A stretch of DNA of 64,000 bases from Hyphomicrobiales bacterium. GTDB lineage: Bacteria; Pseudomonadota; Alphaproteobacteria; Rhizobiales; Xanthobacteraceae. The stretch spans positions 147,324 to 211,323 of the forward strand of contig JAFKKH010000025.1 in the NCBI GenBank assembly GCA_017305665.1. The letters run 5' to 3'. Below, piece by piece: positions 1-64,000 of this stretch (positions within the stretch are counted from its first letter, which is position 1; every line of letters begins with the position of its first letter). The notes under the pieces were generated by a model. The model had not been told where the DNA came from and made no database searches. It saw only the letters and a list, made by a program, of their open reading frames with translations. The translations under genes and the position numbers were made by a program.

Positions 1-1464
1 CGCGACGCGCTCACCATCGGGACGGCGGAACGTTTTGGCGAGAAACGCCACCGCTTCCGCTGCGCCCGGCAATCCGTTGGTATCCGCCACAAGCTCCTCG
101 AGCACGGCCGTGGCGGCCTCGGCCTCGCGCCCGAGCGCGCGCAGCACGTCGAGGCACATCACGTTGCCGGAACCTTCCCAGATCGCGTTGACGGGCGCCT
201 CGCGATAGTGCCGCGCCAGGATACCCTCCTCGACGTAGCCGTTGCCGCCGAGACACTCCATCGCTTCGTAGATGAAGCCCGGCGCGCTCTTGCAGGTCCA
301 GTATTTCACCGCCGGCGTCAGAAGCCGCATCCAGGCGGCGGCCTTGGCGTCCACCGGCGCTTCGTCGAAAGCGCGACACAGCCGCATCACGAGCGCAACC
401 GACGCCTCCACATGCAACGCCATGTCCGACAGCACCGCCTGCATCAGCGGCTGGTCGGCGAGATGTTTCTGGAACACGCTGCGATGCCGCGCGTGATGCA
501 ACGCATGCGCCAGCCCCGAGCGCATCAGGCCGACAGAAGCAATGGCGCAATCCTGTCGCGTCAACTGCACCATCTGGATGATGGTGCGGATGCCCTTGCC
601 CTCCTCGCCGACGCGCTCTGCATAAGCGCCGGTGAACTCGACCTCGGACGAGGCATTGGAACGGTTGCCGAGTTTATCCTTCAGCCGCTGGAAATGGATT
701 TCATTGGCCGAGCGATCCGGTTTGAAGCGCGGCATGAAAAAACAGGTCAGCCCGCCCTCGGCCTGCGCCAGCACCAGGAATGCGTCGCACATCGGCGCCG
801 ACATGAACCATTTGTGGCCGGTGATGCGATAAGCGTCGCCGTCGCGCTCGGCGCGGGTCTGGTTGGCGCGCACATCGGTACCGCCCTGCTTTTCGGTCAT
901 GCCCATGCCGAGCGTCATGCCGCGCTTGCTCCACCACGGCACGAATGACGGATCGTAGCTGCGCGTGGCGATCACGGGCATCGCCTTCGCCAGCACGGCA
1001 GGTTCGGCGGCCAGCGCCGCCACCGACGCCCGGGTCATGGTGATCGGACAGAGGTGCCCGGTCTCGACCTGCGATGCCATGTAGAATTTTGCCGCGCGAA
1101 CGACCTCGGCGGCGCCACCCGCCGGCTTGCCTTCGGCGGTCCATGTCGAGTTGTGGATGCCCGCGTGGGCGCTGTGCGCCATCAATTCGTGATAGGCGGG
1201 GTGAAACTCCACTTCATCACGCCGGACGCCCCGCGCATCGAACAGCCGCAGCTTTGGCGGATTCTCGTTGGCAAGACGGCCTCGCGCCGCCATGGCCGCC
1301 GATCCCCAGTGCCGCCCGAATTCGGACAGTTCGTCTGTTGCCGCGCGACCACCGTTTGCGGCCACGGCCTCTACCAGCGGGCGATCGAGGGTGAACAGGT
1401 CGACATCCTCGAATGGCGGCGACTGGTTGAATACCTCGTGGGTCCTGAAAGCGGCCTGTGTCAT
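1..1464 (-). CDS. aidB: AidB-like acyl-CoA dehydrogenase (3' end cut by window edge)
   Basis: The minus frame is open from an ATG at 1464 to the window edge (488 codons), so the C-terminus lies outside; roughly 50 residues are missing compared with AidB proteins of about 540 residues. The N-terminus reads [20 protein letters not shown], typical of the AidB branch of flavin-dependent acyl-CoA dehydrogenases. Further on are the FAD/substrate segments [15 protein letters not shown] and [11 protein letters not shown], and near the end [16 protein letters not shown], the dehydrogenase C-terminal domain motif. E. coli AidB belongs to the Ada alkylation response and binds DNA; whether this one protects DNA or oxidises an isovaleryl-type thioester cannot be read here. 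It is divergent from pyrB across 213 bases. Confidence 0.88.
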
Positions 1465-1638
1465 GAAGCATCTCCGCGGGAGCTGACGAACGCGACTATA
1501 CAACAAGAGCCGCGACGCGACGGCGGCGGTTCGTGGCAAATCCGACGGTGGCGGCGGAAATGCGCTCCAAATGTTCCACGCCGCATTTACCCTGACCCGG
1601 CTTCACCGGGGGATAACTCCCCGGACCACTATTCGCCC

Positions 1639-1667
1639 TTGCCCCTTCGGCGTTCTCTGCCTATAGC
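1639..1667 (+). promoter_or_regulatory. candidate sigma-70 promoter of pyrB
   Basis: TTGCCC at 1639-1644 and TATAGC at 1662-1667 are separated by exactly 17 bases. A start site about 7 bases after the -10 box would fall at 1674-1675, only 3-4 bases before the pyrB ATG, and no Shine-Dalgarno sequence precedes that ATG. The spacing is seen; promoter function is inferred. A GC-rich hairpin (CCGGGG at 1606-1611 and CCCCGG at 1619-1624) lies just upstream. Confidence 0.4.
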
Positions 1668-1677
1668 TCTGGCTTTA

Positions 1678-2631
1678 ATGACATCGCCAACGAAATCGAG
1701 CTTTGTCCTCGGACACCGGCATTTGCTGGGCATCGAGGGCCTTTCCGCCGCCGACATCACCGGCCTCCTCGACCTTTCCGAAGAATACGTCGAACTGAAC
1801 CGCCAGATCGACAAGAAGCGCACCTCGTTGCGCGGTCGCACCCAGATCAACCTGTTCTTCGAAGCTTCGACGCGCACCCAGTCCTCGTTCGAGATCGCCG
1901 GCAAACGGCTCGGCGCCGACGTCATGAACATGTCAGTGTCGTCGATGTCCACCCGCAAGGGCGAGACGCTGGTCGATACCGCGATGACGCTGAATGCGAT
2001 GCATCCGGACATTCTGGTGGTGCGCCATCACGCCTCCGGTGCCGTGGAGTTGCTGGCGCGCAAGGTGGACGGCTCCGTCATCAATGCCGGCGACGGCGCG
2101 CACGAGCACCCGACCCAGGCGCTGCTCGACGCGCTGACCATCCGCCGCAACAAGGGGCGGCTCGAAGGGCTTCTGGTCGCGATCTGCGGCGACGTGCTGC
2201 ATTCGCGGGTCGCGCGCTCCAACATCATCCTGCTCAATACCATGGGCGCACGGGTCCGCGTCGTCGCGCCCTCGACCCTGCTGCCGCCGGGCATCGAGCG
2301 CATGGGCGTCGAGGTGGCGCGCGACATGCGCGAAGGACTGGATGGCGCCGATATCGTCATGATGCTGCGGCTGCAGCGCGAGCGGATGAACGGGTCGTTC
2401 GTGCCGTCGAGCTCGGAGTATTTCCACTACTATGGTCTCGATCAGAAGAAGCTCGCCTACGCAAAGCCCGATGCGCTGGTGATGCATCCGGGGCCAATGA
2501 ATCGCGGCGTCGAGATCGACTCCATCGTTGCCGACGGCGCGCAGTCGCTGATCCGCGAGCAGGTCGAAATGGGAGTGGCGGTGCGCATGGCGGTGCTGGA
2601 AGCACTGGCCCGCAACCTGCCAAACGCGTGA
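1678..2631 (+). CDS. pyrB: aspartate carbamoyltransferase catalytic chain
   Basis: Transfers a carbamoyl group from carbamoyl phosphate to L-aspartate, the first committed step of pyrimidine synthesis, in the cytoplasm. The 317-residue protein has the carbamoyl-phosphate motif [13 protein letters not shown], the HHASGA segment, [13 protein letters not shown] and the C-terminal [11 protein letters not shown] motif, all diagnostic of ATCases. The open frame extends far upstream, but homology begins only around [18 protein letters not shown], so the ATG at 1678 is chosen. No ribosome site precedes it, consistent with a very short leader. It overlaps pyrC by 4 bases (GTGA), so the two form an operon and probably a protein complex. 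Confidence 0.96.
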
Positions 2632-3938
2632 CACACATGCTGAGTGACCGCCGCCCCGTCCTGCTCGCCAACGCCCGGCTCGTCGATCCCTCCCGCGACC
2701 TCGATACCATCGGCGACGTGTTGATCGCCGACGGCGTGATCCGCGACTCCCGGCGCGGCATCGGCGCGGCCGGAGTCCCCGAAGGCACCGACATCGTCAA
2801 CTGCGCCGGCAAGGTCGTCGCGCCCGGTCTGATCGACATGCGCGCCTTCGTCGGCGAGCCCGGCGCGGGCCACCGCGAAACCTTTGCCTCCGCAAGCCGC
2901 GCCGCAGCAGCCGGCGGCATCACCACCATCATCTGCCAGCCCGACACCTCACCGGCGATCGACAACTCCGCCACCGTCGATTTCGTGCTGCGCCGCGCCC
3001 GCGATACGGCCATCGTCAACATCCATCCGATGGCTGCGCTGACCAAGGAACTTGCCGGCACGGAAATGACCGAGATCGGCCTGCTGAAAGCAGCCGGTGC
3101 GGTTGCCTTCACCGACGGCGCGCGCAGCGTGATGAACGCACAGGTGATGCGCCGCGCTCTCACCTACGCCCGCGATTTCGACGCGCTCATTGTCCACCAC
3201 ACCGAAGACCCCAATCTGGTCGGCGAAGGCGTGATGAACGAAGGCGAGTTTTCCGCCCGCCTCGGCCTGATGGGCATTCCGGCCGCCGCCGAAGCGGTGG
3301 TGCTGGAGCGCGACATGCGGCTCGTGGCACTGACGGGCGGCCGCTATCACGCCGCCTCGCTGACATCGGCGGAATCGCTCGACATCCTCAAGCGCGCCCG
3401 CGACGCCGGACTCCATGTCACCGCCTCGGCATCGATCAATCACCTGACGCTGAACGAGAACGACATCGGCCCGTACCGCACGTTCCTGAAACTGGCACCG
3501 CCCCTGCGCAGCGAGGACGACCGCCGCGCGCTGGTCGAAGCACTGGCGTCGGGACTGATCGACGTGGTGATGTCCGATCACAATCCGCAGGACGTGGAGA
3601 CCAAGCGGCTGCCCTTCGCGGAAGCGGCCGCGGGCGCCGTCGGACTCGAGACCATGCTGCCAGCGGCGCTGCGGCTCGTGCACAACGGCGAGCTGGATTT
3701 CAAGACGCTGATCCGGACGATGTCGACGCGGCCCGCGGAACTACTGGGCCTTCCAGGCGGTACGCTGCGCCCCGGCGCTCCTGCCGACGTGATCGTGATC
3801 GATCCGGATATGCCGTGGATACTCGATCCAGCCGATCTCAAATCGCAATGCAAGAATACGCCGTTCGACGAAGCGCGATTTTCCGGCCGCGTCCTCCGCA
3901 CCATCGTCAGTGGACGGACGGTCTACGAACACGTTTGA
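2628..3938 (+). CDS. pyrC: dihydroorotase-family protein, probably non-catalytic partner of ATCase
   Basis: An amidohydrolase of the class I dihydroorotase family, 436 residues from a GTG that overlaps the pyrB stop (an ATG lies 9 bases later). In active enzymes the first zinc-binding strand reads DMHVHLREPG; here it reads [10 protein letters not shown] (about residues 70-79), so both histidines (to R72 and F74) and the substrate-binding Arg are replaced. Later ligand regions look intact: [19 protein letters not shown] and VMSDHNPQD. In Pseudomonas a comparable inactive homologue (PyrC', also called PyrX) is needed only to assemble ATCase. By analogy this may be structural, with the active dihydroorotase elsewhere. 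The family is certain; loss of activity is inferred. Confidence 0.9.
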
Positions 3939-3956
3939 TGTCGTCGGGATTGGGAG

Positions 3957-4064
3957 TTAGCGGCTGAAAAGCTGTCCGAGGGCGTCCATCGACGTACCAA
4001 GGACGATCGCGGCCACATACAGGCCGAAACAGACCATCTCGAATCTTTTTCGCATCGGACGCAT
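3957..4064 (-). CDS. possible 35-residue single-span membrane micropeptide
   Basis: Minus-strand frame starting at ATG 4064 with GGAGAG just upstream (an ATG at 4076 lacks a good site) and ending in TAA at 3957. The product begins MRPMRKRFEM, then has a hydrophobic stretch (VCFGLYVAAIVLG) and a short polar tail, so a positively charged N-terminus plus one membrane span. It fits the gap between convergent pyrC and plsY. No known family is recognised. The ribosome site and charge pattern support it, but the length is too small for certainty. Confidence 0.4.
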   Translation of the reverse strand: MRPMRKRFEMVCFGLYVAAIVLGTSMDALGQLFSR

Positions 4065-4139
4065 GATGCTCTCCATTTGCCGATGTCACGGTGCCGATTC
4101 ATGGTTAATATTTGATTGACGACGATCCGGAGCCTGACG

Positions 4140-4736
4140 ATGCCCCCTGCCGCCATTGCCATACTCGCCCTCGCCATCGGCTATCTGTTCGGCTCCATTC
4201 CCTTTGGCATGATCCTGACGCGGATGGCCGGAACGCAGGATCTGCGCTCGATCGGTTCCGGCAGCATCGGCACCACCAACGTGCTGCGCACCGGACGCAA
4301 GGATCTGGCCGCCGCGACGCTGATCGGTGACATGCTGAAAGGCACCGTCGCCGTGCTGATCACAGGATTAGCGTGGGGACCGAGTGCTGCGATGCTGGCT
4401 GCCTTGGGCGCTTTCATCGGACACCTCTTCCCGGTGTGGCTGAAATTCCGCGGCGGCAAGGGTGTCGCCACCTACATCGGCGTGCTGCTCGGGCTGTTCT
4501 GGCCGGCGGCGCTGATCTTCTGTGCGATCTGGCTGATCGTCGCATTGACCACGCGCTATTCATCGCTGTCGGCGTTGATTGCGAGTCTTGTCGCGCCGCT
4601 GGTTCTGTGGTGGCTCGGCCAACCGCAGCTCGCGACGCTGTTCGCGGTGCTGACGCTGCTGTTATGGTTCGCGCACCGCGAAAACATCCGCCGCCTTGTC
4701 GGAGGCCGCGAAAGCAAGATCGGCGCGAAGGCGTAA
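4140..4736 (+). CDS. plsY: glycerol-3-phosphate acyltransferase PlsY
   Basis: Membrane enzyme that transfers the acyl group from acyl phosphate to glycerol-3-phosphate, the first acylation of phospholipid synthesis. The 198-residue protein shows the PlsY signatures: [15 protein letters not shown] near the N-terminus, [15 protein letters not shown] (loop 1), and [17 protein letters not shown] (loop 2), with five or so hydrophobic spans. The ATG at 4140 has CCGGAG about 9 bases upstream and fits the family N-terminus; an upstream TTG at 4116 is less likely. It converges with the double-glycine peptide genes, stopping 9 bases before the second one. Confidence 0.95.
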
Positions 4737-4744
4737 GCTGACGG

Positions 4745-4921
4745 CTAACGGGTAATGCTGCTCACGTCGCCGTGGACATCAAGCGTCACGGTGAAGCCGA
4801 ATACCTTGAACTGGCCGCCGCGGGCATCGATCACATCGGGATTATCGACCGGCGACCATTTCATGCCACCGCTCGCCATCTCGATTTCGCCAGGCTGCAA
4901 TTCACGAATATTGCTGGTCAT
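4745..4921 (-). CDS. double-glycine-leader small peptide B
   Basis: 58 residues, starting MTSNIRELQPGEIEMASGG. The first 19 residues fit the double-glycine leader pattern (hydrophobic positions before a GG at 18-19) used by peptides cut and exported by C39-peptidase ABC transporters. The predicted mature part starts MKWSP, contains NPDVIDARGG and ends VSSITR; it has no cysteine. GGAGAA lies 5 bases before the ATG. It starts 14 bases after the upstream paralogue stops, so they are co-transcribed. No transporter or modification enzyme is in the window. It could be a bacteriocin-like or signalling peptide; no function is assigned. Confidence 0.75.
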   Translation of the reverse strand: MTSNIRELQPGEIEMASGGMKWSPVDNPDVIDARGGQFKVFGFTVTLDVHGDVSSITR

Positions 4922-4935
4922 GCCGGTTCTCCAGA

Positions 4936-5118
4936 TCAAGCCGGGCTGATGCTGCTGCACTTGCCGTTGATGTCGAACGTCATCGTCACGCCCCAGACGG
5001 TCAGGTAACCGCCGCGCGCGTCGATCACGTCCTTGCTCACATAGTTGTGGTCCCATTTCATGCCGCCGCTGACGGCGTGAATCTCTTTGTCGCTCAGTGC
5101 ACGAATATCCGTGTTCAT
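4936..5118 (-). CDS. double-glycine-leader small peptide A
   Basis: 60 residues, starting MNTDIRALSDKEIHAVSGG: a textbook double-glycine leader (LSDKEIHAVSGG). The predicted mature peptide begins MKWDHNYVSKDVIDARGG and ends CSSISPA with one cysteine. AGGAGA sits 5-6 bases before the ATG. It is clearly paralogous to the gene that follows it (shared GGMKW, VIDARGG, a V/T-rich strand and SSI near the end), so this is a local duplication with divergence. Its promoter must lie in the 142 bases shared with divergent dprA. Family function is unknown; class II bacteriocin precursors and other C39-exported peptides share this leader type. Confidence 0.78.
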   Translation of the reverse strand: MNTDIRALSDKEIHAVSGGMKWDHNYVSKDVIDARGGYLTVWGVTMTFDINGKCSSISPA

Positions 5119-5260
5119 CGGGGTCTCCTGTCAGAGTGAACATATCGCGCCGATAGTGCCGAGCCGATCCGGCGCGGTCCGTGACCCGCATCACGCGCTC
5201 ACGCCACCAAACCGGTTGTGACCCGCGCCGACTTGCGCGACACTTCCATCGGGGTGGGGC

Positions 5261-6382
5261 ATGGACGTCCGAAGTTCAGGCACTTTGCGGCTGACCGACA
5301 CGCAGCGGATCGACTGGCTGCGGCTGATCCGCAGCGACAATGTCGGACCGCGCACCTTCCGGACCTTGGTCAATCATTTCGGTGGCGCGCGGGAAGCATT
5401 GACCCGCCTGCCCGAGCTGGCGCGGCGCGGTGGCGCCGCGCGTCCGGGCCGGATTTATAGTGAAGCCGATGCCGAGAACGAATTAGCGGCAGCGCTCCGC
5501 ATCGGCGCCAGTCTGCTGGCGCCGGGCGAAGCAGGTTATCCGCCCCGCCTCGCCACCATCGACGACGCCCCGCCCCTGCTCGGCGTCCGCGGCAAGTTCG
5601 ATGTCATGATGCGTCCCATGATCGCGATCGTCGGTTCGCGCAACGCCTCCGGTGCAGGGCACAAGTTCGCGCAGACGCTGGCCCGCGATCTCGGCGAGGC
5701 CGGCTTTGTCGTGGTGTCAGGCCTTGCGCGCGGCATCGACCAAGCGGCGCATCGGGCGAGTCTGGCAAGCAGCACGGTCGCGGTGCTGGCCGGCGGCCAC
5801 GACCGCATCTATCCCGCCGAACACGAAGACCTGCTGGCGGCAATGCTGGAGACCGGCGGCGCCATTTCCGAAATGCCGATGGGGCATGTGCCCCGCGCCC
5901 GGGATTTTCCGCGTCGTAATCGTCTGATTTCCGGTGTCGCGCTCGGCGTCGTCGTGGTCGAGGCCGCGCATCGTTCCGGTTCGCTGATCACCGCGCGCAT
6001 CGCCGCCGAACAGGGCCGCGAGGTGTTTGCCGTTCCGGGTTCGCCGCTCGATCCACGTGCCGCCGGCACCAACGATCTCATCAAACAAGGCGCGACGCTG
6101 ACGACGGACGCCGCCGACGTCATCAATGCGGTACGCCCCATCATGGGGCGACCGGTCGAGCTACCCATCGAGGAACCCGACGACATCATGCCGGATGCCG
6201 GCGAGCCCGATGCCGGAGATCGCACGCGTATTGTCAGTCTGCTCGGCCCGACTCCGATCGGCCTCGACGATTTGATCCGGATGGCGAACGCGCCACCATC
6301 GATCGTGCGAACCGTCCTGCTCGAACTCGAGCTTGCCGGCCGGCTCGAACGCCACGGCGGCGGGCTCGTGTCGCTGGTCTAG
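5261..6382 (+). CDS. dprA: DNA-processing protein DprA
   Basis: Loads RecA onto incoming single-stranded DNA during natural transformation; also widespread in bacteria not known to be competent. 373 residues. The N-terminal helical part reads [27 protein letters not shown], followed by the Rossmann-like core with [46 protein letters not shown] and [14 protein letters not shown], all typical of DprA/Smf. The last 60 residues form a winged-helix-like end. The ATG follows GGGGTGGGGC. It is divergent from the double-glycine peptides and convergent with the SDR gene. Confidence 0.95.
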
Positions 6383-6425
6383 TGTGGCGGTTTCGCTTCA
6401 GATCGGCGGCTTCGTTAAAGGATCC

Positions 6426-7202
6426 TCATCGATAGATCGGTGCACCCGCAGGCGACGCGGTCGAACCGCCGTCCACGAAAATTTCCTGACCCTGCACGTG
6501 CGCCGCGTCGTCGGACGCCAGGAACAGCACGGTCTTCGCAACATGTTCGGGCTCGCCGATGCGACCGAGCGGCGTGGTCCGGCCGATACGCTGCTCGAAC
6601 GCCTTTTCAGCGTCAGGAGTCGCGATGGCTGCACCCCAGATTGGCGTGCGGATCGCGCCGGGCGCGACCACATTGATGCGAATTCCGCGCGGCGATAGTT
6701 CGCTCGCCATTACGCGCGCCATGGCGCGGACGCCGGCCTTGGTGGCGGCGTAGGCCGCGTAACCGGGATTGCCGAGCACGCTGATGACCGAACCGTTGAG
6801 AATGATCGACCCGCCGTCGTTCATCTGCGCAGCCGCGGCCTGCACCGTGAAGAAGACCGCCGTGAGATTGGTCCGGATCACGGTTTCAAAAGCTTCAAGC
6901 GTGGTGCCGCCGACCGGGGTGCCGCCAGCGATGCCGGCATTGGCGAACAGGATGTCGAGCTTGCCGAATTTTTTCACAACTTTTGCAACTGCGCCCTCGA
7001 GCGCGGCCACGTCGGTGGCATCGGCATTGATGCCGATGGCGTTGGGGCCGAGCTCGGTCACCGCAGCGTCAAGCCGGGCCTGATCGCGTCCGGTGATGGC
7101 GACGCGGGCGCCCTCCGCGACGAACAGTTTTGCGGTCGCAAGGCCGATGCCGCTGTTGCCGCCGGTAATGAATGCCGTCTTGTTCGCCAGACGCCCGCTC
7201 AT
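6426..7202 (-). CDS. SDR family oxidoreductase
   Basis: A classical short-chain dehydrogenase of 258 residues. The NAD(P)-binding motif ITGGNSGIGLATA is at about residues 12-24, NAG in ILFANAGIAGG, the catalytic Ser region ILNGSVISVLG, the YxxxK pair in GYAAYAATKAG, and the C-terminal IFVDGGSTAS. The ATG at 7202 has GGGAGAA upstream. The substrate cannot be read. It is divergent from an HxlR regulator with a long inverted repeat between them, so it is probably the regulator's target and may respond to an aldehyde, quinone or other electrophile as known HxlR targets do. Confidence 0.93.
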   Translation of the reverse strand: MSGRLANKTAFITGGNSGIGLATAKLFVAEGARVAITGRDQARLDAAVTELGPNAIGINADATDVAALEGAVAKVVKKFGKLDILFANAGIAGGTPVGGTTLEAFETVIRTNLTAVFFTVQAAAAQMNDGGSIILNGSVISVLGNPGYAAYAATKAGVRAMARVMASELSPRGIRINVVAPGAIRTPIWGAAIATPDAEKAFEQRIGRTTPLGRIGEPEHVAKTVLFLASDDAAHVQGQEIFVDGGSTASPAGAPIYR

Positions 7203-7218
7203 GTGATGTTCTCCCGTA

Positions 7219-7275
7219 TGGTTGCATGATGAAACTTGATTGCCATCTAGGGCGAATGGTTTCATAATGCAACCA
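7219..7275. promoter_or_regulatory. inverted repeat, likely HxlR operator
   Basis: Two 17-base arms face each other: TGGTTGCATGATGAAAC at 7219-7235 and GTTTCATAATGCAACCA at 7259-7275, matching at 16 of 17 positions after reverse complementing, with a 23-base spacer. Each arm is itself close to a TTKCA-N3-TGMAA palindrome, so the arms may be two dimer sites. The element lies between the start of the SDR gene and that of the HxlR regulator. Binding by that regulator is inferred from position. Confidence 0.7.
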
Positions 7276-7326
7276 CACAAGGGCGTGAGCAGGCCCGGAT
7301 CGGCGCCACCGGTGATGGAGGGTGCG

Positions 7327-7767
7327 ATGGTGAAACGGACGAGTTTTGAAAAGGCGGAATGCCCGATCGCGCGGTCGCTCGAGGCAATCGGTGACTGGTG
7401 GTCGCTGCTCATCATTCGCGACGCCTTCCTGGGCAAGCGGCGCTTCAGCGAGTTCGAGAAGAGTCTCGGAATTGCCAAGAATATTTTGACTGCGCGGCTG
7501 CGGTCGCTGGTGGATCACGGCATCCTGCAATCGGTCCCCGCCTCCGACGGCGCCGCCCATATGGAGTATGTGCTGACTCCCAAGGGCCACGGCGTATTTC
7601 CGGTCCTGGTGGCGCTGCGGCAGTGGACTGAGGAATTCGGAGGCCGCAAGGTATCGACCGTGCTGGTGGATCGCAAAAGCGACAGGCCTGTACGGAAGCT
7701 CGAACTGCGCGCCCAGGACAAGCGTCTGCTGGATTATCGCGACACCCTCGTGCGGCCGCGGGCGTGA
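7327..7767 (+). CDS. HxlR-family winged-helix transcriptional regulator
   Basis: 146 residues from ATG 7327, preceded by GGAGGG. CPIARSLEAIGDWWSLLIIRDAFLG is the HxlR signature, with the conserved Cys of the family near the N-terminus (about residue 11). The recognition helix region reads SLGIAKNILTARLRSLVDHGIL, then a wing with YVLTPKG. HxlR proteins are dimeric repressors or activators that often sense electrophiles through this Cys. Upstream in-frame ATGs exist (for example 7240 and 7267), but the first lies inside and the second at the edge of the operator, so the later start is preferred. It likely controls the divergent SDR gene and itself. Confidence 0.9.
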   Translation: MVKRTSFEKAECPIARSLEAIGDWWSLLIIRDAFLGKRRFSEFEKSLGIAKNILTARLRSLVDHGILQSVPASDGAAHMEYVLTPKGHGVFPVLVALRQWTEEFGGRKVSTVLVDRKSDRPVRKLELRAQDKRLLDYRDTLVRPRA

Positions 7768-7787
7768 ATCGGCGGACCTTTGGATCG

Positions 7788-8030
7788 TCAGGCTGAATTG
7801 TGTCTTCCGCCGAGACGGACGATCTCCTCGGCTTCCATTTGCGCCATATCGAGCAGGAAACCCAGAGTATCCAGTCTGTGCCGGCGCGCGATGTGGCCGA
7901 GGTCGGAAACCGTCGTCACGATATAACGTGCGGCCTCCTCAGGTCCGCCATCGCCGACGGGTTCGCTACTGGAAGGTAGGCTCCGGCCTGGCTGGCCCAT
8001 TATGCGCAACTCCCCGTCGGACATGTTCAT
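7788..8030 (-). CDS. hypothetical protein, 80 residues
   Basis: A small soluble, acidic protein with no signal peptide or membrane span. The first 28 residues are low in structure (RSLPSSSEPVGDGGPEE); the rest looks helical, including ARYIVTTVSDLGHIARRHRLDTLGFLLDMAQMEAEEIVRL. This second half resembles conserved short Nitrobacteraceae proteins, but I cannot name a family. It converges with the HxlR gene (20 bases apart) and is divergent from topA across 200 bases. Confidence 0.7.
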   Translation of the reverse strand: MNMSDGELRIMGQPGRSLPSSSEPVGDGGPEEAARYIVTTVSDLGHIARRHRLDTLGFLLDMAQMEAEEIVRLGGRHNSA

Positions 8031-8053
8031 AACGATGCATCTCTAAAATAATA

Positions 8054-8066
8054 CACGTTTTACGTG
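8054..8066. promoter_or_regulatory. short palindrome in AT-rich divergent promoter region
   Basis: CACGT-TTT-ACGTG lies in an AT-rich stretch (8035-8105) between the 80-residue ORF and topA. It is short and could be chance; the AT-richness against the GC-rich surroundings suggests promoter DNA. Confidence 0.25.
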
Positions 8067-8230
8067 CACAACCATAGATAGATATAAACTATGACACAAT
8101 CAAATGATCGACGGCCGGAACAGGAGTCCATTTGACTTAACGGCCCGCTGCACCCATGTTCGCCCCGAAACGGCCGACGCGACTCTCGCGGAACCGGCCT
8201 TCCAATTTTCCCATAAGTTACTGGAATGAC

Positions 8231-10963
8231 ATGAATATCGTCATTGTAGAGTCGCCTGCCAAGGCCAAGACGATCAACAAGTATCTCGGCTCCTCCTACG
8301 AGGTGCTGGCCTCTTTCGGACATGTCCGCGACCTCCCCGCCAAGAACGGATCGGTCGACCCGGACGCGAATTTCCAGATGATCTGGGAAGTCGATCCCAA
8401 GTCCGCTGGTCGACTTAACGACATCGCCAAGTCCCTCAAGGGCGCTGACAAGCTGATCCTCGCCACCGACCCCGATCGCGAGGGCGAAGCGATCTCCTGG
8501 CACGTGCTCGAGGTGCTGAAGCAGAAGCGTGCGTTGAAGGACCAGAAGATCGAACGCGTGGTCTTCAACGCCATCACCAAGCAGGCCATCACCGATGCGA
8601 TGAAGAGCCCGCGCCAGATCGATGGCGCGCTGGTCGACGCCTACATGGCGCGCCGCGCGCTGGACTATCTGGTCGGCTTTACCCTCTCCCCGGTGCTCTG
8701 GCGCAAACTGCCCGGCGCGCGCTCGGCGGGCCGCGTGCAATCGGTGGCCCTGCGGCTAGTCTGCGACCGCGAACTCGAGATCGAGAAGTTCGTTCCGCGC
8801 GAGTACTGGTCGCTTGTTGCCACCCTCGTGACGCCGCGCGGCGAAACCTTCGAGGCCCGCCTCGTCGGCGCGGACGGCAAGAAAATCCAGCGGCTCGACA
8901 TCGGATCGGGCGCAGAAGCCGAGGATTTCAAGAAGGCGCTGGAAACCGCCGGCTACACCGTCACCACCGTTGAGGCAAAGCCGGCGCGCCGCAACCCGCA
9001 GGCTCCCTTCACCACCTCGACGCTGCAGCAGGAAGCAAGCCGCAAGCTCGGCTTCGCGCCGGCGCATACCATGCGGATCGCGCAGCGGCTGTATGAGGGC
9101 ATCGACATCGGCGGCGAGACCACCGGCCTCATCACCTATATGCGAACCGACGGCGTGCAGATCGACGGCTCGGCAATCACCCAGGCGCGCAAGGTGATCA
9201 GCGAAGACTATGGCAATGCCTACGTGCCGGACTCGCCGCGGCAGTACCAGACCAAGGCCAAGAATGCGCAGGAAGCGCACGAAGCGATCCGTCCGACCGA
9301 TCTGTCGCGCCGTCCTGCCGACATGCGACGCCGGCTCGATAGCGATCAGGCCAGACTCTATGAGCTGATCTGGATCCGCACCATCGCCAGCCAGATGGAG
9401 TCCGCGGAACTGGAGCGCACCACGGTCGACATCACCGCCAAGGCCGGATCGCGCGTGCTGGAGCTGCGCGCCAGCGGCCAGGTGATCAAGTTCGACGGCT
9501 TCCTCGCGCTCTATCAGGAAGGCCGCGACGACGAAGAGGATGAGGACAGCCGCCGCCTCCCCGGCATGAGCGAAGGCGAAGCGCTGAAGCGCGACCACCT
9601 CAACGTCAGCCAGCACTTCACCGAACCGCCGCCGCGTTTCTCGGAAGCCTCGCTGGTCAAGCGCATGGAAGAACTCGGCATCGGCCGTCCCTCGACCTAT
9701 GCCTCGATCCTGCAGGTGCTCAAGGATCGCGGCTATGTGAAGCTTGAGAAGAAGCGGCTCTATGGCGAGGACAAGGGCCGCGTCGTCGTCGCGTTCCTGG
9801 AAAACTTCTTCGCGCGTTACGTCGAATACGACTTCACCGCCAACCTCGAGGAGCAGCTCGACCGCATCTCCAATAACGAGGTGTCGTGGCAACAGGTTCT
9901 GAAGGATTTCTGGAACGACTTCATCGGGGCAGTAAACGACATCAAGGATGTCCGTGTCTCCGAAGTGCTCGATGTGCTCGACAATATGCTCGGGCCGCAC
10001 ATCTACACGCCGCGCGAGGACGGCGGCGATCCGCGTCAATGTCCGACCTGCGGCACCGGCCGGCTCAATCTCAAGGCGGGAAAGTTCGGCGCGTTCGTCG
10101 GCTGCTCCAACTATCCGGAGTGCCGCTACACCCGTCCCCTCGCCGCCGATGGCGATGCCGGCGGCGACCGCATTCTCGGCAAGGATCCCGAATCCGGCCT
10201 CGACGTAGCCGTGAAGTCCGGCCGCTTCGGGCCCTACATCCAGCTCGGCGAGCAGAAGGACTATGCCGAAGGCGAGAAGCCGAAACGCGCCGGCATTCCG
10301 AAGAACTCCTCGCCGGCCGATATGGAACTCGACCTTGCATTGAAGCTACTGTCGCTGCCGCGCGAAATTGGTAAGCACCCGGAGACCGGCGAGCCGATCA
10401 CCGCCGGCATCGGCCGCTTTGGCCCGTTCGTGCGGCACGAGAAAACCTATGCGAGCCTCGAGGCCGGCGACGAGGTGTTCGACATCGGGCTCAATCGCGC
10501 CGTGACGCTGATCGCCGAGAAAATCGCAAAGGGCCCGAGCCGGCGCTTCGGCGCCGATCCGGGCAAGCCGCTTGGCGACCACCCGACGCTTGGCGGCATC
10601 GTGGTCAAGAATGGGCGATACGGCGCCTATGTCTCCGCCAGCGGCATCAATGCCACCATTCCGAGCGACAAGACGCCGGAAACGATCACGCTGCCGGAAG
10701 CCATCGCGCTGATCGACGAGCGCGCGGCCAAGGGCGGTGGCAAGGCGAAACGCGTCGCCAAGAAGGCGAAGCCTGCCAAGGCCGAAAAGGAAGAGGCTGC
10801 GCCGAAATCTGCAAAGCCGGCGAAGAAAGCCGCTGCGAAAAAGGCCGCTCCCAAGCCGAAGTCGGCTGCGGTGAGCAAGGCGCGCGGAACGGTGGCTGCG
10901 GCAAAGCCGCCAACCAAGGCTGCGAAAGCGCCCGCAAAGAAGAGTGCTGGCAAGAACGGCTGA
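8231..10963 (+). CDS. topA: DNA topoisomerase I
   Basis: Type IA topoisomerase that relaxes negative supercoils. 910 residues from the ATG giving MNIVIVESPAKAKTINKYLG (an upstream in-frame ATG at 8156 adds 25 non-conserved residues). The toprim domain includes ILATDPDREGEAISWH; the catalytic tyrosine lies in GLITYMRTDGVQ. One four-cysteine zinc module (CPTCGTG to GCSNYPECRYT) is followed by topoisomerase C-terminal repeats (SGRFGPYIQLGEQ, IGRFGPFVRH, NGRYGAYVSA) and an extreme Lys/Ala tail of about 75 residues. It starts the operon topA-rnr-DUF983, the next gene beginning 1 base after its stop. Confidence 0.97.
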   Translation: MNIVIVESPAKAKTINKYLGSSYEVLASFGHVRDLPAKNGSVDPDANFQMIWEVDPKSAGRLNDIAKSLKGADKLILATDPDREGEAISWHVLEVLKQKRALKDQKIERVVFNAITKQAITDAMKSPRQIDGALVDAYMARRALDYLVGFTLSPVLWRKLPGARSAGRVQSVALRLVCDRELEIEKFVPREYWSLVATLVTPRGETFEARLVGADGKKIQRLDIGSGAEAEDFKKALETAGYTVTTVEAKPARRNPQAPFTTSTLQQEASRKLGFAPAHTMRIAQRLYEGIDIGGETTGLITYMRTDGVQIDGSAITQARKVISEDYGNAYVPDSPRQYQTKAKNAQEAHEAIRPTDLSRRPADMRRRLDSDQARLYELIWIRTIASQMESAELERTTVDITAKAGSRVLELRASGQVIKFDGFLALYQEGRDDEEDEDSRRLPGMSEGEALKRDHLNVSQHFTEPPPRFSEASLVKRMEELGIGRPSTYASILQVLKDRGYVKLEKKRLYGEDKGRVVVAFLENFFARYVEYDFTANLEEQLDRISNNEVSWQQVLKDFWNDFIGAVNDIKDVRVSEVLDVLDNMLGPHIYTPREDGGDPRQCPTCGTGRLNLKAGKFGAFVGCSNYPECRYTRPLAADGDAGGDRILGKDPESGLDVAVKSGRFGPYIQLGEQKDYAEGEKPKRAGIPKNSSPADMELDLALKLLSLPREIGKHPETGEPITAGIGRFGPFVRHEKTYASLEAGDEVFDIGLNRAVTLIAEKIAKGPSRRFGADPGKPLGDHPTLGGIVVKNGRYGAYVSASGINATIPSDKTPETITLPEAIALIDERAAKGGGKAKRVAKKAKPAKAEKEEAAPKSAKPAKKAAAKKAAPKPKSAAVSKARGTVAAAKPPTKAAKAPAKKSAGKNG

Positions 10964-10964
10964 T

Positions 10965-13313
10965 GTGAGCAAACCGCGCGACAGGCATTTTCCGGACCGC
11001 GAAACCATCGTCGCATTCATTCGCGCGCATTCGGGCAAGGTCGGTACCAAAGAGATCGCCCGCGAGTTCGGTCTCAAGAATGCCGACCGCGTCGAACTGA
11101 AGCGCATTCTGCGCGACCTCGCAGACGACGGCACCATCACCAAGCGCGGCCGGAAGGTCCACGAACAGGAAACATTGCCGCCGACGCTGATGGCCGACAT
11201 CACCGGACGCGACGCCGATGGTGAACTAATCGCAACGCCCACGGAGTGGGACGAAGAATCCGGGCCAGCGCCAAAGATCCGCATCCACGTGCCGCGACGC
11301 GCCCGGCCCGGCGCCGCGGCAGGCGTCGGCGATCGCGCGCTGTTGCGGATCGAGGCGATGGAGCCCGGCGATACCGCGCCCTATCGTGCCCGTGTCATCA
11401 AGGTCATCGATCGCACCCGCTCGCGCATCCTCGGCATTTATCGCGCCTTGCCGCAGGGCGGCGGCCGTCTGGTGCCGGTCGACAAGAAGCAGGCAGGCCG
11501 GGAACTCAACATTGCCAAGGCCGACAGCGCGGGTGCGGAAGATGGCGATCTTGTCAGCGTCGACCTGATCCGCACCCGTGGCTATGGCCTCGCGTCGGGC
11601 AAGGTCAAGGAACGGCTCGGCTCGCTCGCGACCGAGAAGGCGGTCAGCCTGATCGCGATCCACGCTCACGACATCCCGCAAGTCTTCTCACCGGCTGCGT
11701 TGCGCGAGGCCGAAGCGGCAAAGCCCGCGACGCTACAAGGCCGCGAGGACTGGCGCGAACTGCCGCTCGTCACCATCGATCCGCCCGACGCCAAGGATCA
11801 CGACGACGCGGTGCATGCCGCGCCCGATGACGATCCGAACAACACGGGCGGCGTTATCGTCACCGTCGCGATCGCCGACGTCGCCTACTATGTGCGGCCG
11901 GGATCGGCGCTGGACCACGACGCGCTGGAGCGCGGCAACTCGGTGTATTTCCCCGACCGCGTGGTGCCGATGTTGCCGGAGCGCATCTCGAACAATCTGT
12001 GCTCGCTGGTGCCGGGCGAGCCACGCGGTGCGCTGGCTGTGCGCATGGTCATCGGCCCCGATGGCCGCAAGCGCTCGCATACGTTTCATCGTATCCTGAT
12101 GCGCTCGGCTGCGAAGCTGAACTACGCGCAGGCGCAGGCCGCCATCGATGGCCGCCCCGACGACACCACTGGCCCCCTGCTCGATCCTATCCTGAAGCCG
12201 CTCTATGCGGCCTATGCGCTGGTCAAGCGCGCACGCGACGAACGCGATCCACTTGATCTGGATTTGCCCGAGCGCAAATTACTCCTGAAAAAGGATGGTA
12301 CGGTCGACCGTGTGATCATACCGGAACGGCTCGACGCTCACCGGCTGATCGAGGAGTTCATGATCCTCGCCAACGTTGCCGCGGCCGAGGCGCTGGAGAA
12401 AAAGAGCCTGCCGTTGATCTACCGCGTGCATGACGAGCCGACCGTGGAGAAAATCCACAATCTTCAGGAATTCCTGAAAACGCTCGACATGTCGTTCTCA
12501 AAAAGCGGCCCGCTGCGGCCGGAGCAATTCAACCGCGTGCTCGACCAGGTGAAGGGCCACGACGCCGAGCCGATGGTCAACGAGGTGGTGCTGCGCGCGC
12601 AGGCGCAGGCCGAATATTCCGCGGAGAATTACGGTCACTTCGGGTTGAACCTTCGCCGCTACGCGCATTTCACCTCACCGATCAGGAGATATGCGGATCT
12701 GATCGTGCATCGCGCACTGATCCGCGCGTTGGGTCTCGGCGACGGCGCTTTGCCCGACAGCGAAACGCCGGAAACGCTTGGCGAAATCGCGGCACAAATT
12801 TCCGTGACGGAACGCCGCGCCATGAAGGCCGAGCGCGAAACCTCCGATCGCCTGATCGCGCATTTCCTCGCCGACCGCATCGGCGACGTCTTTCAGGGCC
12901 GGATCTCCGGCGTCACCCGTGCCGGTCTGTTCGTCAAACTCAGCGATACCGGCGCTGACGGCCTGGTCCCGATCCGCACCATCGGCAGTGAGTATTTCAA
13001 CTATGACGAGACCCGCCATGCGTTGATCGGTTCGCGCAGCGGTGCCATGCATCGGCTGGGTGACGTGGTCGAGGTTCGTCTGGTAGAAGCTGCCCCTGTC
13101 GCCGGCGCGCTGCGGTTCGAACTGCTGTCCGAAGGTCATACGGGACGGAACAGCCGACGACCGCGCAGCGCGAGCGACAGAACGGAATCGCGTGGTCCGC
13201 GGGCCGGACGGGTTCCGAAATCCTTCGAGGCCAAAGCAGGCCGTACATCGCGTAAAGCCAGGCGCAAGCCCGGCAAGAGCAAGGCCGGCAAAGCAAAACG
13301 AGGCAAACGATGA
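10965..13313 (+). CDS. rnr: ribonuclease R (VacB/RNase II family exoribonuclease)
   Basis: Processive 3'-5' exoribonuclease of 782 residues. The N-terminal winged helix contains IVAFIRAHSGKVGTKEIARE; the RNB catalytic core has DPPDAKDHDDAVHA, whose aspartates bind Mg, and the later NYGHFGLNLRRYAHFTSPIRRYADL. A C-terminal S1 domain (FQGRISGVTRAGLFVKL) ends in a Lys/Arg-rich tail of about 50 residues (ARRKPGKSKAGKAKRGKR). The first plausible start is the GTG at 10965, just after the topA stop. In E. coli the basic tail mediates ribosome association; a similar role is inferred. Confidence 0.96.
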   Translation: MSKPRDRHFPDRETIVAFIRAHSGKVGTKEIAREFGLKNADRVELKRILRDLADDGTITKRGRKVHEQETLPPTLMADITGRDADGELIATPTEWDEESGPAPKIRIHVPRRARPGAAAGVGDRALLRIEAMEPGDTAPYRARVIKVIDRTRSRILGIYRALPQGGGRLVPVDKKQAGRELNIAKADSAGAEDGDLVSVDLIRTRGYGLASGKVKERLGSLATEKAVSLIAIHAHDIPQVFSPAALREAEAAKPATLQGREDWRELPLVTIDPPDAKDHDDAVHAAPDDDPNNTGGVIVTVAIADVAYYVRPGSALDHDALERGNSVYFPDRVVPMLPERISNNLCSLVPGEPRGALAVRMVIGPDGRKRSHTFHRILMRSAAKLNYAQAQAAIDGRPDDTTGPLLDPILKPLYAAYALVKRARDERDPLDLDLPERKLLLKKDGTVDRVIIPERLDAHRLIEEFMILANVAAAEALEKKSLPLIYRVHDEPTVEKIHNLQEFLKTLDMSFSKSGPLRPEQFNRVLDQVKGHDAEPMVNEVVLRAQAQAEYSAENYGHFGLNLRRYAHFTSPIRRYADLIVHRALIRALGLGDGALPDSETPETLGEIAAQISVTERRAMKAERETSDRLIAHFLADRIGDVFQGRISGVTRAGLFVKLSDTGADGLVPIRTIGSEYFNYDETRHALIGSRSGAMHRLGDVVEVRLVEAAPVAGALRFELLSEGHTGRNSRRPRSASDRTESRGPRAGRVPKSFEAKAGRTSRKARRKPGKSKAGKAKRGKR

Positions 13314-13750
13314 CTGCGCAGATCGATACCGCCAGCACCGCGACCAAGGTCTGGACCCGCGAGAGTGTGCAGGTTGAGAAGCGCGATGCGTGGACTGCGA
13401 TGAAGCGTGGCTTTCGTGGCCGCTGCCCGCGCTGCGGCGAAGGCAAGCTGTTCCGCGCCTTTCTTAAAGTCGCCAACAACTGCTCCGAATGTGGGCTCGA
13501 CTTCACGCCGCACCGCGCCGACGATCTTCCCGCTTATCTCGTGATCGTCATCGTCGGCCATATCGTGGTGCCCTTGGCACTCATGATCGAGACCAACTAC
13601 TCGCCGCCGGTAGCCTTGCAGCTTGCGATCTACCTGCCGGTGACACTGCTGTCGTCATTGCTGCTGTTGCAACCGGTCAAGGGCGCCGTGGTGGGTTTCC
13701 AGTGGGCGCTCCGGATGCACGGATTCGACGAGAACAATCCCGAGCCCTGA
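13310..13750 (+). CDS. DUF983 family zinc-ribbon membrane protein
   Basis: 146 residues, starting in a 4-base ATGA overlap with the rnr stop, so translationally coupled. Two CxxC pairs form a zinc ribbon (RGRCPRCGEGKLF and ANNCSECGLDF); the stretch after FTPHRADDLPAY has two or three hydrophobic spans (YLVIVIVGHIVVPLALMI and AIYLPVTLLSSLLLL). This is the DUF983 layout, common next to rnr or NUDIX genes in alphaproteobacteria. The function of the family is not established. Confidence 0.9.
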   Translation: MTAQIDTASTATKVWTRESVQVEKRDAWTAMKRGFRGRCPRCGEGKLFRAFLKVANNCSECGLDFTPHRADDLPAYLVIVIVGHIVVPLALMIETNYSPPVALQLAIYLPVTLLSSLLLLQPVKGAVVGFQWALRMHGFDENNPEP

Positions 13751-13870
13751 CGATCCATGAACTGTCATGTACGGACTGGACCCGTGCATCCATCTGTTCT
13801 CGAAAACCGATGGATCGCCGGATCAAATCCGATACGACCAAGAAAATATCAAAGCAACAACGGGAACGAA

Positions 13871-14611
13871 ATGACTGAGACGGTGCAACAACCCCTGCAA
13901 GAAGCCAGCCATCACCCCTACCGCCGTCCCAGGGACGCCGCGACCCTCATTCTGATCGACCGCAGCGCATCGACGCCGAAGGTGCTGGTCGGCAAGCGCC
14001 ACGACAACGTGGTGTTCATGCCGGGCAAGTTCGTATTCCCCGGTGGCAGCGTCGATAAGGCTGACAACCGCGTGCCAGTCGCGGCGCCGATCCCGCGGGA
14101 GCTGGAAGCCAACCTGCTCAAGGGCAGTCCGAAGACCGAGCTCGCGCGCGCCCGCTCGCTGGCGATCGCCGCCATCCGCGAGGCCTGCGAGGAAACCGGC
14201 CTGTGCCTCGGGCGGAAGACCGACGGCGCCGTCGCAAAACTGAACGGCGTGTGGCAGCCCTTCGCGGATGCCGGTCTGCTGCCTGATCCATCGGGCCTTT
14301 ACCTGATTGCGCGCGCCATCACGCCGCCCGGCCGCGTGCGACGCTTCGATACTCGCTTCTTCACCGCCGATGCGTCCACAATTGCCCATCGCGTCGAGGG
14401 CGTCATCCACGCCGATGCCGAGCTGGTCGAACTGGTCTGGGTCGAGATCGGCTCGCAACCGCTTGCCGACCTGCATCCGATGACCAAGAACGTGCTGGGC
14501 GAGCTAGAAAAACGCCTCGCGGCCGGACCGCTGCGCCATGATGCCGATGTGCCGTTCTTCCATTTCTACGACGGCAAGATGCAGAAGGACATCTTGCCGG
14601 GGGTGGCATAA
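13871..14611 (+). CDS. NUDIX hydrolase
   Basis: 246 residues. The Nudix box core REACEETGL sits at about residues 104-112, preceded by FMPGKFVFPGGSVD, which plays the usual role of the substrate-side strand. These enzymes hydrolyse a nucleoside diphosphate linked to another group; the substrate cannot be told. The ATG at 13871 matches where homology starts (MTETVQQPLQEASHHPYRRP); the frame is open upstream to 13757 without family resemblance. It is 120 bases after the DUF983 gene and probably in the same operon. Confidence 0.88.
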   Translation: MTETVQQPLQEASHHPYRRPRDAATLILIDRSASTPKVLVGKRHDNVVFMPGKFVFPGGSVDKADNRVPVAAPIPRELEANLLKGSPKTELARARSLAIAAIREACEETGLCLGRKTDGAVAKLNGVWQPFADAGLLPDPSGLYLIARAITPPGRVRRFDTRFFTADASTIAHRVEGVIHADAELVELVWVEIGSQPLADLHPMTKNVLGELEKRLAAGPLRHDADVPFFHFYDGKMQKDILPGVA

Positions 14612-14615
14612 GCGG

Positions 14616-14649
14616 ATTCCGGGTTCGCGTCTGCGACGTGCCTCGGAAT
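14616..14649. repeat. intergenic hairpin of ATTCCG...CGGAAT type
   Basis: Arms ATTCCG (14616-14621) and CGGAAT (14644-14649) flank GGTTCGCG and GACGTGCC. It resembles short palindromes I recognise from Bradyrhizobium-type genomes, and it follows the NUDIX gene, where it could act as a 3'-end RNA hairpin. No T-run follows. Copy number cannot be checked here. Confidence 0.35.
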
Positions 14650-14774
14650 GACTGAAACAAAATCGCTCCCCTCGCCCTCAAAATCGCAACGATCTTCTCC
14701 GCCCCACCTCATGGCGCGGAGCCGTCAGTCGTCCTATCTGTTGAGATAACGACATCACATCCGAGATCGGGGCA

Positions 14775-16106
14775 ATGGCAGCAGCGGCACGGCAACTCAA
14801 ACTGGGCGCATTCATGCGGCCGGTCTCGATCCACACCGGCGCGTGGCGCTATCCGGGGGCGTGGCCCGACGCCAATTTCAACTTTGCTCACCTTAAGAGC
14901 CTGATCCGGAAGCTCGAAGCCGGCAAGTTTGACGCCTTCTTCATGGCCGACCATCTTGCGGTGCTGAACATGCCGGTGAATGCGCTGAAGCGCAGCCACA
15001 CCGTGACCTCATTCGAACCGTTCACGCTGCTGTCGGCACTATCGCAGGCCACCGACCGCATTGGCCTCGTCGCGACCGGCTCAACGACATTCGACGAGCC
15101 CTATCATGTGGCGCGCCGCTTCGCTTCGCTCGATCATATCTCGGGTGGGCGCGCGGGCTGGAATATCGTCACTACCTCGAACCCCGACGCCGCGTTGAAC
15201 TTCGGCCTCGACGATCACATGGAGCATGACGAGCGTTATCGCCGCGCCCGTGAATTCTACGACGTGGTCACGGGCCTGTGGGATTCCTTCGCCGACGATG
15301 CTTTCGTTCGCGATGTCGACAGCGGCATCTACGTCGATCCGGCGCGGATGCACGTGCTCGGTCACAAAGGCAAATATCTCAGCGTGCGCGGCCCGCTCAA
15401 CATCGCCCGCCCGGTGCAAGGCTGGCCGGTCATCGTGCAGGCCGGCGCGTCAGAAGCCGGCAGGCAACTCGCCGCTGAAACCGCCGAAGCGGTGTTCACC
15501 GGCGGCGGCAGTCTCGCCGACGGGCAAAAGCTCTACGCCGACATCAAGGGCCGCATGGAAAAGATCGGCCGCGACCCCGAGCACCTGAAGATCCTGCCCG
15601 GTGCCTTCGTGGTCGTGGGCGACAGCGACGACGAAGCGAAGGAGAAGCTCGCGCTGCTCGACAGTCGCGTGCACTATGACAGCGCCATCGCCTCGCTCTC
15701 GGTGATCCTCGGCACCGATGCATCGAAGTTCGATCCTGACGGTCTCCTGCCCGAGATCCCCGAAACCAACGCCAGCCAAAGCGGTCGGCAGCGGCTGGTC
15801 GATGCCGCGACGCGTGACAAGCTGACGGTGCGTCAACTCGCGCAACGGGTCGGCGGGTTTGGCGGGCTGAAATTCGTCGGCACGGCCAAAACCATCGCCG
15901 ACCGGATGGAGGAGTGGCTGACGACGCGCGGCTCCGACGGCTTCAACATCATGTTCCCGTTCCTGCCGGCCGGGCTTGACGATGTCGTCGACAAGGTCGT
16001 GCCGGAACTGCAACGGCGCGGCATTTTCCGCACTGAATACGAGGGAGCCACGCTTCGGGAGAATCTGGGCTTGCCGAGGCCAAAAAACCGGTTTTTCGAG
16101 AGCTAG
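14775..16106 (+). CDS. LLM-class flavin-dependent monooxygenase (NtaA/SnaA/DszA group)
   Basis: 443 residues of the bacterial-luciferase fold. LKLGAFMRPVSIHTGAWRYPG opens the NtaA/SnaA/DszA branch; typical motifs follow: FFMADHLAV, FEPFTLLSALS, GLVATGSTTFDEPYHVARRFASLDHIS, GRAGWNIVTTSNPDAALNFG and VIVQAGASEAGRQLAA. Relatives use FMNH2 from a partner reductase to oxidise aminopolycarboxylates, organosulfur compounds or long alkanes; the substrate here is unknown and no reductase is adjacent. The chosen ATG gives MAAAARQLKLG. It stands alone between the NUDIX gene and rpmG. Confidence 0.92.
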   Translation: MAAAARQLKLGAFMRPVSIHTGAWRYPGAWPDANFNFAHLKSLIRKLEAGKFDAFFMADHLAVLNMPVNALKRSHTVTSFEPFTLLSALSQATDRIGLVATGSTTFDEPYHVARRFASLDHISGGRAGWNIVTTSNPDAALNFGLDDHMEHDERYRRAREFYDVVTGLWDSFADDAFVRDVDSGIYVDPARMHVLGHKGKYLSVRGPLNIARPVQGWPVIVQAGASEAGRQLAAETAEAVFTGGGSLADGQKLYADIKGRMEKIGRDPEHLKILPGAFVVVGDSDDEAKEKLALLDSRVHYDSAIASLSVILGTDASKFDPDGLLPEIPETNASQSGRQRLVDAATRDKLTVRQLAQRVGGFGGLKFVGTAKTIADRMEEWLTTRGSDGFNIMFPFLPAGLDDVVDKVVPELQRRGIFRTEYEGATLRENLGLPRPKNRFFES

Positions 16107-16142
16107 AGGGCCTATTTCAGACCTGAAGTCCGGCGGAAAACC

Positions 16143-16170
16143 TTGACTTTGGGCGTTTCGCGGCTAGTTT
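16143..16170 (+). promoter_or_regulatory. candidate promoter of rpmG
   Basis: TTGACT (16143-16148) and TAGTTT (16165-16170) are 16 bases apart, placing a start about 55 bases before the rpmG ATG. Position and the strong -35 box support it. Confidence 0.45.
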
Positions 16171-16233
16171 GCCGGCCAAACGCGGGCCTGATGCTGGGCC
16201 GGCTTTCGATTCCAGACATCAGAGGGTTTGCAC

Positions 16234-16401
16234 ATGGCCAAGGCGGTCACCATCAAGGTCAAGCTGGTTTCCAGCGCTGACACCGGCTTCTACTACGTCG
16301 CCAAGAAGAATTCGCGCACCATGACCGACAAAATGGTCAAGAAGAAGTACGATCCGGTCGCGCGCAAGCACGTCGAATTCCGCGAGTCGAAGATCAAGTA
16401 A
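16234..16401 (+). CDS. rpmG: 50S ribosomal protein L33
   Basis: 55 residues, [20 protein letters not shown] to the end FRESKIK, a full-length L33 of the cysteine-free type (no CxxC pairs), so it should not need zinc. AGAGGG lies about 10 bases upstream of the ATG. It has its own candidate promoter and a strong terminator right after, so it is probably a single-gene unit. In several alphaproteobacteria rpmG sits close to divK-pleD; here an MFS/TetR pair lies between them. Confidence 0.97.
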
Positions 16402-16427
16402 GATCGCGTCGTCGGTAACGGATTTTT

Positions 16428-16455
16428 GCGGGGCCTTCGGGCCCCGCTTTTATTT
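16428..16455. terminator. bidirectional intrinsic terminator (rpmG / MFS transporter)
   Basis: GCGGGGCC-TTCG-GGCCCCGC with a stable UUCG tetraloop is followed by TTTTATTTT on the plus strand and by AAAAATCC complement (T-run) on the minus strand. It lies between two converging genes and overlaps the last codons of the MFS gene. Confidence 0.9.
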
Positions 16456-17682
16456 TGCCATGACCAGTGGCGGCGCCGAGGGGCGGATCAAGGCGAATGC
16501 GATCTGGATCATGCCCGCAGTCAGCCCCACCGCCACGCCGATCCGCCAGGCCAGGTTGTAGGAGCCCATGGTGTCGTACAGCACGCCTCCCCCGTAAGCG
16601 CCGAGGAAACTGCCGATCTGATGGCTCATGAAGGCAAGGCCCTGGATCATCGCCTGCCATTTCAGCCCGAACATTTCCGCCACCGCGCCCGCCACAAGCG
16701 GGCTGACACCGAGCCACAGGAATCCCATGATTGCCGCGAACAGCAGCGTGGTCTCCGGCGTCGGCGGCAGGATGAAATACCACGCAAGCGCGATTGATCG
16801 CGTGACGTACATCCCGCCAAGCAGCGCGAGCTTGTTCCAGCGCTGGCCTGCCCAGCCGAAAAACAAACTGCCCAGCACGTTGAAACCGCCGATGACACCG
16901 AGCGCTTCCGCACTCAGCATCGGATTCATGCCGCAGATCGCGAGATACGACGGCAGATGCGTGGTGAGAAAGACGAGTTGCATTCCGCAGACGAAGTACG
17001 CACACGTCATCACGATGAACGAGGGATTGGTGAACGCAGCCTTCACCGCAACGCTCGCCGACGTGTTTCCGATCTCGTCGTCAGCCGGTTTGGGTAACGG
17101 TATCCTGTCGACCCTGCCGGCGAACCATGCGGCCGGCAGCAGCAGAAGTGACAGGATCGCGAAGCCGCCAACCCCGATGCGCCAACCATAACCTTCACTG
17201 AGGATCTGGCCGAGCGGCGCCGCCATCAATGCGCCGAGCGACCCGACCGCCGACACCATACCGAGCACCGTGCTGCGCACCGCCACCGGCACCGCGCGCG
17301 TCGTCACCGACATCGCAATGGCGGCAGCCGTGCAGGCCAGCGACGTTCCGATCAGCACGCCTGCCCCGATCATGATGCTGAACAGGCCGTGCGCCGTCGC
17401 CATCAGCACGAGCCCTGCGATGTACAGCAGAGCACCTGCAATCATGACCGGCCGAAAGCCGTAGCGCGTGGTGAAGGCGCCGGCGAACGGCTGCAGAAAT
17501 CCCCATGCCAGGTTTTGCACGGCGATCGCCAGGGTGAAATCGGACACCGAGATCGCGACATCGTGCGTGAGCGGCTGCAGGAAGATACCGAGACTCTGGC
17601 GCAGACCCATGCTGAGGCTCAGCATCAGCGATGCGCCAATCAGGATCGGAAGCGTCGGCCGGAGGGTTCGCAGCAAGGCCAT
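16450..17682 (-). CDS. MFS transporter
   Basis: 410 residues, about 12 hydrophobic spans, with MALLRTLRPTLPILIGASLM at the start. GLRQSLGIFLQPLTHD, QNLAWGFLQPFAGAFTTRYGFRPV (an MFS loop 2-3 A-like motif) and the second-half GWAGQRWNKLALLGG loop fit the OFA/monocarboxylate-like MFS group. The substrate is not readable. It is divergent from a TetR regulator with a perfect 20-base operator-like palindrome between their starts, which implies induction by a compound, possibly the transported one. Confidence 0.92.
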   Translation of the reverse strand: MALLRTLRPTLPILIGASLMLSLSMGLRQSLGIFLQPLTHDVAISVSDFTLAIAVQNLAWGFLQPFAGAFTTRYGFRPVMIAGALLYIAGLVLMATAHGLFSIMIGAGVLIGTSLACTAAAIAMSVTTRAVPVAVRSTVLGMVSAVGSLGALMAAPLGQILSEGYGWRIGVGGFAILSLLLLPAAWFAGRVDRIPLPKPADDEIGNTSASVAVKAAFTNPSFIVMTCAYFVCGMQLVFLTTHLPSYLAICGMNPMLSAEALGVIGGFNVLGSLFFGWAGQRWNKLALLGGMYVTRSIALAWYFILPPTPETTLLFAAIMGFLWLGVSPLVAGAVAEMFGLKWQAMIQGLAFMSHQIGSFLGAYGGGVLYDTMGSYNLAWRIGVAVGLTAGMIQIAFALIRPSAPPLVMAK

Positions 17683-17747
17683 GGCCTTTATCCCTTCTTC
17701 TTGATGTCTTCCGGATCGGATCCTGGCCAGACTCGCAGCCGGCCTTG

Positions 17748-17767
17748 ATTACACAGACCTGTGTAAT
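17748..17767. promoter_or_regulatory. perfect palindrome, likely TetR operator
   Basis: ATTACACAG-AC-CTGTGTAAT: 9-base arms with no mismatch and a 2-base centre, in the 136-base gap between the divergent MFS and TetR genes. Size and symmetry match operators of TetR-family dimers. Binding by the adjacent regulator is inferred. Confidence 0.8.
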
Positions 17768-17818
17768 TAACATGTGCCATGCCGCCGAAGTCAAGCGGCA
17801 ATGCCCAGAGCCGATATC

Positions 17819-18451
17819 ATGACAGCCTCCCCCGAAAAGCAGGACATGAAGGAGCGGATTCTCGAGACCGCCGACCGGCTGTTTTACCTGCAGGGCATCC
17901 GGGCTGTGGGCGTCGATACGATCGCGGCCGAAATCGGTATCAGCAAGCGCACGCTCTACAACCATTTTCCCTCAAAGGACGCCTTGATCGCCGCTTACCT
18001 ACAGCGCCGTTTCAAGATGCCGCCGCTGTCCGACAAGACGCCGGCCGCACAGATTCTCGGCACCTTCGATTCACTGGAACGACGCTTCGGCAGCGCCGGC
18101 TTTCGCGGCTGTCCCTTCGTCAACGCCGTGGCCGAACTTGGCGCCGGGGACCGCGCCGTCCGCAAGATCGCGGTGGCTTTCAAGGAAAGCCGGCGCATCT
18201 GGTTTCGCGATCTGTTGACGCAGCTCGGCGTCGTCGATGCCGACGGACTCGCGACGCAACTGGCGCTTCTGGTGGACGGTTCCATTGCGCAGAATTTGGT
18301 CCGCGACGATCCCTCGATGGCGCGCGCGGCGAAGACGGCGGCTCGCGTCCTGTTGGCCAATGCGGGAATTACAGAGGATCCGTCAGCCGAACCAGATAAA
18401 CCGCAACGCCGTACGTCGCCAGTTCGGTCGGCAAAATCAAAATCGCGTTGA
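17819..18451 (+). CDS. TetR/AcrR-family regulator
   Basis: 210 residues. The N-terminal helix-turn-helix reads RILETADRLFYLQGIRAVGVDTIAAEIGISKRTLYNHFPSKDALI, a typical TetR DNA-binding domain. The rest is a helical ligand domain that includes GFRGCPFVNAVAELG. The ATG at 17819 gives MTASPEKQDMKERILE and is preferred over an upstream in-frame start because the latter sits close to the palindrome. The C-terminal tail is basic and disordered. It is the probable repressor of the divergent MFS gene. It converges with pleD, 7 bases apart. Confidence 0.92.
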   Translation: MTASPEKQDMKERILETADRLFYLQGIRAVGVDTIAAEIGISKRTLYNHFPSKDALIAAYLQRRFKMPPLSDKTPAAQILGTFDSLERRFGSAGFRGCPFVNAVAELGAGDRAVRKIAVAFKESRRIWFRDLLTQLGVVDADGLATQLALLVDGSIAQNLVRDDPSMARAAKTAARVLLANAGITEDPSAEPDKPQRRTSPVRSAKSKSR

Positions 18452-18458
18452 AAAGCGA

Positions 18459-19832
18459 CTACGCTGCGGCCGCAACAACGCGATTGCGACCGTCGTGCTT
18501 GGCGCGATAGAGCGCGGTATCGGCGCGCTTGAGAACGTCGGCGACCGGTTCGCCCTTCCGCTCGAGAATCGACAGACCGATCGAGATCGTCACATCGATC
18601 CGCTCCGAACCCTTGTGAACCGCGAAGGGTTCGCCCGCGATCGAGCGGCGCAGCCGCTCGGCCACCATGCCGGCAACATGCAGATCGGTTTCCGGCATCA
18701 CGATCACGAATTCCTCGCCGCCGTAGCGGCACGCAAGATCGATACCGCGGATCGATTTGCGAATACGGGTGGCGAATTCACGCAGGACATCGTCGCCGGC
18801 ATCATGACCGTGGCCGTCATTGATCGACTTGAAGTAGTCGATATCGAGCATCATCAGCGCCAGTGGCTTCCCGCGAAGCGAGGCCTGCTCGGCCAGCGTG
18901 GTCAGATGGCTTTCCATGTAACGTCGGTTGTGCAATCCGGTGAGGCCGTCGGTGATCGCCATTTCGATCGAGTTCTGCACGTTATCGCGCAGATGATCGG
19001 TATAGCGGCGGCGGCGGATTTGGGTGCGTGCCCGCGCCAGCAGCTCGTTCTTGTCGACCGGACGCAGCAGGTAATCGTTGACGCCGATCTCGAGGCCGCG
19101 CAACAGCCGTGCATTGCTGTCGGCATCGGCAATGGCGAGGATCGGCACATGCCGCGTGCGTTCCAACGAGCGCGCCTGGCTGCACAGCCGCAACCCGTCG
19201 AAATTCTCAAGTCCGAGCGAAACGATCAGCAGATCGTAATTGCCTTCCGCAGCATGGAACAGCGCCTCGGCCGGATTGGGTTCGACATCGATGGTATGTT
19301 CGGCACTCAGCATCTGCCCCAGCCGCTCGTAGGACGATGGCCGGTCGTCGACCAGCAGGATACGGCCGCCCCTGCCGGCATCGGCGACCGCATCGCGCTC
19401 CGGCGCCTGCATGCCGATCTCAAGCGAGGTGATGGCGCGCATGCGCAATTCGTCGGTCATCATCTTGAGTCGGGTCAGCGAACGAACCCGCGCAATCAGC
19501 ACGACATCCGAGACGGGCTTGGTCAGGAAATCGTCGGCGCCCGCTTCGAGTCCGCGCACACGGTCCGCGGGGCTGTCCAGCGCCGTCACCATCACAACCG
19601 GAATGAAGTGCGTCGCGGGATTGGCCTTGAGCCGGCGGCAAACCTCAAAGCCGTCCATGTCCGGCATCATGACGTCGAGGAGAATAATGTCGCACTCGGC
19701 CCGCGTGCAGATGTCCAGCGCCTGCGCGCCGTTCGCCGCCGTCATGACATCGAAATATTCCGCCGACAGCCGAGCTTCCAGCAGTTTCACATTGGCGGGG
19801 ACATCATCGACAACCAGAACACGCGCGGACAT
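18459..19832 (-). CDS. pleD: PleD-type diguanylate cyclase response regulator
   Basis: Makes cyclic di-GMP when phosphorylated and drives polar development in Caulobacter. 457 residues: receiver 1 with phospho-acceptor Asp in CDIILLDVMMPDMDG (about residue 53), receiver 2 in which that position is Ser (YDLLIVSLGLENFDG), so it is an adaptor only, then a GGDEF domain with the active motif YGGEEFVIVM. The RGID five residues before GGEEF is an intact inhibitory I-site, so product inhibition is expected. It follows divK by 10 bases in one operon; DivK and PleD share kinases in Caulobacter. Confidence 0.96.
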   Translation of the reverse strand: MSARVLVVDDVPANVKLLEARLSAEYFDVMTAANGAQALDICTRAECDIILLDVMMPDMDGFEVCRRLKANPATHFIPVVMVTALDSPADRVRGLEAGADDFLTKPVSDVVLIARVRSLTRLKMMTDELRMRAITSLEIGMQAPERDAVADAGRGGRILLVDDRPSSYERLGQMLSAEHTIDVEPNPAEALFHAAEGNYDLLIVSLGLENFDGLRLCSQARSLERTRHVPILAIADADSNARLLRGLEIGVNDYLLRPVDKNELLARARTQIRRRRYTDHLRDNVQNSIEMAITDGLTGLHNRRYMESHLTTLAEQASLRGKPLALMMLDIDYFKSINDGHGHDAGDDVLREFATRIRKSIRGIDLACRYGGEEFVIVMPETDLHVAGMVAERLRRSIAGEPFAVHKGSERIDVTISIGLSILERKGEPVADVLKRADTALYRAKHDGRNRVVAAAA

Positions 19833-19842
19833 CGCCGACCCC

Positions 19843-20208
19843 CTAACCTACGAACCGACGGACGGTTTCGATGAATTTGCCGACCGAAATCGGCTTGGAC
19901 AGATAAGCCTCGCAACCGCCCTCGCGAATGCGTTCTTCATCGCCCTTCATCGCAAACGCCGTCACCGCGACCACGGGAATTGCACGCAGTTCGGGATCGT
20001 CCTTGATCCAACGCGTGACTTCGAGACCGGACACCTGCGGCAACTGGATGTCCATCAGAACAAGATCGGGCCGAAGCTTGCGGACAAGATCGAGGGCCTC
20101 GAAGCCGTTGCTGGTTCCCGAGGTCTGATATCCGTGGGCCTCCAACAGATCGCGGAAGAGCTTCATGTTAAGCTCGTTGTCTTCCACGATCAGGACGGTC
20201 TTGACCAC
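19843..20208 (-). CDS. divK: single-domain response regulator DivK
   Basis: 121 residues, a lone receiver domain: [22 protein letters not shown] with the acidic pair, phospho-Asp in [13 protein letters not shown], the conserved Thr/Ala switch VVAVTAFAM and the Lys in AYLSKPI. This matches DivK, which controls CtrA activity through the DivL/CckA pathway in Caulobacter. The start is GTG at 20208 with GGGAGAA 7 bases upstream; the longer frame to 20277 shows no homology. It is divergent from DUF3572-dinB, an arrangement familiar in alphaproteobacteria. Confidence 0.95.
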
Positions 20209-20449
20209 CCCGGTTCTCCCTCTGCCTCTGCGGGCTGCCCGCCGCGCCGGCGAGCCAAATATGCGAGGACACCGCACAACTTGTTGGCGATGTCGAATAA
20301 GATTAGCGCCAGAATTCGCTCAAAAGCCGTTAATGTGACACCCCGTTTTCCTGCGATCCCGTTTGTTGGTTGCTTGAACTGGTTTCCGGGACTCAGGCAC
20401 CATATTGGCAGATTAGAAGTGAGAAGTTACGGAAAGGCAAATTCGGCCG

Positions 20450-20749
20450 ATGAAAAAGCGAATGCAAAATCCTCGCGAAGTGGCTGAAATCGTTGCAATT
20501 CAAGCGCTCTCTTTCGTCGCAGGCGACGCCGAGCGGCTGGGCCGTTTCCTGGCCGAAACCGGAATCGGCCCGGAGACCCTGCGCGCCTCCGCGAGCGATC
20601 CCCAATTCCTCGCTGGCGTGCTCGATTTCGTGCTGCGCGATGACGCGACCGTGAAGGCCTTCTCCGAGCAATCGCAGCATCACCCGACCACCATCATGGC
20701 GGCTCGGGAAGCACTGGGTGATCCGCATTGGGAGCGCGAGGTTCCGTGA
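20450..20749 (+). CDS. DUF3572 family protein
   Basis: 99 residues, starting MKKRMQNPREVAEIVAIQAL; mostly helical, with FLAETGIGPETLRASASDPQFLAGVLDFVL, the DUF3572 core. No signal, membrane span or catalytic motif. It overlaps dinB by 4 bases (GTGA), so it is co-translated with the polymerase. The family function is unknown; the linkage to dinB and divK is common in Hyphomicrobiales. Confidence 0.88.
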   Translation: MKKRMQNPREVAEIVAIQALSFVAGDAERLGRFLAETGIGPETLRASASDPQFLAGVLDFVLRDDATVKAFSEQSQHHPTTIMAAREALGDPHWEREVP

Positions 20750-22035
20750 CGGACGGCCCGCCAGACGGTCCACGCTGCTTCTGCCGGGACTGTCTCGGTG
20801 ATCTCAGCCTTTCGGCGCTCCGTTGCGGAGCATGCGGCTCTCCCCGGCTCGTTCGCCACCACGCGTTGCCAGCGCTGACGCTGGCGCATATCGACTGCGA
20901 CGCGTTCTATGCCACCGTCGAGAAACGCGACAATCCTGACATCGCCGACAAGCCGGTCATCATCGGCGGCGGCAAACGCGGCGTGGTCTCGGCTGCCTGC
21001 TACATCGCCCGGACCTATGGCGTGCGCTCGGCCATGCCGATGTTCAAGGCGCTCGCGCTCTGTCCATCCGCGACCGTTATCGGGCCGGACATGGCGAAGT
21101 ATGTCCGGGTCGGTCGCGAGGTGCGTCACGCCATGCAGGCGCTGACGCCACTGGTGGAGCCGCTGTCGATCGACGAGGCCTTCCTCGATCTTGGCGGCAC
21201 CCAGCGCGTCCATGGCATGATCCCAGCCAAGGTGCTGGCGAAGTTCGCAGCCGACGTCGAACGCAACATCGGCATCACGGTGTCGGTCGGACTGTCCTGC
21301 AACAAGTTCCTGGCCAAGATCGCCTCGGACCTCGACAAGCCACGCGGCTTCGCAACCCTGGACCAGGACGATGCGCGTGCGATGCTGGCGGACAAGCCGG
21401 TCGGTTTCATTTTCGGCGTCGGACCCGCCACCCAGGAGCGGCTGTCGCAGCGTGGCTTCCGGACCATCGCCGACCTGCAGCGGGCCGATGAAATCGAGAT
21501 GATGAAGCAATTCCCGACCGAAGGACGTCGGCTCTGGCGGCTTGCGCGCGGCATCGACGACCGGAAAGTGATCGCCGACCGTGGCGCCAAGACCATCTCC
21601 AGCGAAACCACCTTCGAGACCGACATCCGCGATTTCGCCACCCTCGAACGCATCCTGTGGCGGCTGTCGGAAAAAGTGTCCTCGCGGCTAAAAACCGGTG
21701 AGCTGGCCGGTTCCACGATCACGCTGAAACTGAAGACCGCCGACTTCCGCCAGCGCACCCGCTCGCAATCGGTCCACGTTCCGACGCAGCTTGCGTCGAA
21801 GATTTTCGCCACATCCCGCGAGATGCTCGCGAAGGAGATCGACGGCACGGCCTTCCGTCTGATGGGGACCGGCGTCAGCGCGTTGAAGCCGGGATCATCG
21901 GCCGACGACACCGATATGCTGGATCGCCGCTCAGCCCATGCCGAGCGCGCGATGGACGATCTGCGCAAGAAGTTCGGCAGCGCGGCGGTGATCAGGGGGA
22001 TCGCCTACGACGGTCCCGAGAAGCCGCGTCAATAA
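20746..22035 (+). CDS. dinB: DNA polymerase IV with N-terminal zinc-ribbon extension
   Basis: Error-prone Y-family polymerase for bypass of damaged DNA. 429 residues. The catalytic core starts at LAHIDCDAFYATVEKRDNPD, with the active-site pair in PLSIDEAFLD and the HhH region ISVGLSCNKFLAKIASDLDKP; the little-finger domain follows. Before the core, about 40 residues carry two CxxC pairs (CFCRDC and RCGAC), likely a zinc ribbon absent from E. coli DinB. The start is GTG at 20746 inside the overlap with DUF3572. No beta-clamp motif is confidently seen at the end. Confidence 0.95.
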   Translation: MTDGPPDGPRCFCRDCLGDLSLSALRCGACGSPRLVRHHALPALTLAHIDCDAFYATVEKRDNPDIADKPVIIGGGKRGVVSAACYIARTYGVRSAMPMFKALALCPSATVIGPDMAKYVRVGREVRHAMQALTPLVEPLSIDEAFLDLGGTQRVHGMIPAKVLAKFAADVERNIGITVSVGLSCNKFLAKIASDLDKPRGFATLDQDDARAMLADKPVGFIFGVGPATQERLSQRGFRTIADLQRADEIEMMKQFPTEGRRLWRLARGIDDRKVIADRGAKTISSETTFETDIRDFATLERILWRLSEKVSSRLKTGELAGSTITLKLKTADFRQRTRSQSVHVPTQLASKIFATSREMLAKEIDGTAFRLMGTGVSALKPGSSADDTDMLDRRSAHAERAMDDLRKKFGSAAVIRGIAYDGPEKPRQ

Positions 22036-22078
22036 AGGAAGCCAACCGGCTCGCGGAGCTGGCTTATCCGCGTCACCT

Positions 22079-22126
22079 CACTTGCAGGGCTTGTCACTTG
22101 CAAGACTTGTCACTTGCAAGGCTTGG
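22079..22126. repeat. three tandem 16-base repeats over the eipB stop codon
   Basis: CACTTGCAGGGCTTGT (22079), CACTTGCAAGACTTGT (22095) and CACTTGCAAGGCTTGG (22111) are direct repeats with 1-3 differences. On the minus strand the 22111 copy carries the last eipB codons (Lys-Pro-Cys-Lys), and the stop codon runs one base into the next copy; two more copies follow downstream. It looks like slippage or duplication of the gene's end. Confidence 0.85.
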
Positions 22127-22985
22127 CGTCCTTCTGGTCCTTGACGTCGAATTTATCCATCGTGCCCGCGATCACGAAGTCATTGTAGTCGAGCGTCAAC
22201 GCGCGCGAGACGCCGTCCTCAAACAGCTCGAACGACATGGCGTAAACCGGCGTCTGTTCACCGCTATTGGCTTTGACGTCGCGATCGTAGTAGCTGACGG
22301 TGACGGGCCAACGCGTCAGCTTCTTCATCTGATCGCTGGTGGTCGATGGATCCGGCGTCGAGCCCGGCGTGCCGCCCGTAATCGGCTTTCCGATCACCGA
22401 CAGCGTATTGTAGACCTTCTCGCCGTTGTCGGAGCCGTCATAGACGGTCAATTCGAGCAGCGACTTGCCTTGCTTCGCGGCCGCGATGATGCGCTTGATC
22501 TGTTCGGTCGGGAACACGGTATCGCCATCAAGAACGAAGGTCTTTGCGACCGGCTTCTTCAGCTTCACGGTGATCTTGCCGCCGCTCCGTTCGGCGATGC
22601 CGTCGACCTGGCTCTGAACGCTGTCGTTCATCCGGGTGGCGATCTTGAAGCGGTAGCTCTTGCCGTCCGCATCCTCCCAGCTGGTGGATTGCAGATCGCT
22701 CAGCGTGGTTTCGCCTTCCCCGCCGGCCATCTCCGAAACCTGTCTGAAGTCCGAGGTGTAACCCTCGCAGGTATTTCCGGAAAACTTGTAGAGGATGCGC
22801 CCGCGAGCGCTGTCCATCGAGGTGCCGCGGGACTTCACGAGACTCAGATCGTAAAGCGCCTGATGGGCAAGAAACGGAACAGCAGCGGCGTGCGCCGTGG
22901 CCCCAAATGCGAGCGGACATGCGGTTGCCGCGGCCAATGTCAAAAAGCGAAATCGTGAAGGCGAATAATGAAAAGAAGCGCGCAT
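22110..22985 (-). CDS. eipB: cell envelope integrity protein EipB (DUF1849)
   Basis: Periplasmic beta-spiral protein needed for envelope integrity in Brucella; a DUF1849 protein. 291 residues from ATG 22985 (GAGAG upstream). A signal peptide runs to about AFGATAHAAA. The mature part has AVPFLAHQALYDLSLVKSRG, CEGYTSDFRQVSEM, and YRFKIATRMND, all recognisable in EipB. The two cysteines, one in NTCEGY and one four codons from the end (KPCK stop), correspond to the family's conserved disulfide. The divergent neighbour is ridA. The 3' end carries a tandem repeat. Confidence 0.9.
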   Translation of the reverse strand: MRASFHYSPSRFRFLTLAAATACPLAFGATAHAAAVPFLAHQALYDLSLVKSRGTSMDSARGRILYKFSGNTCEGYTSDFRQVSEMAGGEGETTLSDLQSTSWEDADGKSYRFKIATRMNDSVQSQVDGIAERSGGKITVKLKKPVAKTFVLDGDTVFPTEQIKRIIAAAKQGKSLLELTVYDGSDNGEKVYNTLSVIGKPITGGTPGSTPDPSTTSDQMKKLTRWPVTVSYYDRDVKANSGEQTPVYAMSFELFEDGVSRALTLDYNDFVIAGTMDKFDVKDQKDAKPCK

Positions 22986-23224
22986 GCCATCTCTCGGTGA
23001 GGGTCGACTCAAAGCATAGTCAGCGCCCTATTGCGCCGCAACTAGGGCCGCACGATTTGAAAACGTAAAATTGATGGCCGATCCAAACCGTTCCGGATAT
23101 CGCACAGAAATCATTACGGAATATCTGGGCGCTCCTTCCGTCGCTTGCATGTGCTCCGGCGATGGGCGAAATAGAACAGCCTCACCACGCATTTCAGGCG
23201 AACCATCTTTCATCGGGGACTTAC

Positions 23225-23692
23225 ATGGCAGGAACGATCGAGCAGAACTTGGCTACGCAGGGCATCACCCTGCATGAACCGGCCTCGCCCATCGCGAACT
23301 ACGTCGGGTTCGTCCGCACCGGCAATCTGCTCTTCGTCTCCGGACAGGTCTGCGTCAATCCCGAGGGCAAGCTGATCGCCAAGGGCAAGCTCGGCGCCGG
23401 CGTCTCCGTCGAACAGGGCAACGCCGCGGCGCGAGGCTGCGCCATCAACCTGCTCGCGCAGATCAAGGCCGCGCTCGGCGATCTCGACAAGGTCGTGCGC
23501 GTCGTCCGGCTCGGCGGCTTCGTCAACTCCACGCCGGATTTTGTCGACGGACCAAAGGTGTTGAACGGTGCTTCCGATCTGATGGTTGCGGCGTTCGGCG
23601 ACAAGGGCCGCCATGCCCGCACCACGGTCGGCGTCGCCTCCCTGCCGGCCGATGCTGCCGTGGAAGTCGAAGGCCTGTTCGAGGTCGCCTGA
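23225..23692 (+). CDS. RidA/YjgF family protein
   Basis: 155 residues. RidA proteins hydrolyse reactive enamine/imine intermediates from PLP enzymes. NYVGFVRTGNLLFVSGQVCVNPEG and HARTTVGVASLPADAAVEVEGLFEVA are family motifs, the latter holding the conserved Arg. It belongs to the larger YjgF-related branch (about 155 residues) rather than the 128-residue RidA proper, so the deaminase role is less sure. GGGGA precedes the ATG at 23225. First of a tight series of four genes. Confidence 0.9.
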   Translation: MAGTIEQNLATQGITLHEPASPIANYVGFVRTGNLLFVSGQVCVNPEGKLIAKGKLGAGVSVEQGNAAARGCAINLLAQIKAALGDLDKVVRVVRLGGFVNSTPDFVDGPKVLNGASDLMVAAFGDKGRHARTTVGVASLPADAAVEVEGLFEVA

Positions 23693-23697
23693 CGTCC

Positions 23698-24456
23698 ATG
23701 GGCGCACCCGACTGGTTGACCGCACGACCGATTGCGCATCGCGGCCTGCACGACAAGGCGCGCGGAATCGTCGAGAACATGCCGGGGGCCATCCAGGCCG
23801 CCGTCGCGGCGAATTTCAGCATCGAGGTGGATATCCAGCTCACCGCCGACGGCGAAGCCATGGTTCATCACGACGACGAACTCGGCCGGCTGACGGAAGG
23901 TTCGGGCGCCCTGTTGACCAAGACGGCCGCTGAACTCCGGCAGGTCACCTTCAAGAACACGACCGAAAAGATGATGTCGCTCGCCGACCTCTGCGCGCTG
24001 GTCGCCGGCCGCGTGCCGCTGGTGATCGAGGTCAAAACCCATTTCGATGGCGACCGCCGGCTGGTGACCCGCATGGCGGAGGTATTGTCGGCCTACGACG
24101 GCCCGGCAGCCGGCATGTCGTTCGATCCGGATCAGGTGATGGCGCTACGCGATCTGCTGCCGTCCCGGCCACGCGGTATTGTCGCGCAACGTCACTACAC
24201 CGAGGCAGAGTGGCCCAAGACCACGGCGGCGCAGCGCCGTGAGATGACCCATTTGCGGCACCTGCCGCGGACCCGCCCCCATTTCGTATCCTATCGCGTC
24301 AACGATCTTCCTGCGATCGCGCCGTGGATCGCCAAAAACCTGTTCGGCTGCAACCTGTTGAGCTGGACTGTGCGCACGCCGGAGCAACGCGCGAGATCCG
24401 AAAAATATGCCGAGCAAATGACCTTCGAGGGGTTCCGCCCGGGCCTTGACGCCTAA
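23698..24456 (+). CDS. glycerophosphodiester phosphodiesterase
   Basis: 252 residues of the GDPD TIM-barrel family, which release glycerol-3-phosphate from deacylated phospholipids. IAHRGLHDKARGIVENMPGAIQAA carries the HR-G motif, FSIEVDIQLTADGEAMVHHDDELGRLT the metal-binding ExD and the catalytic His, and VPLVIEVKTHF the third acidic cluster. No signal peptide, so a cytoplasmic form. It starts 5 bases after the ridA-like gene. Confidence 0.93.
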   Translation: MGAPDWLTARPIAHRGLHDKARGIVENMPGAIQAAVAANFSIEVDIQLTADGEAMVHHDDELGRLTEGSGALLTKTAAELRQVTFKNTTEKMMSLADLCALVAGRVPLVIEVKTHFDGDRRLVTRMAEVLSAYDGPAAGMSFDPDQVMALRDLLPSRPRGIVAQRHYTEAEWPKTTAAQRREMTHLRHLPRTRPHFVSYRVNDLPAIAPWIAKNLFGCNLLSWTVRTPEQRARSEKYAEQMTFEGFRPGLDA

Positions 24457-24485
24457 GGCTTCGTGCCCACTTTTAGTCGAGGTCA

Positions 24486-25691
24486 ATGAAATCATCCGAA
24501 ATATCGCTCGAAGCTGTCGGATCCATCAGCCAGATTTCGGCTGAGGATTGGGATGCCTGCGCCAATCCGGCAATCGAACCTGCCGGATCAATGACAAATG
24601 CAAAGGACGGCTACAACCCCTTTGTTTCGCACGCCTTTTTCGCCGCACTCGAAGCATCGAATTCGGCATGTCCGCGAACCGGATGGGGACCGCGCCATCT
24701 GATCGCGCGCCGCGATGGCGCGATCGCCGGCATCGTGCCGTGCTATCTGAAATCCCATTCGCAGGGTGAGTATGTGTTCGATCGCGGCTGGGCCGATGCC
24801 TACGAGCGCGCCGGCGGCCATTACTATCCCAAGCTCCAGGCGTCTGTTCCGTTTACGCCCGCCACCGGTCCGCGGCTGCTGATTCGTCCTGGCGAGGATG
24901 ATGAACGTGTCGGCAGCGCGCTGGCGGGCGGTTTGATCGGCCTCTGCGATGCGATGCAGACTTCATCTGTCCATGTGACCTTTGCCCGCGAACGCGAATG
25001 GGCGTTTCTGGCCAAGAACGGATTCCTTCAGCGTACCGACCAGCAGTTTCACTGGCGAAACGAAGGCTATTCGACATTCGAGGATTTTCTCGGCACCCTC
25101 GCCTCGCGCTACCGCAAAGTGATCCGCCGCGAACGTCGCGATGCGCTGGCCAACGGCATCACCATTCATGCCCTCACCGGCAGCGAACTCACCGAAGAGG
25201 TCTGGGACGCCTTCTTCAAATTCTACATGGAGACGGGATCGCGCAAGTGGGGCCGCCCCTATCTGACCCGCTCGTTCTATTCCTTGATCGGCGAAAGCAT
25301 GAGCAAGGACGTCGTGCTGATCATGGCCCGTCGCAACGATCGCTGGATCGCCGGCGCCATCAATTTTCTCGGCTCGGACACGCTGTTCGGACGGCACTGG
25401 GGTGCCATCGAACATCATCCCTTCCTGCATTTCGAGGTTTGCTACTATCAGGCGATCGACTACGCGATCCGCCACGGCCTGAAAACGGTCGAGGCCGGTG
25501 CACAGGGCGAGCACAAGATCGCGCGCGGTTATCTGCCGCAAACCACCTACTCCGCGCACTACATCGCCGATTCCGGATTCCGTCACGCAGTACGTGACTA
25601 TCTGAAGCGCGAACGGCAGTATGTCGCCGAAGCGGCTCGCGAGCTCACCGACGCCGGGCCGTTTCGCAAGACCGCCGATGACGCCCCCTAG
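24486..25691 (+). CDS. FemAB-like GNAT protein (DUF482, peptidogalycan-type)
   Basis: 401 residues. PFVSHAFFAALEAS, GWGPRHLIARRDGAIAGIVPCYLKSHSQGEYVFDRGWADAYERAGG, RYRKVIRRERR, MARRNDRWIAGAINFLGSDTLFGRHWG and EAGAQGEHKIARGYLP are motifs of PF04339/COG3146, a double-GNAT family related to FemAB aminoacyl ligases. The biochemical role is not established. It sits 29 bases after the GDPD gene and 32 before the HIT gene. Confidence 0.9.
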   Translation: MKSSEISLEAVGSISQISAEDWDACANPAIEPAGSMTNAKDGYNPFVSHAFFAALEASNSACPRTGWGPRHLIARRDGAIAGIVPCYLKSHSQGEYVFDRGWADAYERAGGHYYPKLQASVPFTPATGPRLLIRPGEDDERVGSALAGGLIGLCDAMQTSSVHVTFAREREWAFLAKNGFLQRTDQQFHWRNEGYSTFEDFLGTLASRYRKVIRRERRDALANGITIHALTGSELTEEVWDAFFKFYMETGSRKWGRPYLTRSFYSLIGESMSKDVVLIMARRNDRWIAGAINFLGSDTLFGRHWGAIEHHPFLHFEVCYYQAIDYAIRHGLKTVEAGAQGEHKIARGYLPQTTYSAHYIADSGFRHAVRDYLKRERQYVAEAARELTDAGPFRKTADDAP

Positions 25692-25723
25692 TCTTTCGGC
25701 ACAGGCAATTCGAGGGAGTAACG

Positions 25724-26152
25724 ATGGCCGCCTACGACACCAACAATATCTTCGCAAAAATCCTGCGCGGCGAATTGCCCTGCCACAAGGTGTACGAGGA
25801 CGACCATGTCTTCGCCTTTCTTGACATCATGCCGCGCTCGCCGGGGCACACGCTGATCATTCCCAAGGCGGCTGCGCGCAACATTCTCGACATCTCCGCC
25901 GAGGACTACGCACACGTGGCGCGCGGCACCCACAAAATCGCCGGCGTAGCCATGAAGGCCTTCAAGGCCGACGGCATCACCGTGCAGCAGTTCAACGAGC
26001 CCGCTGGCGGCCAGGTGGTGTTTCACCTGCACATGCACGTGATGCCGCGCAAGGACGGCGTCGCATTGCTGCCGCCGGCAAGCCGCAAGGAAGATCCAAA
26101 GGTGCTCGAAGAGCACGCGCGCCTGCTGATCGCGGCACTGGCGAGCGCGTAG
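25724..26152 (+). CDS. HIT family protein
   Basis: 142 residues. The histidine triad is intact in VVFHLHMHVMPR (HxHxH), with NNIFAKILRGELPCHKVYEDD and AFLDIMPRSPGHTLIIPK as the usual N-terminal blocks. HIT hydrolases cleave AMP from nucleoside phosphoramidates or dinucleotides. GAGGGAG precedes the ATG. It ends the ridA-GDPD-GNAT-HIT series and converges with trmO. Confidence 0.93.
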   Translation: MAAYDTNNIFAKILRGELPCHKVYEDDHVFAFLDIMPRSPGHTLIIPKAAARNILDISAEDYAHVARGTHKIAGVAMKAFKADGITVQQFNEPAGGQVVFHLHMHVMPRKDGVALLPPASRKEDPKVLEEHARLLIAALASA

Positions 26153-26157
26153 CCCGT

Positions 26158-26649
26158 TCAACCGGTCTCGAAATCGCCGTCCTGCGGCGGCGCCAGCGGC
26201 GTGAACTCGCAGCGGTCCGGCTTGACGTCGAGCAGCGGCGTCTCGTCGAGACAATCCAGCCCGCGCACCAGCACTGTCGATCCCTCGATGCCGACCAGCT
26301 TGACCATCGATGTGCCGAGCGGATTGGGCCGCACCGGCGAGCGTAGCGAGAAGGTGCCGCGCGTCGTGCCGTCGTTCTTCGGGCTTTGCAGCACGAGGTC
26401 GCGGCGGGAGAGATGCAGCCAGTAGATCACTTCGAGATTGGAATAGAGATCGAGCCCCTTCAGGGCGGGCTTCCACGGATCGAAAATCTCGAGACGGCAG
26501 ACCGGGCCGTCGTGACGCCCCTGGCGCGGGGTCTTCAGCCGCGACGTCCACGGCGTCCGGATGCGGCCGATGAACACCAATCCGGCATCCTTTGCCAAGG
26601 GCTTTTCGACAGCCACCTCGCCTGCACGTATCTCGCTCTCACGAACCAT
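26158..26649 (-). CDS. trmO: tRNA (N6-threonylcarbamoyladenosine(37)-N6)-methyltransferase TrmO
   Basis: SAM-dependent enzyme that methylates t6A37 of tRNA; formerly YaeB/TsaA. 163 residues. [59 protein letters not shown] and [14 protein letters not shown] are the family blocks, including the conserved SPxRPNP. It lacks the C-terminal extension of E. coli TrmO, as usual in alphaproteobacteria. Confidence 0.9.
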
Positions 26650-26681
26650 TGTCGTCCGCTCCCAACGTTATTCCATCACGA

Positions 26682-27023
26682 TCAAAGCCACCACTCGCCG
26701 ACCAGCATAACGATCTCGCCGCAGATCACCCCTATCAAGATCGACTTCCGGCTGGCAACAAACGCCACGAATCCAGCCGCCACCGCACCGTAACGCAAAG
26801 CGCCCGGCACCGCCGCCAGCGCGCCGGGCGGAAAGACGAGAATCTGCGCAATCACCCCAGCAAGAATCGCGGTCGCAACCGCCCTCACCCAGACGAGCAA
26901 CTCCGATCCCTCGTCGATGCCGCCGCTGAACCACAGCCCGAGCATCCGCCAGATTTCGTTCGGCAGAAACCCCGCGAGCACGAGCAGCAGCAGGGCATGC
27001 CAGTCACCGATGAAATCGCTCAC
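26682..27023 (-). CDS. azlD: AzlD-family branched-chain amino acid exporter subunit
   Basis: 113 residues with four hydrophobic spans; LLLLVLAGFLPNEIWRMLGLWFS and LLVWVRAVATAILAGVIAQILVFPPGALA match AzlD. The GTG at 27023 forms a 4-base overlap with azlC, so it is preferred to the ATG at 27041. AzlC and AzlD together form an exporter of branched-chain amino acids. Confidence 0.88.
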   Translation of the reverse strand: MSDFIGDWHALLLLVLAGFLPNEIWRMLGLWFSGGIDEGSELLVWVRAVATAILAGVIAQILVFPPGALAAVPGALRYGAVAAGFVAFVASRKSILIGVICGEIVMLVGEWWL

Positions 27024-27760
27024 GCGGTGCGCCTCCGCCACCAGTGGACGCCGAAGGCGATCGTTCCGGCCGACAGGCCACTGATCAGGATATCGACGCC
27101 GGTATGCAGCATGGCGACCGGCGGATAGAGCGCGAGACCAAGCACAAGCGCCAGCACGTCAACCAGATGCTTCGCATTGCGCGCTGTCGAAAGCAGGAAT
27201 GCCAATGGCGTCAGCAGCAGGATCGCGGCCGCGAGCGCCGGCGGCAGGTTGGCCGCCAGCGTGTATCCGACAGTCGTTGCCGTCAGGCACACCAGCACGA
27301 GACCACAGCCGAGACCGGTGGTGAAGACCACGCGCCGCTCGCGCGGGACCATCGGCAGCAGGCGATAGCACTCGACCCACAGGGTGACCGCGATGAAGTG
27401 AGCAGGAAGGATCAGGTGGCGGCGCTTGATGGTCGGCGTTCGCAGCAGCGGCAGGACCGATACCACCATGGGAAACAACCGGATCGCGCTGACGGTGACC
27501 GCGATCGCGGCCTGCACCGCCGTTGCGCCCGAGCCAAGCATGGAAATCAGAATGATCTGCGCGGGACCGGCCCAGACCAGTGCGGTACTTGTCAGAACCC
27601 AGCCGAGGCTGAAACGGGAATCATGCGCCAGCGCGCCGATCCCGAGATAGGTCGCGAACAGGACCAGCGCCAGCACCGTGGAGCCAACCGAGCGCATCCC
27701 CCACGCGAAGGCACGCGGATGGCTCTGCCACTTTGGGGAGTCAAGCGCGGGAAACAACAT
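27020..27760 (-). CDS. azlC: AzlC-family branched-chain amino acid exporter subunit
   Basis: 246 residues from ATG 27760. FAWGMRSVGSTVLALVLFATYLGIGALAHD, VLTSTALVWAGPAQIILISMLGSG and AVTVSAIRLFPMVVSVLPLLR are AzlC features, with several membrane spans. A longer start at 27805 would add 15 residues without clear homology. Coupled to azlD by a GTGA overlap. No Lrp-type regulator is adjacent. Confidence 0.9.
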   Translation of the reverse strand: MLFPALDSPKWQSHPRAFAWGMRSVGSTVLALVLFATYLGIGALAHDSRFSLGWVLTSTALVWAGPAQIILISMLGSGATAVQAAIAVTVSAIRLFPMVVSVLPLLRTPTIKRRHLILPAHFIAVTLWVECYRLLPMVPRERRVVFTTGLGCGLVLVCLTATTVGYTLAANLPPALAAAILLLTPLAFLLSTARNAKHLVDVLALVLGLALYPPVAMLHTGVDILISGLSAGTIAFGVHWWRRRTA

Positions 27761-27886
27761 GATATCCGCTGCAATGGGCTGATGGATTGTGCGGAAAAGC
27801 CGCATTTGGACGCGCGGTCATATCATTGTCAGTAATATTGGCGACCAGCAAATCGGGACGGCAGACATGCAACGGCGCGCCGCAAG

Positions 27887-28843
27887 TCATTTGTCTTGAG
27901 CTGCACGAGAATTCGTGGAGCGATTCCGCAGCACCAGACACGCCCCGCCCGCGCGGCGGATACGGTTGCAGAGGTCATCGGCCGCCGCTCGCGTCTCCGC
28001 CCCGATCCGCACCTGATAGAATGTCCGCGTGCCGCGACTGCGCCAGATCGAGCCCAGCAAGCTCGGATCGTGTTCGCCGATCACCGCGCTCAGCCGCTTC
28101 ATGGCACGCGCATAAGCTGCGAGTGCGCGGTTGCGATTGAAACCCGCCGCGAGTTGCACGCCCCATGGTCGGTCGGCGCCAAGCTTCACACGCTGCTCCA
28201 GTTCGCTGACGAACGGATTCGGCGCGCGCTTCAACAGCGCCATCAGTTCGCGACAACTCGATGCCGGCGCATGCGCGATCGGCTTGCCGTTCCTGCCGGC
28301 GGCAGCCCAGTCGTCGATCGACGTCCCCGTGATCGCGAGAACATAGTCACGCGTTTCCGCCGGCATCGATCCCTTTTTATCGAGCCAATCCTGCACCCGG
28401 CGCGGGCCTGCATTATAGGCGGCCGCCGCCAATCCGAGATTGCCGAACTGCTCACGCAGCTCGCTCAGGAACTCGGCCGACTTCGGTAATGCCTGAACCG
28501 GATCGAACGGATCGAGCAGCCGCCGCTCATCCGCCGTTCCCGGCATGAACTGCGCAATGCCCTGCGCCCGCTGGCCGTTGCGCGTCAACGGACCGACCGC
28601 ATCGGACTGAAACCGGCTCTCCTGCCAGATCACACGCGCGAAAAATTCCAGCGGGAGGTTCTCTGCCTTCGCTGCGGATTCGACCATCAGGCAGATCGCC
28701 TCGCGCGTATCTTGACGCATCGGTTCGGCGGGCACCGCCTCAGCCGTCGTTTCCGCCCCGACCTGTGCGACGCCCGAGCTGGGCACAAACACCGGCATCA
28801 AGACCAACGCACACCGCGCGACAACAATCAGGCGTGATGTCAT
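27887..28843 (-). CDS. lytic transglycosylase (SLT domain)
   Basis: 318 residues. A signal peptide ends near PSSGVAQ. The SLT catalytic domain has the Glu in ARVIWQESRFQSDAVGPLTRNGQRAQGIAQFMPGTA and then LAAAAYNAGPRRVQDWL, as in MltC/Slt70-type enzymes that cleave peptidoglycan to 1,6-anhydromuropeptides. The last 50 residues (TFYQVRIGAETRAAADDLCNRIRRAGGACLVLRN) resemble a SPOR domain, which would localise it to denuded glycan at division sites. Periplasmic. Confidence 0.9.
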   Translation of the reverse strand: MTSRLIVVARCALVLMPVFVPSSGVAQVGAETTAEAVPAEPMRQDTREAICLMVESAAKAENLPLEFFARVIWQESRFQSDAVGPLTRNGQRAQGIAQFMPGTADERRLLDPFDPVQALPKSAEFLSELREQFGNLGLAAAAYNAGPRRVQDWLDKKGSMPAETRDYVLAITGTSIDDWAAAGRNGKPIAHAPASSCRELMALLKRAPNPFVSELEQRVKLGADRPWGVQLAAGFNRNRALAAYARAMKRLSAVIGEHDPSLLGSIWRSRGTRTFYQVRIGAETRAAADDLCNRIRRAGGACLVLRNRSTNSRAAQDK

Positions 28844-28929
28844 ATCAGTTGTCCGCGGGCGGCGCTTGACAGGTGGAACCGATCATCTAGCTATCAAGGA
28901 ATGATGGCGCACATATGGGAGCGTGACCC

Positions 28930-29865
28930 ATGACCGCACCGGCCGACGACCACCTCGGTTTCGCATCGGACGATGATGCACCGATCCCCTATATGGCGCG
29001 TACGCGCGAATACTATCTGGCGATCGGCTACGACACACCGTACCGCTGGGCGCATTATACCAGTGCGCCATTCCAGCCTCTGAAGAAGCCGCTGGCGCAA
29101 TCCCGCGTCGCCATCATTACAACGGCGGCGCCCTTCGATCCGGCCAAGGGCGATCAAGGCCCCGGCGCGAAATACAATGGCGGGGCAAAATTCTATCAGG
29201 TCTATGACGGCGACACGTCGAAGACCCACGACCTCCGCATCTCCCATATCGCCTACGATCGCGTGCACACCACCGCTGAAGACAGCGGCACCTGGTTTCC
29301 GCTGCCGCAATTGAACCGCCTTGCTGCGGCCAAGCGCATTGGCGAAGTGGCACCGCGCTTCTTCGGCGCGCCGACCAACCGCAGCCAGCGCGTCACCCTC
29401 GAGACCGACGCGCCCGAGGTCCTGGCACGCTGCCGCGCCGACAACGTCGATGCCGCCGTGCTGGTGCCGAACTGCCCGGTCTGCCATCAGACGGTCAGCC
29501 TCGTTGCGCGGCATCTGGAAGCCAACGGCATTTCGACGGTCGTGATGGGATGCGCGAAAGACATCGTCGAGCACGCGGCCGTGCCGCGCTTCCTGTTCAG
29601 CGATTTTCCACTGGGCAACTCGGCCGGCAAGCCGCACGACGCAGAGTCCCAGACCTTCACGCTGGAGCTCGCACTAAAGGTGCTGGAGTCCGCGCCCGGC
29701 CCGCAGACCACCGTGCAATCGCCGCTGCGCTGGAGCACGGACGCTTCCTGGAAACGCGACTACAACAACGTCGCCCAGATGGCCCCGGAGGAGCTTGCAC
29801 GCCGACGCCGCGAGTTCGACGCCCAGAAGGCGATTGCGCGCGGACTTCGCGACAGCGCAGCCTGA
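28930..29865 (+). CDS. GrdB/PrdB-like reductase homologue with CxxC instead of selenocysteine
   Basis: 311 residues, no signal peptide. AIITTAAPFDPAKGDQGPG and LRISHIAYDR, then VDAAVLVPNCPVCHQTVS and TVVMGCAKDIVEH, resemble the selenoprotein B family of glycine, sarcosine, betaine and D-proline reductases (PF07355). Clostridial members carry selenocysteine in the redox motif; here CPVC occupies a comparable place and there is no in-frame TGA. The partners of those complexes are not in the window, so an amino-acid reductase role in this probably aerobic host is doubtful. Family call from memory of motifs, moderate. Confidence 0.6.
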   Translation: MTAPADDHLGFASDDDAPIPYMARTREYYLAIGYDTPYRWAHYTSAPFQPLKKPLAQSRVAIITTAAPFDPAKGDQGPGAKYNGGAKFYQVYDGDTSKTHDLRISHIAYDRVHTTAEDSGTWFPLPQLNRLAAAKRIGEVAPRFFGAPTNRSQRVTLETDAPEVLARCRADNVDAAVLVPNCPVCHQTVSLVARHLEANGISTVVMGCAKDIVEHAAVPRFLFSDFPLGNSAGKPHDAESQTFTLELALKVLESAPGPQTTVQSPLRWSTDASWKRDYNNVAQMAPEELARRRREFDAQKAIARGLRDSAA

Positions 29866-30006
29866 ACGGCGGCCAACGGGTAATCGGAGGAAATCACGCA
29901 TCCTCCGGAAGGGACCAATTTACGTTAACTTCGCTTAGCACCCACGGCCATCTTCCATCCCTGGGGAACCCCGATACAGTCCGCCCCTCAACACGGGGCA
30001 TGGACC

Positions 30007-30363
30007 ATGATCGAACGCCGCGAGCACGCGCGCGACAAGGTGATTTACGGAGGCCTTGCCAGTCTGGACGACGGCAAGACCACGAAGGACTGCGTGGTCC
30101 GCAATCTCTCCGCGCGCGGCGCCCAGATCGAATTCGACAAGGCCAGGCTCTCGCCGGGCGAAAGGATGGCGCTGACCGTTGCCCGCAAGGGCCGCTCGTT
30201 TCTCGCCCGGATCGTCTGGTGGCGGGACAATCTGGTCGGAATCGCCTTCAACGATGAAACTATCGTTCGCGCTCCGGCATCCGACCTCGAGGAGCGGCTG
30301 CGCATCAGCGAAAAGAAGAAGCGACAGCTCCAGCGGCGGATCAACGAGCTTCTCGGCAACTGA
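30007..30363 (+). CDS. PilZ domain protein
   Basis: 118 residues. The c-di-GMP-binding pattern is present: ERREHARDK at the start (RxxxR region) and VRNLSARGAQIEF (D/NxSxxG type). The PilZ barrel ends about residue 85 and is followed by a charged, probably coiled-coil tail (LEERLRISEKKKRQLQRRINELL). It may connect with the c-di-GMP made by PleD, though not specifically. A clear terminator follows. Confidence 0.9.
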   Translation: MIERREHARDKVIYGGLASLDDGKTTKDCVVRNLSARGAQIEFDKARLSPGERMALTVARKGRSFLARIVWWRDNLVGIAFNDETIVRAPASDLEERLRISEKKKRQLQRRINELLGN

Positions 30364-30387
30364 CCCGATTTAAACAGACCAAACAAA

Positions 30388-30420
30388 AACGGCCGGAATC
30401 AAATTCCGGCCGTTTGATTT
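30388..30420. terminator. bidirectional terminator between PilZ gene and clpA
   Basis: AACGGCCGGAAT-CAA-ATTCCGGCCGTT is a perfect 12-base stem; TTTGATTTG follows on plus and a GTTTTTGTTTGG run on minus. Both converging genes end here. Confidence 0.92.
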
Positions 30421-30431
30421 GATCGCGCCGC

Positions 30432-32846
30432 TCAGACCTTGACGAGTGGTCCCTTCGAGGCGGGCCCCTTTGGACCACCGCCTGGCTTCGGCGGTTTGCG
30501 CGGCGAGGTCCGTTTCCGAGTCCCCGGCAGCTTCTCTGGCTTGGGCGTGACCGGCCCCTCCAGGAACTCGAAGCCGATCTTTTCGAGATCGACGCCTGCG
30601 ACCCCCTCGTCCTTCACCAGAACGACGCGGACATGGCCGCCGCTCTTGAGCTTGCCGAACAGCACCTCGTCCGCCAGCGGCTTCTTGATGTGCTCCTGGA
30701 TGATCCGTGCCATCGGCCGCGCACCCATCTGCTCGTCGTAGCCATGCTGGACCAGCCAGGCCTTGGCGGGCTCGGACAGTTCGATGGTCACGTCGCGGTC
30801 GGCCAGTTGCGCCTCGAGCTGAAGCACGAACTTCTCGACCACGCGCCCGATCACATCGCTGTTCAGGTGCGCGAACGAGACGATGGCATCGAGCCGGTTG
30901 CGGAATTCGGGCGCGAACTGGCGATTGATCGCCTCGTGATCGTCCCCTTCCCGCTTGCTGCGCGTGAAGCCGAACGCCTGACGCGCCAAATCCGCTGCGC
31001 CTGCGTTGGTGGTCATGATCAGGATCACGTTGCGGAAGTTGACCTGCTTGCCGTTGTGATCGGTGAGCCGGCCATGATCCATGATCTGCAACAACACGTT
31101 GTAGAGATCGGGATGCGCCTTCTCGATTTCGTCGAGCAGCACCACGCAATGCGGATGCTGATCGACGCCGTCGGTCAGGAGACCGCCTTGATCGAAGCCG
31201 ACATAACCGGGAGGCGCGCCGATCAGCCGCGACACCGTATGCCGCTCCATGTATTCGGACATATCGAAGCGCAGCAGCTCGACGCCGAGCGACGCCGCGA
31301 GCTGCTTCGCCACCTCGGTCTTGCCGACGCCGGTCGGCCCTGAGAACAGGTACGAGCCGATCGGCTTCTCCGGCTCGCGCAGGCCGGCACGAGCCAGCTT
31401 GATCGACGCCGTCAGGGCCTCGATCGCACGATCCTGTCCAAACACGACGCGCTTCAATGTCTGCTCGAGATGCTTCAGCACCTCGGCATCATCCTTCGAG
31501 ACGCTCTTTGGCGGTATCCGCGCCATCGTCGCGATCGTGGTCTCGATTTCCTTGATGCCGATGGTCTTCTTGCGCTTGTTCTCGGCAACCAGCATCTGCG
31601 CTGCGCCGGACTCGTCGATCACATCGATCGCCTTGTCAGGCAGTTTGCGGTCATGGATGTAGCGCGACGAGAGCTGAACCGCCGCCTCGATGGCGTCGTT
31701 GGTATATTTCAGCTTGTGATAATCCTCGAAGTACGGCTTGAGGCCCTTGAGGATCGCGATGGCGTCATCGACAGTCGGCTCGTTGACGTCGATCTTCTGG
31801 AAGCGCCGCACCAGCGCGCGGTCCTTCTCGAAATGCTGCCGGTACTCCTTGTAGGTGGTCGAGCCCATGCAGCGGATCGTGCCCGACGCGAGCGCAGGCT
31901 TCAGCAGGTTGGACGCATCCATCGCGCCACCGGAGGTCGCACCGGCGCCGATCACCGTATGGATTTCGTCGATGAACAGGATTGCGCTCGGATGCGCTTC
32001 GAGCTCCTTGAGCACCTGCTTCAGCCGCTCCTCGAAGTCGCCGCGATAGCGCGTGCCCGCCAGCAGCGTACCCATGTCGAGCGAGAACACGGTGGCCGCG
32101 CTCAGCACTTCCGGCACTTCGCTGTCGACGATGCGCTTCGCCAGCCCTTCCGCGATCGCGGTCTTGCCGACACCGGCCTCACCGACGAACAACGGATTGT
32201 TCTTCTGGCGGCGGCACAGCACCTGGATCGCCCTGCTGATCTCGGCATTGCGCCCGATCACCGGATCGATCTTCCCGTCGCGCGCCTTCTTGTTCAGGTT
32301 GACGCAGTACGTCTCCAGCGCGTCGCCCTTCTTCTTGGCGTCGTCGCCGTTCTTCGATTCCGTTTCTTCGTCCACGCCGCGCACCGGCCGCGCTTCCGAA
32401 ACGCCGGGGCGCTTGGCGATGCCGTGGCTGATGTAGTTCACCGCGTCATAGCGGGTCATGTCCTGCTCCTGCAGGAAGTACGCCGCGTGGCTTTCGCGCT
32501 CAGCGAAGATCGCGATCAGCACATTGGCGCCCGTCACCTCCTCGCGGCCGGACGATTGCACGTGAATCACCGCGCGCTGGATCACGCGCTGGAATCCGGC
32601 GGTCGGCTTGGCGTCATCTGCGCCATCCGTCACCAGATTTTCGAATTCGGTTTCGAGATAGTTGACCAGACTGCCACGCAGCTTGTCGAGATCGACACTG
32701 CAAGCCCGCATCACCGCGGCCGCGTCGGAATCGTCGATCAACGACAGCAACAGATGCTCGAGCGTGGCGTATTGATGATGCCGCTCATTCGCGATCGCGA
32801 GCGCTCGGTGCAGAGATTGTTCCAGGCTTTGAGAAAAAGTTGGCAT
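30432..32846 (-). CDS. clpA: ATP-dependent Clp protease ATP-binding subunit ClpA
   Basis: AAA+ unfoldase that feeds substrates, including N-end-rule proteins delivered by ClpS, to ClpP. 804 residues: N-domain ([26 protein letters not shown]), first AAA+ module with Walker [10 protein letters not shown] and [13 protein letters not shown], second with [22 protein letters not shown] and [16 protein letters not shown], then a Pro/Lys-rich tail. No HSP100 coiled-coil middle domain, which separates it from ClpB. clpS lies upstream in the same direction, 393 bases away across two palindromic elements, wider than usual. Confidence 0.96.
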
Positions 32847-32856
32847 TCCGCGTCCT

Positions 32857-32931
32857 CTAGTGTCCCGAACTCGAAGTTCGCCTTTTTCGCAGCGCCTTCC
32901 GTAGCGAACTTCGGGTTCGAAAGGACACTAG
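32857..32931. repeat. palindromic repeat element 1 (clpS-clpA gap)
   Basis: A 75-base element with CTAGTGTC and GACACTAG ends. Left arm 32857-32881 runs to GAAGTTCGC; right arm 32904-32931 begins GCGAACTTC. Arms pair with a few mismatches and enclose about 22 bases. It shares ends and the GAAGTTCGC core with element 2. It begins 10 bases upstream of the clpA start. Confidence 0.85.
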
Positions 32932-32944
32932 CAAACTTACGATT

Positions 32945-33021
32945 CTAGTGTGGTTTGGTTCGGAAGTTCGCTTGAAGGATCCGCTGAGAAAACGAAGCGA
33001 ACTTCCGAACCACCACACTAG
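32945..33021. repeat. palindromic repeat element 2 (clpS-clpA gap)
   Basis: A 77-base element with CTAGTGTGG and CCACACTAG ends. Left arm 32945-32971, right arm 32997-33021, nearly perfect apart from a 2-base insertion in the left arm. It is 13 bases from element 1 and related to it. Such hairpins could be transcribed between clpS and clpA and affect mRNA processing. The rest of the gap (33022-33239) shows no convincing gene. Confidence 0.88.
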
Positions 33022-33239
33022 GGCCCCATGGCCATCATGATCGCCGTCGCCGCGTCAGGCAACAACAACCTTTGTCATATAGTTACGTAGAATTGCGCCG
33101 GAAGACCGGTTCCTGTGCAGAATCGCGTCGCGCTGTCGGCGAACACGATCTGGAATCGTTCTGAGGACAACGAGAGCCGCAGTTTGCCCGGAAGCAACTC
33201 GTTGACGCAAAGTCCGTTCGAAATCAGCCAAAACCGGCG

Positions 33240-33656
33240 CTATTGCTTTTCCATCACACACTGCAACGGATGCTGGTGCTTGCGCGCAAAATCCATCACC
33301 TGCGTCACCTTGGTCTCGGCGATCTCGTAGGTGAACACACCGCATTCGCCGATACCGTGATGGTGAACATGAAGCATGATCTTGGTCGCGGCCTCGACAT
33401 CCTTCTGGAAGAACTTTTCGAGGACGTGAACCACGAACTCCATCGGCGTGTAGTCGTCGTTCAGAATGAGAACGCGATAGAGGTTCGGACGCTTCGCCTT
33501 CGGCTTGACCTTGGTGATGACCGAAGCCGCCGGACCGCCCGGCGTACCGGAGCGCCCTTCGTCGTTACCGGCCATTTCTGTTGCGGGAGCAAGACGGGAA
33601 TCCGCCGCGGCGGTAATGCAAGTTCCGGATGGCTGAATGGCAGGCAACTTTGACAT
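33240..33656 (-). CDS. clpS: ATP-dependent Clp protease adaptor ClpS
   Basis: Recognises N-degron residues and hands substrates to ClpA. 138 residues from ATG 33656; the core [55 protein letters not shown] and [14 protein letters not shown] is typical. The N-terminal 55 residues are disordered and variable; the true start might be the ATG at 33575 ([10 protein letters not shown]), and neither has a strong ribosome site. Confidence 0.93.
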
Positions 33657-34030
33657 GGCTCAGGCGTTCGAAATCCCCTGCACACGCAGGACGTCATCTC
33701 CGGCAAGTTGTTGGGGGCGATGGTTCCGGGTCGGCCATGCCCCAAACTGACTGGTCCGGATGCCACAGAATATGGGTCGGTATTTGACCGGCCGCAAGAT
33801 CGTAAATTTTTTCCGAATCAGCGGCTGGCGATCAGGCCTGGTTAACCGCGCCTTCCCCGGCCGGACGAATCCCCGAGATCCGAATTTAGACGTCGTTGAC
33901 TCCGGTGGCAGCCTTTTGGCACGTCCCCTCAATTTGTGCGGCTATTTACCTGCTTTCTCAGGACAGCTTTACCACCTGTTTAGCGCTGCGGCTCGAAATG
34001 CCGGCCGAAACCAACTGATTGGTGACAGCC
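33657..34030. other. intergenic region between clpS and tadG-like gene
   Basis: 374 bases holding the divergent promoters. I see no RNA gene, no credible ORF and no strong inverted repeat. It is less GC-rich around 33780-33830 and 33950-34020, where promoters would be expected. Confidence 0.5.
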
Positions 34031-35479
34031 ATGTCTGGTACCTCAACGTCCGGCACGTCAATTCGCGAACAGGTTAGCAATTCGGTTGCCCGCTTCGGCC
34101 GGGACCGTGGAGGAAGCATCGCCCCGATTTTCGCGATCGCGCTCCTGCCCATGCTCGGCTTCGTTGGTGCAGCGGTCGATTACACGCGGGCGAATGCCGC
34201 GCGCTCATCCATGCAGGCCGCGATGGATTCGGCCGCGCTGATGGTGTCCAAGGATGCCAACGCCGCGAACCCGCCGATGACGGCGAGCGAGATCACCGCG
34301 GCAGCTCAGAAATACTTCAATGCACTGTACCACAACACAGATGCCCAGAACGTTGAGATCGGCGCGGTTTACACCCCCTACAGCAATGGCGTGCCGGCGA
34401 CCGTCCATCTGACGGGATCTGGCGCCGTGAAGACCGACTTCATGAGGGTCGCAGGCTTTCCCGAACTCGACTTCAAGACAGCGTCCACGGCAACCTGGGG
34501 CAACACCAAGCTCCGCGTGGCGATGGCGCTGGACGTCACGGGGTCGATGAGCAGTGCCGGCAAGCTCGACGCCATGAAGAAGGCCGCCAAGGGCCTGATC
34601 GACACGCTCAAGGCTTCGGCCAATGCCACCGGCGATGTCTATATCTCGATCGTCCCGTTCAACACGATGGTCAATGTCGGCAATAGCAACAGCACCGCAG
34701 CCTGGCTGGACTGGGAGAATGGTAGCGCTGGCACCAACTTTAGCAGGTACAGCAATTTCGGTAGTTGCAGTAAATCATCGCTCTCTACAAAAAGCGCCTG
34801 CACGGCCGCCGGCAAGAAATGGACGGCCAGCAACGTCAGCAAATGGAGTGGCTGTGTGACTGACCGCACGCAGTCCTATGACACGACCAAGGATGCGCCG
34901 GATTCCGGTACGCCGGGCACGCTTTATCTCGCGCAGAACTATACGCAAAGTGTGTCTTCCGGAATGTGTCCATCGTCTCTTCTTCCGATGACCTCAGCTT
35001 TTGATTCCAAGGAATCTGACTCTTCGACGGACGATACGACGCTGAAGGGCAAGATCAACAATCTCACCGCCACTGGCGCCACCAATCAGGCTATCGCCAT
35101 GCAAATGGCGTGGATGATGCTCCAGCCAACGGCGCCGTTCATCACGCCTGCCAAGGATTCGAAATACAAGTACACCGACGCCATCATCCTGCTGTCGGAC
35201 GGTTTGAACACTCAGGATCGGTGGTACGGCAACGGCTCCGACTGGTCGTCACAGGTCGACACGCGACAGGCTCAACTCTGCAATAACATCAAGGACCCCA
35301 CCAACGGCACGACCCAGATCTACACCATTCAGGTCAACACCGATGGCGACCCCATCTCGACAGTCCTGAAGAACTGCGCAACGGACGGCAACTTCTTCCC
35401 GACGTCGTCGGCAAGCGGCATCGCCAGCGCATTCGGTCAGATCGGAGCGTCTCTCGCCAAGCTGCGTATCGCGCAGTAG
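34031..35479 (+). CDS. TadG-like pilus assembly protein with vWA domain
   Basis: 482 residues. The TadE/G N-terminus is seen as RDRGGSIAPIFAIALLPMLGFVGAAVDYTRANAARSSMQAAMDSAAL: a prepilin-like membrane anchor followed by a helical segment. A von Willebrand A domain follows, with the MIDAS motif DVTGSMSSAGKLDAMK and ILLSDGLNTQDRWY. The middle part is rich in Ser, Thr and Asn and holds several cysteines. No other tad/cpa genes are near, so it is a dispersed member. ATG 34031 is chosen over GTG 34019. A terminator follows. Confidence 0.9.
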   Translation: MSGTSTSGTSIREQVSNSVARFGRDRGGSIAPIFAIALLPMLGFVGAAVDYTRANAARSSMQAAMDSAALMVSKDANAANPPMTASEITAAAQKYFNALYHNTDAQNVEIGAVYTPYSNGVPATVHLTGSGAVKTDFMRVAGFPELDFKTASTATWGNTKLRVAMALDVTGSMSSAGKLDAMKKAAKGLIDTLKASANATGDVYISIVPFNTMVNVGNSNSTAAWLDWENGSAGTNFSRYSNFGSCSKSSLSTKSACTAAGKKWTASNVSKWSGCVTDRTQSYDTTKDAPDSGTPGTLYLAQNYTQSVSSGMCPSSLLPMTSAFDSKESDSSTDDTTLKGKINNLTATGATNQAIAMQMAWMMLQPTAPFITPAKDSKYKYTDAIILLSDGLNTQDRWYGNGSDWSSQVDTRQAQLCNNIKDPTNGTTQIYTIQVNTDGDPISTVLKNCATDGNFFPTSSASGIASAFGQIGASLAKLRIAQ

Positions 35480-35498
35480 CGCTCGACACCTCGACAAA

Positions 35499-35524
35499 AG
35501 CCCGGCCCGCAGGCCGGGCTTTTT
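35499..35524 (+). terminator. intrinsic terminator of the TadG-like gene
   Basis: AGCCCGGCC-CGCA-GGCCGGGCT, a perfect 9-base stem, followed by TTTTC, 19 bases after the stop codon. Confidence 0.92.
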
Positions 35525-35946
35525 CATGTGTGAGGTCGGCTGATCCGGGCAAGCGTCCGACGGGGCTCGCGAACGGCGCTCAACCCACGCGGCAAGATTG
35601 GCCAGGAGCCCGACCAACAAGTCCACTTCGCTGCACCGCAAAAGACCTAGCGCCTTTGAGGTGCAAAAAATCCGCGATTCGACGCGAATCTGTCAGGTTC
35701 CATCAACAGTTGCTTAACCTTTTGGAAACTCCGGCCACATACCCTGATTTCTCGCATCGCAAGCGTTCCGGTGGAAATCCTAAAAACACCGTGGGACCAG
35801 TCTCTTAGCCAGAATGGCAACCTGACCTGCCACCTCGTTGAGAGCCCGGCCCGTGCTGAATGCGCGAATCGGAAAACTTCAGCGGCCGCGGGCACAATTT
35901 TGCCTCACGGACCGGTGACTAAAGTGGGAATGGGACGGGGAAGTTC
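35525..35946. other. intergenic region before the D,D-carboxypeptidase gene
   Basis: About 420 bases. Short open frames exist on both strands but none has coding character or a ribosome site. A promoter for the following gene is expected between 35700 and 35930. No repeat seen. Confidence 0.5.
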
Positions 35947-37707
35947 ATGCTTCGCACAACCTTAGCTTCCTCGCGCGTCATGCGCGTCGGTGCACTCGGA
36001 CTGGCAACGCTCGTCGCCGTCATCTTTACGACTGACCACGCCGACGCGCGCCGTAGCCGCCACCGTCACCACCATCGTCATCACCATGAGGCGCGGCACA
36101 GCTACAACCCGCCCTTTGCCTCGATCATCGTCGATGCGAATTCCGGCGCGACGCTCGAGTCAACCAATCCCGACAGCCTTCGTCATCCGGCCTCGCTGAC
36201 CAAGATGATGACGCTCTACCTGCTGTTCGAGCGCCTCGATGCCGGCAAGATCAGCCTCGACACCGAGATGCATGTATCGCAGCACGCTGCGGAGCAAGAT
36301 CCGACAAAGCTCGGTCTGCGGTCGGGACAGACCATCCGCGTCGAAGACGCCATCAAGGGACTGGTCACGAAATCCGCCAATGATGCCGCCGTGGTCATCG
36401 CCGAAGCGCTCGGCGGCGACGAGGACGACTTCGCCAAGATGATGACGCGCAAGGCGCGCGCGCTCGGCATGACCCGCACCGTCTACCGCAATGCGTCCGG
36501 ACTTCCGAACGACGATCAGGTCACTACCGCGCGGGATCAGGCAACGCTCGGCCGCGCGCTGCAGGACCGCTTTCCGCGCTACTATCGCTACTTCGCGACA
36601 ACATCGTTCGTCTTCCGCGGCCGCACCATCCGCGGCCACAACCATCTGCTCGGCAGCGTCGATGGCGTTGACGGCATCAAGACCGGATATATCCGGGCGT
36701 CCGGCTTCAACCTCGTCACCAACCTGAAGCGCGGCAACCGCCATCTGGTCGGCGTTGTGATTGGAGGCCGCAGCAGCGGTTCGCGCGACGCGACCATGCG
36801 CAACCTGCTGGCCGAGAACCTCAACAAGGCTGCGACACGGCGCACCGTCGCTGCCATCACCGAACGCAATCCGGCCGAAGCCAACGCTCAGGTGGCGGAA
36901 GATCAGGCGCGTTCGCGGCCGGAACGCGCAGTCCAGGTTAATGGCGCCGTTCAGGTCGCCTCCGCAACGCCCGAACCCGTGGTGCTGCCGCCCGAGCGTC
37001 CCGCGCATCTCGCCCGCTCGCTGATCGCGGCTTCGGCCGCAGCACTGCCGCCCAAACAGGCCAAGCCGGAGCCTGCTCCGCTCACGAGTGGCGTGATCGA
37101 CACCCAGGCAATTTCCGCTATTCCGGGATCTTCGGAACCGATGAAGCCCGTGCGGGTGAAAACGGTACAGGTCCGGGTTGGATCGACCAGACTCGCCTCG
37201 GCCGGACAATCGATGCCGCCTGTGACTAGCCGCAACGCATCCGCCCGCGACGAGGCGCCGGAAACATCCGGTTCGGTCGTTGCGCGAGCGAACATGCCAC
37301 CTCAGCCGGCCAACTTCGGCACCGGCCATGGCATTCTGGGCGTGTTGCCGGCTTCGAGCATTCCTTCATCGACGCCGCAGACGGTGGCCTCCGCCGAACC
37401 GGCTTCCCGAGCTCAGCCGCAAGCGGTCCAACAGAACGGCGCGGTGAAGCCGGTGGCGATACATACGGGCTGGATCATTCAAGTCGGCGCGCTCGAAACC
37501 GAGAATGAGGCGCGCGAACGCCTCGATGCGGCGCGCGGTCGCGCCCACGGCATGCTGGGCAAGGCCGATCCGTTCACCGAGCCCGTCTCCAAGGGCGACA
37601 AGAAGCTGTATCGCGCCCGCTTTGCCGGTCTCGATCGCGATCAGGCGGAGGCCGTATGCCGCAGGCTGAAGCGCTCCGACATGTCCTGCATCACGATCCG
37701 GAACTGA
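35947..37707 (+). CDS. D-alanyl-D-alanine carboxypeptidase with SPOR domain
   Basis: Periplasmic penicillin-binding protein of the DacA/DacF class, which trims stem pentapeptides. 586 residues: signal peptide ending near DHADA, a His/Arg cluster at about 37-51 (SRHRHHHRHHHEARH), then the serine peptidase with SLTK (Ser83, Lys86), SAN in TKSANDAAVV and KTG in DGIKTGYIRASG. A long Pro/Ala-rich linker leads to a C-terminal SPOR domain (GWIIQVGALETENEARERLDAARG to the end) that binds denuded glycan, so septal targeting is likely. The His cluster may bind metal; that is inference. Confidence 0.94.
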   Translation: MLRTTLASSRVMRVGALGLATLVAVIFTTDHADARRSRHRHHHRHHHEARHSYNPPFASIIVDANSGATLESTNPDSLRHPASLTKMMTLYLLFERLDAGKISLDTEMHVSQHAAEQDPTKLGLRSGQTIRVEDAIKGLVTKSANDAAVVIAEALGGDEDDFAKMMTRKARALGMTRTVYRNASGLPNDDQVTTARDQATLGRALQDRFPRYYRYFATTSFVFRGRTIRGHNHLLGSVDGVDGIKTGYIRASGFNLVTNLKRGNRHLVGVVIGGRSSGSRDATMRNLLAENLNKAATRRTVAAITERNPAEANAQVAEDQARSRPERAVQVNGAVQVASATPEPVVLPPERPAHLARSLIAASAAALPPKQAKPEPAPLTSGVIDTQAISAIPGSSEPMKPVRVKTVQVRVGSTRLASAGQSMPPVTSRNASARDEAPETSGSVVARANMPPQPANFGTGHGILGVLPASSIPSSTPQTVASAEPASRAQPQAVQQNGAVKPVAIHTGWIIQVGALETENEARERLDAARGRAHGMLGKADPFTEPVSKGDKKLYRARFAGLDRDQAEAVCRRLKRSDMSCITIRN

Positions 37708-37732
37708 TCGCACCCTCCTTCGGAGGTTCAAG

Positions 37733-37763
37733 TGGCCGGGTTCAAGCCCGGCCATTTGTTTTT
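37733..37763 (+). terminator. intrinsic terminator of the carboxypeptidase gene
   Basis: TGGCCGGG-TTCAAG-CCCGGCCA followed by TTTGTTTTT, 26 bases after the stop. Confidence 0.92.
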
Positions 37764-37932
37764 CTGACGCAGCAGTGTCGGCCCAAAATTCAGGATTTGA
37801 AAACCACTCGTCAAGAATTGGCGGATAAAACTTGGGACGGTGATCGACCACGCCGGACAACGGCGGGCGATAACGGGGCATCAAGCAGACAGACAGAGGC
37901 AACTCGCGGTGTAGCGTTTGGTGGCGTTGGAG

Positions 37933-38661
37933 TTAGCCGCGATGAGTGCGAAGAAGAGTGTCCTTGGCCTCGTTTACACGGGCCGCCAGGTACGTCGACC
38001 CCCCTTGGTCGGGATGCAGTTTCTTCATGAGCCCGCGATGCGCACGCCCGATCTCGTCCTTGCCCGCCCCCGGCTGCAAGCCAAGGATCTGGTAGGCCTC
38101 CTCGTTCGTCATTTTGCCACTCGCCGCCGCGTGGCCTCGCCCCCCTGCCGCACCTCCCTGCGCGTTCTGACGCCAGGCGGGAAACCTGCCGTCCAGATAG
38201 CTTTCAAGTAACGCGCAGCTTTCCGCATCGAAGCGCGCCATCATCGCCGCCAATTGCGGCAGATCGAAATCGCCGAGCGAGCGGCCAGCGTCTGGCCCCG
38301 CAACGATCCGTCCGCTGAGAGCGCCGCTGTCGTGATCCAGCGTCATGTCGAGGAAGTGCGAGCGCACCCGCGACGTTTGTCCCGCCGAGCGCTGTGATCG
38401 CCTCCCGAACATCCCGCCGAGATTTCCGCCGACGGTCGCGCCGAACGGCGACCAGCCCAAAAGTCCGGCGCCGAAAATGCCGAGCGGCAGCGCAACGGCC
38501 AGTTCGCCCTTGATGCCGGTGAACGCAGCAACCGCGAGCGCCAGAATGCCGCCCGCGATCTTGACGGCGCGCGCCAACATGGCTGGATTCGCCGCCCGGA
38601 ACATCTGAAGCAGCGAATACAGGACAACAACGGCCACAAGGCCTGCGATCAGCGTCGGCAT
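37933..38661 (-). CDS. membrane-anchored J-domain protein
   Basis: 242 residues. Two N-terminal hydrophobic spans (LIAGLVAVVVLYSLL and IAGGILALAVAAFTG, with a further GIFGAGLLGW patch), a soluble middle with FLDMTLDHDSGALSGRI, and a C-terminal J domain: EEAYQILGLQPGAGKDEIGRAHRGLMKKLHPDQGGS, with HPD intact. The layout matches alphaproteobacterial proteins related to mitochondrial TIM14/Pam18. It should stimulate a DnaK-type ATPase at the membrane. It lies downstream of a vWA gene on the same strand. Confidence 0.9.
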   Translation of the reverse strand: MPTLIAGLVAVVVLYSLLQMFRAANPAMLARAVKIAGGILALAVAAFTGIKGELAVALPLGIFGAGLLGWSPFGATVGGNLGGMFGRRSQRSAGQTSRVRSHFLDMTLDHDSGALSGRIVAGPDAGRSLGDFDLPQLAAMMARFDAESCALLESYLDGRFPAWRQNAQGGAAGGRGHAAASGKMTNEEAYQILGLQPGAGKDEIGRAHRGLMKKLHPDQGGSTYLAARVNEAKDTLLRTHRG

Positions 38662-38758
38662 AGCGGATAGATAGTATGTTGCCGCAACTGGCGGAAGCGG
38701 TTGTTCACAACGTCGCAGACTCCCCTTATCCGGCGGAGCATGGCCTGCAGCGTGGCCG

Positions 38759-39511
38759 TTATTTCATCTGCTCCAGAAGTTGCGTCGCCCCCGCCGTCGT
38801 CGACGACAGCCGCCGCAGCGCTTCGCGGCCACCCGCGGCATAGGCGGCGGCGGCACGCAGCAGTTCGCGCAGTTGGGCCGCGGCGCCCGGATCGAACCGG
38901 CACCAGGCGCCACCGGTCAGCCGCGCGATCTCGCGAAAGGCCTGTTCGGCGTCCGCATCATGCCCTTCCTGAAACATGAAGACGGGGACCTTGAGCAAGC
39001 CCAGTTCGCCGGCTTTCGCGCAGAGGTCATCGACCGATTCTTCCATGGCGTCGCCGACAAACACCACGGCTTTGATGCCTGCGGCGACGGCTTCGCGACG
39101 CGCGTCCGAAAGGACCTTGCCGATCTGGGTGTGGCCACCGCGGCAATCGATCGCGCTCATCAGTTTGGCGAGTTTCGCGCTGTCCGATATCCAGCCGCTC
39201 GCGCGGCATTCGCTTTGTCCGCGATAGTAGACGAGGCGGATATCGAGACGGCCGACGCCGGCGGCTTCGCGGAACATGTCCGCCTGCAGTGCGCACGCCA
39301 TGTCCCAGGTCTGCTGTCGGCTCATGGTGGCATCGAGCGCGAAGACCAGCCTGCCGTTGGCGCCCGATGCGTGCGGCGACATCGCGCGTGCCCTGGCGAC
39401 GAACGCAGCGATATCCGCAGAAGTCGACGGTTTCGCATCGGGTACGGACGACGTCTTGTGATCGGCTGGCGTACTGACGGGAGCCTTCGGCGGCGTTGGA
39501 TCGCGGGGCAT
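38759..39511 (-). CDS. vWA domain protein
   Basis: 250 residues, soluble, no signal. GRLVFALDATMSRQQTWDMACALQ contains a DxTxS MIDAS motif, followed by DIRLVYYRGQSECRASGW and AVVFVGDAMEESVDDLC, forming a vWA fold. The N-terminal 45 residues are disordered and Pro/Ser-rich. The start giving MPRDPTPPK fits better than the longer frame. Its role is unknown; with 97 bases to the J-domain gene they may share a transcript. Confidence 0.82.
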   Translation of the reverse strand: MPRDPTPPKAPVSTPADHKTSSVPDAKPSTSADIAAFVARARAMSPHASGANGRLVFALDATMSRQQTWDMACALQADMFREAAGVGRLDIRLVYYRGQSECRASGWISDSAKLAKLMSAIDCRGGHTQIGKVLSDARREAVAAGIKAVVFVGDAMEESVDDLCAKAGELGLLKVPVFMFQEGHDADAEQAFREIARLTGGAWCRFDPGAAAQLRELLRAAAAYAAGGREALRRLSSTTAGATQLLEQMK

Positions 39512-39554
39512 AGCAACTCGCAAAGTGATCCCGGAGACGAGTAATTCAAAGACA

Positions 39555-39591
39555 ATGGGAGCCGGTTGCCGTTGCTGCAACCCGCTCCCAT
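39555..39591 (-). terminator. hairpin downstream of the alpha/beta hydrolase gene
   Basis: 15-base arms (39555-39569 and 39577-39591) pair at 14 of 15 positions around a 7-base loop. On the minus strand it follows the hydrolase stop by 32 bases and is followed by a weak T-rich run (TGTCTTT). Confidence 0.7.
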
Positions 39592-39623
39592 CAAACCACT
39601 AACTCGTCAAATCGGGACGACCG

Positions 39624-40484
39624 TCAGTTCTCGGCCGGCGCATACAGCGCAACAGGTCCGGGCTTGGGGACGTTCGGCACCTTCGTCGGGACCGGCGCAA
39701 GCTTGCTCTTGTCGTCGAGGAATTTGTCGAGCTGCTCCTGAATGTCCACTTTGACGTCTTCCGGACCGCGGTCGCTCATCTCGGTGTGCTGGTACTTCGT
39801 CTGCACGACAGTGATGCCCGACTCCTCGCACTGCTGTTCATCCGGCACCACACCCGGATCGGTCTTGAAGCGAGGATCCTTGGAACGGAACGACAGGATC
39901 TTGAAGCGCCCGTCGGTGATGAACGGCACGCGCAGGTTATCGAGTGTGACGACCCGTCTCACTTCGTCAGGATGCACCTTCGCGAAATACATCGCGATGT
40001 CGCCGCCGTTGGAATGACCGACCATCGTCAGGTGATCATAGTCGGCGTGCGGCTGCACCGATTTCATCTTGCTGATCGCGAACAGGATGTTGGCGACGCC
40101 GCGCTGATAGACCGGCAAGCGGCCGACATAGGGCTCGCCAACCTTGGTCACGAGGGGCGCGTCGGTCGAAAGATCGTGCTGGATGCTGATCGCCATGTAG
40201 CCACGTGCGGCAAACGTGTTCGCGAGAAACGAATACTCGGTGTATTTGACGGTGTTTCCGTGATTGAGGATCGCGACAGGCAGGGTCAGCATGCCTGCAT
40301 TCGCCTGCATCTCCTTGTCACGACGGATCGCGATATCCACGGCGACAGGACGATTGCGCGTCGCATCGTAGAACGTCATCGTCTCGTGATGGATCGCCCA
40401 TTTACTCGCGGTGAAGTACGCGACGACTGCGAGGACGCAAATCGACACGAAAACCGTCAAGCCACGTTTCATTCCGCGTTTCAT
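39624..40484 (-). CDS. alpha/beta hydrolase, membrane-anchored or exported
   Basis: 286 residues. A hydrophobic N-terminal segment (GLTVFVSICVLAVVAYFTA) is a signal anchor or signal peptide. The nucleophile elbow is GHSNGG in YDHLTMVGHSNGGDIAMYF; AILNHGNTVKYTEYSFLANTFAARGYMAISIQHD resembles the oxyanion region and first strands. The end is Pro-rich. The substrate is not readable. A strong palindrome lies about 80 bases upstream, so expression is probably controlled by a regulator not in this neighbourhood. Confidence 0.85.
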   Translation of the reverse strand: MKRGMKRGLTVFVSICVLAVVAYFTASKWAIHHETMTFYDATRNRPVAVDIAIRRDKEMQANAGMLTLPVAILNHGNTVKYTEYSFLANTFAARGYMAISIQHDLSTDAPLVTKVGEPYVGRLPVYQRGVANILFAISKMKSVQPHADYDHLTMVGHSNGGDIAMYFAKVHPDEVRRVVTLDNLRVPFITDGRFKILSFRSKDPRFKTDPGVVPDEQQCEESGITVVQTKYQHTEMSDRGPEDVKVDIQEQLDKFLDDKSKLAPVPTKVPNVPKPGPVALYAPAEN

Positions 40485-40561
40485 TATCTTCCCTATGGGC
40501 CGCTGGAATCGGCATCTGCCGGCCCAGCTTCGAGGACTCTTCCGGTCCCTTGTTGAGAATA

Positions 40562-40583
40562 TATGTCACACGCATGTGACATA
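40562..40583. promoter_or_regulatory. perfect palindrome upstream of the alpha/beta hydrolase
   Basis: TATGTCACA-CGCA-TGTGACATA: 9-base arms without mismatch. It lies 78 bases before the hydrolase start in a 300-base gap whose other end is the 3' end of mipZ, so the hydrolase is its only adjacent gene start. The TGTCACA-type half-site resembles TetR- or GntR-class operators. No regulator gene is next to it. The rest of the gap (40584-40784) shows nothing recognisable. Confidence 0.65.
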
Positions 40584-40784
40584 AAGGTCAAAAGTTGTGT
40601 GTTTGCCGCTACTTGATTGTGCAGCGCACTCTATTCGCAAGCGGCACGCCAGCAACTGTGCGGCCAGAATGACCCGCCAAAACAGCTAAGATATTGATAT
40701 AACAGCGAATAAGTCTGTCTCTTAAGTCGTCACCGGTGCCGGCTCCCTGCCCCGGTCAAAGGCAGCCCGGAGGATCCGCGACAA

Positions 40785-41708
40785 TCAGGCGCCCAGGATA
40801 TCGTGGACCTCGAGCGGCTTGTCGACTTGCGTGAACCACTCGGCGCGATTTGCCGCGCGGCGGCGGCCCCGCTCGTCCAGCGGAAGTTTGAGCTGACGCA
40901 GCAGGCCCGTGACCTCCTCGCGCGCGGTCAGATGTCCCAGGCTCGGTCGGGTGCCGAGGGTCACCTCGTCCAGATCGTCGAGCGCCGTCAGGCCGCGTGG
41001 AAAGAATTCGCGATACACGACGCGTTCGGCGAAGCCGTCGATCGCGCGAAAGCCGAGTTGAAGCGAAAGCTGCCGCAGGCCGGTCGCGACCAGTTGGGTA
41101 TTGCGTGATCCCATCGTCGAGAGCCGATTGCGGACGACGATCCAGTCAAGCGTGGCGCCATCGAGTTGCCGGCGCTTGCGGCGGGAATCCCTGACCATCT
41201 CCGCGTAGTGGCTTTCGCCGGTCACGGCATAGGTCGCCGCATCGACGGTGCCCAGCACATCGAAATCGAGAAAGCTGTCGTTGATCGGCGTCACCAGCGT
41301 ATCCGCCATCGAGTGCGCCAGCCGCATCAGATAGCTGTCGGAGCCCGGCGTATCGATGACGATGAAGTCGAACGTCCGCTCGACCGCACTCACAGCATCC
41401 AAAAACTGTTCGAGCTCGACGGACTCGTTCTCTGCGATCTGCATGCTCTCGCCAAGCCTGACGCAGACATGGTGCGGAAGCTCGAGATCGCGACCGGTCC
41501 GCCGCGCCCAGGCCTGCCGGTTGGCAATGTAACGGGTGAAGCTTTGCTGACGGGAGTCGAGGTCGATGGTCGCGACACGCTGGCCGGCCTTCAGCAGCGC
41601 GACAGCGATATGCAGCGCGGTGGTGGATTTGCCGGAGCCGCCCTTCTCGTTGCCCAGCACGATCACATGCGCCGAGCCTGCCTGCCCCTGATTGACTTGC
41701 ATCAGCAT
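40785..41708 (-). CDS. mipZ: MipZ-type ParA-family ATPase (division-site placement)
   Basis: 307 residues. A deviant Walker A (LGNEKGGSGKSTTALHIAVALL, residues about 18-39), the catalytic DLDSRQQSFTRYIANRQ and DFIVIDTPGSDSYLMRLAH identify the MipZ branch of ParA/MinD ATPases. In Caulobacter MipZ forms gradients from ParB at the poles and blocks FtsZ polymerisation. AGAGGT precedes the ATG giving MLMQVNQ. As usual it is alone, divergent from panC. Confidence 0.93.
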   Translation of the reverse strand: MLMQVNQGQAGSAHVIVLGNEKGGSGKSTTALHIAVALLKAGQRVATIDLDSRQQSFTRYIANRQAWARRTGRDLELPHHVCVRLGESMQIAENESVELEQFLDAVSAVERTFDFIVIDTPGSDSYLMRLAHSMADTLVTPINDSFLDFDVLGTVDAATYAVTGESHYAEMVRDSRRKRRQLDGATLDWIVVRNRLSTMGSRNTQLVATGLRQLSLQLGFRAIDGFAERVVYREFFPRGLTALDDLDEVTLGTRPSLGHLTAREEVTGLLRQLKLPLDERGRRRAANRAEWFTQVDKPLEVHDILGA

Positions 41709-41960
41709 ATTTTACCTCTAATGCCATCTTCAAATCGCGTGTCAAAGGGGTCAAGCGAAATGCATGCTCTGCGTCGGCAGGGCCACGTGAATTCGGTTTA
41801 ATCATGAATCTGCGCGTTGGCTTCAGACGGGCTTCGCAAAGCGAGGCGCGACAACCGATCATTGCCCGGCGGATTGGCGCAGAAGGATCGGCTTTGATAA
41901 GAATAACGCCCCATCCCGATGTCGAAGACAACACGTCTCCGGCCTATTGAACGAGTATCG

Positions 41961-42812
41961 ATGTCCCGCTTGCCCGCCGTTGCCCGCACCCTTCCCGCTC
42001 TGCGCCGCGCGCTCGATGCGTTGCGGACGCGACGGGCCACCATCGCGCTGGTCCCGACCATGGGCGCCCTTCACGACGGACATCTCGCGCTGGTGCGGCA
42101 AGCCCGGCGGCGCGCATCGAAGGTCGTCGTGTCGATCTTCGTCAATCCTACGCAATTCGCGCCGCATGAGGATTTTGGCTCATATCCGCGAACCTGGAAA
42201 GCCGACATGGAGAAGCTCGCGGCGGAGCGCGCCGACCTGGTCTGGAATCCCGGCGTCGACATCATGTATCCGCCGAACTTCGCAACCCGGATCCTGCCGG
42301 AGGGTCCCGCGACCGCGAATCTCGAAGATCGTTTCCGCCCGCATTTCTTCGGCGGCGTTGCCACTGTCGTCGGCAAGCTGTTCACGCAGTGCCGGCCCGA
42401 CATCGCCGTGTTCGGTCAGAAAGACTATCAGCAGCTCAAGGTCGTGACCCGGATGGCCGCCGATCTCGATCTCGGCGTGAAAGTCATCGGCGTGCCGACC
42501 GTGCGCGAACGCGACGGGCTCGCGATGTCGTCGCGCAACGTCTATCTCTCATCCGACCAGCGCGCTGTCGCGCCGATCCTCCACCGCACCATGAAGGACG
42601 CCGCCAAGCGCCTGCGCAACGGCGACGACCTCAAGACCGTCATGGCGGATGGCGCAAGGACGATCGAGCATGCCGGCTTTGCGCTGGACTATTTTGAAGC
42701 GCGCCATGCCGAAACACTGGCGCCGATCCCGTCGATCACGGACGGACCGATCCGGCTCCTGGTTGCCGCAAAGATCGGAACCACGCGGCTGATCGACAAT
42801 ATCGGCGTTTGA
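41961..42812 (+). CDS. panC: pantothenate synthetase
   Basis: Joins pantoate and beta-alanine with ATP to make pantothenate. 283 residues from ATG 41961, the usual length; an upstream ATG at 41919 adds 14 residues. [20 protein letters not shown] holds the HxGH nucleotide motif; [33 protein letters not shown] and [16 protein letters not shown] (KMSKS-like) are standard. panB is not adjacent. Confidence 0.96.
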
Positions 42813-42833
42813 CGGGCCCCCGCCCGCGGCCTT

Positions 42834-43271
42834 CTACAGCAATCCCAGATCGCGCAGTTCACGCCGCAGCGGCTCGGGCATCGCCGCAACGCTCGCGGCA
42901 TTGCTGCCGAGGTCGGGCGGTGCATCGGCGGCTGTCAGGTAGCGCCAACCCTGAAACGGACGCATCGGACGTGGCCGCACCGGGATCACCTTGGGCTGCA
43001 TGACCAGACGGCATCGGCCGATACCGTCGCGATCGCGGAACGGCTCGACGCCGATCAGTTTTTCCCGCGCGGCGATCTCACCCCTGATGACCCAGTAGAG
43101 CGAGCCGCCTGCGAGCAGCTCTTCGTCCCGCTTCGGCGTCATGCGGGTGATATGGATGTGATGACGCGGCAAGCCATTCCGCTTGGCCTGCTTCATGCGC
43201 TCGGCGATCCAGCCCTTGAGCTCCTTCACGGAGTCACAGCCGACTGCGAGCTTGACGAGATTGAGATGCAT
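42834..43271 (-). CDS. DUF1489 family protein
   Basis: 145 residues from the ATG in MHLNLVKLAVGCDSVKEL; the frame continues upstream but resembles nothing there. HHIHITRMTPKRDEELLAGGSLYWVIRGEIAAREKLIGVE and PFQGWRYLTAADAPPDL are the DUF1489 blocks. It is nearly confined to alphaproteobacteria and its role is unknown. It is soluble with basic N-terminal half. 28 bases after the next gene upstream, so probably co-transcribed. Confidence 0.9.
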   Translation of the reverse strand: MHLNLVKLAVGCDSVKELKGWIAERMKQAKRNGLPRHHIHITRMTPKRDEELLAGGSLYWVIRGEIAAREKLIGVEPFRDRDGIGRCRLVMQPKVIPVRPRPMRPFQGWRYLTAADAPPDLGSNAASVAAMPEPLRRELRDLGLL

Positions 43272-43299
43272 GTTCAGCGCGTGCTTTCGGAAGAGCCGG

Positions 43300-44265
43300 T
43301 CAGTTCTGTGTGCTCGCTGAAGGTGGCTCGGGCGCGATACGGACGGGAGCCGCCACATGCGGCTTGGGGGCAGGTTTCCTGGCCGGTGCCGCGCGATGCT
43401 GAGACGGCGCCGGACGCGGTGTCGGAACCGCCTGCGCGGCGGCCGGCGCCGGCTGCGGTGCCGCGGCATTTGCTGCGGGCTCAGGCGTCATGATGTTGAC
43501 CGGCGGGATGGAGGCGGAGGTCGGAAATTCGGCATTCGTCGGCTTACCGGTCGGCACCGACGCCGGCATTGCCGCCATGCCGGGCACCGTGGAGGCAGCC
43601 GCCGCTGCTGCTGCCGCCGGCGCCGTCGTGCTCCACGCGGTCGCGTAACGCGAGACCCGTTCCTCGTAGATCCGCTCCTGCATGTTCGCCGCAACCTGAT
43701 TGTGATCGGTCAGCGACTGAAACGCGGCGCAGTCCGTCGGCGTGCAGCGGTCGCGCGCAACCAGCACATAGGCGACCAGACCATAGCGATCGCGCTCGAC
43801 CGCGCGCCGCAGTGCCTGCAACTCCGGCGACATGACCCGATTGGCGGCAGCGACATCGCCGAACGACCTCAGCCGGTCGACTTCAGACGCCGCGTAGGAT
43901 ACGGCCGCAGCCGTGGTATCCGGCGTTCCGAACAGCGCCTTCTCGCAGGCCTCCTCGACCGCATCGCCGGCAAGATCGTCGATGCAGGACAATGCTGGCA
44001 TCGCGACATGGATCGGCGCGGCGCGACCCGCAGCACCCGAGACCGCACCGCCCGGACCGAAACCACGAATGGTGGCAGCGACCGCAACGGCGATCGCAAG
44101 CAGCGTGATGACCGTCAGGGCACCGTTCGCGACCGACTTCTCGGCGCGAAGCAGGGTCAACAATACGATCAGCCCGAAGAAGCCCGCCGCGGCCAGCGTG
44201 AGCCACATCGGGAAGGTCGGTGAGCGCCAGAGGTGATCGAGCGAAGTTGCCCAGTCCCAGTTCAT
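43300..44265 (-). CDS. membrane protein with Ala/Pro-rich tail, function unknown
   Basis: 321 residues. Two membrane spans near the N-terminus (MWLTLAAAGFFGLIVLLTLL and ALTVITLLAIAVAVAATI) are followed by a probably periplasmic helical part with four cysteines (LSCIDDL, EEACEK, RDRCTPTDCAAFQ) and a low-complexity Ala/Pro tail of about 110 residues. The cysteines could form disulfides. I do not recognise a named family; it looks like conserved Bradyrhizobium-type proteins. Confidence 0.75.
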   Translation of the reverse strand: MNWDWATSLDHLWRSPTFPMWLTLAAAGFFGLIVLLTLLRAEKSVANGALTVITLLAIAVAVAATIRGFGPGGAVSGAAGRAAPIHVAMPALSCIDDLAGDAVEEACEKALFGTPDTTAAAVSYAASEVDRLRSFGDVAAANRVMSPELQALRRAVERDRYGLVAYVLVARDRCTPTDCAAFQSLTDHNQVAANMQERIYEERVSRYATAWSTTAPAAAAAAAASTVPGMAAMPASVPTGKPTNAEFPTSASIPPVNIMTPEPAANAAAPQPAPAAAQAVPTPRPAPSQHRAAPARKPAPKPHVAAPVRIAPEPPSASTQN

Positions 44266-44436
44266 GCGCGATGTCCCTCATGCCGAACGGCGATGCCAGC
44301 ATAGAACGCATTCGGCGAATGTGAATGCAGAATCCCCGGTCCCTGAATGATCGGGGATTGCGGCAAAACGGGTCCAGCCTTGTCGGCCGTCCACGGCTTT
44401 AACGCAGGGATCGCTCGATCGTGCGGAGAATTACGT

Positions 44437-44640
44437 TCAGCCAGTGGCGAGTTGGCTTTCCTTCGCGACACGCTCGAAAGCTTCGGTCGCACTCTTGATC
44501 CGGTACTGACAATCATCGCCATCGAAGGGAAGCAGGCGGACAACCTCGTAGGTGCCGCTCGCAGCCGGGCGGGCCACGTTGCTCGCGGTGAAATAGACTG
44601 TCTCTCCAACGAGATATTTGTGCTTCAACGCCCTCTCCAT
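44437..44640 (-). CDS. small conserved hypothetical protein, 67 residues
   Basis: HKYLVGETVYFTASNVARPAASGTYEVVRLLPFDGDDCQYRIKSATEAFERVAKE forms a compact beta-rich domain that I recognise as conserved but unnamed in Bradyrhizobium-type genomes. ATG at 44640 gives MERALKHKY; a TTG at 44628 (giving MKHKY) has GGAGAGGG at ideal spacing and may be the true start. The gaps on both sides (44266-44436 and 44641-44900) show no other gene. Confidence 0.75.
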   Translation of the reverse strand: MERALKHKYLVGETVYFTASNVARPAASGTYEVVRLLPFDGDDCQYRIKSATEAFERVAKESQLATG

Positions 44641-44900
44641 CACGCAACAGGACGGCCGGTCTGCCCGCGGTCCCCGCAGTAAATCCGGCCAAAAACGTCC
44701 GCATTCTATATCACGTGAGTCAGCCTTTTGGCCAGTCATAAGACGGCATGGCAAATACCAAAATTTTGCAGGCTTTTCAGTAATATAAATGCATTTTCGT
44801 GCCTTCGCGAGGGAACCCGACGAGAGATGTCCGCGGGCGGCATCCGGGCGCGGGGGAACCGTGCGGATTTACCTTCGCCGGGAACCCGTTCGCAGCGGGG

Positions 44901-45278
44901 TCAGGCCGTGTGAGGGAGGCTCCCGTGGGGGCTCGCAGAGTCCACCGCGGTTGGCAGTTGTTGCGCCAGAATTTTCGAAAGCTGGTCGACGGGAATGTTG
45001 AACCGCGCGGCCAGTTCCTTGACCTTCTCGCTGCCGAGGACCTGCTGCAGTTCATCGGCCGTGATCGGGATGTTCTGTCCGTTGCCGATCCACGATTTGA
45101 CCTGATCGCCGAAGCCCGCCTGCTGGAGTTTGGCAACGATGGCCGAAAGGCCACCTTGATTGCCATTTCCGAGAACTTCACCCAGCACCGCCGGGATCAC
45201 TGCGGATTCTAGCTGACCCTCGACGCCTTTGGCTGCGGGTGAACTCAACAAATTCGTCAAGGTATCAAGGATTCCCAT
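44901..45278 (-). CDS. YidB/DUF937 family protein
   Basis: 125 residues, MGILDTLTNLLSSPAAKGVE, then GLSAIVAKLQQAGFGDQVKSWIGNGQNIPITADELQQVLGSEKV and IPVDQLSKILAQQLPTAVD: the full YidB pattern. The family is widespread and its function is unknown. AAAGGGCG precedes the ATG. Confidence 0.92.
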   Translation of the reverse strand: MGILDTLTNLLSSPAAKGVEGQLESAVIPAVLGEVLGNGNQGGLSAIVAKLQQAGFGDQVKSWIGNGQNIPITADELQQVLGSEKVKELAARFNIPVDQLSKILAQQLPTAVDSASPHGSLPHTA

Positions 45279-45388
45279 CGCGACGCCCTTTCAGCTTTGC
45301 GAACTGGCCGCAAACCTGCGCGGGCTTTCGCAACTCCGTCAAGTCACGGCGTCGCGAGATCGAATCTGCCGGGCGAAATTCGCAGCGT

Positions 45389-46045
45389 TCAATCGGCCTC
45401 GAATTTCTCGATCACGATCGTTTCGGCCAGCCCTTCCCTGGTCCACTGCGCGAAGGCAGGCAGCGCCATCATGGCATCCATGTAGGTTCGGACCGGCGGC
45501 GTCACGTCGATGGCGTAAGTCCGGAAGCGATGGACCACCGGCGCGTACATGGCATCCGCCCCGCTGAATGCTCCGAACAGAAACGGTCCGGCCTTTCCGT
45601 ACCGGTCGCGGCAATCGGTCCACAGTTCCTGAATGCGGGCGATGTCGGCCCGCGCTTGGTCGGACAGCACCTTCGCAGCAATCGGACGATGCAGGTTCAT
45701 CCCGCACTCGTTACGCAGCGCTGCAAAACCCGAATGCATCTCGGCCGAGACCGATCGCGCGTGGGCCCGGCTGGCTGCATCGGCCGGCCACAAGTGCGCA
45801 TCCGGAAAACGCTCGGCGGCGTATTCGATGATCGCAAGCGAGTCCCAGACGGTCACATCGCCATCGATCAGCGCCGGGACCTTGCCCGAACGCGTCACAT
45901 CCAGAATGCGCTTCTTGTCGGTGTCGCCGGTGTAGAGCGGAATGAATCTCTCCTCGAACGCGATGCCGCTGGCTTTCAAAGCGACCCAGGGCCGCATCGA
46001 CCACGACGAATAGTTCTTGTTTCCGATTACGAGCGTCAGCGTCAT
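45389..46045 (-). CDS. glutathione S-transferase family protein
   Basis: 218 residues. The thioredoxin-like N-domain has IGNKNYSSWSMRPWVALKASGI (with the Ser-rich active loop), GKVPALIDGDVTVWDSLAIIEYAAERFPDAHLWP (cis-Pro and glutathione gamma-Glu site), then an all-helical C-domain with GPFLFGAFSGADAMYAPVVHRFRTY. The NKNYSSWS start is typical of a group of proteobacterial GSTs of unknown substrate. Confidence 0.93.
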   Translation of the reverse strand: MTLTLVIGNKNYSSWSMRPWVALKASGIAFEERFIPLYTGDTDKKRILDVTRSGKVPALIDGDVTVWDSLAIIEYAAERFPDAHLWPADAASRAHARSVSAEMHSGFAALRNECGMNLHRPIAAKVLSDQARADIARIQELWTDCRDRYGKAGPFLFGAFSGADAMYAPVVHRFRTYAIDVTPPVRTYMDAMMALPAFAQWTREGLAETIVIEKFEAD

Positions 46046-46108
46046 CTCACCTCACTTCTGCCGAGCCGCATCGGTGGCAGTATTGGTCAAGGCTCGGGGC
46101 AACCTCTC

Positions 46109-46930
46109 TCATCCGCCGACGAAATCGCTCGGCGTAAAGCTGAGATCGAGAACCTTCCATTCGTTGTATTTGTCGGCCGGCAGCATTGTGTACGGCTGAC
46201 ACGCGACCAGCGCATCGATGGCTCCCTTCATCAGGGCCGGTCCCTTGGCCGACGCGCTGGCTTCGATCAAGGCAGGCGGCGCCGCGACCCTCCCGTCGGT
46301 GGTGAAGGGCACACGCAGCACGATACGAATGTTGTCTCCGGGGGAAACGGATGGCGGCATTTTCGAGCAACTCTTGAGATGATGCCGGAATTCAGCGGTG
46401 TCCATCACCGAGATATCGGCCTTGGTGGTTTCGGCGGCACCCTCGCCATCGCCGATCCCCGCCGGCGGAAGACCGAGCATGACCCCATACTTGACGCTGA
46501 TATCGGGCTCCGGCGCCTTGTAGGATGGCGGCGGCGCGGGTTGGGGGGCAGGCTGCGGCTGGAGAGCCGCCTGTTGCGACACGGGTGGCGCCTTGGCGTC
46601 CGGCGCTTGCGTTGGCGAAGGCGAGGATTGTGCCGGTTGAGCCTCGGGCTGCGCGGGTTGAGGCGGAGCCGCGGCCATCTTCGTCTCCGCCGGAGGTTTG
46701 TCATCCGGAATGTCGAACGCGTCGGTTTGCGGCTTTTGCGGCGGCTCCGGAGACGCCTCCTTCTCCTTGGCTGGAGACGGGACCTCAGCCGGCGACACGA
46801 TATCGACCGTGATCGGCTCCGGCGACACATAGTCGAAGGGATGGACCTCGGCCAGCACCAGACTGGCCGCCAAGACCATGTGACCGGCAAACGAGGCAAC
46901 CGCCGAACGCACGAACACCTGCGATTCCAT
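46109..46930 (-). CDS. TonB-like periplasm-spanning protein
   Basis: 273 residues from ATG 46930 (GGGAAA just upstream; an ATG at 46987 is possible). One N-terminal membrane segment (FVRSAVASFAGHMVLAASLVLAE), a long Pro/Ala/Gln-rich linker and a C-terminal globular part (MDTAEFRHHLKSCSKMPPSVSPGDNIRIVLRVPFTTDGRVAAPP to the end) resemble TonB/TolA C-terminal domains. No exbB, exbD, tolQ or receptor gene is adjacent, so the partner system is unknown. Two cysteines in the C-domain may pair. Confidence 0.78.
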   Translation of the reverse strand: MESQVFVRSAVASFAGHMVLAASLVLAEVHPFDYVSPEPITVDIVSPAEVPSPAKEKEASPEPPQKPQTDAFDIPDDKPPAETKMAAAPPQPAQPEAQPAQSSPSPTQAPDAKAPPVSQQAALQPQPAPQPAPPPSYKAPEPDISVKYGVMLGLPPAGIGDGEGAAETTKADISVMDTAEFRHHLKSCSKMPPSVSPGDNIRIVLRVPFTTDGRVAAPPALIEASASAKGPALMKGAIDALVACQPYTMLPADKYNEWKVLDLSFTPSDFVGG

Positions 46931-47076
46931 GTTTTCCCGGCTCTTCCGGTCCGTCACGCCAACCTGCCCCATCATAGCGGCCAGCATCGTTTCCGTATGC
47001 AGCTATTTTGCACTCAGGTTTCGCGACCGGGGCGCCCTCTTGCAGCGCCACTCTCGTTGCGTCATGGCATGCCCCC

Positions 47077-47346
47077 ATGACGACACAAGATTCGCAGCTA
47101 GCCCCCACCCTCGAAGAGAACATCCTCAAGGTCCTGATGCGCGACAGCGCCAGGACGCTGAGTGCGCCGGAACTCGCCCAGGCGATCGCCACAGGAGCCG
47201 ACTGGCACGGTCTGCTGATGCCGATCCGGCGCGCAGCCGTGGCGCTCGCGCAGGCCGGGCGTCTGGTGATCTATCGCAAGGGCAAGCCGGCGGACCCTCT
47301 CGACTTCCGTGGCGTGTACCGGCTCGGCTTGCCGCGACAGGATTAG
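47077..47346 (+). CDS. DUF3253 family protein
   Basis: 89 residues from ATG 47077. LEENILKVLMRDSARTLSAPELAQAIATGADWHGLLMPIRRAAVALAQAGRLVIYRKGKPADPLDFRGVYRL is a winged-helix-like DUF3253 domain. The function is unknown. It is divergent from the TonB-like gene and converges with ydcF. Confidence 0.85.
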   Translation: MTTQDSQLAPTLEENILKVLMRDSARTLSAPELAQAIATGADWHGLLMPIRRAAVALAQAGRLVIYRKGKPADPLDFRGVYRLGLPRQD

Positions 47347-47359
47347 ATCCTGAGCGACG

Positions 47360-48163
47360 CTATCGCGGCCGGGGTCCCGGAAACAGCGCGTCGCTTCGCC
47401 CCGCCAGCCAATAGACCAGCAGGCCAGCCCATTCGTGAACCGCGGTGTCGGCACAGGCGAGGCCCGTCGTCAGCCTGTCGAACGGCGTCCATGCATCGAT
47501 CCAGCCCCGCGTGCGCCAGTCGACCGGATAGGCTTCGACATCAAAGCCGGCTTTGCGGAATACGCCGATCGATCGCGGCATGTGATAGGCCGAAGTCACC
47601 AGCAGCCAACGCTCGCCAGGTTTCGGGGCGATCAGTTGGCGGCTGAAGCGCGCGTTTTCAGCAGTGGTCCGCGACTCGGTCTCGAGAACGATCCGGTCGG
47701 GCGCGATGCCAAGACGCTCGAACAGCGCCCCGGCAATTGGCGCTTCGCGGGCGGAGCCGTCGATCAGATGCCCGCTTCCGCCACTATAGACGACGCGTGC
47801 CTTTGGAAAGCGCCGCGCGAGTTCGAGCCCGCCAATGACCCGCTCCGCGGCGCCATCGACCTCCACGTCATGTCGCGCGACGGAGAGCGGAGGCTGGATC
47901 GATCCGCCAAGGATGATGATCCCGTCCGGCTCGTGGCCATCGAAATGCCACGCCGGAAATCGCTCAGACAACGTCAGCAACAGCACGTTGCTGAGCGGCG
48001 AATAGCCGAAGATCAGGAGCGCCGCGATTCCAGCCGTCAGCAAGCCGGCCCCGGTGCGCCGCCAGCGCATCGCCATCAGGCAAAGGCCAAGGCCGCACAA
48101 GACCGCGATCGCATTGGACGGAAACGCGATGAAGCCCAGGATTTTGGACAGCAGGAAGAACAT
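47360..48163 (-). CDS. YdcF/DUF218 family membrane protein
   Basis: 267 residues. Two N-terminal spans (KILGFIAFPSNAIAVLCGLGLCLM and GAGLLTAGIAALLIFGYSPL), then the DUF218 domain: DGIIILGGSIQPPLS, ARVVYSGGSGHLIDGSAREAPIAGALFERLGI, LETESRTTAENARFSRQLI and LLVTSAYHMPRSIGVFRKAG. This ElyC/SanA-like group is linked to envelope assembly; the reaction is not known. Confidence 0.9.
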   Translation of the reverse strand: MFFLLSKILGFIAFPSNAIAVLCGLGLCLMAMRWRRTGAGLLTAGIAALLIFGYSPLSNVLLLTLSERFPAWHFDGHEPDGIIILGGSIQPPLSVARHDVEVDGAAERVIGGLELARRFPKARVVYSGGSGHLIDGSAREAPIAGALFERLGIAPDRIVLETESRTTAENARFSRQLIAPKPGERWLLVTSAYHMPRSIGVFRKAGFDVEAYPVDWRTRGWIDAWTPFDRLTTGLACADTAVHEWAGLLVYWLAGRSDALFPGPRPR

Positions 48164-48259
48164 GCAGCGACCCGCGAACGACTATTGGCCCTGCATGCGC
48201 GATCTCCGGATCAAGATCAATGGCTGGATCATCTCCGAAGCCGCCTCATCGCGGACGTG

Positions 48260-49078
48260 CTAATCCCACTTCGGGCCAAGTCCGAAATCGGTCAGGCGCC
48301 CTTTCGCACTACCCATTGCCGAGATTTGGGTCATCTCGTCGTCGGTCAGCGCGAAGTCGAAAATGTCGATGTTCTCCGACAGGCGTTCGATGCGTGCGGT
48401 CCGCGGGATCGCGGCTACATTTTGCTGGACAAGCCAGCGCAACGACACCTGCGCCGGCGTCTTGCCGTACGCAGCACCGATCCGCGTCAGCGTATCGTCA
48501 TTCTTGATCCGGCCCTTGGCAACTGGACTGTAGGCGACCAGCGCCATGTCGTGATGCCGGCATGCCTCCAGGACCCTGGCCTGATCGAGATACGGATGAT
48601 ACTCGACCTGATCGCAAGCCAGCGGCTCCGGACAAAGCGCGACCGCCTGCTCGATCAGCGCCACCGTGAAGTTCGAGATCCCGATGTGGCGCGCCATGCC
48701 AAGCCGCCTGACGTTTGCCAGCGCGCCAAGCGTCTCGGCCAGCGGAATGCGCGGATTGGGCCAGTGCAGCAGGACCAGGTCGATCTGTGCGAGCCGCAGT
48801 TGCTTGAGGCTCTCCTTGACGGAACGCTCGAGATCGTTGGGCGCGAAATGCGTGGTCCACACCTTGGTCGTGACGAACACCTCGTCCCGGCCGACACCGG
48901 ACGCGCGCAGGCCTTCGCCGACCTCACGCTCGTTGTCGTACATCTGAGCGGTATCGATGTGGCGATAGCCGAGCCTGATCGCCTGCTCGACGAGGCGCGT
49001 GCAGGTTCGGCCGCGAAGCTCCCAGGTGCCAAGCCCAATGGCTGGAATGCGCGCGCCATTGGCTTCAATGAACCGCAT
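48260..49078 (-). CDS. aldo/keto reductase
   Basis: 272 residues. NADPH-dependent reductase with the AKR tetrad visible: Asp and Tyr in HIDTAQMYDNEREVGEGL, Lys in FVTTKVW, His in DLVLLHWPNPRIPL. GISNFTVALIEQA and ECHPYLDQ-like VEYHPYLDQARVLEACR are also typical. Similar to 2,5-diketo-gluconate reductases (DkgA/B), but the substrate is not certain. Confidence 0.93.
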   Translation of the reverse strand: MRFIEANGARIPAIGLGTWELRGRTCTRLVEQAIRLGYRHIDTAQMYDNEREVGEGLRASGVGRDEVFVTTKVWTTHFAPNDLERSVKESLKQLRLAQIDLVLLHWPNPRIPLAETLGALANVRRLGMARHIGISNFTVALIEQAVALCPEPLACDQVEYHPYLDQARVLEACRHHDMALVAYSPVAKGRIKNDDTLTRIGAAYGKTPAQVSLRWLVQQNVAAIPRTARIERLSENIDIFDFALTDDEMTQISAMGSAKGRLTDFGLGPKWD

Positions 49079-49175
49079 CGCAACCTCCTCCGGCAGTGCC
49101 GTCGAGGATAGACCGAATTGGCGCGGAGGCTATGCCATTCGGAGCGAGGCGGCCAACCGCCCGACCAAGGGATGC

Positions 49176-49505
49176 TCAGCCCGCGACGGAATCGCCCAGC
49201 GCAGCGAACACCGTATCGGGAGCATGGGCGATGACAGCCAGAAGCGCCCGCGCCGGTCCGCGCGGCATCCGCTTGCCCTGCTCCCAGTTACGGATCGTTT
49301 CGACGGGAACGCCGAGCCGCGCCGCGAACTCGATCTGGGTCAGCCGCGCCCGCTGGCGCAAATCCCTGACCTCAGGCGCAATGGCTGCAGCAGATTGGGC
49401 GGATGGATTTGCAGCCGGCATGGACGGCGCGAGCGGAAACTCCCGTCCATCCCGGATTTCGACGATCCGTCCGTCCGCTTTCAGGCGCAAACGCTGCATG
49501 CCCAC
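49176..49505 (-). CDS. XRE-family helix-turn-helix protein
   Basis: 109 residues. The N-terminal part (MGMQRLRLKADGRIVEIRDGREFPLAP) is followed by a linker and a C-terminal HTH: VRDLRQRARLTQIEFAARLGVPVETIRNWEQGKRMPRGPARALLAVI, which resembles NadS/HigA-like antitoxins. No toxin-like ORF is adjacent on either side (49506-49640 is short and empty), so a plain regulator is as likely. Confidence 0.82.
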   Translation of the reverse strand: MGMQRLRLKADGRIVEIRDGREFPLAPSMPAANPSAQSAAAIAPEVRDLRQRARLTQIEFAARLGVPVETIRNWEQGKRMPRGPARALLAVIAHAPDTVFAALGDSVAG

Positions 49506-49640
49506 CTCCGACTCAACGGGAATGGTCCGCGATGCGCGTTAAAGCGCGGTGAACGGCAACTCCATTGTGTCGAATAGGGCATACCAGCCGCCCCGATAAC
49601 CGTGTAGACGGGTCAGACAGCTTTGATCCGGAACAGCGTT

Positions 49641-50441
49641 ATGATCGCGTTGAGGGTTGCACTACTTGTCTTGATGGCCTGGACCACCGCGGCATGGGCC
49701 GCCTCCGATTGTCCACGCAAGGGCACTCTCGGCACCTCGCGCATCCTCGAAGTCGATCCCGCCAAATACCCCCGCGTCGGCCTGAAGAGCTTTCCGCAGA
49801 CCCTGCCGCTGGACGACAAGGAAGTGGTGCTGACCTTCGACGACGGCCCTGCGGCGACGACGCCGCGGATTCTGGCGGCGCTCGCGCGCGAATGCGTCCT
49901 CGCGACTTTTTTCCAAGTCGGCAAGGGATCGCAAGCCCTGCCCGGCATCGTCAAGAAAGTGGCGGCCGGCGGCCATACGCTTGGACACCACACCTGGTCG
50001 CACCCGCACCTCAATGCAATGAGCTTTGAGGCGGCCAAGGAGGAAATCGACCGCGGCATCGCGGCCGATGAACTTGCGCTTCACGGCAAGGCGACGAGCG
50101 TTCCCAGCACGCCTTTTTTCCGCTTTCCATTCTTCGAATCGACGCCAGAATTGCTCGACATGCTGCAGGCCCGCGGGATCGTGGTGTTCGGCGCCGATTT
50201 CTGGGCCAGCGACTGGTTGCCGATGACCCCGCAACACGAACTCAAGCTCATCGTCAGCCGGCTGAAGGTCGCGCGGAAGGGGATCATCCTGTTCCACGAC
50301 CCGCGCGCGCAGACAGCGGCGATGCTGCCCGATTTCCTGAAGTATCTTCGCGTCAACGGCTATCACGTGGTGCATGTCGTGCCGAAGCCGAAAAGCGCGG
50401 ATAAGCACGCAACCGCCGACGGCGCCCCGAACACCCACTAA
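49641..50441 (+). CDS. secreted polysaccharide deacetylase (NodB domain) 1
   Basis: 266 residues with a signal peptide ending near AAWAA. The NodB motifs are VLTFDDGPAATTP (metal/catalytic Asp pair), GHHTWSHPHL (HxxxxH-type metal histidines), FFRFPFFESTP, and IILFHDP. This CE4 family removes acetyl groups from N-acetylglucosamine polymers. The ATG at 49641 gives a proper signal peptide; a TTG at 49623 is also open. Another paralogue follows 88 bases later in the same direction. Confidence 0.93.
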   Translation: MIALRVALLVLMAWTTAAWAASDCPRKGTLGTSRILEVDPAKYPRVGLKSFPQTLPLDDKEVVLTFDDGPAATTPRILAALARECVLATFFQVGKGSQALPGIVKKVAAGGHTLGHHTWSHPHLNAMSFEAAKEEIDRGIAADELALHGKATSVPSTPFFRFPFFESTPELLDMLQARGIVVFGADFWASDWLPMTPQHELKLIVSRLKVARKGIILFHDPRAQTAAMLPDFLKYLRVNGYHVVHVVPKPKSADKHATADGAPNTH

Positions 50442-50529
50442 TTGCCCATCCCGCAAATGATGGTTAAGGCGGTGTTCATCGCCTCGCTTGTAATTTCGGG
50501 CGTAAATATACGGGTGACGGTATCTGGGA

Positions 50530-51816
50530 ATGCCGACGACATTGAATGGAATTTTGGCGCGATCGCGGCGGATTTTTTGCCTCGGCCTGCTCGCTAGCAC
50601 TCTGGGAGTCACAGCACTCCCCGCCTGGGCCGGTGACTGCCCCGGCAATCCCGATGCCATCGGAACCTCGCGAACGCTGGTCGTGGACCCCCGCGAGCAT
50701 CCGCGGATCGGAACCATGCAATATCCGGAAACCTTGCCGCTCAAGGACCATGAGGTGGTGCTGACCTTCGACGATGGTCCGTTGCCGCCCCACAGCCTGC
50801 AGATTCTCGACATCCTGGCGCATGAGTGCGTGAAGGCGACCTTCTTCACCATCGGGCGGATGGCCCACGACTATCCGCAAGACTTGCGCCGCGTACTCGC
50901 GGCCGGCCATTCCATCGGTACCCACTCCCAGAACCATCCGCTCAGCATGAACCGGATGCCGATCGAGCGCGCCCGGCAGGAGATCGACGAGGGCATCGCC
51001 TCGGCGGCCGCGGCGCTCGGAGACCCCGCGGCAGTCGCGCCGTTCATGCGCATTCCCGGCTTGCTGCGGGCCAAGGACGTCGAGGACTATCTCGCATCGA
51101 AAGGCATCCAGGTCTGGAGCGCGGACTTTCCGGCAGACGACTGGCGGCACATTTCGGCCGATCGCGTCTACCAGCTCGCGATCAGCCGGATCGAGGCCAA
51201 GGGCAAGGGCATCTTGCTGTTGCATGACATCCAGGCGCGGACGGTCGCAGCATTGCCGAGAATTCTCCGCACGCTGAAGGAGCGCGGCTACCACATCGTC
51301 CATGTGGTCCCGGCGACGCCGACGTTGCCCAAGACGCCGACCGACCCGCGCGACTGGCAGTTGCATCCGACCTCCGAGACAGTGGCGATCTCGCACTGGC
51401 CCAAGGTGCCGAGCTTTAGCTTTGCGAGTACCGACACCCTTCCCGCCCCGGCGGTCTCGGCCTCCGATCTGGATGACGGCAAGCTCATGCTGCTGCCCGA
51501 AACCTTCGACCGGTCGCGTCGCTTCGTGCGCGGCGCCGTACCACTGCCGGAAGACGCGCCGTGGCCGCGCCAGTCGCCTGTGATGGCGATAAGCGCCGCG
51601 ACCACCCTTCCAGTGCCCGCGCAGAGCCTGTTTGCGATCCCGGAAAAATCTGCCGCGAAGCTCAACGCCGTCGTTCAGCTGCCCCACCATGCCGCGCGAG
51701 CTGTCGCGCCGGATCGCGGCGAGGACGCAATTGCGCACCTGATTTCGCTGGATGCAAGCGCGGCTAAACGCACGATCCCCGGCAGCGCGCCAGTGACGCA
51801 GTCCGGGCTTCACTAG
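50530..51816 (+). CDS. secreted polysaccharide deacetylase (NodB domain) 2 with C-terminal extension
   Basis: 428 residues, signal peptide ending near LPAWA. Strongly paralogous to the gene before: GTSRTLVVDPREHPRIG, VVLTFDDGPLPPHS, GTHSQNHPLSMNRMP, MRIPGLLRAKDVEDYLASKGI and ILLLHDIQARTVAALP. It differs by a 150-residue extension after the catalytic domain that is rich in Pro, Ala and Ser with no recognised fold. Tandem duplication with later tail gain is the simplest reading. Acts outside the inner membrane. Confidence 0.93.
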   Translation: MPTTLNGILARSRRIFCLGLLASTLGVTALPAWAGDCPGNPDAIGTSRTLVVDPREHPRIGTMQYPETLPLKDHEVVLTFDDGPLPPHSLQILDILAHECVKATFFTIGRMAHDYPQDLRRVLAAGHSIGTHSQNHPLSMNRMPIERARQEIDEGIASAAAALGDPAAVAPFMRIPGLLRAKDVEDYLASKGIQVWSADFPADDWRHISADRVYQLAISRIEAKGKGILLLHDIQARTVAALPRILRTLKERGYHIVHVVPATPTLPKTPTDPRDWQLHPTSETVAISHWPKVPSFSFASTDTLPAPAVSASDLDDGKLMLLPETFDRSRRFVRGAVPLPEDAPWPRQSPVMAISAATTLPVPAQSLFAIPEKSAAKLNAVVQLPHHAARAVAPDRGEDAIAHLISLDASAAKRTIPGSAPVTQSGLH

Positions 51817-51866
51817 CTATAAATTGCAGATCGCCAAAAGTGATCGTCAATGACGCGTCACAAGCG

Positions 51867-52235
51867 TCAGCTTCCCGTGACGATCTTCGACAGGCACAGC
51901 AGCACGATCAGCACGAGGAACAAGAGGTCGATGTAGGACTTCATTTCGCCGGCACGGCGAAGTTCCGACACCTCGTTGACAATCTGGCGGCGCGCGGCGG
52001 ATTCAGCACCAACGGCTCCGGCAAGACGACGCGCCTCGATTTCGAGCCGTTCGATGCGCTGAAAGAAATAGAATGTCCGCAGCGCCGACACCGTCCGCAT
52101 GGCGGTATAGACCAGCACGAGCACCGCGACGATGACGCGCTGGTCGTATTTGCCCAGAAAGTTGAGGCTGAAATAGACCATCGCCAGAAACATGAAGTTG
52201 GAGACGAATCGATACGCGTAGCTCAGGAATTTCAT
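51867..52235 (-). CDS. small membrane protein, function unknown
   Basis: 122 residues. Hydrophobic N-terminal half (FVSNFMFLAMVYFSLNFLG and VIVAVLVLVYTAMRTVSAL), a charged helix (IERLEIEARRLAGAVGAESAARRQIVNEVSELRRAGEM) likely to form a coiled coil, and a last span (YIDLLFLVLIVLLCLSKIV). I do not recognise a family. It converges with the deacetylase gene. Confidence 0.72.
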   Translation of the reverse strand: MKFLSYAYRFVSNFMFLAMVYFSLNFLGKYDQRVIVAVLVLVYTAMRTVSALRTFYFFQRIERLEIEARRLAGAVGAESAARRQIVNEVSELRRAGEMKSYIDLLFLVLIVLLCLSKIVTGS

Positions 52236-52644
52236 CCGTCGACTCCGGATCCGGTGTTTGTGCGCAATATGCCTGAACGAACGCCGACAGTGTTCTGACT
52301 GACGCTCGCATGCCTGCCACAGTTTCGACTGAGCTGGAGCGGCTTCTAACGCTCTTCGTGGCGTCCGTGAAGCAGCTTTCGTGGCCCCTGACGTGTTCGT
52401 TCGGCGATTGCAGGAACGAACTTAATGGCCTCTGGCTCGGCGCAGCAACCGTCCGGCGCCGATCAATCCCGATGGTGTTTAATACTTAGAGTCCGATCGA
52501 ATTTGCCGTCCGGCGGGTAACGGATCGGTCATGCTGAGTGTCTTGTCAGCGGCTGCGACCGACGCATCGGCAGGCCCACCACGAGCCCGAGCCCGAGCCT
52601 GGCGCGTCCACCCGTCCGATACTGAATCCCGTTGGTTGCTGAGG
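52236..52644. other. intergenic region with one inverted repeat
   Basis: About 410 bases between the small membrane protein gene start and the 3' end of tRNA-Leu. GTTCGTTC at 52395-52402 and GAACGAAC at 52414-52421 form perfect 8-base arms around 11 bases. No coding region with a credible start is seen; TTTAATACTTAG near 52479 is AT-rich. Confidence 0.5.
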
Positions 52645-52729
52645 TGGTGCGCTCGGAGGGACTCGAACCCCCACGATGTTACTCACTGCCACCTCAAGGC
52701 AGCGCGTCTACCAATTCCGCCACGAGCGC
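52645..52729 (-). tRNA. tRNA-Leu (anticodon GAG)
   Basis: On the minus strand it begins GCGCTCG and ends CGAGCGC-A-CCA, giving a perfect 7-pair acceptor stem with encoded CCA. The D arm has GGCGGAATTGGTAGACGC, the anticodon arm CTGCC-TTGAGGT-GGCAG reads GAG for Leu, and the T arm has GGTTCGAGTCC. A class II variable arm lies between, as expected for Leu. Length 85. Confidence 0.97.
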
Positions 52730-52952
52730 TGAAAGACCGGACCGGGCTTGCACCCCGACCGCGTCGACGGCGCCGATGTAACAAAACAATGATGAGGGGA
52801 CAAGGCCCCGCGCGACGTTCTTCCCGCCCGAAAACACTCGGAGCCGGAACCAAAATCGCACGGAAATCAGGTGTTTCGGCTGTCTCGCCTCTTTGCAGGC
52901 GAATCGGGCAAGCGCGCCCTGCCCTATGGGCTTCCGGTTCGGCGACGACGCC

Positions 52953-53195
52953 CTATCTGTGATCCGGTGTCCGCGGCAGCATCTGTTTGACTTCGACGGC
53001 GATGCGGTTGCGGTTGACCATCACCACGCCGCTGGCGACCGGCAGATTGTTGGCGAGGATCTTGACCTCGTCCTGCTCGGTGGCATCAAGCTCGATGATG
53101 GCGCCGCGGCTGAGCCGCATGACCTGATGAACGGGCATCGACGTGGTCCCGAGAACCACCATGAGATCGACAGATACTTTATCGAGCGTCGCCAC
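52953..53195 (-). CDS. FliN/SpoA-domain protein, solitary
   Basis: 80 residues that are almost entirely one SpoA domain: VSVDLMVVLGTTSMPVHQVMRLSRGAIIELDATEQDEVKILANNLPVASGVVMVNRNRIAVEVKQML. FliN is a subunit of the flagellar switch C-ring; the family also serves type III secretion. No flagellar or secretion gene is near, so this is either a dispersed motor gene or a relic. It is divergent from lipB across 64 bases. The 223 bases between it and the tRNA (52730-52952) show no gene. Confidence 0.85.
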   Translation of the reverse strand: MATLDKVSVDLMVVLGTTSMPVHQVMRLSRGAIIELDATEQDEVKILANNLPVASGVVMVNRNRIAVEVKQMLPRTPDHR

Positions 53196-53259
53196 GACTA
53201 CAGACTCACAGAACCTGCAAAATTGCTACGGTTCCAGATCACCATGTTATAGTTAGCCA

Positions 53260-53991
53260 ATGGTTAACGGCCGAGAAACCCTTGATTTACACGCCTTCGG
53301 AGCACCGGCCGACAATGCTGTCGACTGGCAGATTGCCGACCGGCCCGTGGCCTATCCAGAGGCCGTGGCCACCATGGAAACCCGAGTGGCGGCAATCGCG
53401 GCCGGCGACGCGCCCGAACTGGTCTGGTTGCTCGAGCACCCACCGCTCTACACCTCGGGCACCAGTGGCAAGAGCAGCGATCTGCTCGACAGCCGCTTCC
53501 CCCTGTTCGCGACCGGTCGCGGCGGCCAGGTCACCTACCACGGGCCCGGGCAGCGCGTGGCCTATGTGATGCTCGACCTCAAGCGCCGCCGTCCGGATGT
53601 CCGGGCGTTCGTCGCGGGCCTCGAGGAATGGATCATCCGTACATTGGCCACCTTCAACGTGAAGGGCGAGCGGCGGGAAGATCGCGTCGGCGTCTGGGTC
53701 AAACGGCCGGACAAGGGCCCCGGACATGAGGACAAGATCGCGGCCATCGGCGTCCGGCTGCGGCGCTGGGTGTCCTTCCATGGCATTTCGCTGAACGTCG
53801 AACCCGACCTCAGCCACTTCGACGCCATCGTGCCCTGCGGGGTCACGGACCCGCGCTATGGCGTCACCAGCCTGGTCGACCTCGGCTTGCCCGTCACCAT
53901 GGCGGACGTCGATGTCGCCCTTCGACAGGCGTTCGAGGAGGTGTTCGGCCCCTCGGAATTACGCCTGCCAGAGACGGCGACGATGGCCTGA
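53260..53991 (+). CDS. lipB: octanoyltransferase LipB
   Basis: Moves octanoyl groups from ACP to lipoyl-domain lysines. 243 residues. [39 protein letters not shown] (RGG and TYHGPGQ), [22 protein letters not shown] with the catalytic Lys, and [19 protein letters not shown] with the catalytic Cys are all in place. Start [14 protein letters not shown] has no clear ribosome site. It converges with the tautomerase gene, 3 bases apart. Confidence 0.95.
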
Positions 53992-53994
53992 CGA

Positions 53995-54423
53995 TCAAGC
54001 CGCGGCGCTTTGCGGCGCGACCGCCAGCTTGTTCGCGATGTAGCGCCGTTCCTGGCTCAGGCCGCCGAACCCGTAGGCGTCGCCCTTCACCTCGTCGACA
54101 TGCAGATAGCTCTCGGTGTGCAGCGGTCCGAGCAACTCGCCCATGCGCTTGAACATAGCCGCGAGATAGGCCGCCTTTTCATCCTTGGTATTGGTGCCTT
54201 CGGTGACGTGAACGTCGAGCCAGAAGCTCGCCAAATTCTGTTCGGCGAGCGACTTGCCGCCAGCGAACCAGTCCGCGGCATCGGCCGACTTCACGATAAT
54301 GGCAGTCACCTTGGGGTCCTTGTGCAGGATCTTGGCGGTGAGCTCGCTGACGGCGGCGGCGATGTCCGATTTCAGCGACGGTGACTGGCGGGACGTGGAA
54401 TAGGTGACGGTGATGAGGGGCAT
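53995..54423 (-). CDS. tautomerase family protein
   Basis: 142 residues. MPLITVTYSTSRQSPSLKSDIAAAVSELTAKILHKDP has the N-terminal Pro that is the general base in the 4-oxalocrotonate tautomerase superfamily. The protein is about twice the length of a single 4-OT unit, so it probably folds as a two-unit protein like MIF/cis-CaaD relatives. Substrate unknown. Divergent from a LysR regulator that may control it. Confidence 0.85.
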   Translation of the reverse strand: MPLITVTYSTSRQSPSLKSDIAAAVSELTAKILHKDPKVTAIIVKSADAADWFAGGKSLAEQNLASFWLDVHVTEGTNTKDEKAAYLAAMFKRMGELLGPLHTESYLHVDEVKGDAYGFGGLSQERRYIANKLAVAPQSAAA

Positions 54424-54483
54424 TTTGATCTCCTGCGTTTGTTGCGCCCGACCGGAGCGCCTGAACAGGAAGCTAGCCTCGAC

Positions 54484-54524
54484 TTATGATATTGGTATCT
54501 TATCTAATATTATATCAATCATAA
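54484..54524. promoter_or_regulatory. candidate LysR operator between tautomerase and lysR
   Basis: In a very AT-rich 60-base stretch between the divergent starts, TTATGAT (54484-54490) and ATCATAA (54518-54524) form exact 7-base arms around 27 bases. The LysR-family gene next to it would be the expected binder. The AT-richness makes chance palindromes more likely. Confidence 0.4.
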
Positions 54525-54541
54525 AGTATTGTGATGATGAC

Positions 54542-55396
54542 ATGACCACGCTCGATATTGCGACGGTGCAGGCCTTTCTGCTCGTGGCCGACCTGCAGAG
54601 TTTTACCCGCGCGGCCGAGGTCATGGGCACGACACAGGCTGCCGTCAGCATGAAGTTGCAGCGCCTTGAAGCCATACTCGACAAACGCCTGGTCGAGCGT
54701 TCGCCCCGCGCCGTCAAGCTGACGGCCGATGGCGCCGTCTTTCGCGACAACGCACGCGTCCTGATGGAGGCTCACGATCGCGCGCTCGGCGGGCTGCACG
54801 TCACGCGGCAGCAGTTGACGCTCGGCATCAGCGATCACGTTGCCGGCCCGGAACTGGTGCCGCTACTGGAGCGGCTTCACGCCACCTCCTCGGCCCTGTC
54901 GCTTGCCGTGACCATCGGATTTTCGCGGGCACTGCTCGATGCCTTCGATGCCGGCCGGCTCGATGCCGTGATGGTGCGTCAGGAGGCCGGCCGTCGCGGC
55001 GGCGAGAAACTGGCCGACGATGCCTTCGGCTGGTTTGCCGCGCCCCAGTTTCAGTGGCAGCGCGGCGAGCCCCTACCCCTTGCAACACTTGCTCCGCCCT
55101 GCGGCGTGCGGGCCCTCGCTGTGCGTGCGCTGGACAAGGCAGCGCATAAATGGGCCGAAACCTTTGTCGGCGGCGGTGTCAGTGCCGTCGTCGCTGCGGC
55201 GCTGGCGGGCCTTGCCGTCGCACCTCTCGCCGCGCGGCTAGCCCCGACCGGACTGATTGATGTCGGATCTTCACTCGGATTGCCGCGGCTCCCCACATCG
55301 AAAGTAATTCTGCATTCGCGGGTCAGCGATCCCGCAAAACTCACGGCATTGCGCACGCTGGCAGCCACCTTCCGCAAGGTCGCCACGACGGCTTGA
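54542..55396 (+). CDS. LysR-family transcriptional regulator
   Basis: 284 residues from ATG 54542. The N-terminal winged HTH reads LDIATVQAFLLVADLQSFTRAAEVMGTTQAAVSMKLQRLEAILDKRLVERSPRAVKLTADG, followed by an effector domain with LTLGISDHVAGPELVPLLERLH and LDAVMVRQEAG. A longer frame reaches 54404 but runs into the tautomerase start. Typical LysR control would be of the divergent tautomerase gene. Confidence 0.93.
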   Translation: MTTLDIATVQAFLLVADLQSFTRAAEVMGTTQAAVSMKLQRLEAILDKRLVERSPRAVKLTADGAVFRDNARVLMEAHDRALGGLHVTRQQLTLGISDHVAGPELVPLLERLHATSSALSLAVTIGFSRALLDAFDAGRLDAVMVRQEAGRRGGEKLADDAFGWFAAPQFQWQRGEPLPLATLAPPCGVRALAVRALDKAAHKWAETFVGGGVSAVVAAALAGLAVAPLAARLAPTGLIDVGSSLGLPRLPTSKVILHSRVSDPAKLTALRTLAATFRKVATTA

Positions 55397-55400
55397 AGCC

Positions 55401-55700
55401 CTACGCGGTCGGCAATTGCGAAAAGCGCTCGCCCGGCCGGATCATCTTTTCGGCGTTTGCCATGACAGGTTGATCTTCAATACCATCCACGCGGGCGGAC
55501 TCCGGGCCCTGCCGGCAACGCGCCATCATCTCGGCAATGACATCGGCCGGCCCGACGAACAGCGCCTCGACGCTTCCGTCGCGGCGGTTACGCACCCAGC
55601 CGGCCAAGCCGAGCCGGATCGCCTCGCGCGTGGTCCAGTAGCGAAAGCCGACGCCCTGGACGCGGCCGCGGATCATGACGTGACGAACGACGTCGCTCAT
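55401..55700 (-). CDS. acyP: acylphosphatase
   Basis: 99 residues. VMIRGRVQGVGFRYWTTREAIRLGLAGWVRNRRDGSVEALFVG holds both signature patterns, including the catalytic Arg in GVGFRYW and the Asn in GWVRNR. Hydrolyses acyl phosphates. Ends 5 bases after the LysR gene in convergent orientation and starts 31 bases after the stop of the next gene upstream. Confidence 0.95.
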   Translation of the reverse strand: MSDVVRHVMIRGRVQGVGFRYWTTREAIRLGLAGWVRNRRDGSVEALFVGPADVIAEMMARCRQGPESARVDGIEDQPVMANAEKMIRPGERFSQLPTA

Positions 55701-55731
55701 CTTGTGTTCCGGGTCGAATAGAACCGCGATA

Positions 55732-56598
55732 CTAGCGCTTGACGCCGAGGAAGTCCGCGCTGCGCTGTTTCACCAACGCATCACGGGTGACGCGGTTCAT
55801 CACATCCGCCGGCGCAACGCCTTTCAACTGCTTCGGTCCCGCGCCCTCGCGGACGGCCTTCAGCGTCTCGTAAACGGCCTGCGTCGCCGCCGCGATCGGC
55901 GCGTGGCCCTGAATCGCGATCCTAACCCGCTGACGGTCAAGGAAATCCCAGTCGGTCATGTCTTCGGTCGGATTGCCCAGCACGATCGGCAGCGTCGTCG
56001 CGGCTGCGAGGGCTTCGAGATCGCGCCGCGTCTTGACGCCGGTGAACATCAGCGCATCGACGCCAACAGCCTCGTAGGCTTTTGCGCGTCCGGTGGCGTC
56101 CTCAACCGACGTGATCGACGCCGCGCCGGTACGTCCGACGATGACAAGCGACGGATCGCGACGCGCATCGAGCGCGGCCTTCATCTTGCCGATCCCCTCC
56201 TCGAGCGAAATCAGTTGCGCCTTCCCCTCCCCAAAGGCCTGCGGCAGCAGCGTGTCCTCTATGGTGAGGCCCGCCGTGCCGGCCGCCTCCAATTCCTCCA
56301 CCGTGCGGCGAACGTTGAGGGCGTTGCCATAGCCGTGGTCGGCATCAACCAGGAACGGCAGCGCGCTCGCACGCGACATCCGGCGTATCTGATCGGCGAA
56401 CTCCGTCAGCGTGATCAGCGCGACGTCGGGATCGCCGAGCACCGCGAGCGATGCCACCGATCCGCCCAGCATACCGACCTCGAACCCGAGATCTTCCGCG
56501 ATCCGCATCGAGATCGCGTCGTAGACCGACGCCGGGCGAACACATCGCGATCCCGCAAGGATCGCACGAAAGGCTTCGCGGCGCTTGCTGAACGTCAT
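55732..56598 (-). CDS. isocitrate lyase/PEP mutase family protein (oxaloacetate decarboxylase-like)
   Basis: 288 residues of the PEP mutase/isocitrate lyase barrel. RPASVYDAISMRIAEDLGFEVGMLGGSVASLAVLGDPD, LPFLVDADHGYGNALNVRRTVEELEAAGTAGLTIEDTLLPQ (Mg-binding acidic cluster) and VIVGRTGAA are present. It most resembles the Pseudomonas PA4872-type oxaloacetate decarboxylases. It lies 7 bases after the carboxylase alpha-subunit gene, so they are probably co-transcribed. Confidence 0.85.
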   Translation of the reverse strand: MTFSKRREAFRAILAGSRCVRPASVYDAISMRIAEDLGFEVGMLGGSVASLAVLGDPDVALITLTEFADQIRRMSRASALPFLVDADHGYGNALNVRRTVEELEAAGTAGLTIEDTLLPQAFGEGKAQLISLEEGIGKMKAALDARRDPSLVIVGRTGAASITSVEDATGRAKAYEAVGVDALMFTGVKTRRDLEALAAATTLPIVLGNPTEDMTDWDFLDRQRVRIAIQGHAPIAAATQAVYETLKAVREGAGPKQLKGVAPADVMNRVTRDALVKQRSADFLGVKR

Positions 56599-56605
56599 CG
56601 CATGC

Positions 56606-58621
56606 TCACGCGAATTCGAGGATCAGGGCATCGACCGCCAGCGTCGCTCCAGCGGTCGCGGCGATCTTCTTGATCACCCCGTCACGCTCGGCCCGCAGCA
56701 CGTTCTGCATCTTCATGGCCTCGATCACAGCCAGCGTTTCGCCGGCCTTGACCTCCTGCCCCTCGGTCACAGCGATCGAGACCACGAGGCCCGGCATCGG
56801 GCACAACAGCTTCTTGCCGGTATCAGCCGCGGTCGCCACCGGCATCAGCCGCGCTGATGTCGCCTCCGCTTCGGTGAATACGTTGATCGCAACTTCAAAT
56901 CCCTGATGCGCGAGCTTGATACCGTTTGGAACAGGCCGCACCTGCATCACGACAGGAAGGCCGTTGATAGTCCCCTGCCAGACAGGCTCGCCCGGCACCC
57001 AGCGCGACAGCAATCGATGCGCATTGCCGACGGCGCCGTCTGCGCCGACGAAACGAACCGTAATGGCGTCGCCATCGCGCGCGACGTCGAGCAGTATCTC
57101 GTCGCGGTCGAGCCACACTGCACGGCGGCCTTCGCGCGTCACCGCACGGCCGGTCATCTGGCCCGAGATCTGCCGCTTGCGCTCGCCGAGCACGTGATCG
57201 ATCGCGGCCGCCACCGCGGCGAGCCGACGCGCGACCTCGCCTTCCGGCACGCGCGCGGAAAACCCTTTTGGAAATTCCTCCGCGATGAATCCGGTCGAAA
57301 GGTTGCCGGCGCGCCAGCGCGGATGATGCATCAGCGCTGACAGGAACGGAATGTTGTGCCTGATGCCGTCGACATAGAACGCGTCGAGCGCCTGCGCCTG
57401 CGCCTCGATGGCGGCGCCGCGCGACGGGGCATGGGTCACGAGCTTTGCGATCATCGGATCGTAGAAGATCGAAATCTCGCCGCCCTCGTACACACCAGTG
57501 TCGTTGCGCACCGTGATGCCGTCCTGGCTCAACTCGGCCGGCGGACGGTATTTGACGAGACGCCCGACCGACGGCAGGAAGTTGCGGAACGGATCTTCGG
57601 CATAGACGCGGGATTCCACCGCCCATCCCGTCAGCGTCACATCCTTCTGCGCGATCGCAAGCTTCTCGCCGGCCGCAACGCGGATCATCTGCTCGACGAG
57701 ATCGATGCCGGTGATCAGTTCGGTGACGGGATGCTCGACCTGCAGGCGGGTGTTCATTTCGAGGAAGTAAAAACTTTTATCCTGACCGGCGACGAACTCG
57801 ACGGTGCCCGCGGAGTCGTAATTCACCGCCTTGGCCAGCGCGACCGCCTGCTCGCCCATCTTGCGGCGCGTGGTCTCGTCGAGCAGCGGCGACGGCGCCT
57901 CCTCGATGACCTTCTGGTTGCGGCGCTGGATCGAGCATTCGCGCTCGCCGAGATAGATGACGTTGCCGTGCTTATCGCCCAGCACCTGGATTTCGATGTG
58001 GCGGGGATCGACGATGAACTTTTCGATGAAGACGCGATCGTCGCCGAACGACGCCTTGGCTTCGGCCTTCGCGAGGTTGAAGCCTTCCGCGACCTCGGAC
58101 GTCGCGTGGGCGATGCGCATGCCCTTGCCGCCGCCGCCAGCCGATGCCTTGATCATCACGGGATAGCCGATCTCGTCGGCGATCTTCACCGCATGCTTGT
58201 CATCCTCGATGACCCCGAGATAACCCGGCACCGTCGAGACCTTGGCCTTGGCCGCCGCCTTCTTGGATTCGATCTTGTCGCCCATCGCGGCGATCGCACC
58301 GGGGTTGGGTCCGATGAAAACGATGCCAGCGTCCGCAAGCGCACGCGGAAACGCCTCGCGCTCGGACAGGAACCCGTAGCCGGGATGCACGGCCTGCGCG
58401 CCGGTCTTGCGGCACGCTTCCACGATCTTGTCGATCAAGAGATAACTTTCGGCCGCGGCCGGCGGGCCGATGAAAACGGCGTCATCCGCCATCTCGACAT
58501 GAAGCGCGTCACGGTCGGCTTCGGAATAGACGGCGACAGTTTCGATACCCATGCGCCGGGCTGTCTTGATGACCCGGCAGGCGATCTCGCCACGATTGGC
58601 GATCAGAATACGTTTGAACAT
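56606..58621 (-). CDS. pccA: biotin-dependent acyl-CoA carboxylase alpha subunit (propionyl-CoA type)
   Basis: 671 residues from the ATG giving MFKRILIANRGEIACRVIKTARR. The biotin carboxylase part has VHPGYGFLSEREAF, IKASAGGGGKGMRI, GERECSIQRRNQKVIEEAPSP and EMNTRLQVEHPVTELITG; a middle domain follows, and the C-terminal biotinyl domain has the biotin Lys in VIEAMKMQNVLRAE. The length and middle domain fit PccA better than AccC. Propionyl-CoA and methylcrotonyl-CoA forms are hard to separate here. The partner carboxyltransferase (PccB) is not in the window. Confidence 0.9.
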   Translation of the reverse strand: MFKRILIANRGEIACRVIKTARRMGIETVAVYSEADRDALHVEMADDAVFIGPPAAAESYLLIDKIVEACRKTGAQAVHPGYGFLSEREAFPRALADAGIVFIGPNPGAIAAMGDKIESKKAAAKAKVSTVPGYLGVIEDDKHAVKIADEIGYPVMIKASAGGGGKGMRIAHATSEVAEGFNLAKAEAKASFGDDRVFIEKFIVDPRHIEIQVLGDKHGNVIYLGERECSIQRRNQKVIEEAPSPLLDETTRRKMGEQAVALAKAVNYDSAGTVEFVAGQDKSFYFLEMNTRLQVEHPVTELITGIDLVEQMIRVAAGEKLAIAQKDVTLTGWAVESRVYAEDPFRNFLPSVGRLVKYRPPAELSQDGITVRNDTGVYEGGEISIFYDPMIAKLVTHAPSRGAAIEAQAQALDAFYVDGIRHNIPFLSALMHHPRWRAGNLSTGFIAEEFPKGFSARVPEGEVARRLAAVAAAIDHVLGERKRQISGQMTGRAVTREGRRAVWLDRDEILLDVARDGDAITVRFVGADGAVGNAHRLLSRWVPGEPVWQGTINGLPVVMQVRPVPNGIKLAHQGFEVAINVFTEAEATSARLMPVATAADTGKKLLCPMPGLVVSIAVTEGQEVKAGETLAVIEAMKMQNVLRAERDGVIKKIAATAGATLAVDALILEFA

Positions 58622-58776
58622 GCGCTTGTTTACTTGCAACCTTGAGGCGGGGTCCAGTGTTCCGGACGGTGTGCACAATCTGGCACGCGAATGCGGCTGT
58701 AACAATTCCGTCGTACAGAAAAACTAAACAGGGGCAAAGGCTTTTTCAGCCGGAACGACCCTTGAAGGAGGTTTTG

Positions 58777-60627
58777 ATGCGCCGCGCAATCTTATCGATA
58801 TCCATAAGCTTGGCGGTATTGTCCGCTTCCGCCGCGAGCGCCCAGAACGACAAACCTCACAACCTTATCCTCTTTGTTCCGGACGGGCTGCGCGCCCTGA
58901 TCGTCAAGCCCGAGACCGCTCCGGCGATGGCAGACGTGCGCGACAAGGGCGTCAACTTCGCGAACTCGCACTCGATGTTCCCGACATTTACAATGGCCAA
59001 CAGTTCGGCGATGGCGACCGGGCATTATCTCGGCGACAGCGGTACATTCAGCAATACCATCTTCACCGGATACACCGTCGCGCCGGCGGGCGATACGGTC
59101 ACGCCCTTCGTCGAAAACGACCTCGTGCTGGGCGACATCGACGAGCACTTCGCCGGCAACTACCTCAACGAGGAGGTTCTGCTGCAACTGGCCCGCGCCA
59201 AGGGCTACAGCACCGCTGCAATCGGCAAGGTCGGACCGACATTACTGTTCGATCACACCGACCGCGCCGACCGGCCCGGCCAGCATTCGATCGTGATCGA
59301 CGACGCCACCGGAGGCAAAAAAGGCGTTCCGCTGTCACAGGACATGCAGGATGCCATAAAGGCCGCCGGCCTGCCGCTGACGACACCATCGCGCGGCGAC
59401 AACGGAAAGACGGGAAATTCCACGACACCGGGCACCATCGTCGCCAACATCGCGCAACAGGCCTATTTCGCCGATGTCGCGGCCAAGGTCGTGTTGCCAA
59501 TGTTCAAGGCGCGCAACAAGCCGTTCGTGCTGGTGTTCTGGTCTCGCGATCCCGACGGTTCACAACACAATCAAGGCGACAGCCTGAACACCGTCACACC
59601 GGGCATCAACGGACCGACATCCCTCGCCGGCATCAAGAACGCCGACAACAACCTCGCGCAACTCCGCAAGGCTCTCGACGACCTCGGGCTTTCCGCTTCC
59701 ACCAATATCATCATTTCGGCGGACCACGGTTTCTCGACGATCTCGAAGGAAAGCAAGACCAGCCCGACAACCAAAGTGAGCTACCCGAATACGCCCGCAG
59801 GCTTTCTCCCGATGGGGTTTGTGGCGATCGATCTCTCCAAGGCGCTTCATTTGCCGTTGTTCGATCCGAACAACAAGAATACCCCCGTCGCTGACGATGC
59901 GTATCCGAAGGCCGGAAACGGTTTGATCGGAAAGAACCCCACGAAACCGGATGTCGTGGTCGCCACCAACGGCGGATCCGATCTGATCTATGTGCCGAGC
60001 AACGACCGAAAGATCGTCGCCCGCGTCGTGACGGCACTGCTTGACCAGGATTACGTTAGCGGACTCTTCGTGAACGACGACCTCGGCCGGTTCCCGGGCA
60101 CGCTGCCGATGTCCCTGATCGGCCTGCGAGGATCGGCACGAACCCCTCACCCCTCGATCGTGGTCAACTTTCGCTCCTACGTCGCCGGCTGCAATGAGCC
60201 GACGGTCTGCTCAGTCGAGGTCGCGGACACGGTACTGCGGCAGGGTCAGGGGATGCACGGCAGTTTCGGCCGCGGCGATACCAAAAACTTCATGGCCGCG
60301 ATCGGACCCGATTTCAAAACCGGATATGTCGATCACTTGCCGGTCAGCAACGCCGATGTCGGGATGACGGCTGCGAAGCTGCTGGGTCTCTCCCGGAAAT
60401 CCAACGGCAAGCTGGTCGGACGCGTGATGACGGAAACAATGCCCAACGGTGCGACCCCGCGAAGCTATAAAGGTAGCGTAACCTCGCGACCTGACGCCCA
60501 GGGCCTGCGTACCGTGCTGAATTTCCAGCGCGTGCTGAACCAGCGCTATTTCGACGCTGCGGGCTTTGCGGGCCGCACCGTCGGACTGGAGACCGAACCC
60601 CGCAAACAAAAAACGGCGGGGAAATAA
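58777..60627 (+). CDS. exported alkaline-phosphatase-superfamily phosphodiesterase
   Basis: 616 residues from ATG 58777, which has a perfect AAGGAGG. A Sec signal peptide ends at SAASAQ. The type I phosphodiesterase/nucleotide pyrophosphatase fold shows LILFVPDGLRALIV (first metal Asp), SMFPTFTMANSSAMATG (Thr nucleophile region), VFWSRDPDGSQHNQG and IIISADHGFSTIS (second metal cluster). Substrates could be nucleotides or phospholipid headgroups. Two Cys near residues 470-480 (VAGCNEPTVCSVE) may pair in the periplasm. Divergent from pccA. Confidence 0.9.
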   Translation: MRRAILSISISLAVLSASAASAQNDKPHNLILFVPDGLRALIVKPETAPAMADVRDKGVNFANSHSMFPTFTMANSSAMATGHYLGDSGTFSNTIFTGYTVAPAGDTVTPFVENDLVLGDIDEHFAGNYLNEEVLLQLARAKGYSTAAIGKVGPTLLFDHTDRADRPGQHSIVIDDATGGKKGVPLSQDMQDAIKAAGLPLTTPSRGDNGKTGNSTTPGTIVANIAQQAYFADVAAKVVLPMFKARNKPFVLVFWSRDPDGSQHNQGDSLNTVTPGINGPTSLAGIKNADNNLAQLRKALDDLGLSASTNIIISADHGFSTISKESKTSPTTKVSYPNTPAGFLPMGFVAIDLSKALHLPLFDPNNKNTPVADDAYPKAGNGLIGKNPTKPDVVVATNGGSDLIYVPSNDRKIVARVVTALLDQDYVSGLFVNDDLGRFPGTLPMSLIGLRGSARTPHPSIVVNFRSYVAGCNEPTVCSVEVADTVLRQGQGMHGSFGRGDTKNFMAAIGPDFKTGYVDHLPVSNADVGMTAAKLLGLSRKSNGKLVGRVMTETMPNGATPRSYKGSVTSRPDAQGLRTVLNFQRVLNQRYFDAAGFAGRTVGLETEPRKQKTAGK

Positions 60628-60637
60628 CCCCACCGTT
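60608..60637 (-). terminator. terminator for the 191-residue hypothetical gene
   Basis: AACGGCGGGG and CCCCACCGTT pair around AAATAA with one mismatch. On the minus strand the stem is followed by TTTTTTGTTTG. It overlaps the end of the convergent phosphodiesterase gene. Confidence 0.7.
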
Positions 60638-60661
60638 CCGTAACCATTCGGGCGGCTCGGC

Positions 60662-61237
60662 TCACATGCCGATGTCGAACACATTCGGAAGATGCACCAG
60701 CGGCAGGGTCGCCATGCCGATCAGGCTCGCAACCAGCGCCATCAGGGCATGATTGCTGCGGCGCTTGCCGCGCATCTGGCTCGCGACCCATTCCAGCACT
60801 TCGATATTGACGCCGATCGCCTTGGTCGGCGCCCAGCTCTCGATAGCGGTGTCCGGCGACAGCGCGACGCTGCGCGAGGGCACCGGAAGGCCCGACGCCG
60901 ACGCGGCATGATGCACGATCGCCTTGGCGAAGAGGTCGTCGAACAGTCCGGCGTCGCTCCGTTCGGCGGCAGCATCGTTGATCGCGAACAGAGCTTCCGC
61001 TTCCGCGCGGCTCACTGGCTGATTATCCACGGCGGCCGCGGTCAAAAGACGCGCGCACCAGGCAGCATCGGTGGAGTCGAGCGCGCGGGAAAAATGGACA
61101 CGGCCCCGTGCAGTCGGTCCTTCCCCGGTGATGACCCCATCCCGAACGACGGCAAGGGCCTGCGCCACCGCCACGCGATCTGTGATCTCGGAAGGTTGAA
61201 GGATGGTCGGTTCGGCAAAGGCTAAGGCGGCAGACAT
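60662..61237 (-). CDS. hypothetical protein, 191 residues, tail-anchored
   Basis: Starts MSAALAFAEPTILQPSEITD (ATG 61237). A helical, mostly polar body with VHFSRALDSTDAAWCARLLTAAAVDNQPVSRAEAEALFAINDAA, and a single C-terminal hydrophobic span (ALMALVASLIGMATLPLVHL) 10 residues from the end, after a basic KRRSNH patch. This suggests a tail-anchored membrane protein facing the cytoplasm. No family recognised. Confidence 0.72.
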   Translation of the reverse strand: MSAALAFAEPTILQPSEITDRVAVAQALAVVRDGVITGEGPTARGRVHFSRALDSTDAAWCARLLTAAAVDNQPVSRAEAEALFAINDAAAERSDAGLFDDLFAKAIVHHAASASGLPVPSRSVALSPDTAIESWAPTKAIGVNIEVLEWVASQMRGKRRSNHALMALVASLIGMATLPLVHLPNVFDIGM

Positions 61238-61622
61238 TGCAATTCTCTTCTTTTTCGGTCCCAGCAATTCCATGCGGGCGTAAACGGTTGGTTAAAGAAT
61301 CAACAAGCGGATCGCGTCTTTTTTAATCGCTTGCGGACGACCTTAATCACGTACCGGTTTGGTCGCTGTGACCTGCATCACGGTTCATCGCAGGGCGATC
61401 CGGCAACCGCGGGGCCGGTTCGGGGCGACTTCGCGGCGGCGAATTAAAACGAGGCAATCTTTCTGCCTCCGCGCCGCGGAGCAAAACACGATGCCAGCAG
61501 TTCAATCAGAAGAAGAAAATTCTCTCCTTTTCCGCCAAACGGTTCCCATCCGCGGCCGCCAGTCCTATACTGACTGAAGTGAGACAAAATCTCCTGTAAT
61601 TTGAATGACATGAGGTCACACC
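61238..61622. other. divergent intergenic region before the peroxiredoxin gene
   Basis: 385 bases. It contains two AT-rich patches (61285-61330 and 61500-61530) that may hold promoters for both flanking genes. No stable hairpin, RNA gene or credible ORF was found. No clear OxyR-type site could be identified by eye. Confidence 0.45.
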
Positions 61623-62282
61623 ATGGCACTTACGATTAACGCTGAAGCCCCCGATTTCGAAGCCGAAAGCACCGAAGGCCACATCAGTTTCCATAAATGG
61701 CTCGGCGATAGCTGGGGCCTGTTTTTTTCCCACCCGAAGGATTTCACCCCGGTCTGCACCACGGAACTCGGTGCCGTGGCCCGGCTCAAGCCCGAATTCG
61801 ACAAGCGCGGCGTCAAGCTGATCGGCATCAGCGTCGATCCCACCGACAAACATCACCTGTGGGCCAAGGACATCGAGGAGACGCAGGGCGTCGCTCCGAA
61901 CTATCCGCTGATCGCCGACGTCGATTTCAAGATTGCCAAGCTCTACGGCATGCTGCCCGAAAGCACGTCGGGTGACGTCAACGCGCGGACGCCGGCCGAC
62001 AACCAGACCGTTCGCAATATCTTTGTCATCGGACCCGACAAGAAGCTCAAGCTAATATTGATCTATCCGATGAGCACCGGCCGCAACTGGCAGGAAGTGC
62101 TGCGCGCCATCGACTCGCTGCAACTCACCGCCAAGCACGGCGTTTCGACCCCGTCCGACTGGAAGCAAGGCGACGACGTGTTTTTCTCGGCCGCCGTTCC
62201 GGAGGAAGAAGCCCGCAAGAAATTCCCGAAGGGCTGGAAGTCGCCGAAGCCTTACTTCCGCATCGTCGAGCAGCCGAAGTAA
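61623..62282 (+). CDS. 1-Cys peroxiredoxin (Prx6 family)
   Basis: 219 residues. Reduces peroxides through a single cysteine: Cys45 in FFSHPKDFTPVCTTELGAVARL; it is the only cysteine, so no resolving Cys exists and an external thiol is needed. ISVDPTDKHHLWAKDIEE, NQTVRNIFVIGPDKKLKLILIYPMSTGRNWQEVLRAIDSLQ and the C-terminal extension identify the Prx6/AhpC-TSA 1-Cys group. ATG follows GAGGTCACACC. A terminator follows. Confidence 0.96.
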   Translation: MALTINAEAPDFEAESTEGHISFHKWLGDSWGLFFSHPKDFTPVCTTELGAVARLKPEFDKRGVKLIGISVDPTDKHHLWAKDIEETQGVAPNYPLIADVDFKIAKLYGMLPESTSGDVNARTPADNQTVRNIFVIGPDKKLKLILIYPMSTGRNWQEVLRAIDSLQLTAKHGVSTPSDWKQGDDVFFSAAVPEEEARKKFPKGWKSPKPYFRIVEQPK

Positions 62283-62308
62283 TTCGAGTTCCAGCGGAAT
62301 GCATCAAA

Positions 62309-62332
62309 GGGGACGCCGAGGCGTCCCCTTTT
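62309..62332 (+). terminator. intrinsic terminator of the peroxiredoxin gene
   Basis: GGGGACGC-CGAG-GCGTCCCC, a perfect 8-base stem, followed by TTTTGTTTTG. Confidence 0.92.
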
Positions 62333-62402
62333 GTTTTGCCTGGCCCTCGGATCCTTGCAATGACATTGGCGATCGAGAGATAGAACAGCCGTCGGGCCTC
62401 TC

Positions 62403-63869
62403 ATGACTCGCATGACCACCTCCCCCGTCATCGTCTGGTTTCGCGACGACTTGCGGCTATCGGATCATCCAGCGCTGCATGCAGCAGTTGCGACCGGCGC
62501 GCCGGTGATCTGCCTCTATGTGCTCGACGAGGAAAGTCCCGCATTGAACCTGCCGCAGGCGCGGCCGCTCGGCGGCGCGGCGCGCTGGTGGCTCGCGCAA
62601 TCGCTGCGCGCGCTCGACGGCGATTTGCGCAAGCGCGGCGCGCAACTCGTCCTTCGTCGGGGCCCGGCCGCAAAAGCGATTGCTGGCATTGCGCGGGATA
62701 CACAGGCTACGGCGGTCTACTGGAACGACGTCGCACAGGCGCCGCATCGCACGATCGCCAAGGAGCTCGAAGCCTCGCTAAAAGAGAGCGCCATCGCTGC
62801 CGGCGTATCCGACGGCGATCTGCTGGCGACCCCGGCCGCGATCCGCAACAAGGACGGCCGAGGCTTGCGCGTGTTCACGCCGTTCTGGAAGCGCGTGCTC
62901 GCGCTCGGTGATCCACAAAAGCCCCTGCCCACGCCGCGCTCACTGAATGGCTATCTCAATCTCGACAGCGACACGGTTGAGGACTGGCGGCTCGAACCGT
63001 CAAAACCGGACTGGGCCGGCGGGCTTCGCGACACCTGGTCGCCCGGCGAAGCATCCGCGCAAAAGCAGCTCAAGGCCTTTTTGAGAGAGACGGTTGCGGG
63101 CTACGCGACCGAGCGCGACCGTCCCGACCGCGACGGCACCTCCCGTCTCTCCCCGCATCTGCGGTTCGGTGAAATCAGCCCGCGGCAGGTCTGGCACACC
63201 GCTCGCTTCGCCGCCGCCGAACACCCAAAACTGTCTCGCGGCATCGAGAAGTTCCTGAGCGAGCTTGGCTGGCGCGAGTTCTGCCGCCATCTGCTGTTCG
63301 ACGTGCCCGATCTCGCCGAGCGCAATCTGCAGGACTCGTTCGATCACTTTCCGTGGCGGCGCAACGCCAAGGCACTCCATGCATGGCAGCGCGGCCGCAC
63401 CGGATACCCCATCGTCGATGCCGGCATGCGCGAGCTCTGGCACACCGGCGTCATGCACAACCGCGTGCGCATGGTGGTCGCATCGTTTCTGGCCAAGCAC
63501 CTGCTGATCGACTGGCGCGAGGGCGAGCAGTGGTTCTGGGATACACTCGTCGATGCCGATCCCGGCAACAACCCGGCCAACTGGCAATGGGTCGCCGGCT
63601 GCGGCGCCGACGCCGCGCCTTACTTCCGCATCTTCAATCCCGTCCTGCAGGGCGAAAAATTCGATCCCAAGGGGGACTACGTGCGGCACTGGGTGCCGGA
63701 GCTCGCCGACCTTCCCGCCAAGCTGATCCATCAGCCCTGGACCGCGACGCCGCTCGAACTTGCCGGCGCCAACGTCACGCTCGGCAAGACCTATCCGGAG
63801 CCGATCGTGGATCACAAGGCTGCCCGCGAACGCGCATTGGACGCCTACAGAAAGACACGCGCAGACTAG
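62403..63869 (+). CDS. phr: deoxyribodipyrimidine photolyase
   Basis: Light-driven repair of cyclobutane pyrimidine dimers. 488 residues. N-terminal antenna domain PVIVWFRDDLRLSDHPALHAA; FAD domain with DRDGTSRLSPHLRFGEISPRQVWH, LSELGWREFCRHLLF, RTGYPIVDAGMRELWHTGVMHNRVRMVVASFLAKHLLIDWREGEQWFWDTLVDADPGNNPANWQWVAGCGADAAPYFRIFNP. The Trp residues of the electron-transfer chain are apparent. An alternative ATG at 62412 gives MTTSPVIVW. Class I CPD photolyase type. Overlaps the convergent DMT gene by 4 bases. Confidence 0.95.
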   Translation: MTRMTTSPVIVWFRDDLRLSDHPALHAAVATGAPVICLYVLDEESPALNLPQARPLGGAARWWLAQSLRALDGDLRKRGAQLVLRRGPAAKAIAGIARDTQATAVYWNDVAQAPHRTIAKELEASLKESAIAAGVSDGDLLATPAAIRNKDGRGLRVFTPFWKRVLALGDPQKPLPTPRSLNGYLNLDSDTVEDWRLEPSKPDWAGGLRDTWSPGEASAQKQLKAFLRETVAGYATERDRPDRDGTSRLSPHLRFGEISPRQVWHTARFAAAEHPKLSRGIEKFLSELGWREFCRHLLFDVPDLAERNLQDSFDHFPWRRNAKALHAWQRGRTGYPIVDAGMRELWHTGVMHNRVRMVVASFLAKHLLIDWREGEQWFWDTLVDADPGNNPANWQWVAGCGADAAPYFRIFNPVLQGEKFDPKGDYVRHWVPELADLPAKLIHQPWTATPLELAGANVTLGKTYPEPIVDHKAARERALDAYRKTRAD

Positions 63870-64000
63870 CTCGCGGCCGGCCTGCTGCGATTGACCAACA
63901 GCACAGCGGCCGCGCATGCGGCCATGCCGAAGATCGACAGCGCGTCGAGCTTCTCGCCGAACAGGATGAAAGCCATAACCGCCGTCACGGCCGGCACCAG
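63866..64000 (-). CDS. DMT-family transporter, C-terminal fragment (cut by window edge)
   Basis: Only the last 44 residues are in the window: LVPAVTAVMAFILFGEKLDA then LSIFGMAACAAAVLLVNRSR. The motif P-x-x-A-x-x-x-x-x-x-x-GE followed by a last membrane span is typical of EamA repeats in drug/metabolite transporters. The rest of the gene lies beyond 64000. Its stop overlaps the photolyase stop region. Confidence 0.8.
   Translation of the reverse strand: MVPAVTAVMAFILFGEKLDALSIFGMAACAAAVLLVNRSRPAAS

Follow-up and report, generated by a model that had tools for sequence, protein, structure and literature searches.

A tandem pair of double-glycine peptide genes between plsY and dprA and its probable place in a dispersed, CRP/FNR-type-controlled peptide set with an unlinked C39 exporter

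A tandem peptide pair between plsY and dprA

Two small tandem open reading frames, A and B (60 and 58 amino acids), lie 14 bp apart on the minus strand at 4745-5118 of the window, the term used here for the whole 64-kb stretch of DNA analyzed, and are flanked by plsY (ending at 4736) on one side and dprA (starting at 5261) on the other (Table 1). The initial annotation, which named no strand, had described the two as paralogs with ribosome-binding sites, GG at residues 18-19, the motifs GGMKW and VIDARGG, and a single Cys in only one copy, and all of this was confirmed: both genes are preceded by GGAG, GG occupies residues 18-19 of either product, GGMKW and DVIDARGG are common to the two, A has one Cys and B none, and the peptides are 51% identical (E 2.5e-11). 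The predicted mature cores comprise residues 20-60 of A (41 residues) and 20-58 of B (39 residues). As in double-glycine precursors, the leader of each is short, has hydrophobic positions, and ends in GG; at 19 amino acids it is unlike the long leaders of nitrile-hydratase- or Nif11-like precursors, and no such model matched A or B.

Neither peptide was assigned to an NCBIfam or Pfam family, and Rfam gave no match within 4600-5400 of the window. The lone listed match for A/B, lasso_cyano, was rejected at 12.1 bits, below its cut-off of 33. Structure prediction returned a weak model (mean pLDDT 66, pTM 0.34) in which residues 10-16 form a helix and the core has three strands. Inspection of the ORF list by eye revealed no immunity-like gene between plsY and dprA.

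Table 1. Coordinates of the peptide genes, their upstream elements, and the candidate exporter cassette
Feature	Position	Strand	Evidence or remark
Peptide A gene, 60 aa	4936-5118	minus	ORF list and A/B comparison; relatives
A predicted leader, residues 1-19	5118-5062	minus	
Peptide B gene, 58 aa	4745-4921	minus	ORF list and A/B comparison; relatives
B predicted leader, residues 1-19	4921-4865	minus	
A ribosome-binding site GGAG	5125-5128	minus	
B ribosome-binding site GGAG	4929-4932	minus	
CRP/FNR-type palindrome GTGATGCGGGTCAC	5181-5194	minus	Starts 76 bp upstream of the A start codon (ATG)
Putative -10 hexamer CACTAT	5153-5158	minus	Alignment of 23 operators, three genomes
C39 ABC transporter gene, contig C3 locus	L003 9434-11638		C39 match, E 2.3e-35
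2Fe-2S domain gene, upstream in C3 cassette	L003 6622-8235		Domain match

Relatives and selection

The own genome (G000; a 5.03-Mb assembly of 47 contigs, designated by C-numbers, with the window on C15) was compared within a genus panel of nine members, G000-G008, and with loci fetched from genomes or records, designated by L-numbers. The homolog search proposed in the initial annotation yielded relatives at 14 loci in named records (ten from Bradyrhizobium, two from Nitrobacter, one from Bradyrhizobiaceae, and one from a further bacterium) and A-B matches at E<=0.01 in 11 of 391 family genomes. These relatives and matches, together with a dN/dS of 0.26 between A and B (at a dS of 1.71, near saturation), mark both as real genes, beyond chance. 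In an alignment of 16 members selected from those found, 11 columns are invariant, including GG and most of VIDARGG, and the family peptides of G001 and G007 are identical to those of the Nitrobacter sp. records L024 and L021, which makes it probable that G000 is a Nitrobacter genome.

The A/B cores appear to be mostly under purifying selection, with core dN/dS values of 0.23 for A-B, 0.15 for B-G007, 0.22 for B-G001, and 0.37 for A-G001, several of them at dS >1. The L015-L018 core gave 0.88, and values above 1 occur in some close pairs with few changes (L016-L018 core, 2.78 from 10 changes) and, at low counts, in leaders (G007-G001, 1.21; L015-L016, 1.22; L016-L018, 1.17).

Tandem paralogs with GG leaders could represent a classic two-peptide (class IIb) bacteriocin, in keeping with the two-component pair suggested in the initial annotation, and other same-strand gene pairs occur in the wider set described below. 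An obligate two-peptide system is nevertheless unlikely, because in two relatives, G001 and G007, the plsY-dprA site contains just one gene, of B type, and the two peptides are not kept together; the selection on the cores and the want of a noticed immunity-like gene also speak against it.

A dispersed set of double-glycine leaders

Searched with the curated leader model TIGR01847, the genome yielded nothing above the cut-off, and A and B were not among the matches listed; a local leader profile of 20 leaders and 17 columns was therefore built. Its E-values for A and B, 2.2e-5 and 8.1e-5, are those of two of its own 20 rows. The profile contains leaders from G000, G001, and G007, whose further double-glycine genes were first revealed by a four-sequence profile, A1; it favors these three genomes and would miss double-glycine genes of other genomes with a very different leader.

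With this profile, 11 matches in G000 reached E<=0.01, and relaxing the threshold to E<0.1 gave 13, spread over six contigs. Reading of the fetched loci gave 14 GG-leader genes in G000, the weakest of which (L114) has a profile E of 1.4, and all 14 have a GGAG ribosome-binding site; a fifteenth candidate has GA in place of GG (profile E 0.2) and carries the palindrome described below. Leaders of the set are ∼18-35 amino acids long, the cores are diverse in sequence, and several members other than A and B have, by eye, glycine-rich or hydrophobic cores of bacteriocin type. As judged from these leaders, the genome has about a dozen double-glycine peptide genes at scattered loci, of which A/B is one. 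The duplicated locus of the initial annotation stands as a pair but not as an isolated one. Most members of the set have a common CRP/FNR-type palindrome.

A candidate exporter on another contig

The absence of an exporter from the window, also stated in the initial annotation, agrees with a genome-wide C39 search, in which both matches fell outside contig C15, on C3 and C36. The strong C3 match lies within a 734-amino-acid ABC transporter, encoded in a three-gene cassette with a 2Fe-2S gene and a HlyD partner, and supplies the C39 ABC exporter that double-glycine precursors would need in their genome and that the initial annotation had proposed to look for. The 2Fe-2S gene, which had no Pfam match besides its 2Fe-2S domain, accompanies the genes for HlyD and the C39 transporter in four genomes. 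Among the nine genus members, C39 matches at E<1e-30 occur in G000, G001, and G007 only. An orthologous cassette is found in G101, from another genus (52, 59, and 69% identity; the transporter is truncated by the contig end), and is adjoined there by four double-glycine peptide genes.

The C39 domain of the C3 transporter has the Cys, His, and Asp motifs. The oxyanion Gln, usual in C39 peptidases, is replaced in this exporter by Ala, the residue seen in four orthologs; two more distant relatives and the NHLM-like transporters shown have Gln. According to passages of a report on CvaB, the Q26A substitution has only a minimal effect (PMC3335142). Over its whole length the C3 exporter matches the peptidase-bearing PCAT1 (4ry2) at 302 bits, with multidrug ABC transporters lacking a C39 domain scoring slightly above it at 305 bits; against NHLM_micro_ABC1 it reached 453 bits, under the cut-off of 853, which sets it apart from NHLM exporters.

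The C36 match belongs to a HlyB-like transporter, and its C39-like domain and HlyD partner would be the grounds for routing the peptides through it instead. This route is most improbable: the C39 match is weak (43 bits), HlyB is the best family model, an RTX-like repeat ORF lies nearby (by eye), and five of the six genus members that lack the peptide set have matches just as strong. At L004 6632-12331, HlyB/HlyD-type secretion genes were observed near an ORF with, by eye, Gly- and Asp-rich RTX-type repeats.

A common palindrome and its promoter context

Gibbs sampling of 15 upstream sequences, from the 14 GG-leader genes of G000 and the exporter operon, recovered a palindrome scoring 17.6 bits at width 16, versus 12.4-13.2 bits in ten Markov-shuffled sets, and 14.3 bits at width 12, versus 11.0-11.7 (12 starts for the real set, six per shuffled set). 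Perfect GTGA-N6-TCAC occurs within 200 bp, 72-102 bp before the start, at 23 of 31 double-glycine genes from fetched loci of G000, G001, and G007, the latter two covered in part; spacers of 2-5 and 8-12 gave 0/31 and a spacer of 7 gave one. In G000, 12 of 14 genes carry the site and the other two are second genes of pairs. Seven of the eight siteless genes among the 31 are second in a same-strand pair whose first gene carries the site, and the eighth (L122) sits behind a GA-leader gene that is also siteless. In loci of other genomes, the palindrome is present at 23 of 42 double-glycine genes (none with spacers of 3-5 or 7-10), and nine of their 19 siteless genes lie behind a same-strand double-glycine gene; the perfect palindrome was found at none of the four genes beside the G101 exporter. 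As background, two of 56 window ORFs of at least 120 amino acids have a site within 200 bp, one of them dprA, which shares the site of A, and, counting the one at A, there are two perfect sites in the 64-kb window and three in 104 kb of sequence from G000. The second perfect site of the window, at 61368-61381, lies between divergent ORFs at 60662-61273 (minus strand) and 61623-62282 (plus strand).

Class II CRP/FNR sites are centered at -41.5. Upstream of A, the A of the putative -10 hexamer CACTAT lies 24 nt after the palindrome, placing the palindrome center at about -41.5, and no sigma-70 consensus promoter was found at this -10. In an alignment of 23 operators from the three genomes, position 24 after the palindrome is A in 21 and position 28 is T in 13. 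Spacing was looser among 22 operators from further genomes, of which 11 have A at position 24 and 14 have it at 25. As far as sequence goes, a palindrome centered near -41.5 before a -10 conforms to the class II CRP/FNR arrangement. The exporter operon has a 7-of-8 palindrome at 91-94 bp in all three genomes, with similar arms and differing spacers, and a fitting -10 in one of the three, G000.

When palindrome, spacing, GGAG, and ATG are joined into one pattern, it occurs 19 times in G000 (11 at peptide genes of the set), 11 times in G001, 15 times in G007, and two to six times per exporter-lacking genus member, where some occurrences are conserved at other genes; the reversed control gave 0 or 1. 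At L178, L176, and L181, from exporter-bearing and exporter-lacking genomes, it lies upstream of what is, by eye, an OmpA-like secreted protein, and these matches may possibly belong to a core regulon. Small CRP-like or cNMP-binding-domain proteins are encoded near NHLM-type exporters and double-glycine peptides at L023 6213-6674 and L160 9078-9713.

Co-occurrence, empty sites, and probable relics

Leader matches at E<=0.01 number 11 in G000, 11 in G001, eight in G007, and one in G003, with none in G002, G004, G005, G006, or G008, and the exporter and the peptide set therefore share the same three of nine genus genomes. This co-occurrence lends support to the dependence of the peptides on a C39 exporter elsewhere in the genome that the initial annotation had anticipated. 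In all three genomes, the C3 cassette is flanked by priA and rlpA. In G002-G006, five of the six genomes lacking it, priA and rlpA are adjacent and the plsY-dprA gap has no peptide; in the sixth, G008, priA runs off the contig end and the contigs are cut at plsY-dprA (G008 and G001 are 89% complete). On the priA tree, which has good support for only one of its seven inner branches, the three genomes do not form one clade and require two changes, and a single change sufficed in 0% of the 200 bootstrap trees. Of 500 label shuffles, 115 gave equally good clustering.

Among the 391 family genomes, strong C39 matches (E<=1e-25) occur in 17 of 20 genomes with leader matches (E<=0.001) versus 35 of 371 without (Fisher p 8e-14, kinship not corrected for), the three exceptions being G003, G174, and G390. 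A-B relatives occur in 11 genomes; nine of these carry a C39 match of that strength, and G376 and G390 do not. The exporters of these genomes are not all of one kind: at the Bradyrhizobium-type loci L013, L025, and L026, the transporters exceed the NHLM_micro_ABC1 cut-off, and further transporters are NHLM-like by eye.

G003, which has no cassette, still carries a perfect palindrome between plsY and dprA, but no peptide gene follows it; behind another palindrome lies a 39-residue version of a 66-residue G000 peptide. The orphan operator and the shortened gene are probably relics of decay after exporter loss; alternatively, the plsY-dprA palindrome could predate the arrival of the peptide gene there. 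The apparent decay in G003 and the unlinked position of the exporter might suggest that the peptides of G000 are likewise remnants of a lost system whose export has ceased, which is quite improbable given that its exporter cassette, ribosome-binding sites, and palindromes are intact.

Proposed mechanism and comparison with known systems

The genes probably form a dispersed double-glycine peptide regulon under CRP/FNR-type control, with a single unlinked exporter for the whole set. A and B would be precursors of small secreted peptides. A putative CRP/FNR-family activator would bind GTGATGCGGGTCAC upstream of A and switch on the A-B operon along with about eleven other dispersed double-glycine peptide operons. 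The C39 domain of the C3 exporter would recognize the leaders and cut after Gly19, and the cores would exit through the ABC transporter, the HlyD adaptor, and an outer-membrane channel.

The products may be intercellular peptides, either microcin-like or signaling, with killing slightly more likely than signaling for the set as a whole. A plain bacteriocin is less likely for A and B themselves, given their conserved core and that no immunity gene was noticed beside them. That the two are kin-sensed signals rather than toxins is a tentative alternative, which would suit the conservation of the core across genera, the flanks without a noticed immunity gene, and the common activator-type palindrome, but not the bacteriocin-type cores of several other members.

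The proposed regulon resembles class II microcins and colicin V (CvaAB) in its short GG leaders and its C39 ABC exporter with HlyD adaptor, and differs in having many unlinked precursors per exporter, no immunity gene noticed beside A/B, and a 2Fe-2S gene kept with the exporter. Pneumococcal double-glycine peptide systems are controlled by peptide-sensing response regulators. In passages of PMC7595303, pneumococcal ComAB/BlpAB are likewise single exporters for several double-glycine peptides, some encoded elsewhere, whereas the system here is Gram-negative and has a CRP/FNR-type palindrome. According to passages of PMC2887384, NHLP/N11P precursors, which also have GG, can be encoded at a distance from the export genes, and the A-B relatives that share loci L013, L025, and L026 with NHLM-type transporters are a further likeness; the NHLP/N11P leaders average ∼70-83 amino acids, well above the length found here. 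Caulobacter Cdz, as described in passages of PMC5380434, also involves small alphaproteobacterial proteins and type I secretion, but its genes are clustered with their own exporter and an immunity gene.

There is about an even chance that a CRP/FNR-controlled regulon of secreted peptides extends family-wide, through nitrite oxidizers and Bradyrhizobium alike. Nitrobacter-type genomes would have one cassette with a 2Fe-2S gene serving a dozen or so dispersed, co-regulated, diverse peptides, a set that decays on exporter loss, and Bradyrhizobium would export the same peptide family via NHLM exporters, with the exporter swapped and the switch kept.

Significance

Among the matches listed from open-licence papers, none reports such a dispersed peptide regulon. 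Precursors are usually sought beside their exporter, and a dispersed set would escape gene-cluster mining; here one is indicated jointly by the leader profile, the palindrome, and the way presence and loss are distributed among genomes. GTGA-N6-TCAC, the -10, GGAG, and the GG leader offer a simple handle for collecting the remaining members. That the peptides seem to have a distant single export machine and a common on-switch suggests that this group of bacteria has a network of peptide secretion that is as yet unstudied, and peptide-mediated interaction in nitrite oxidizers and Bradyrhizobium is thereby made directly testable.
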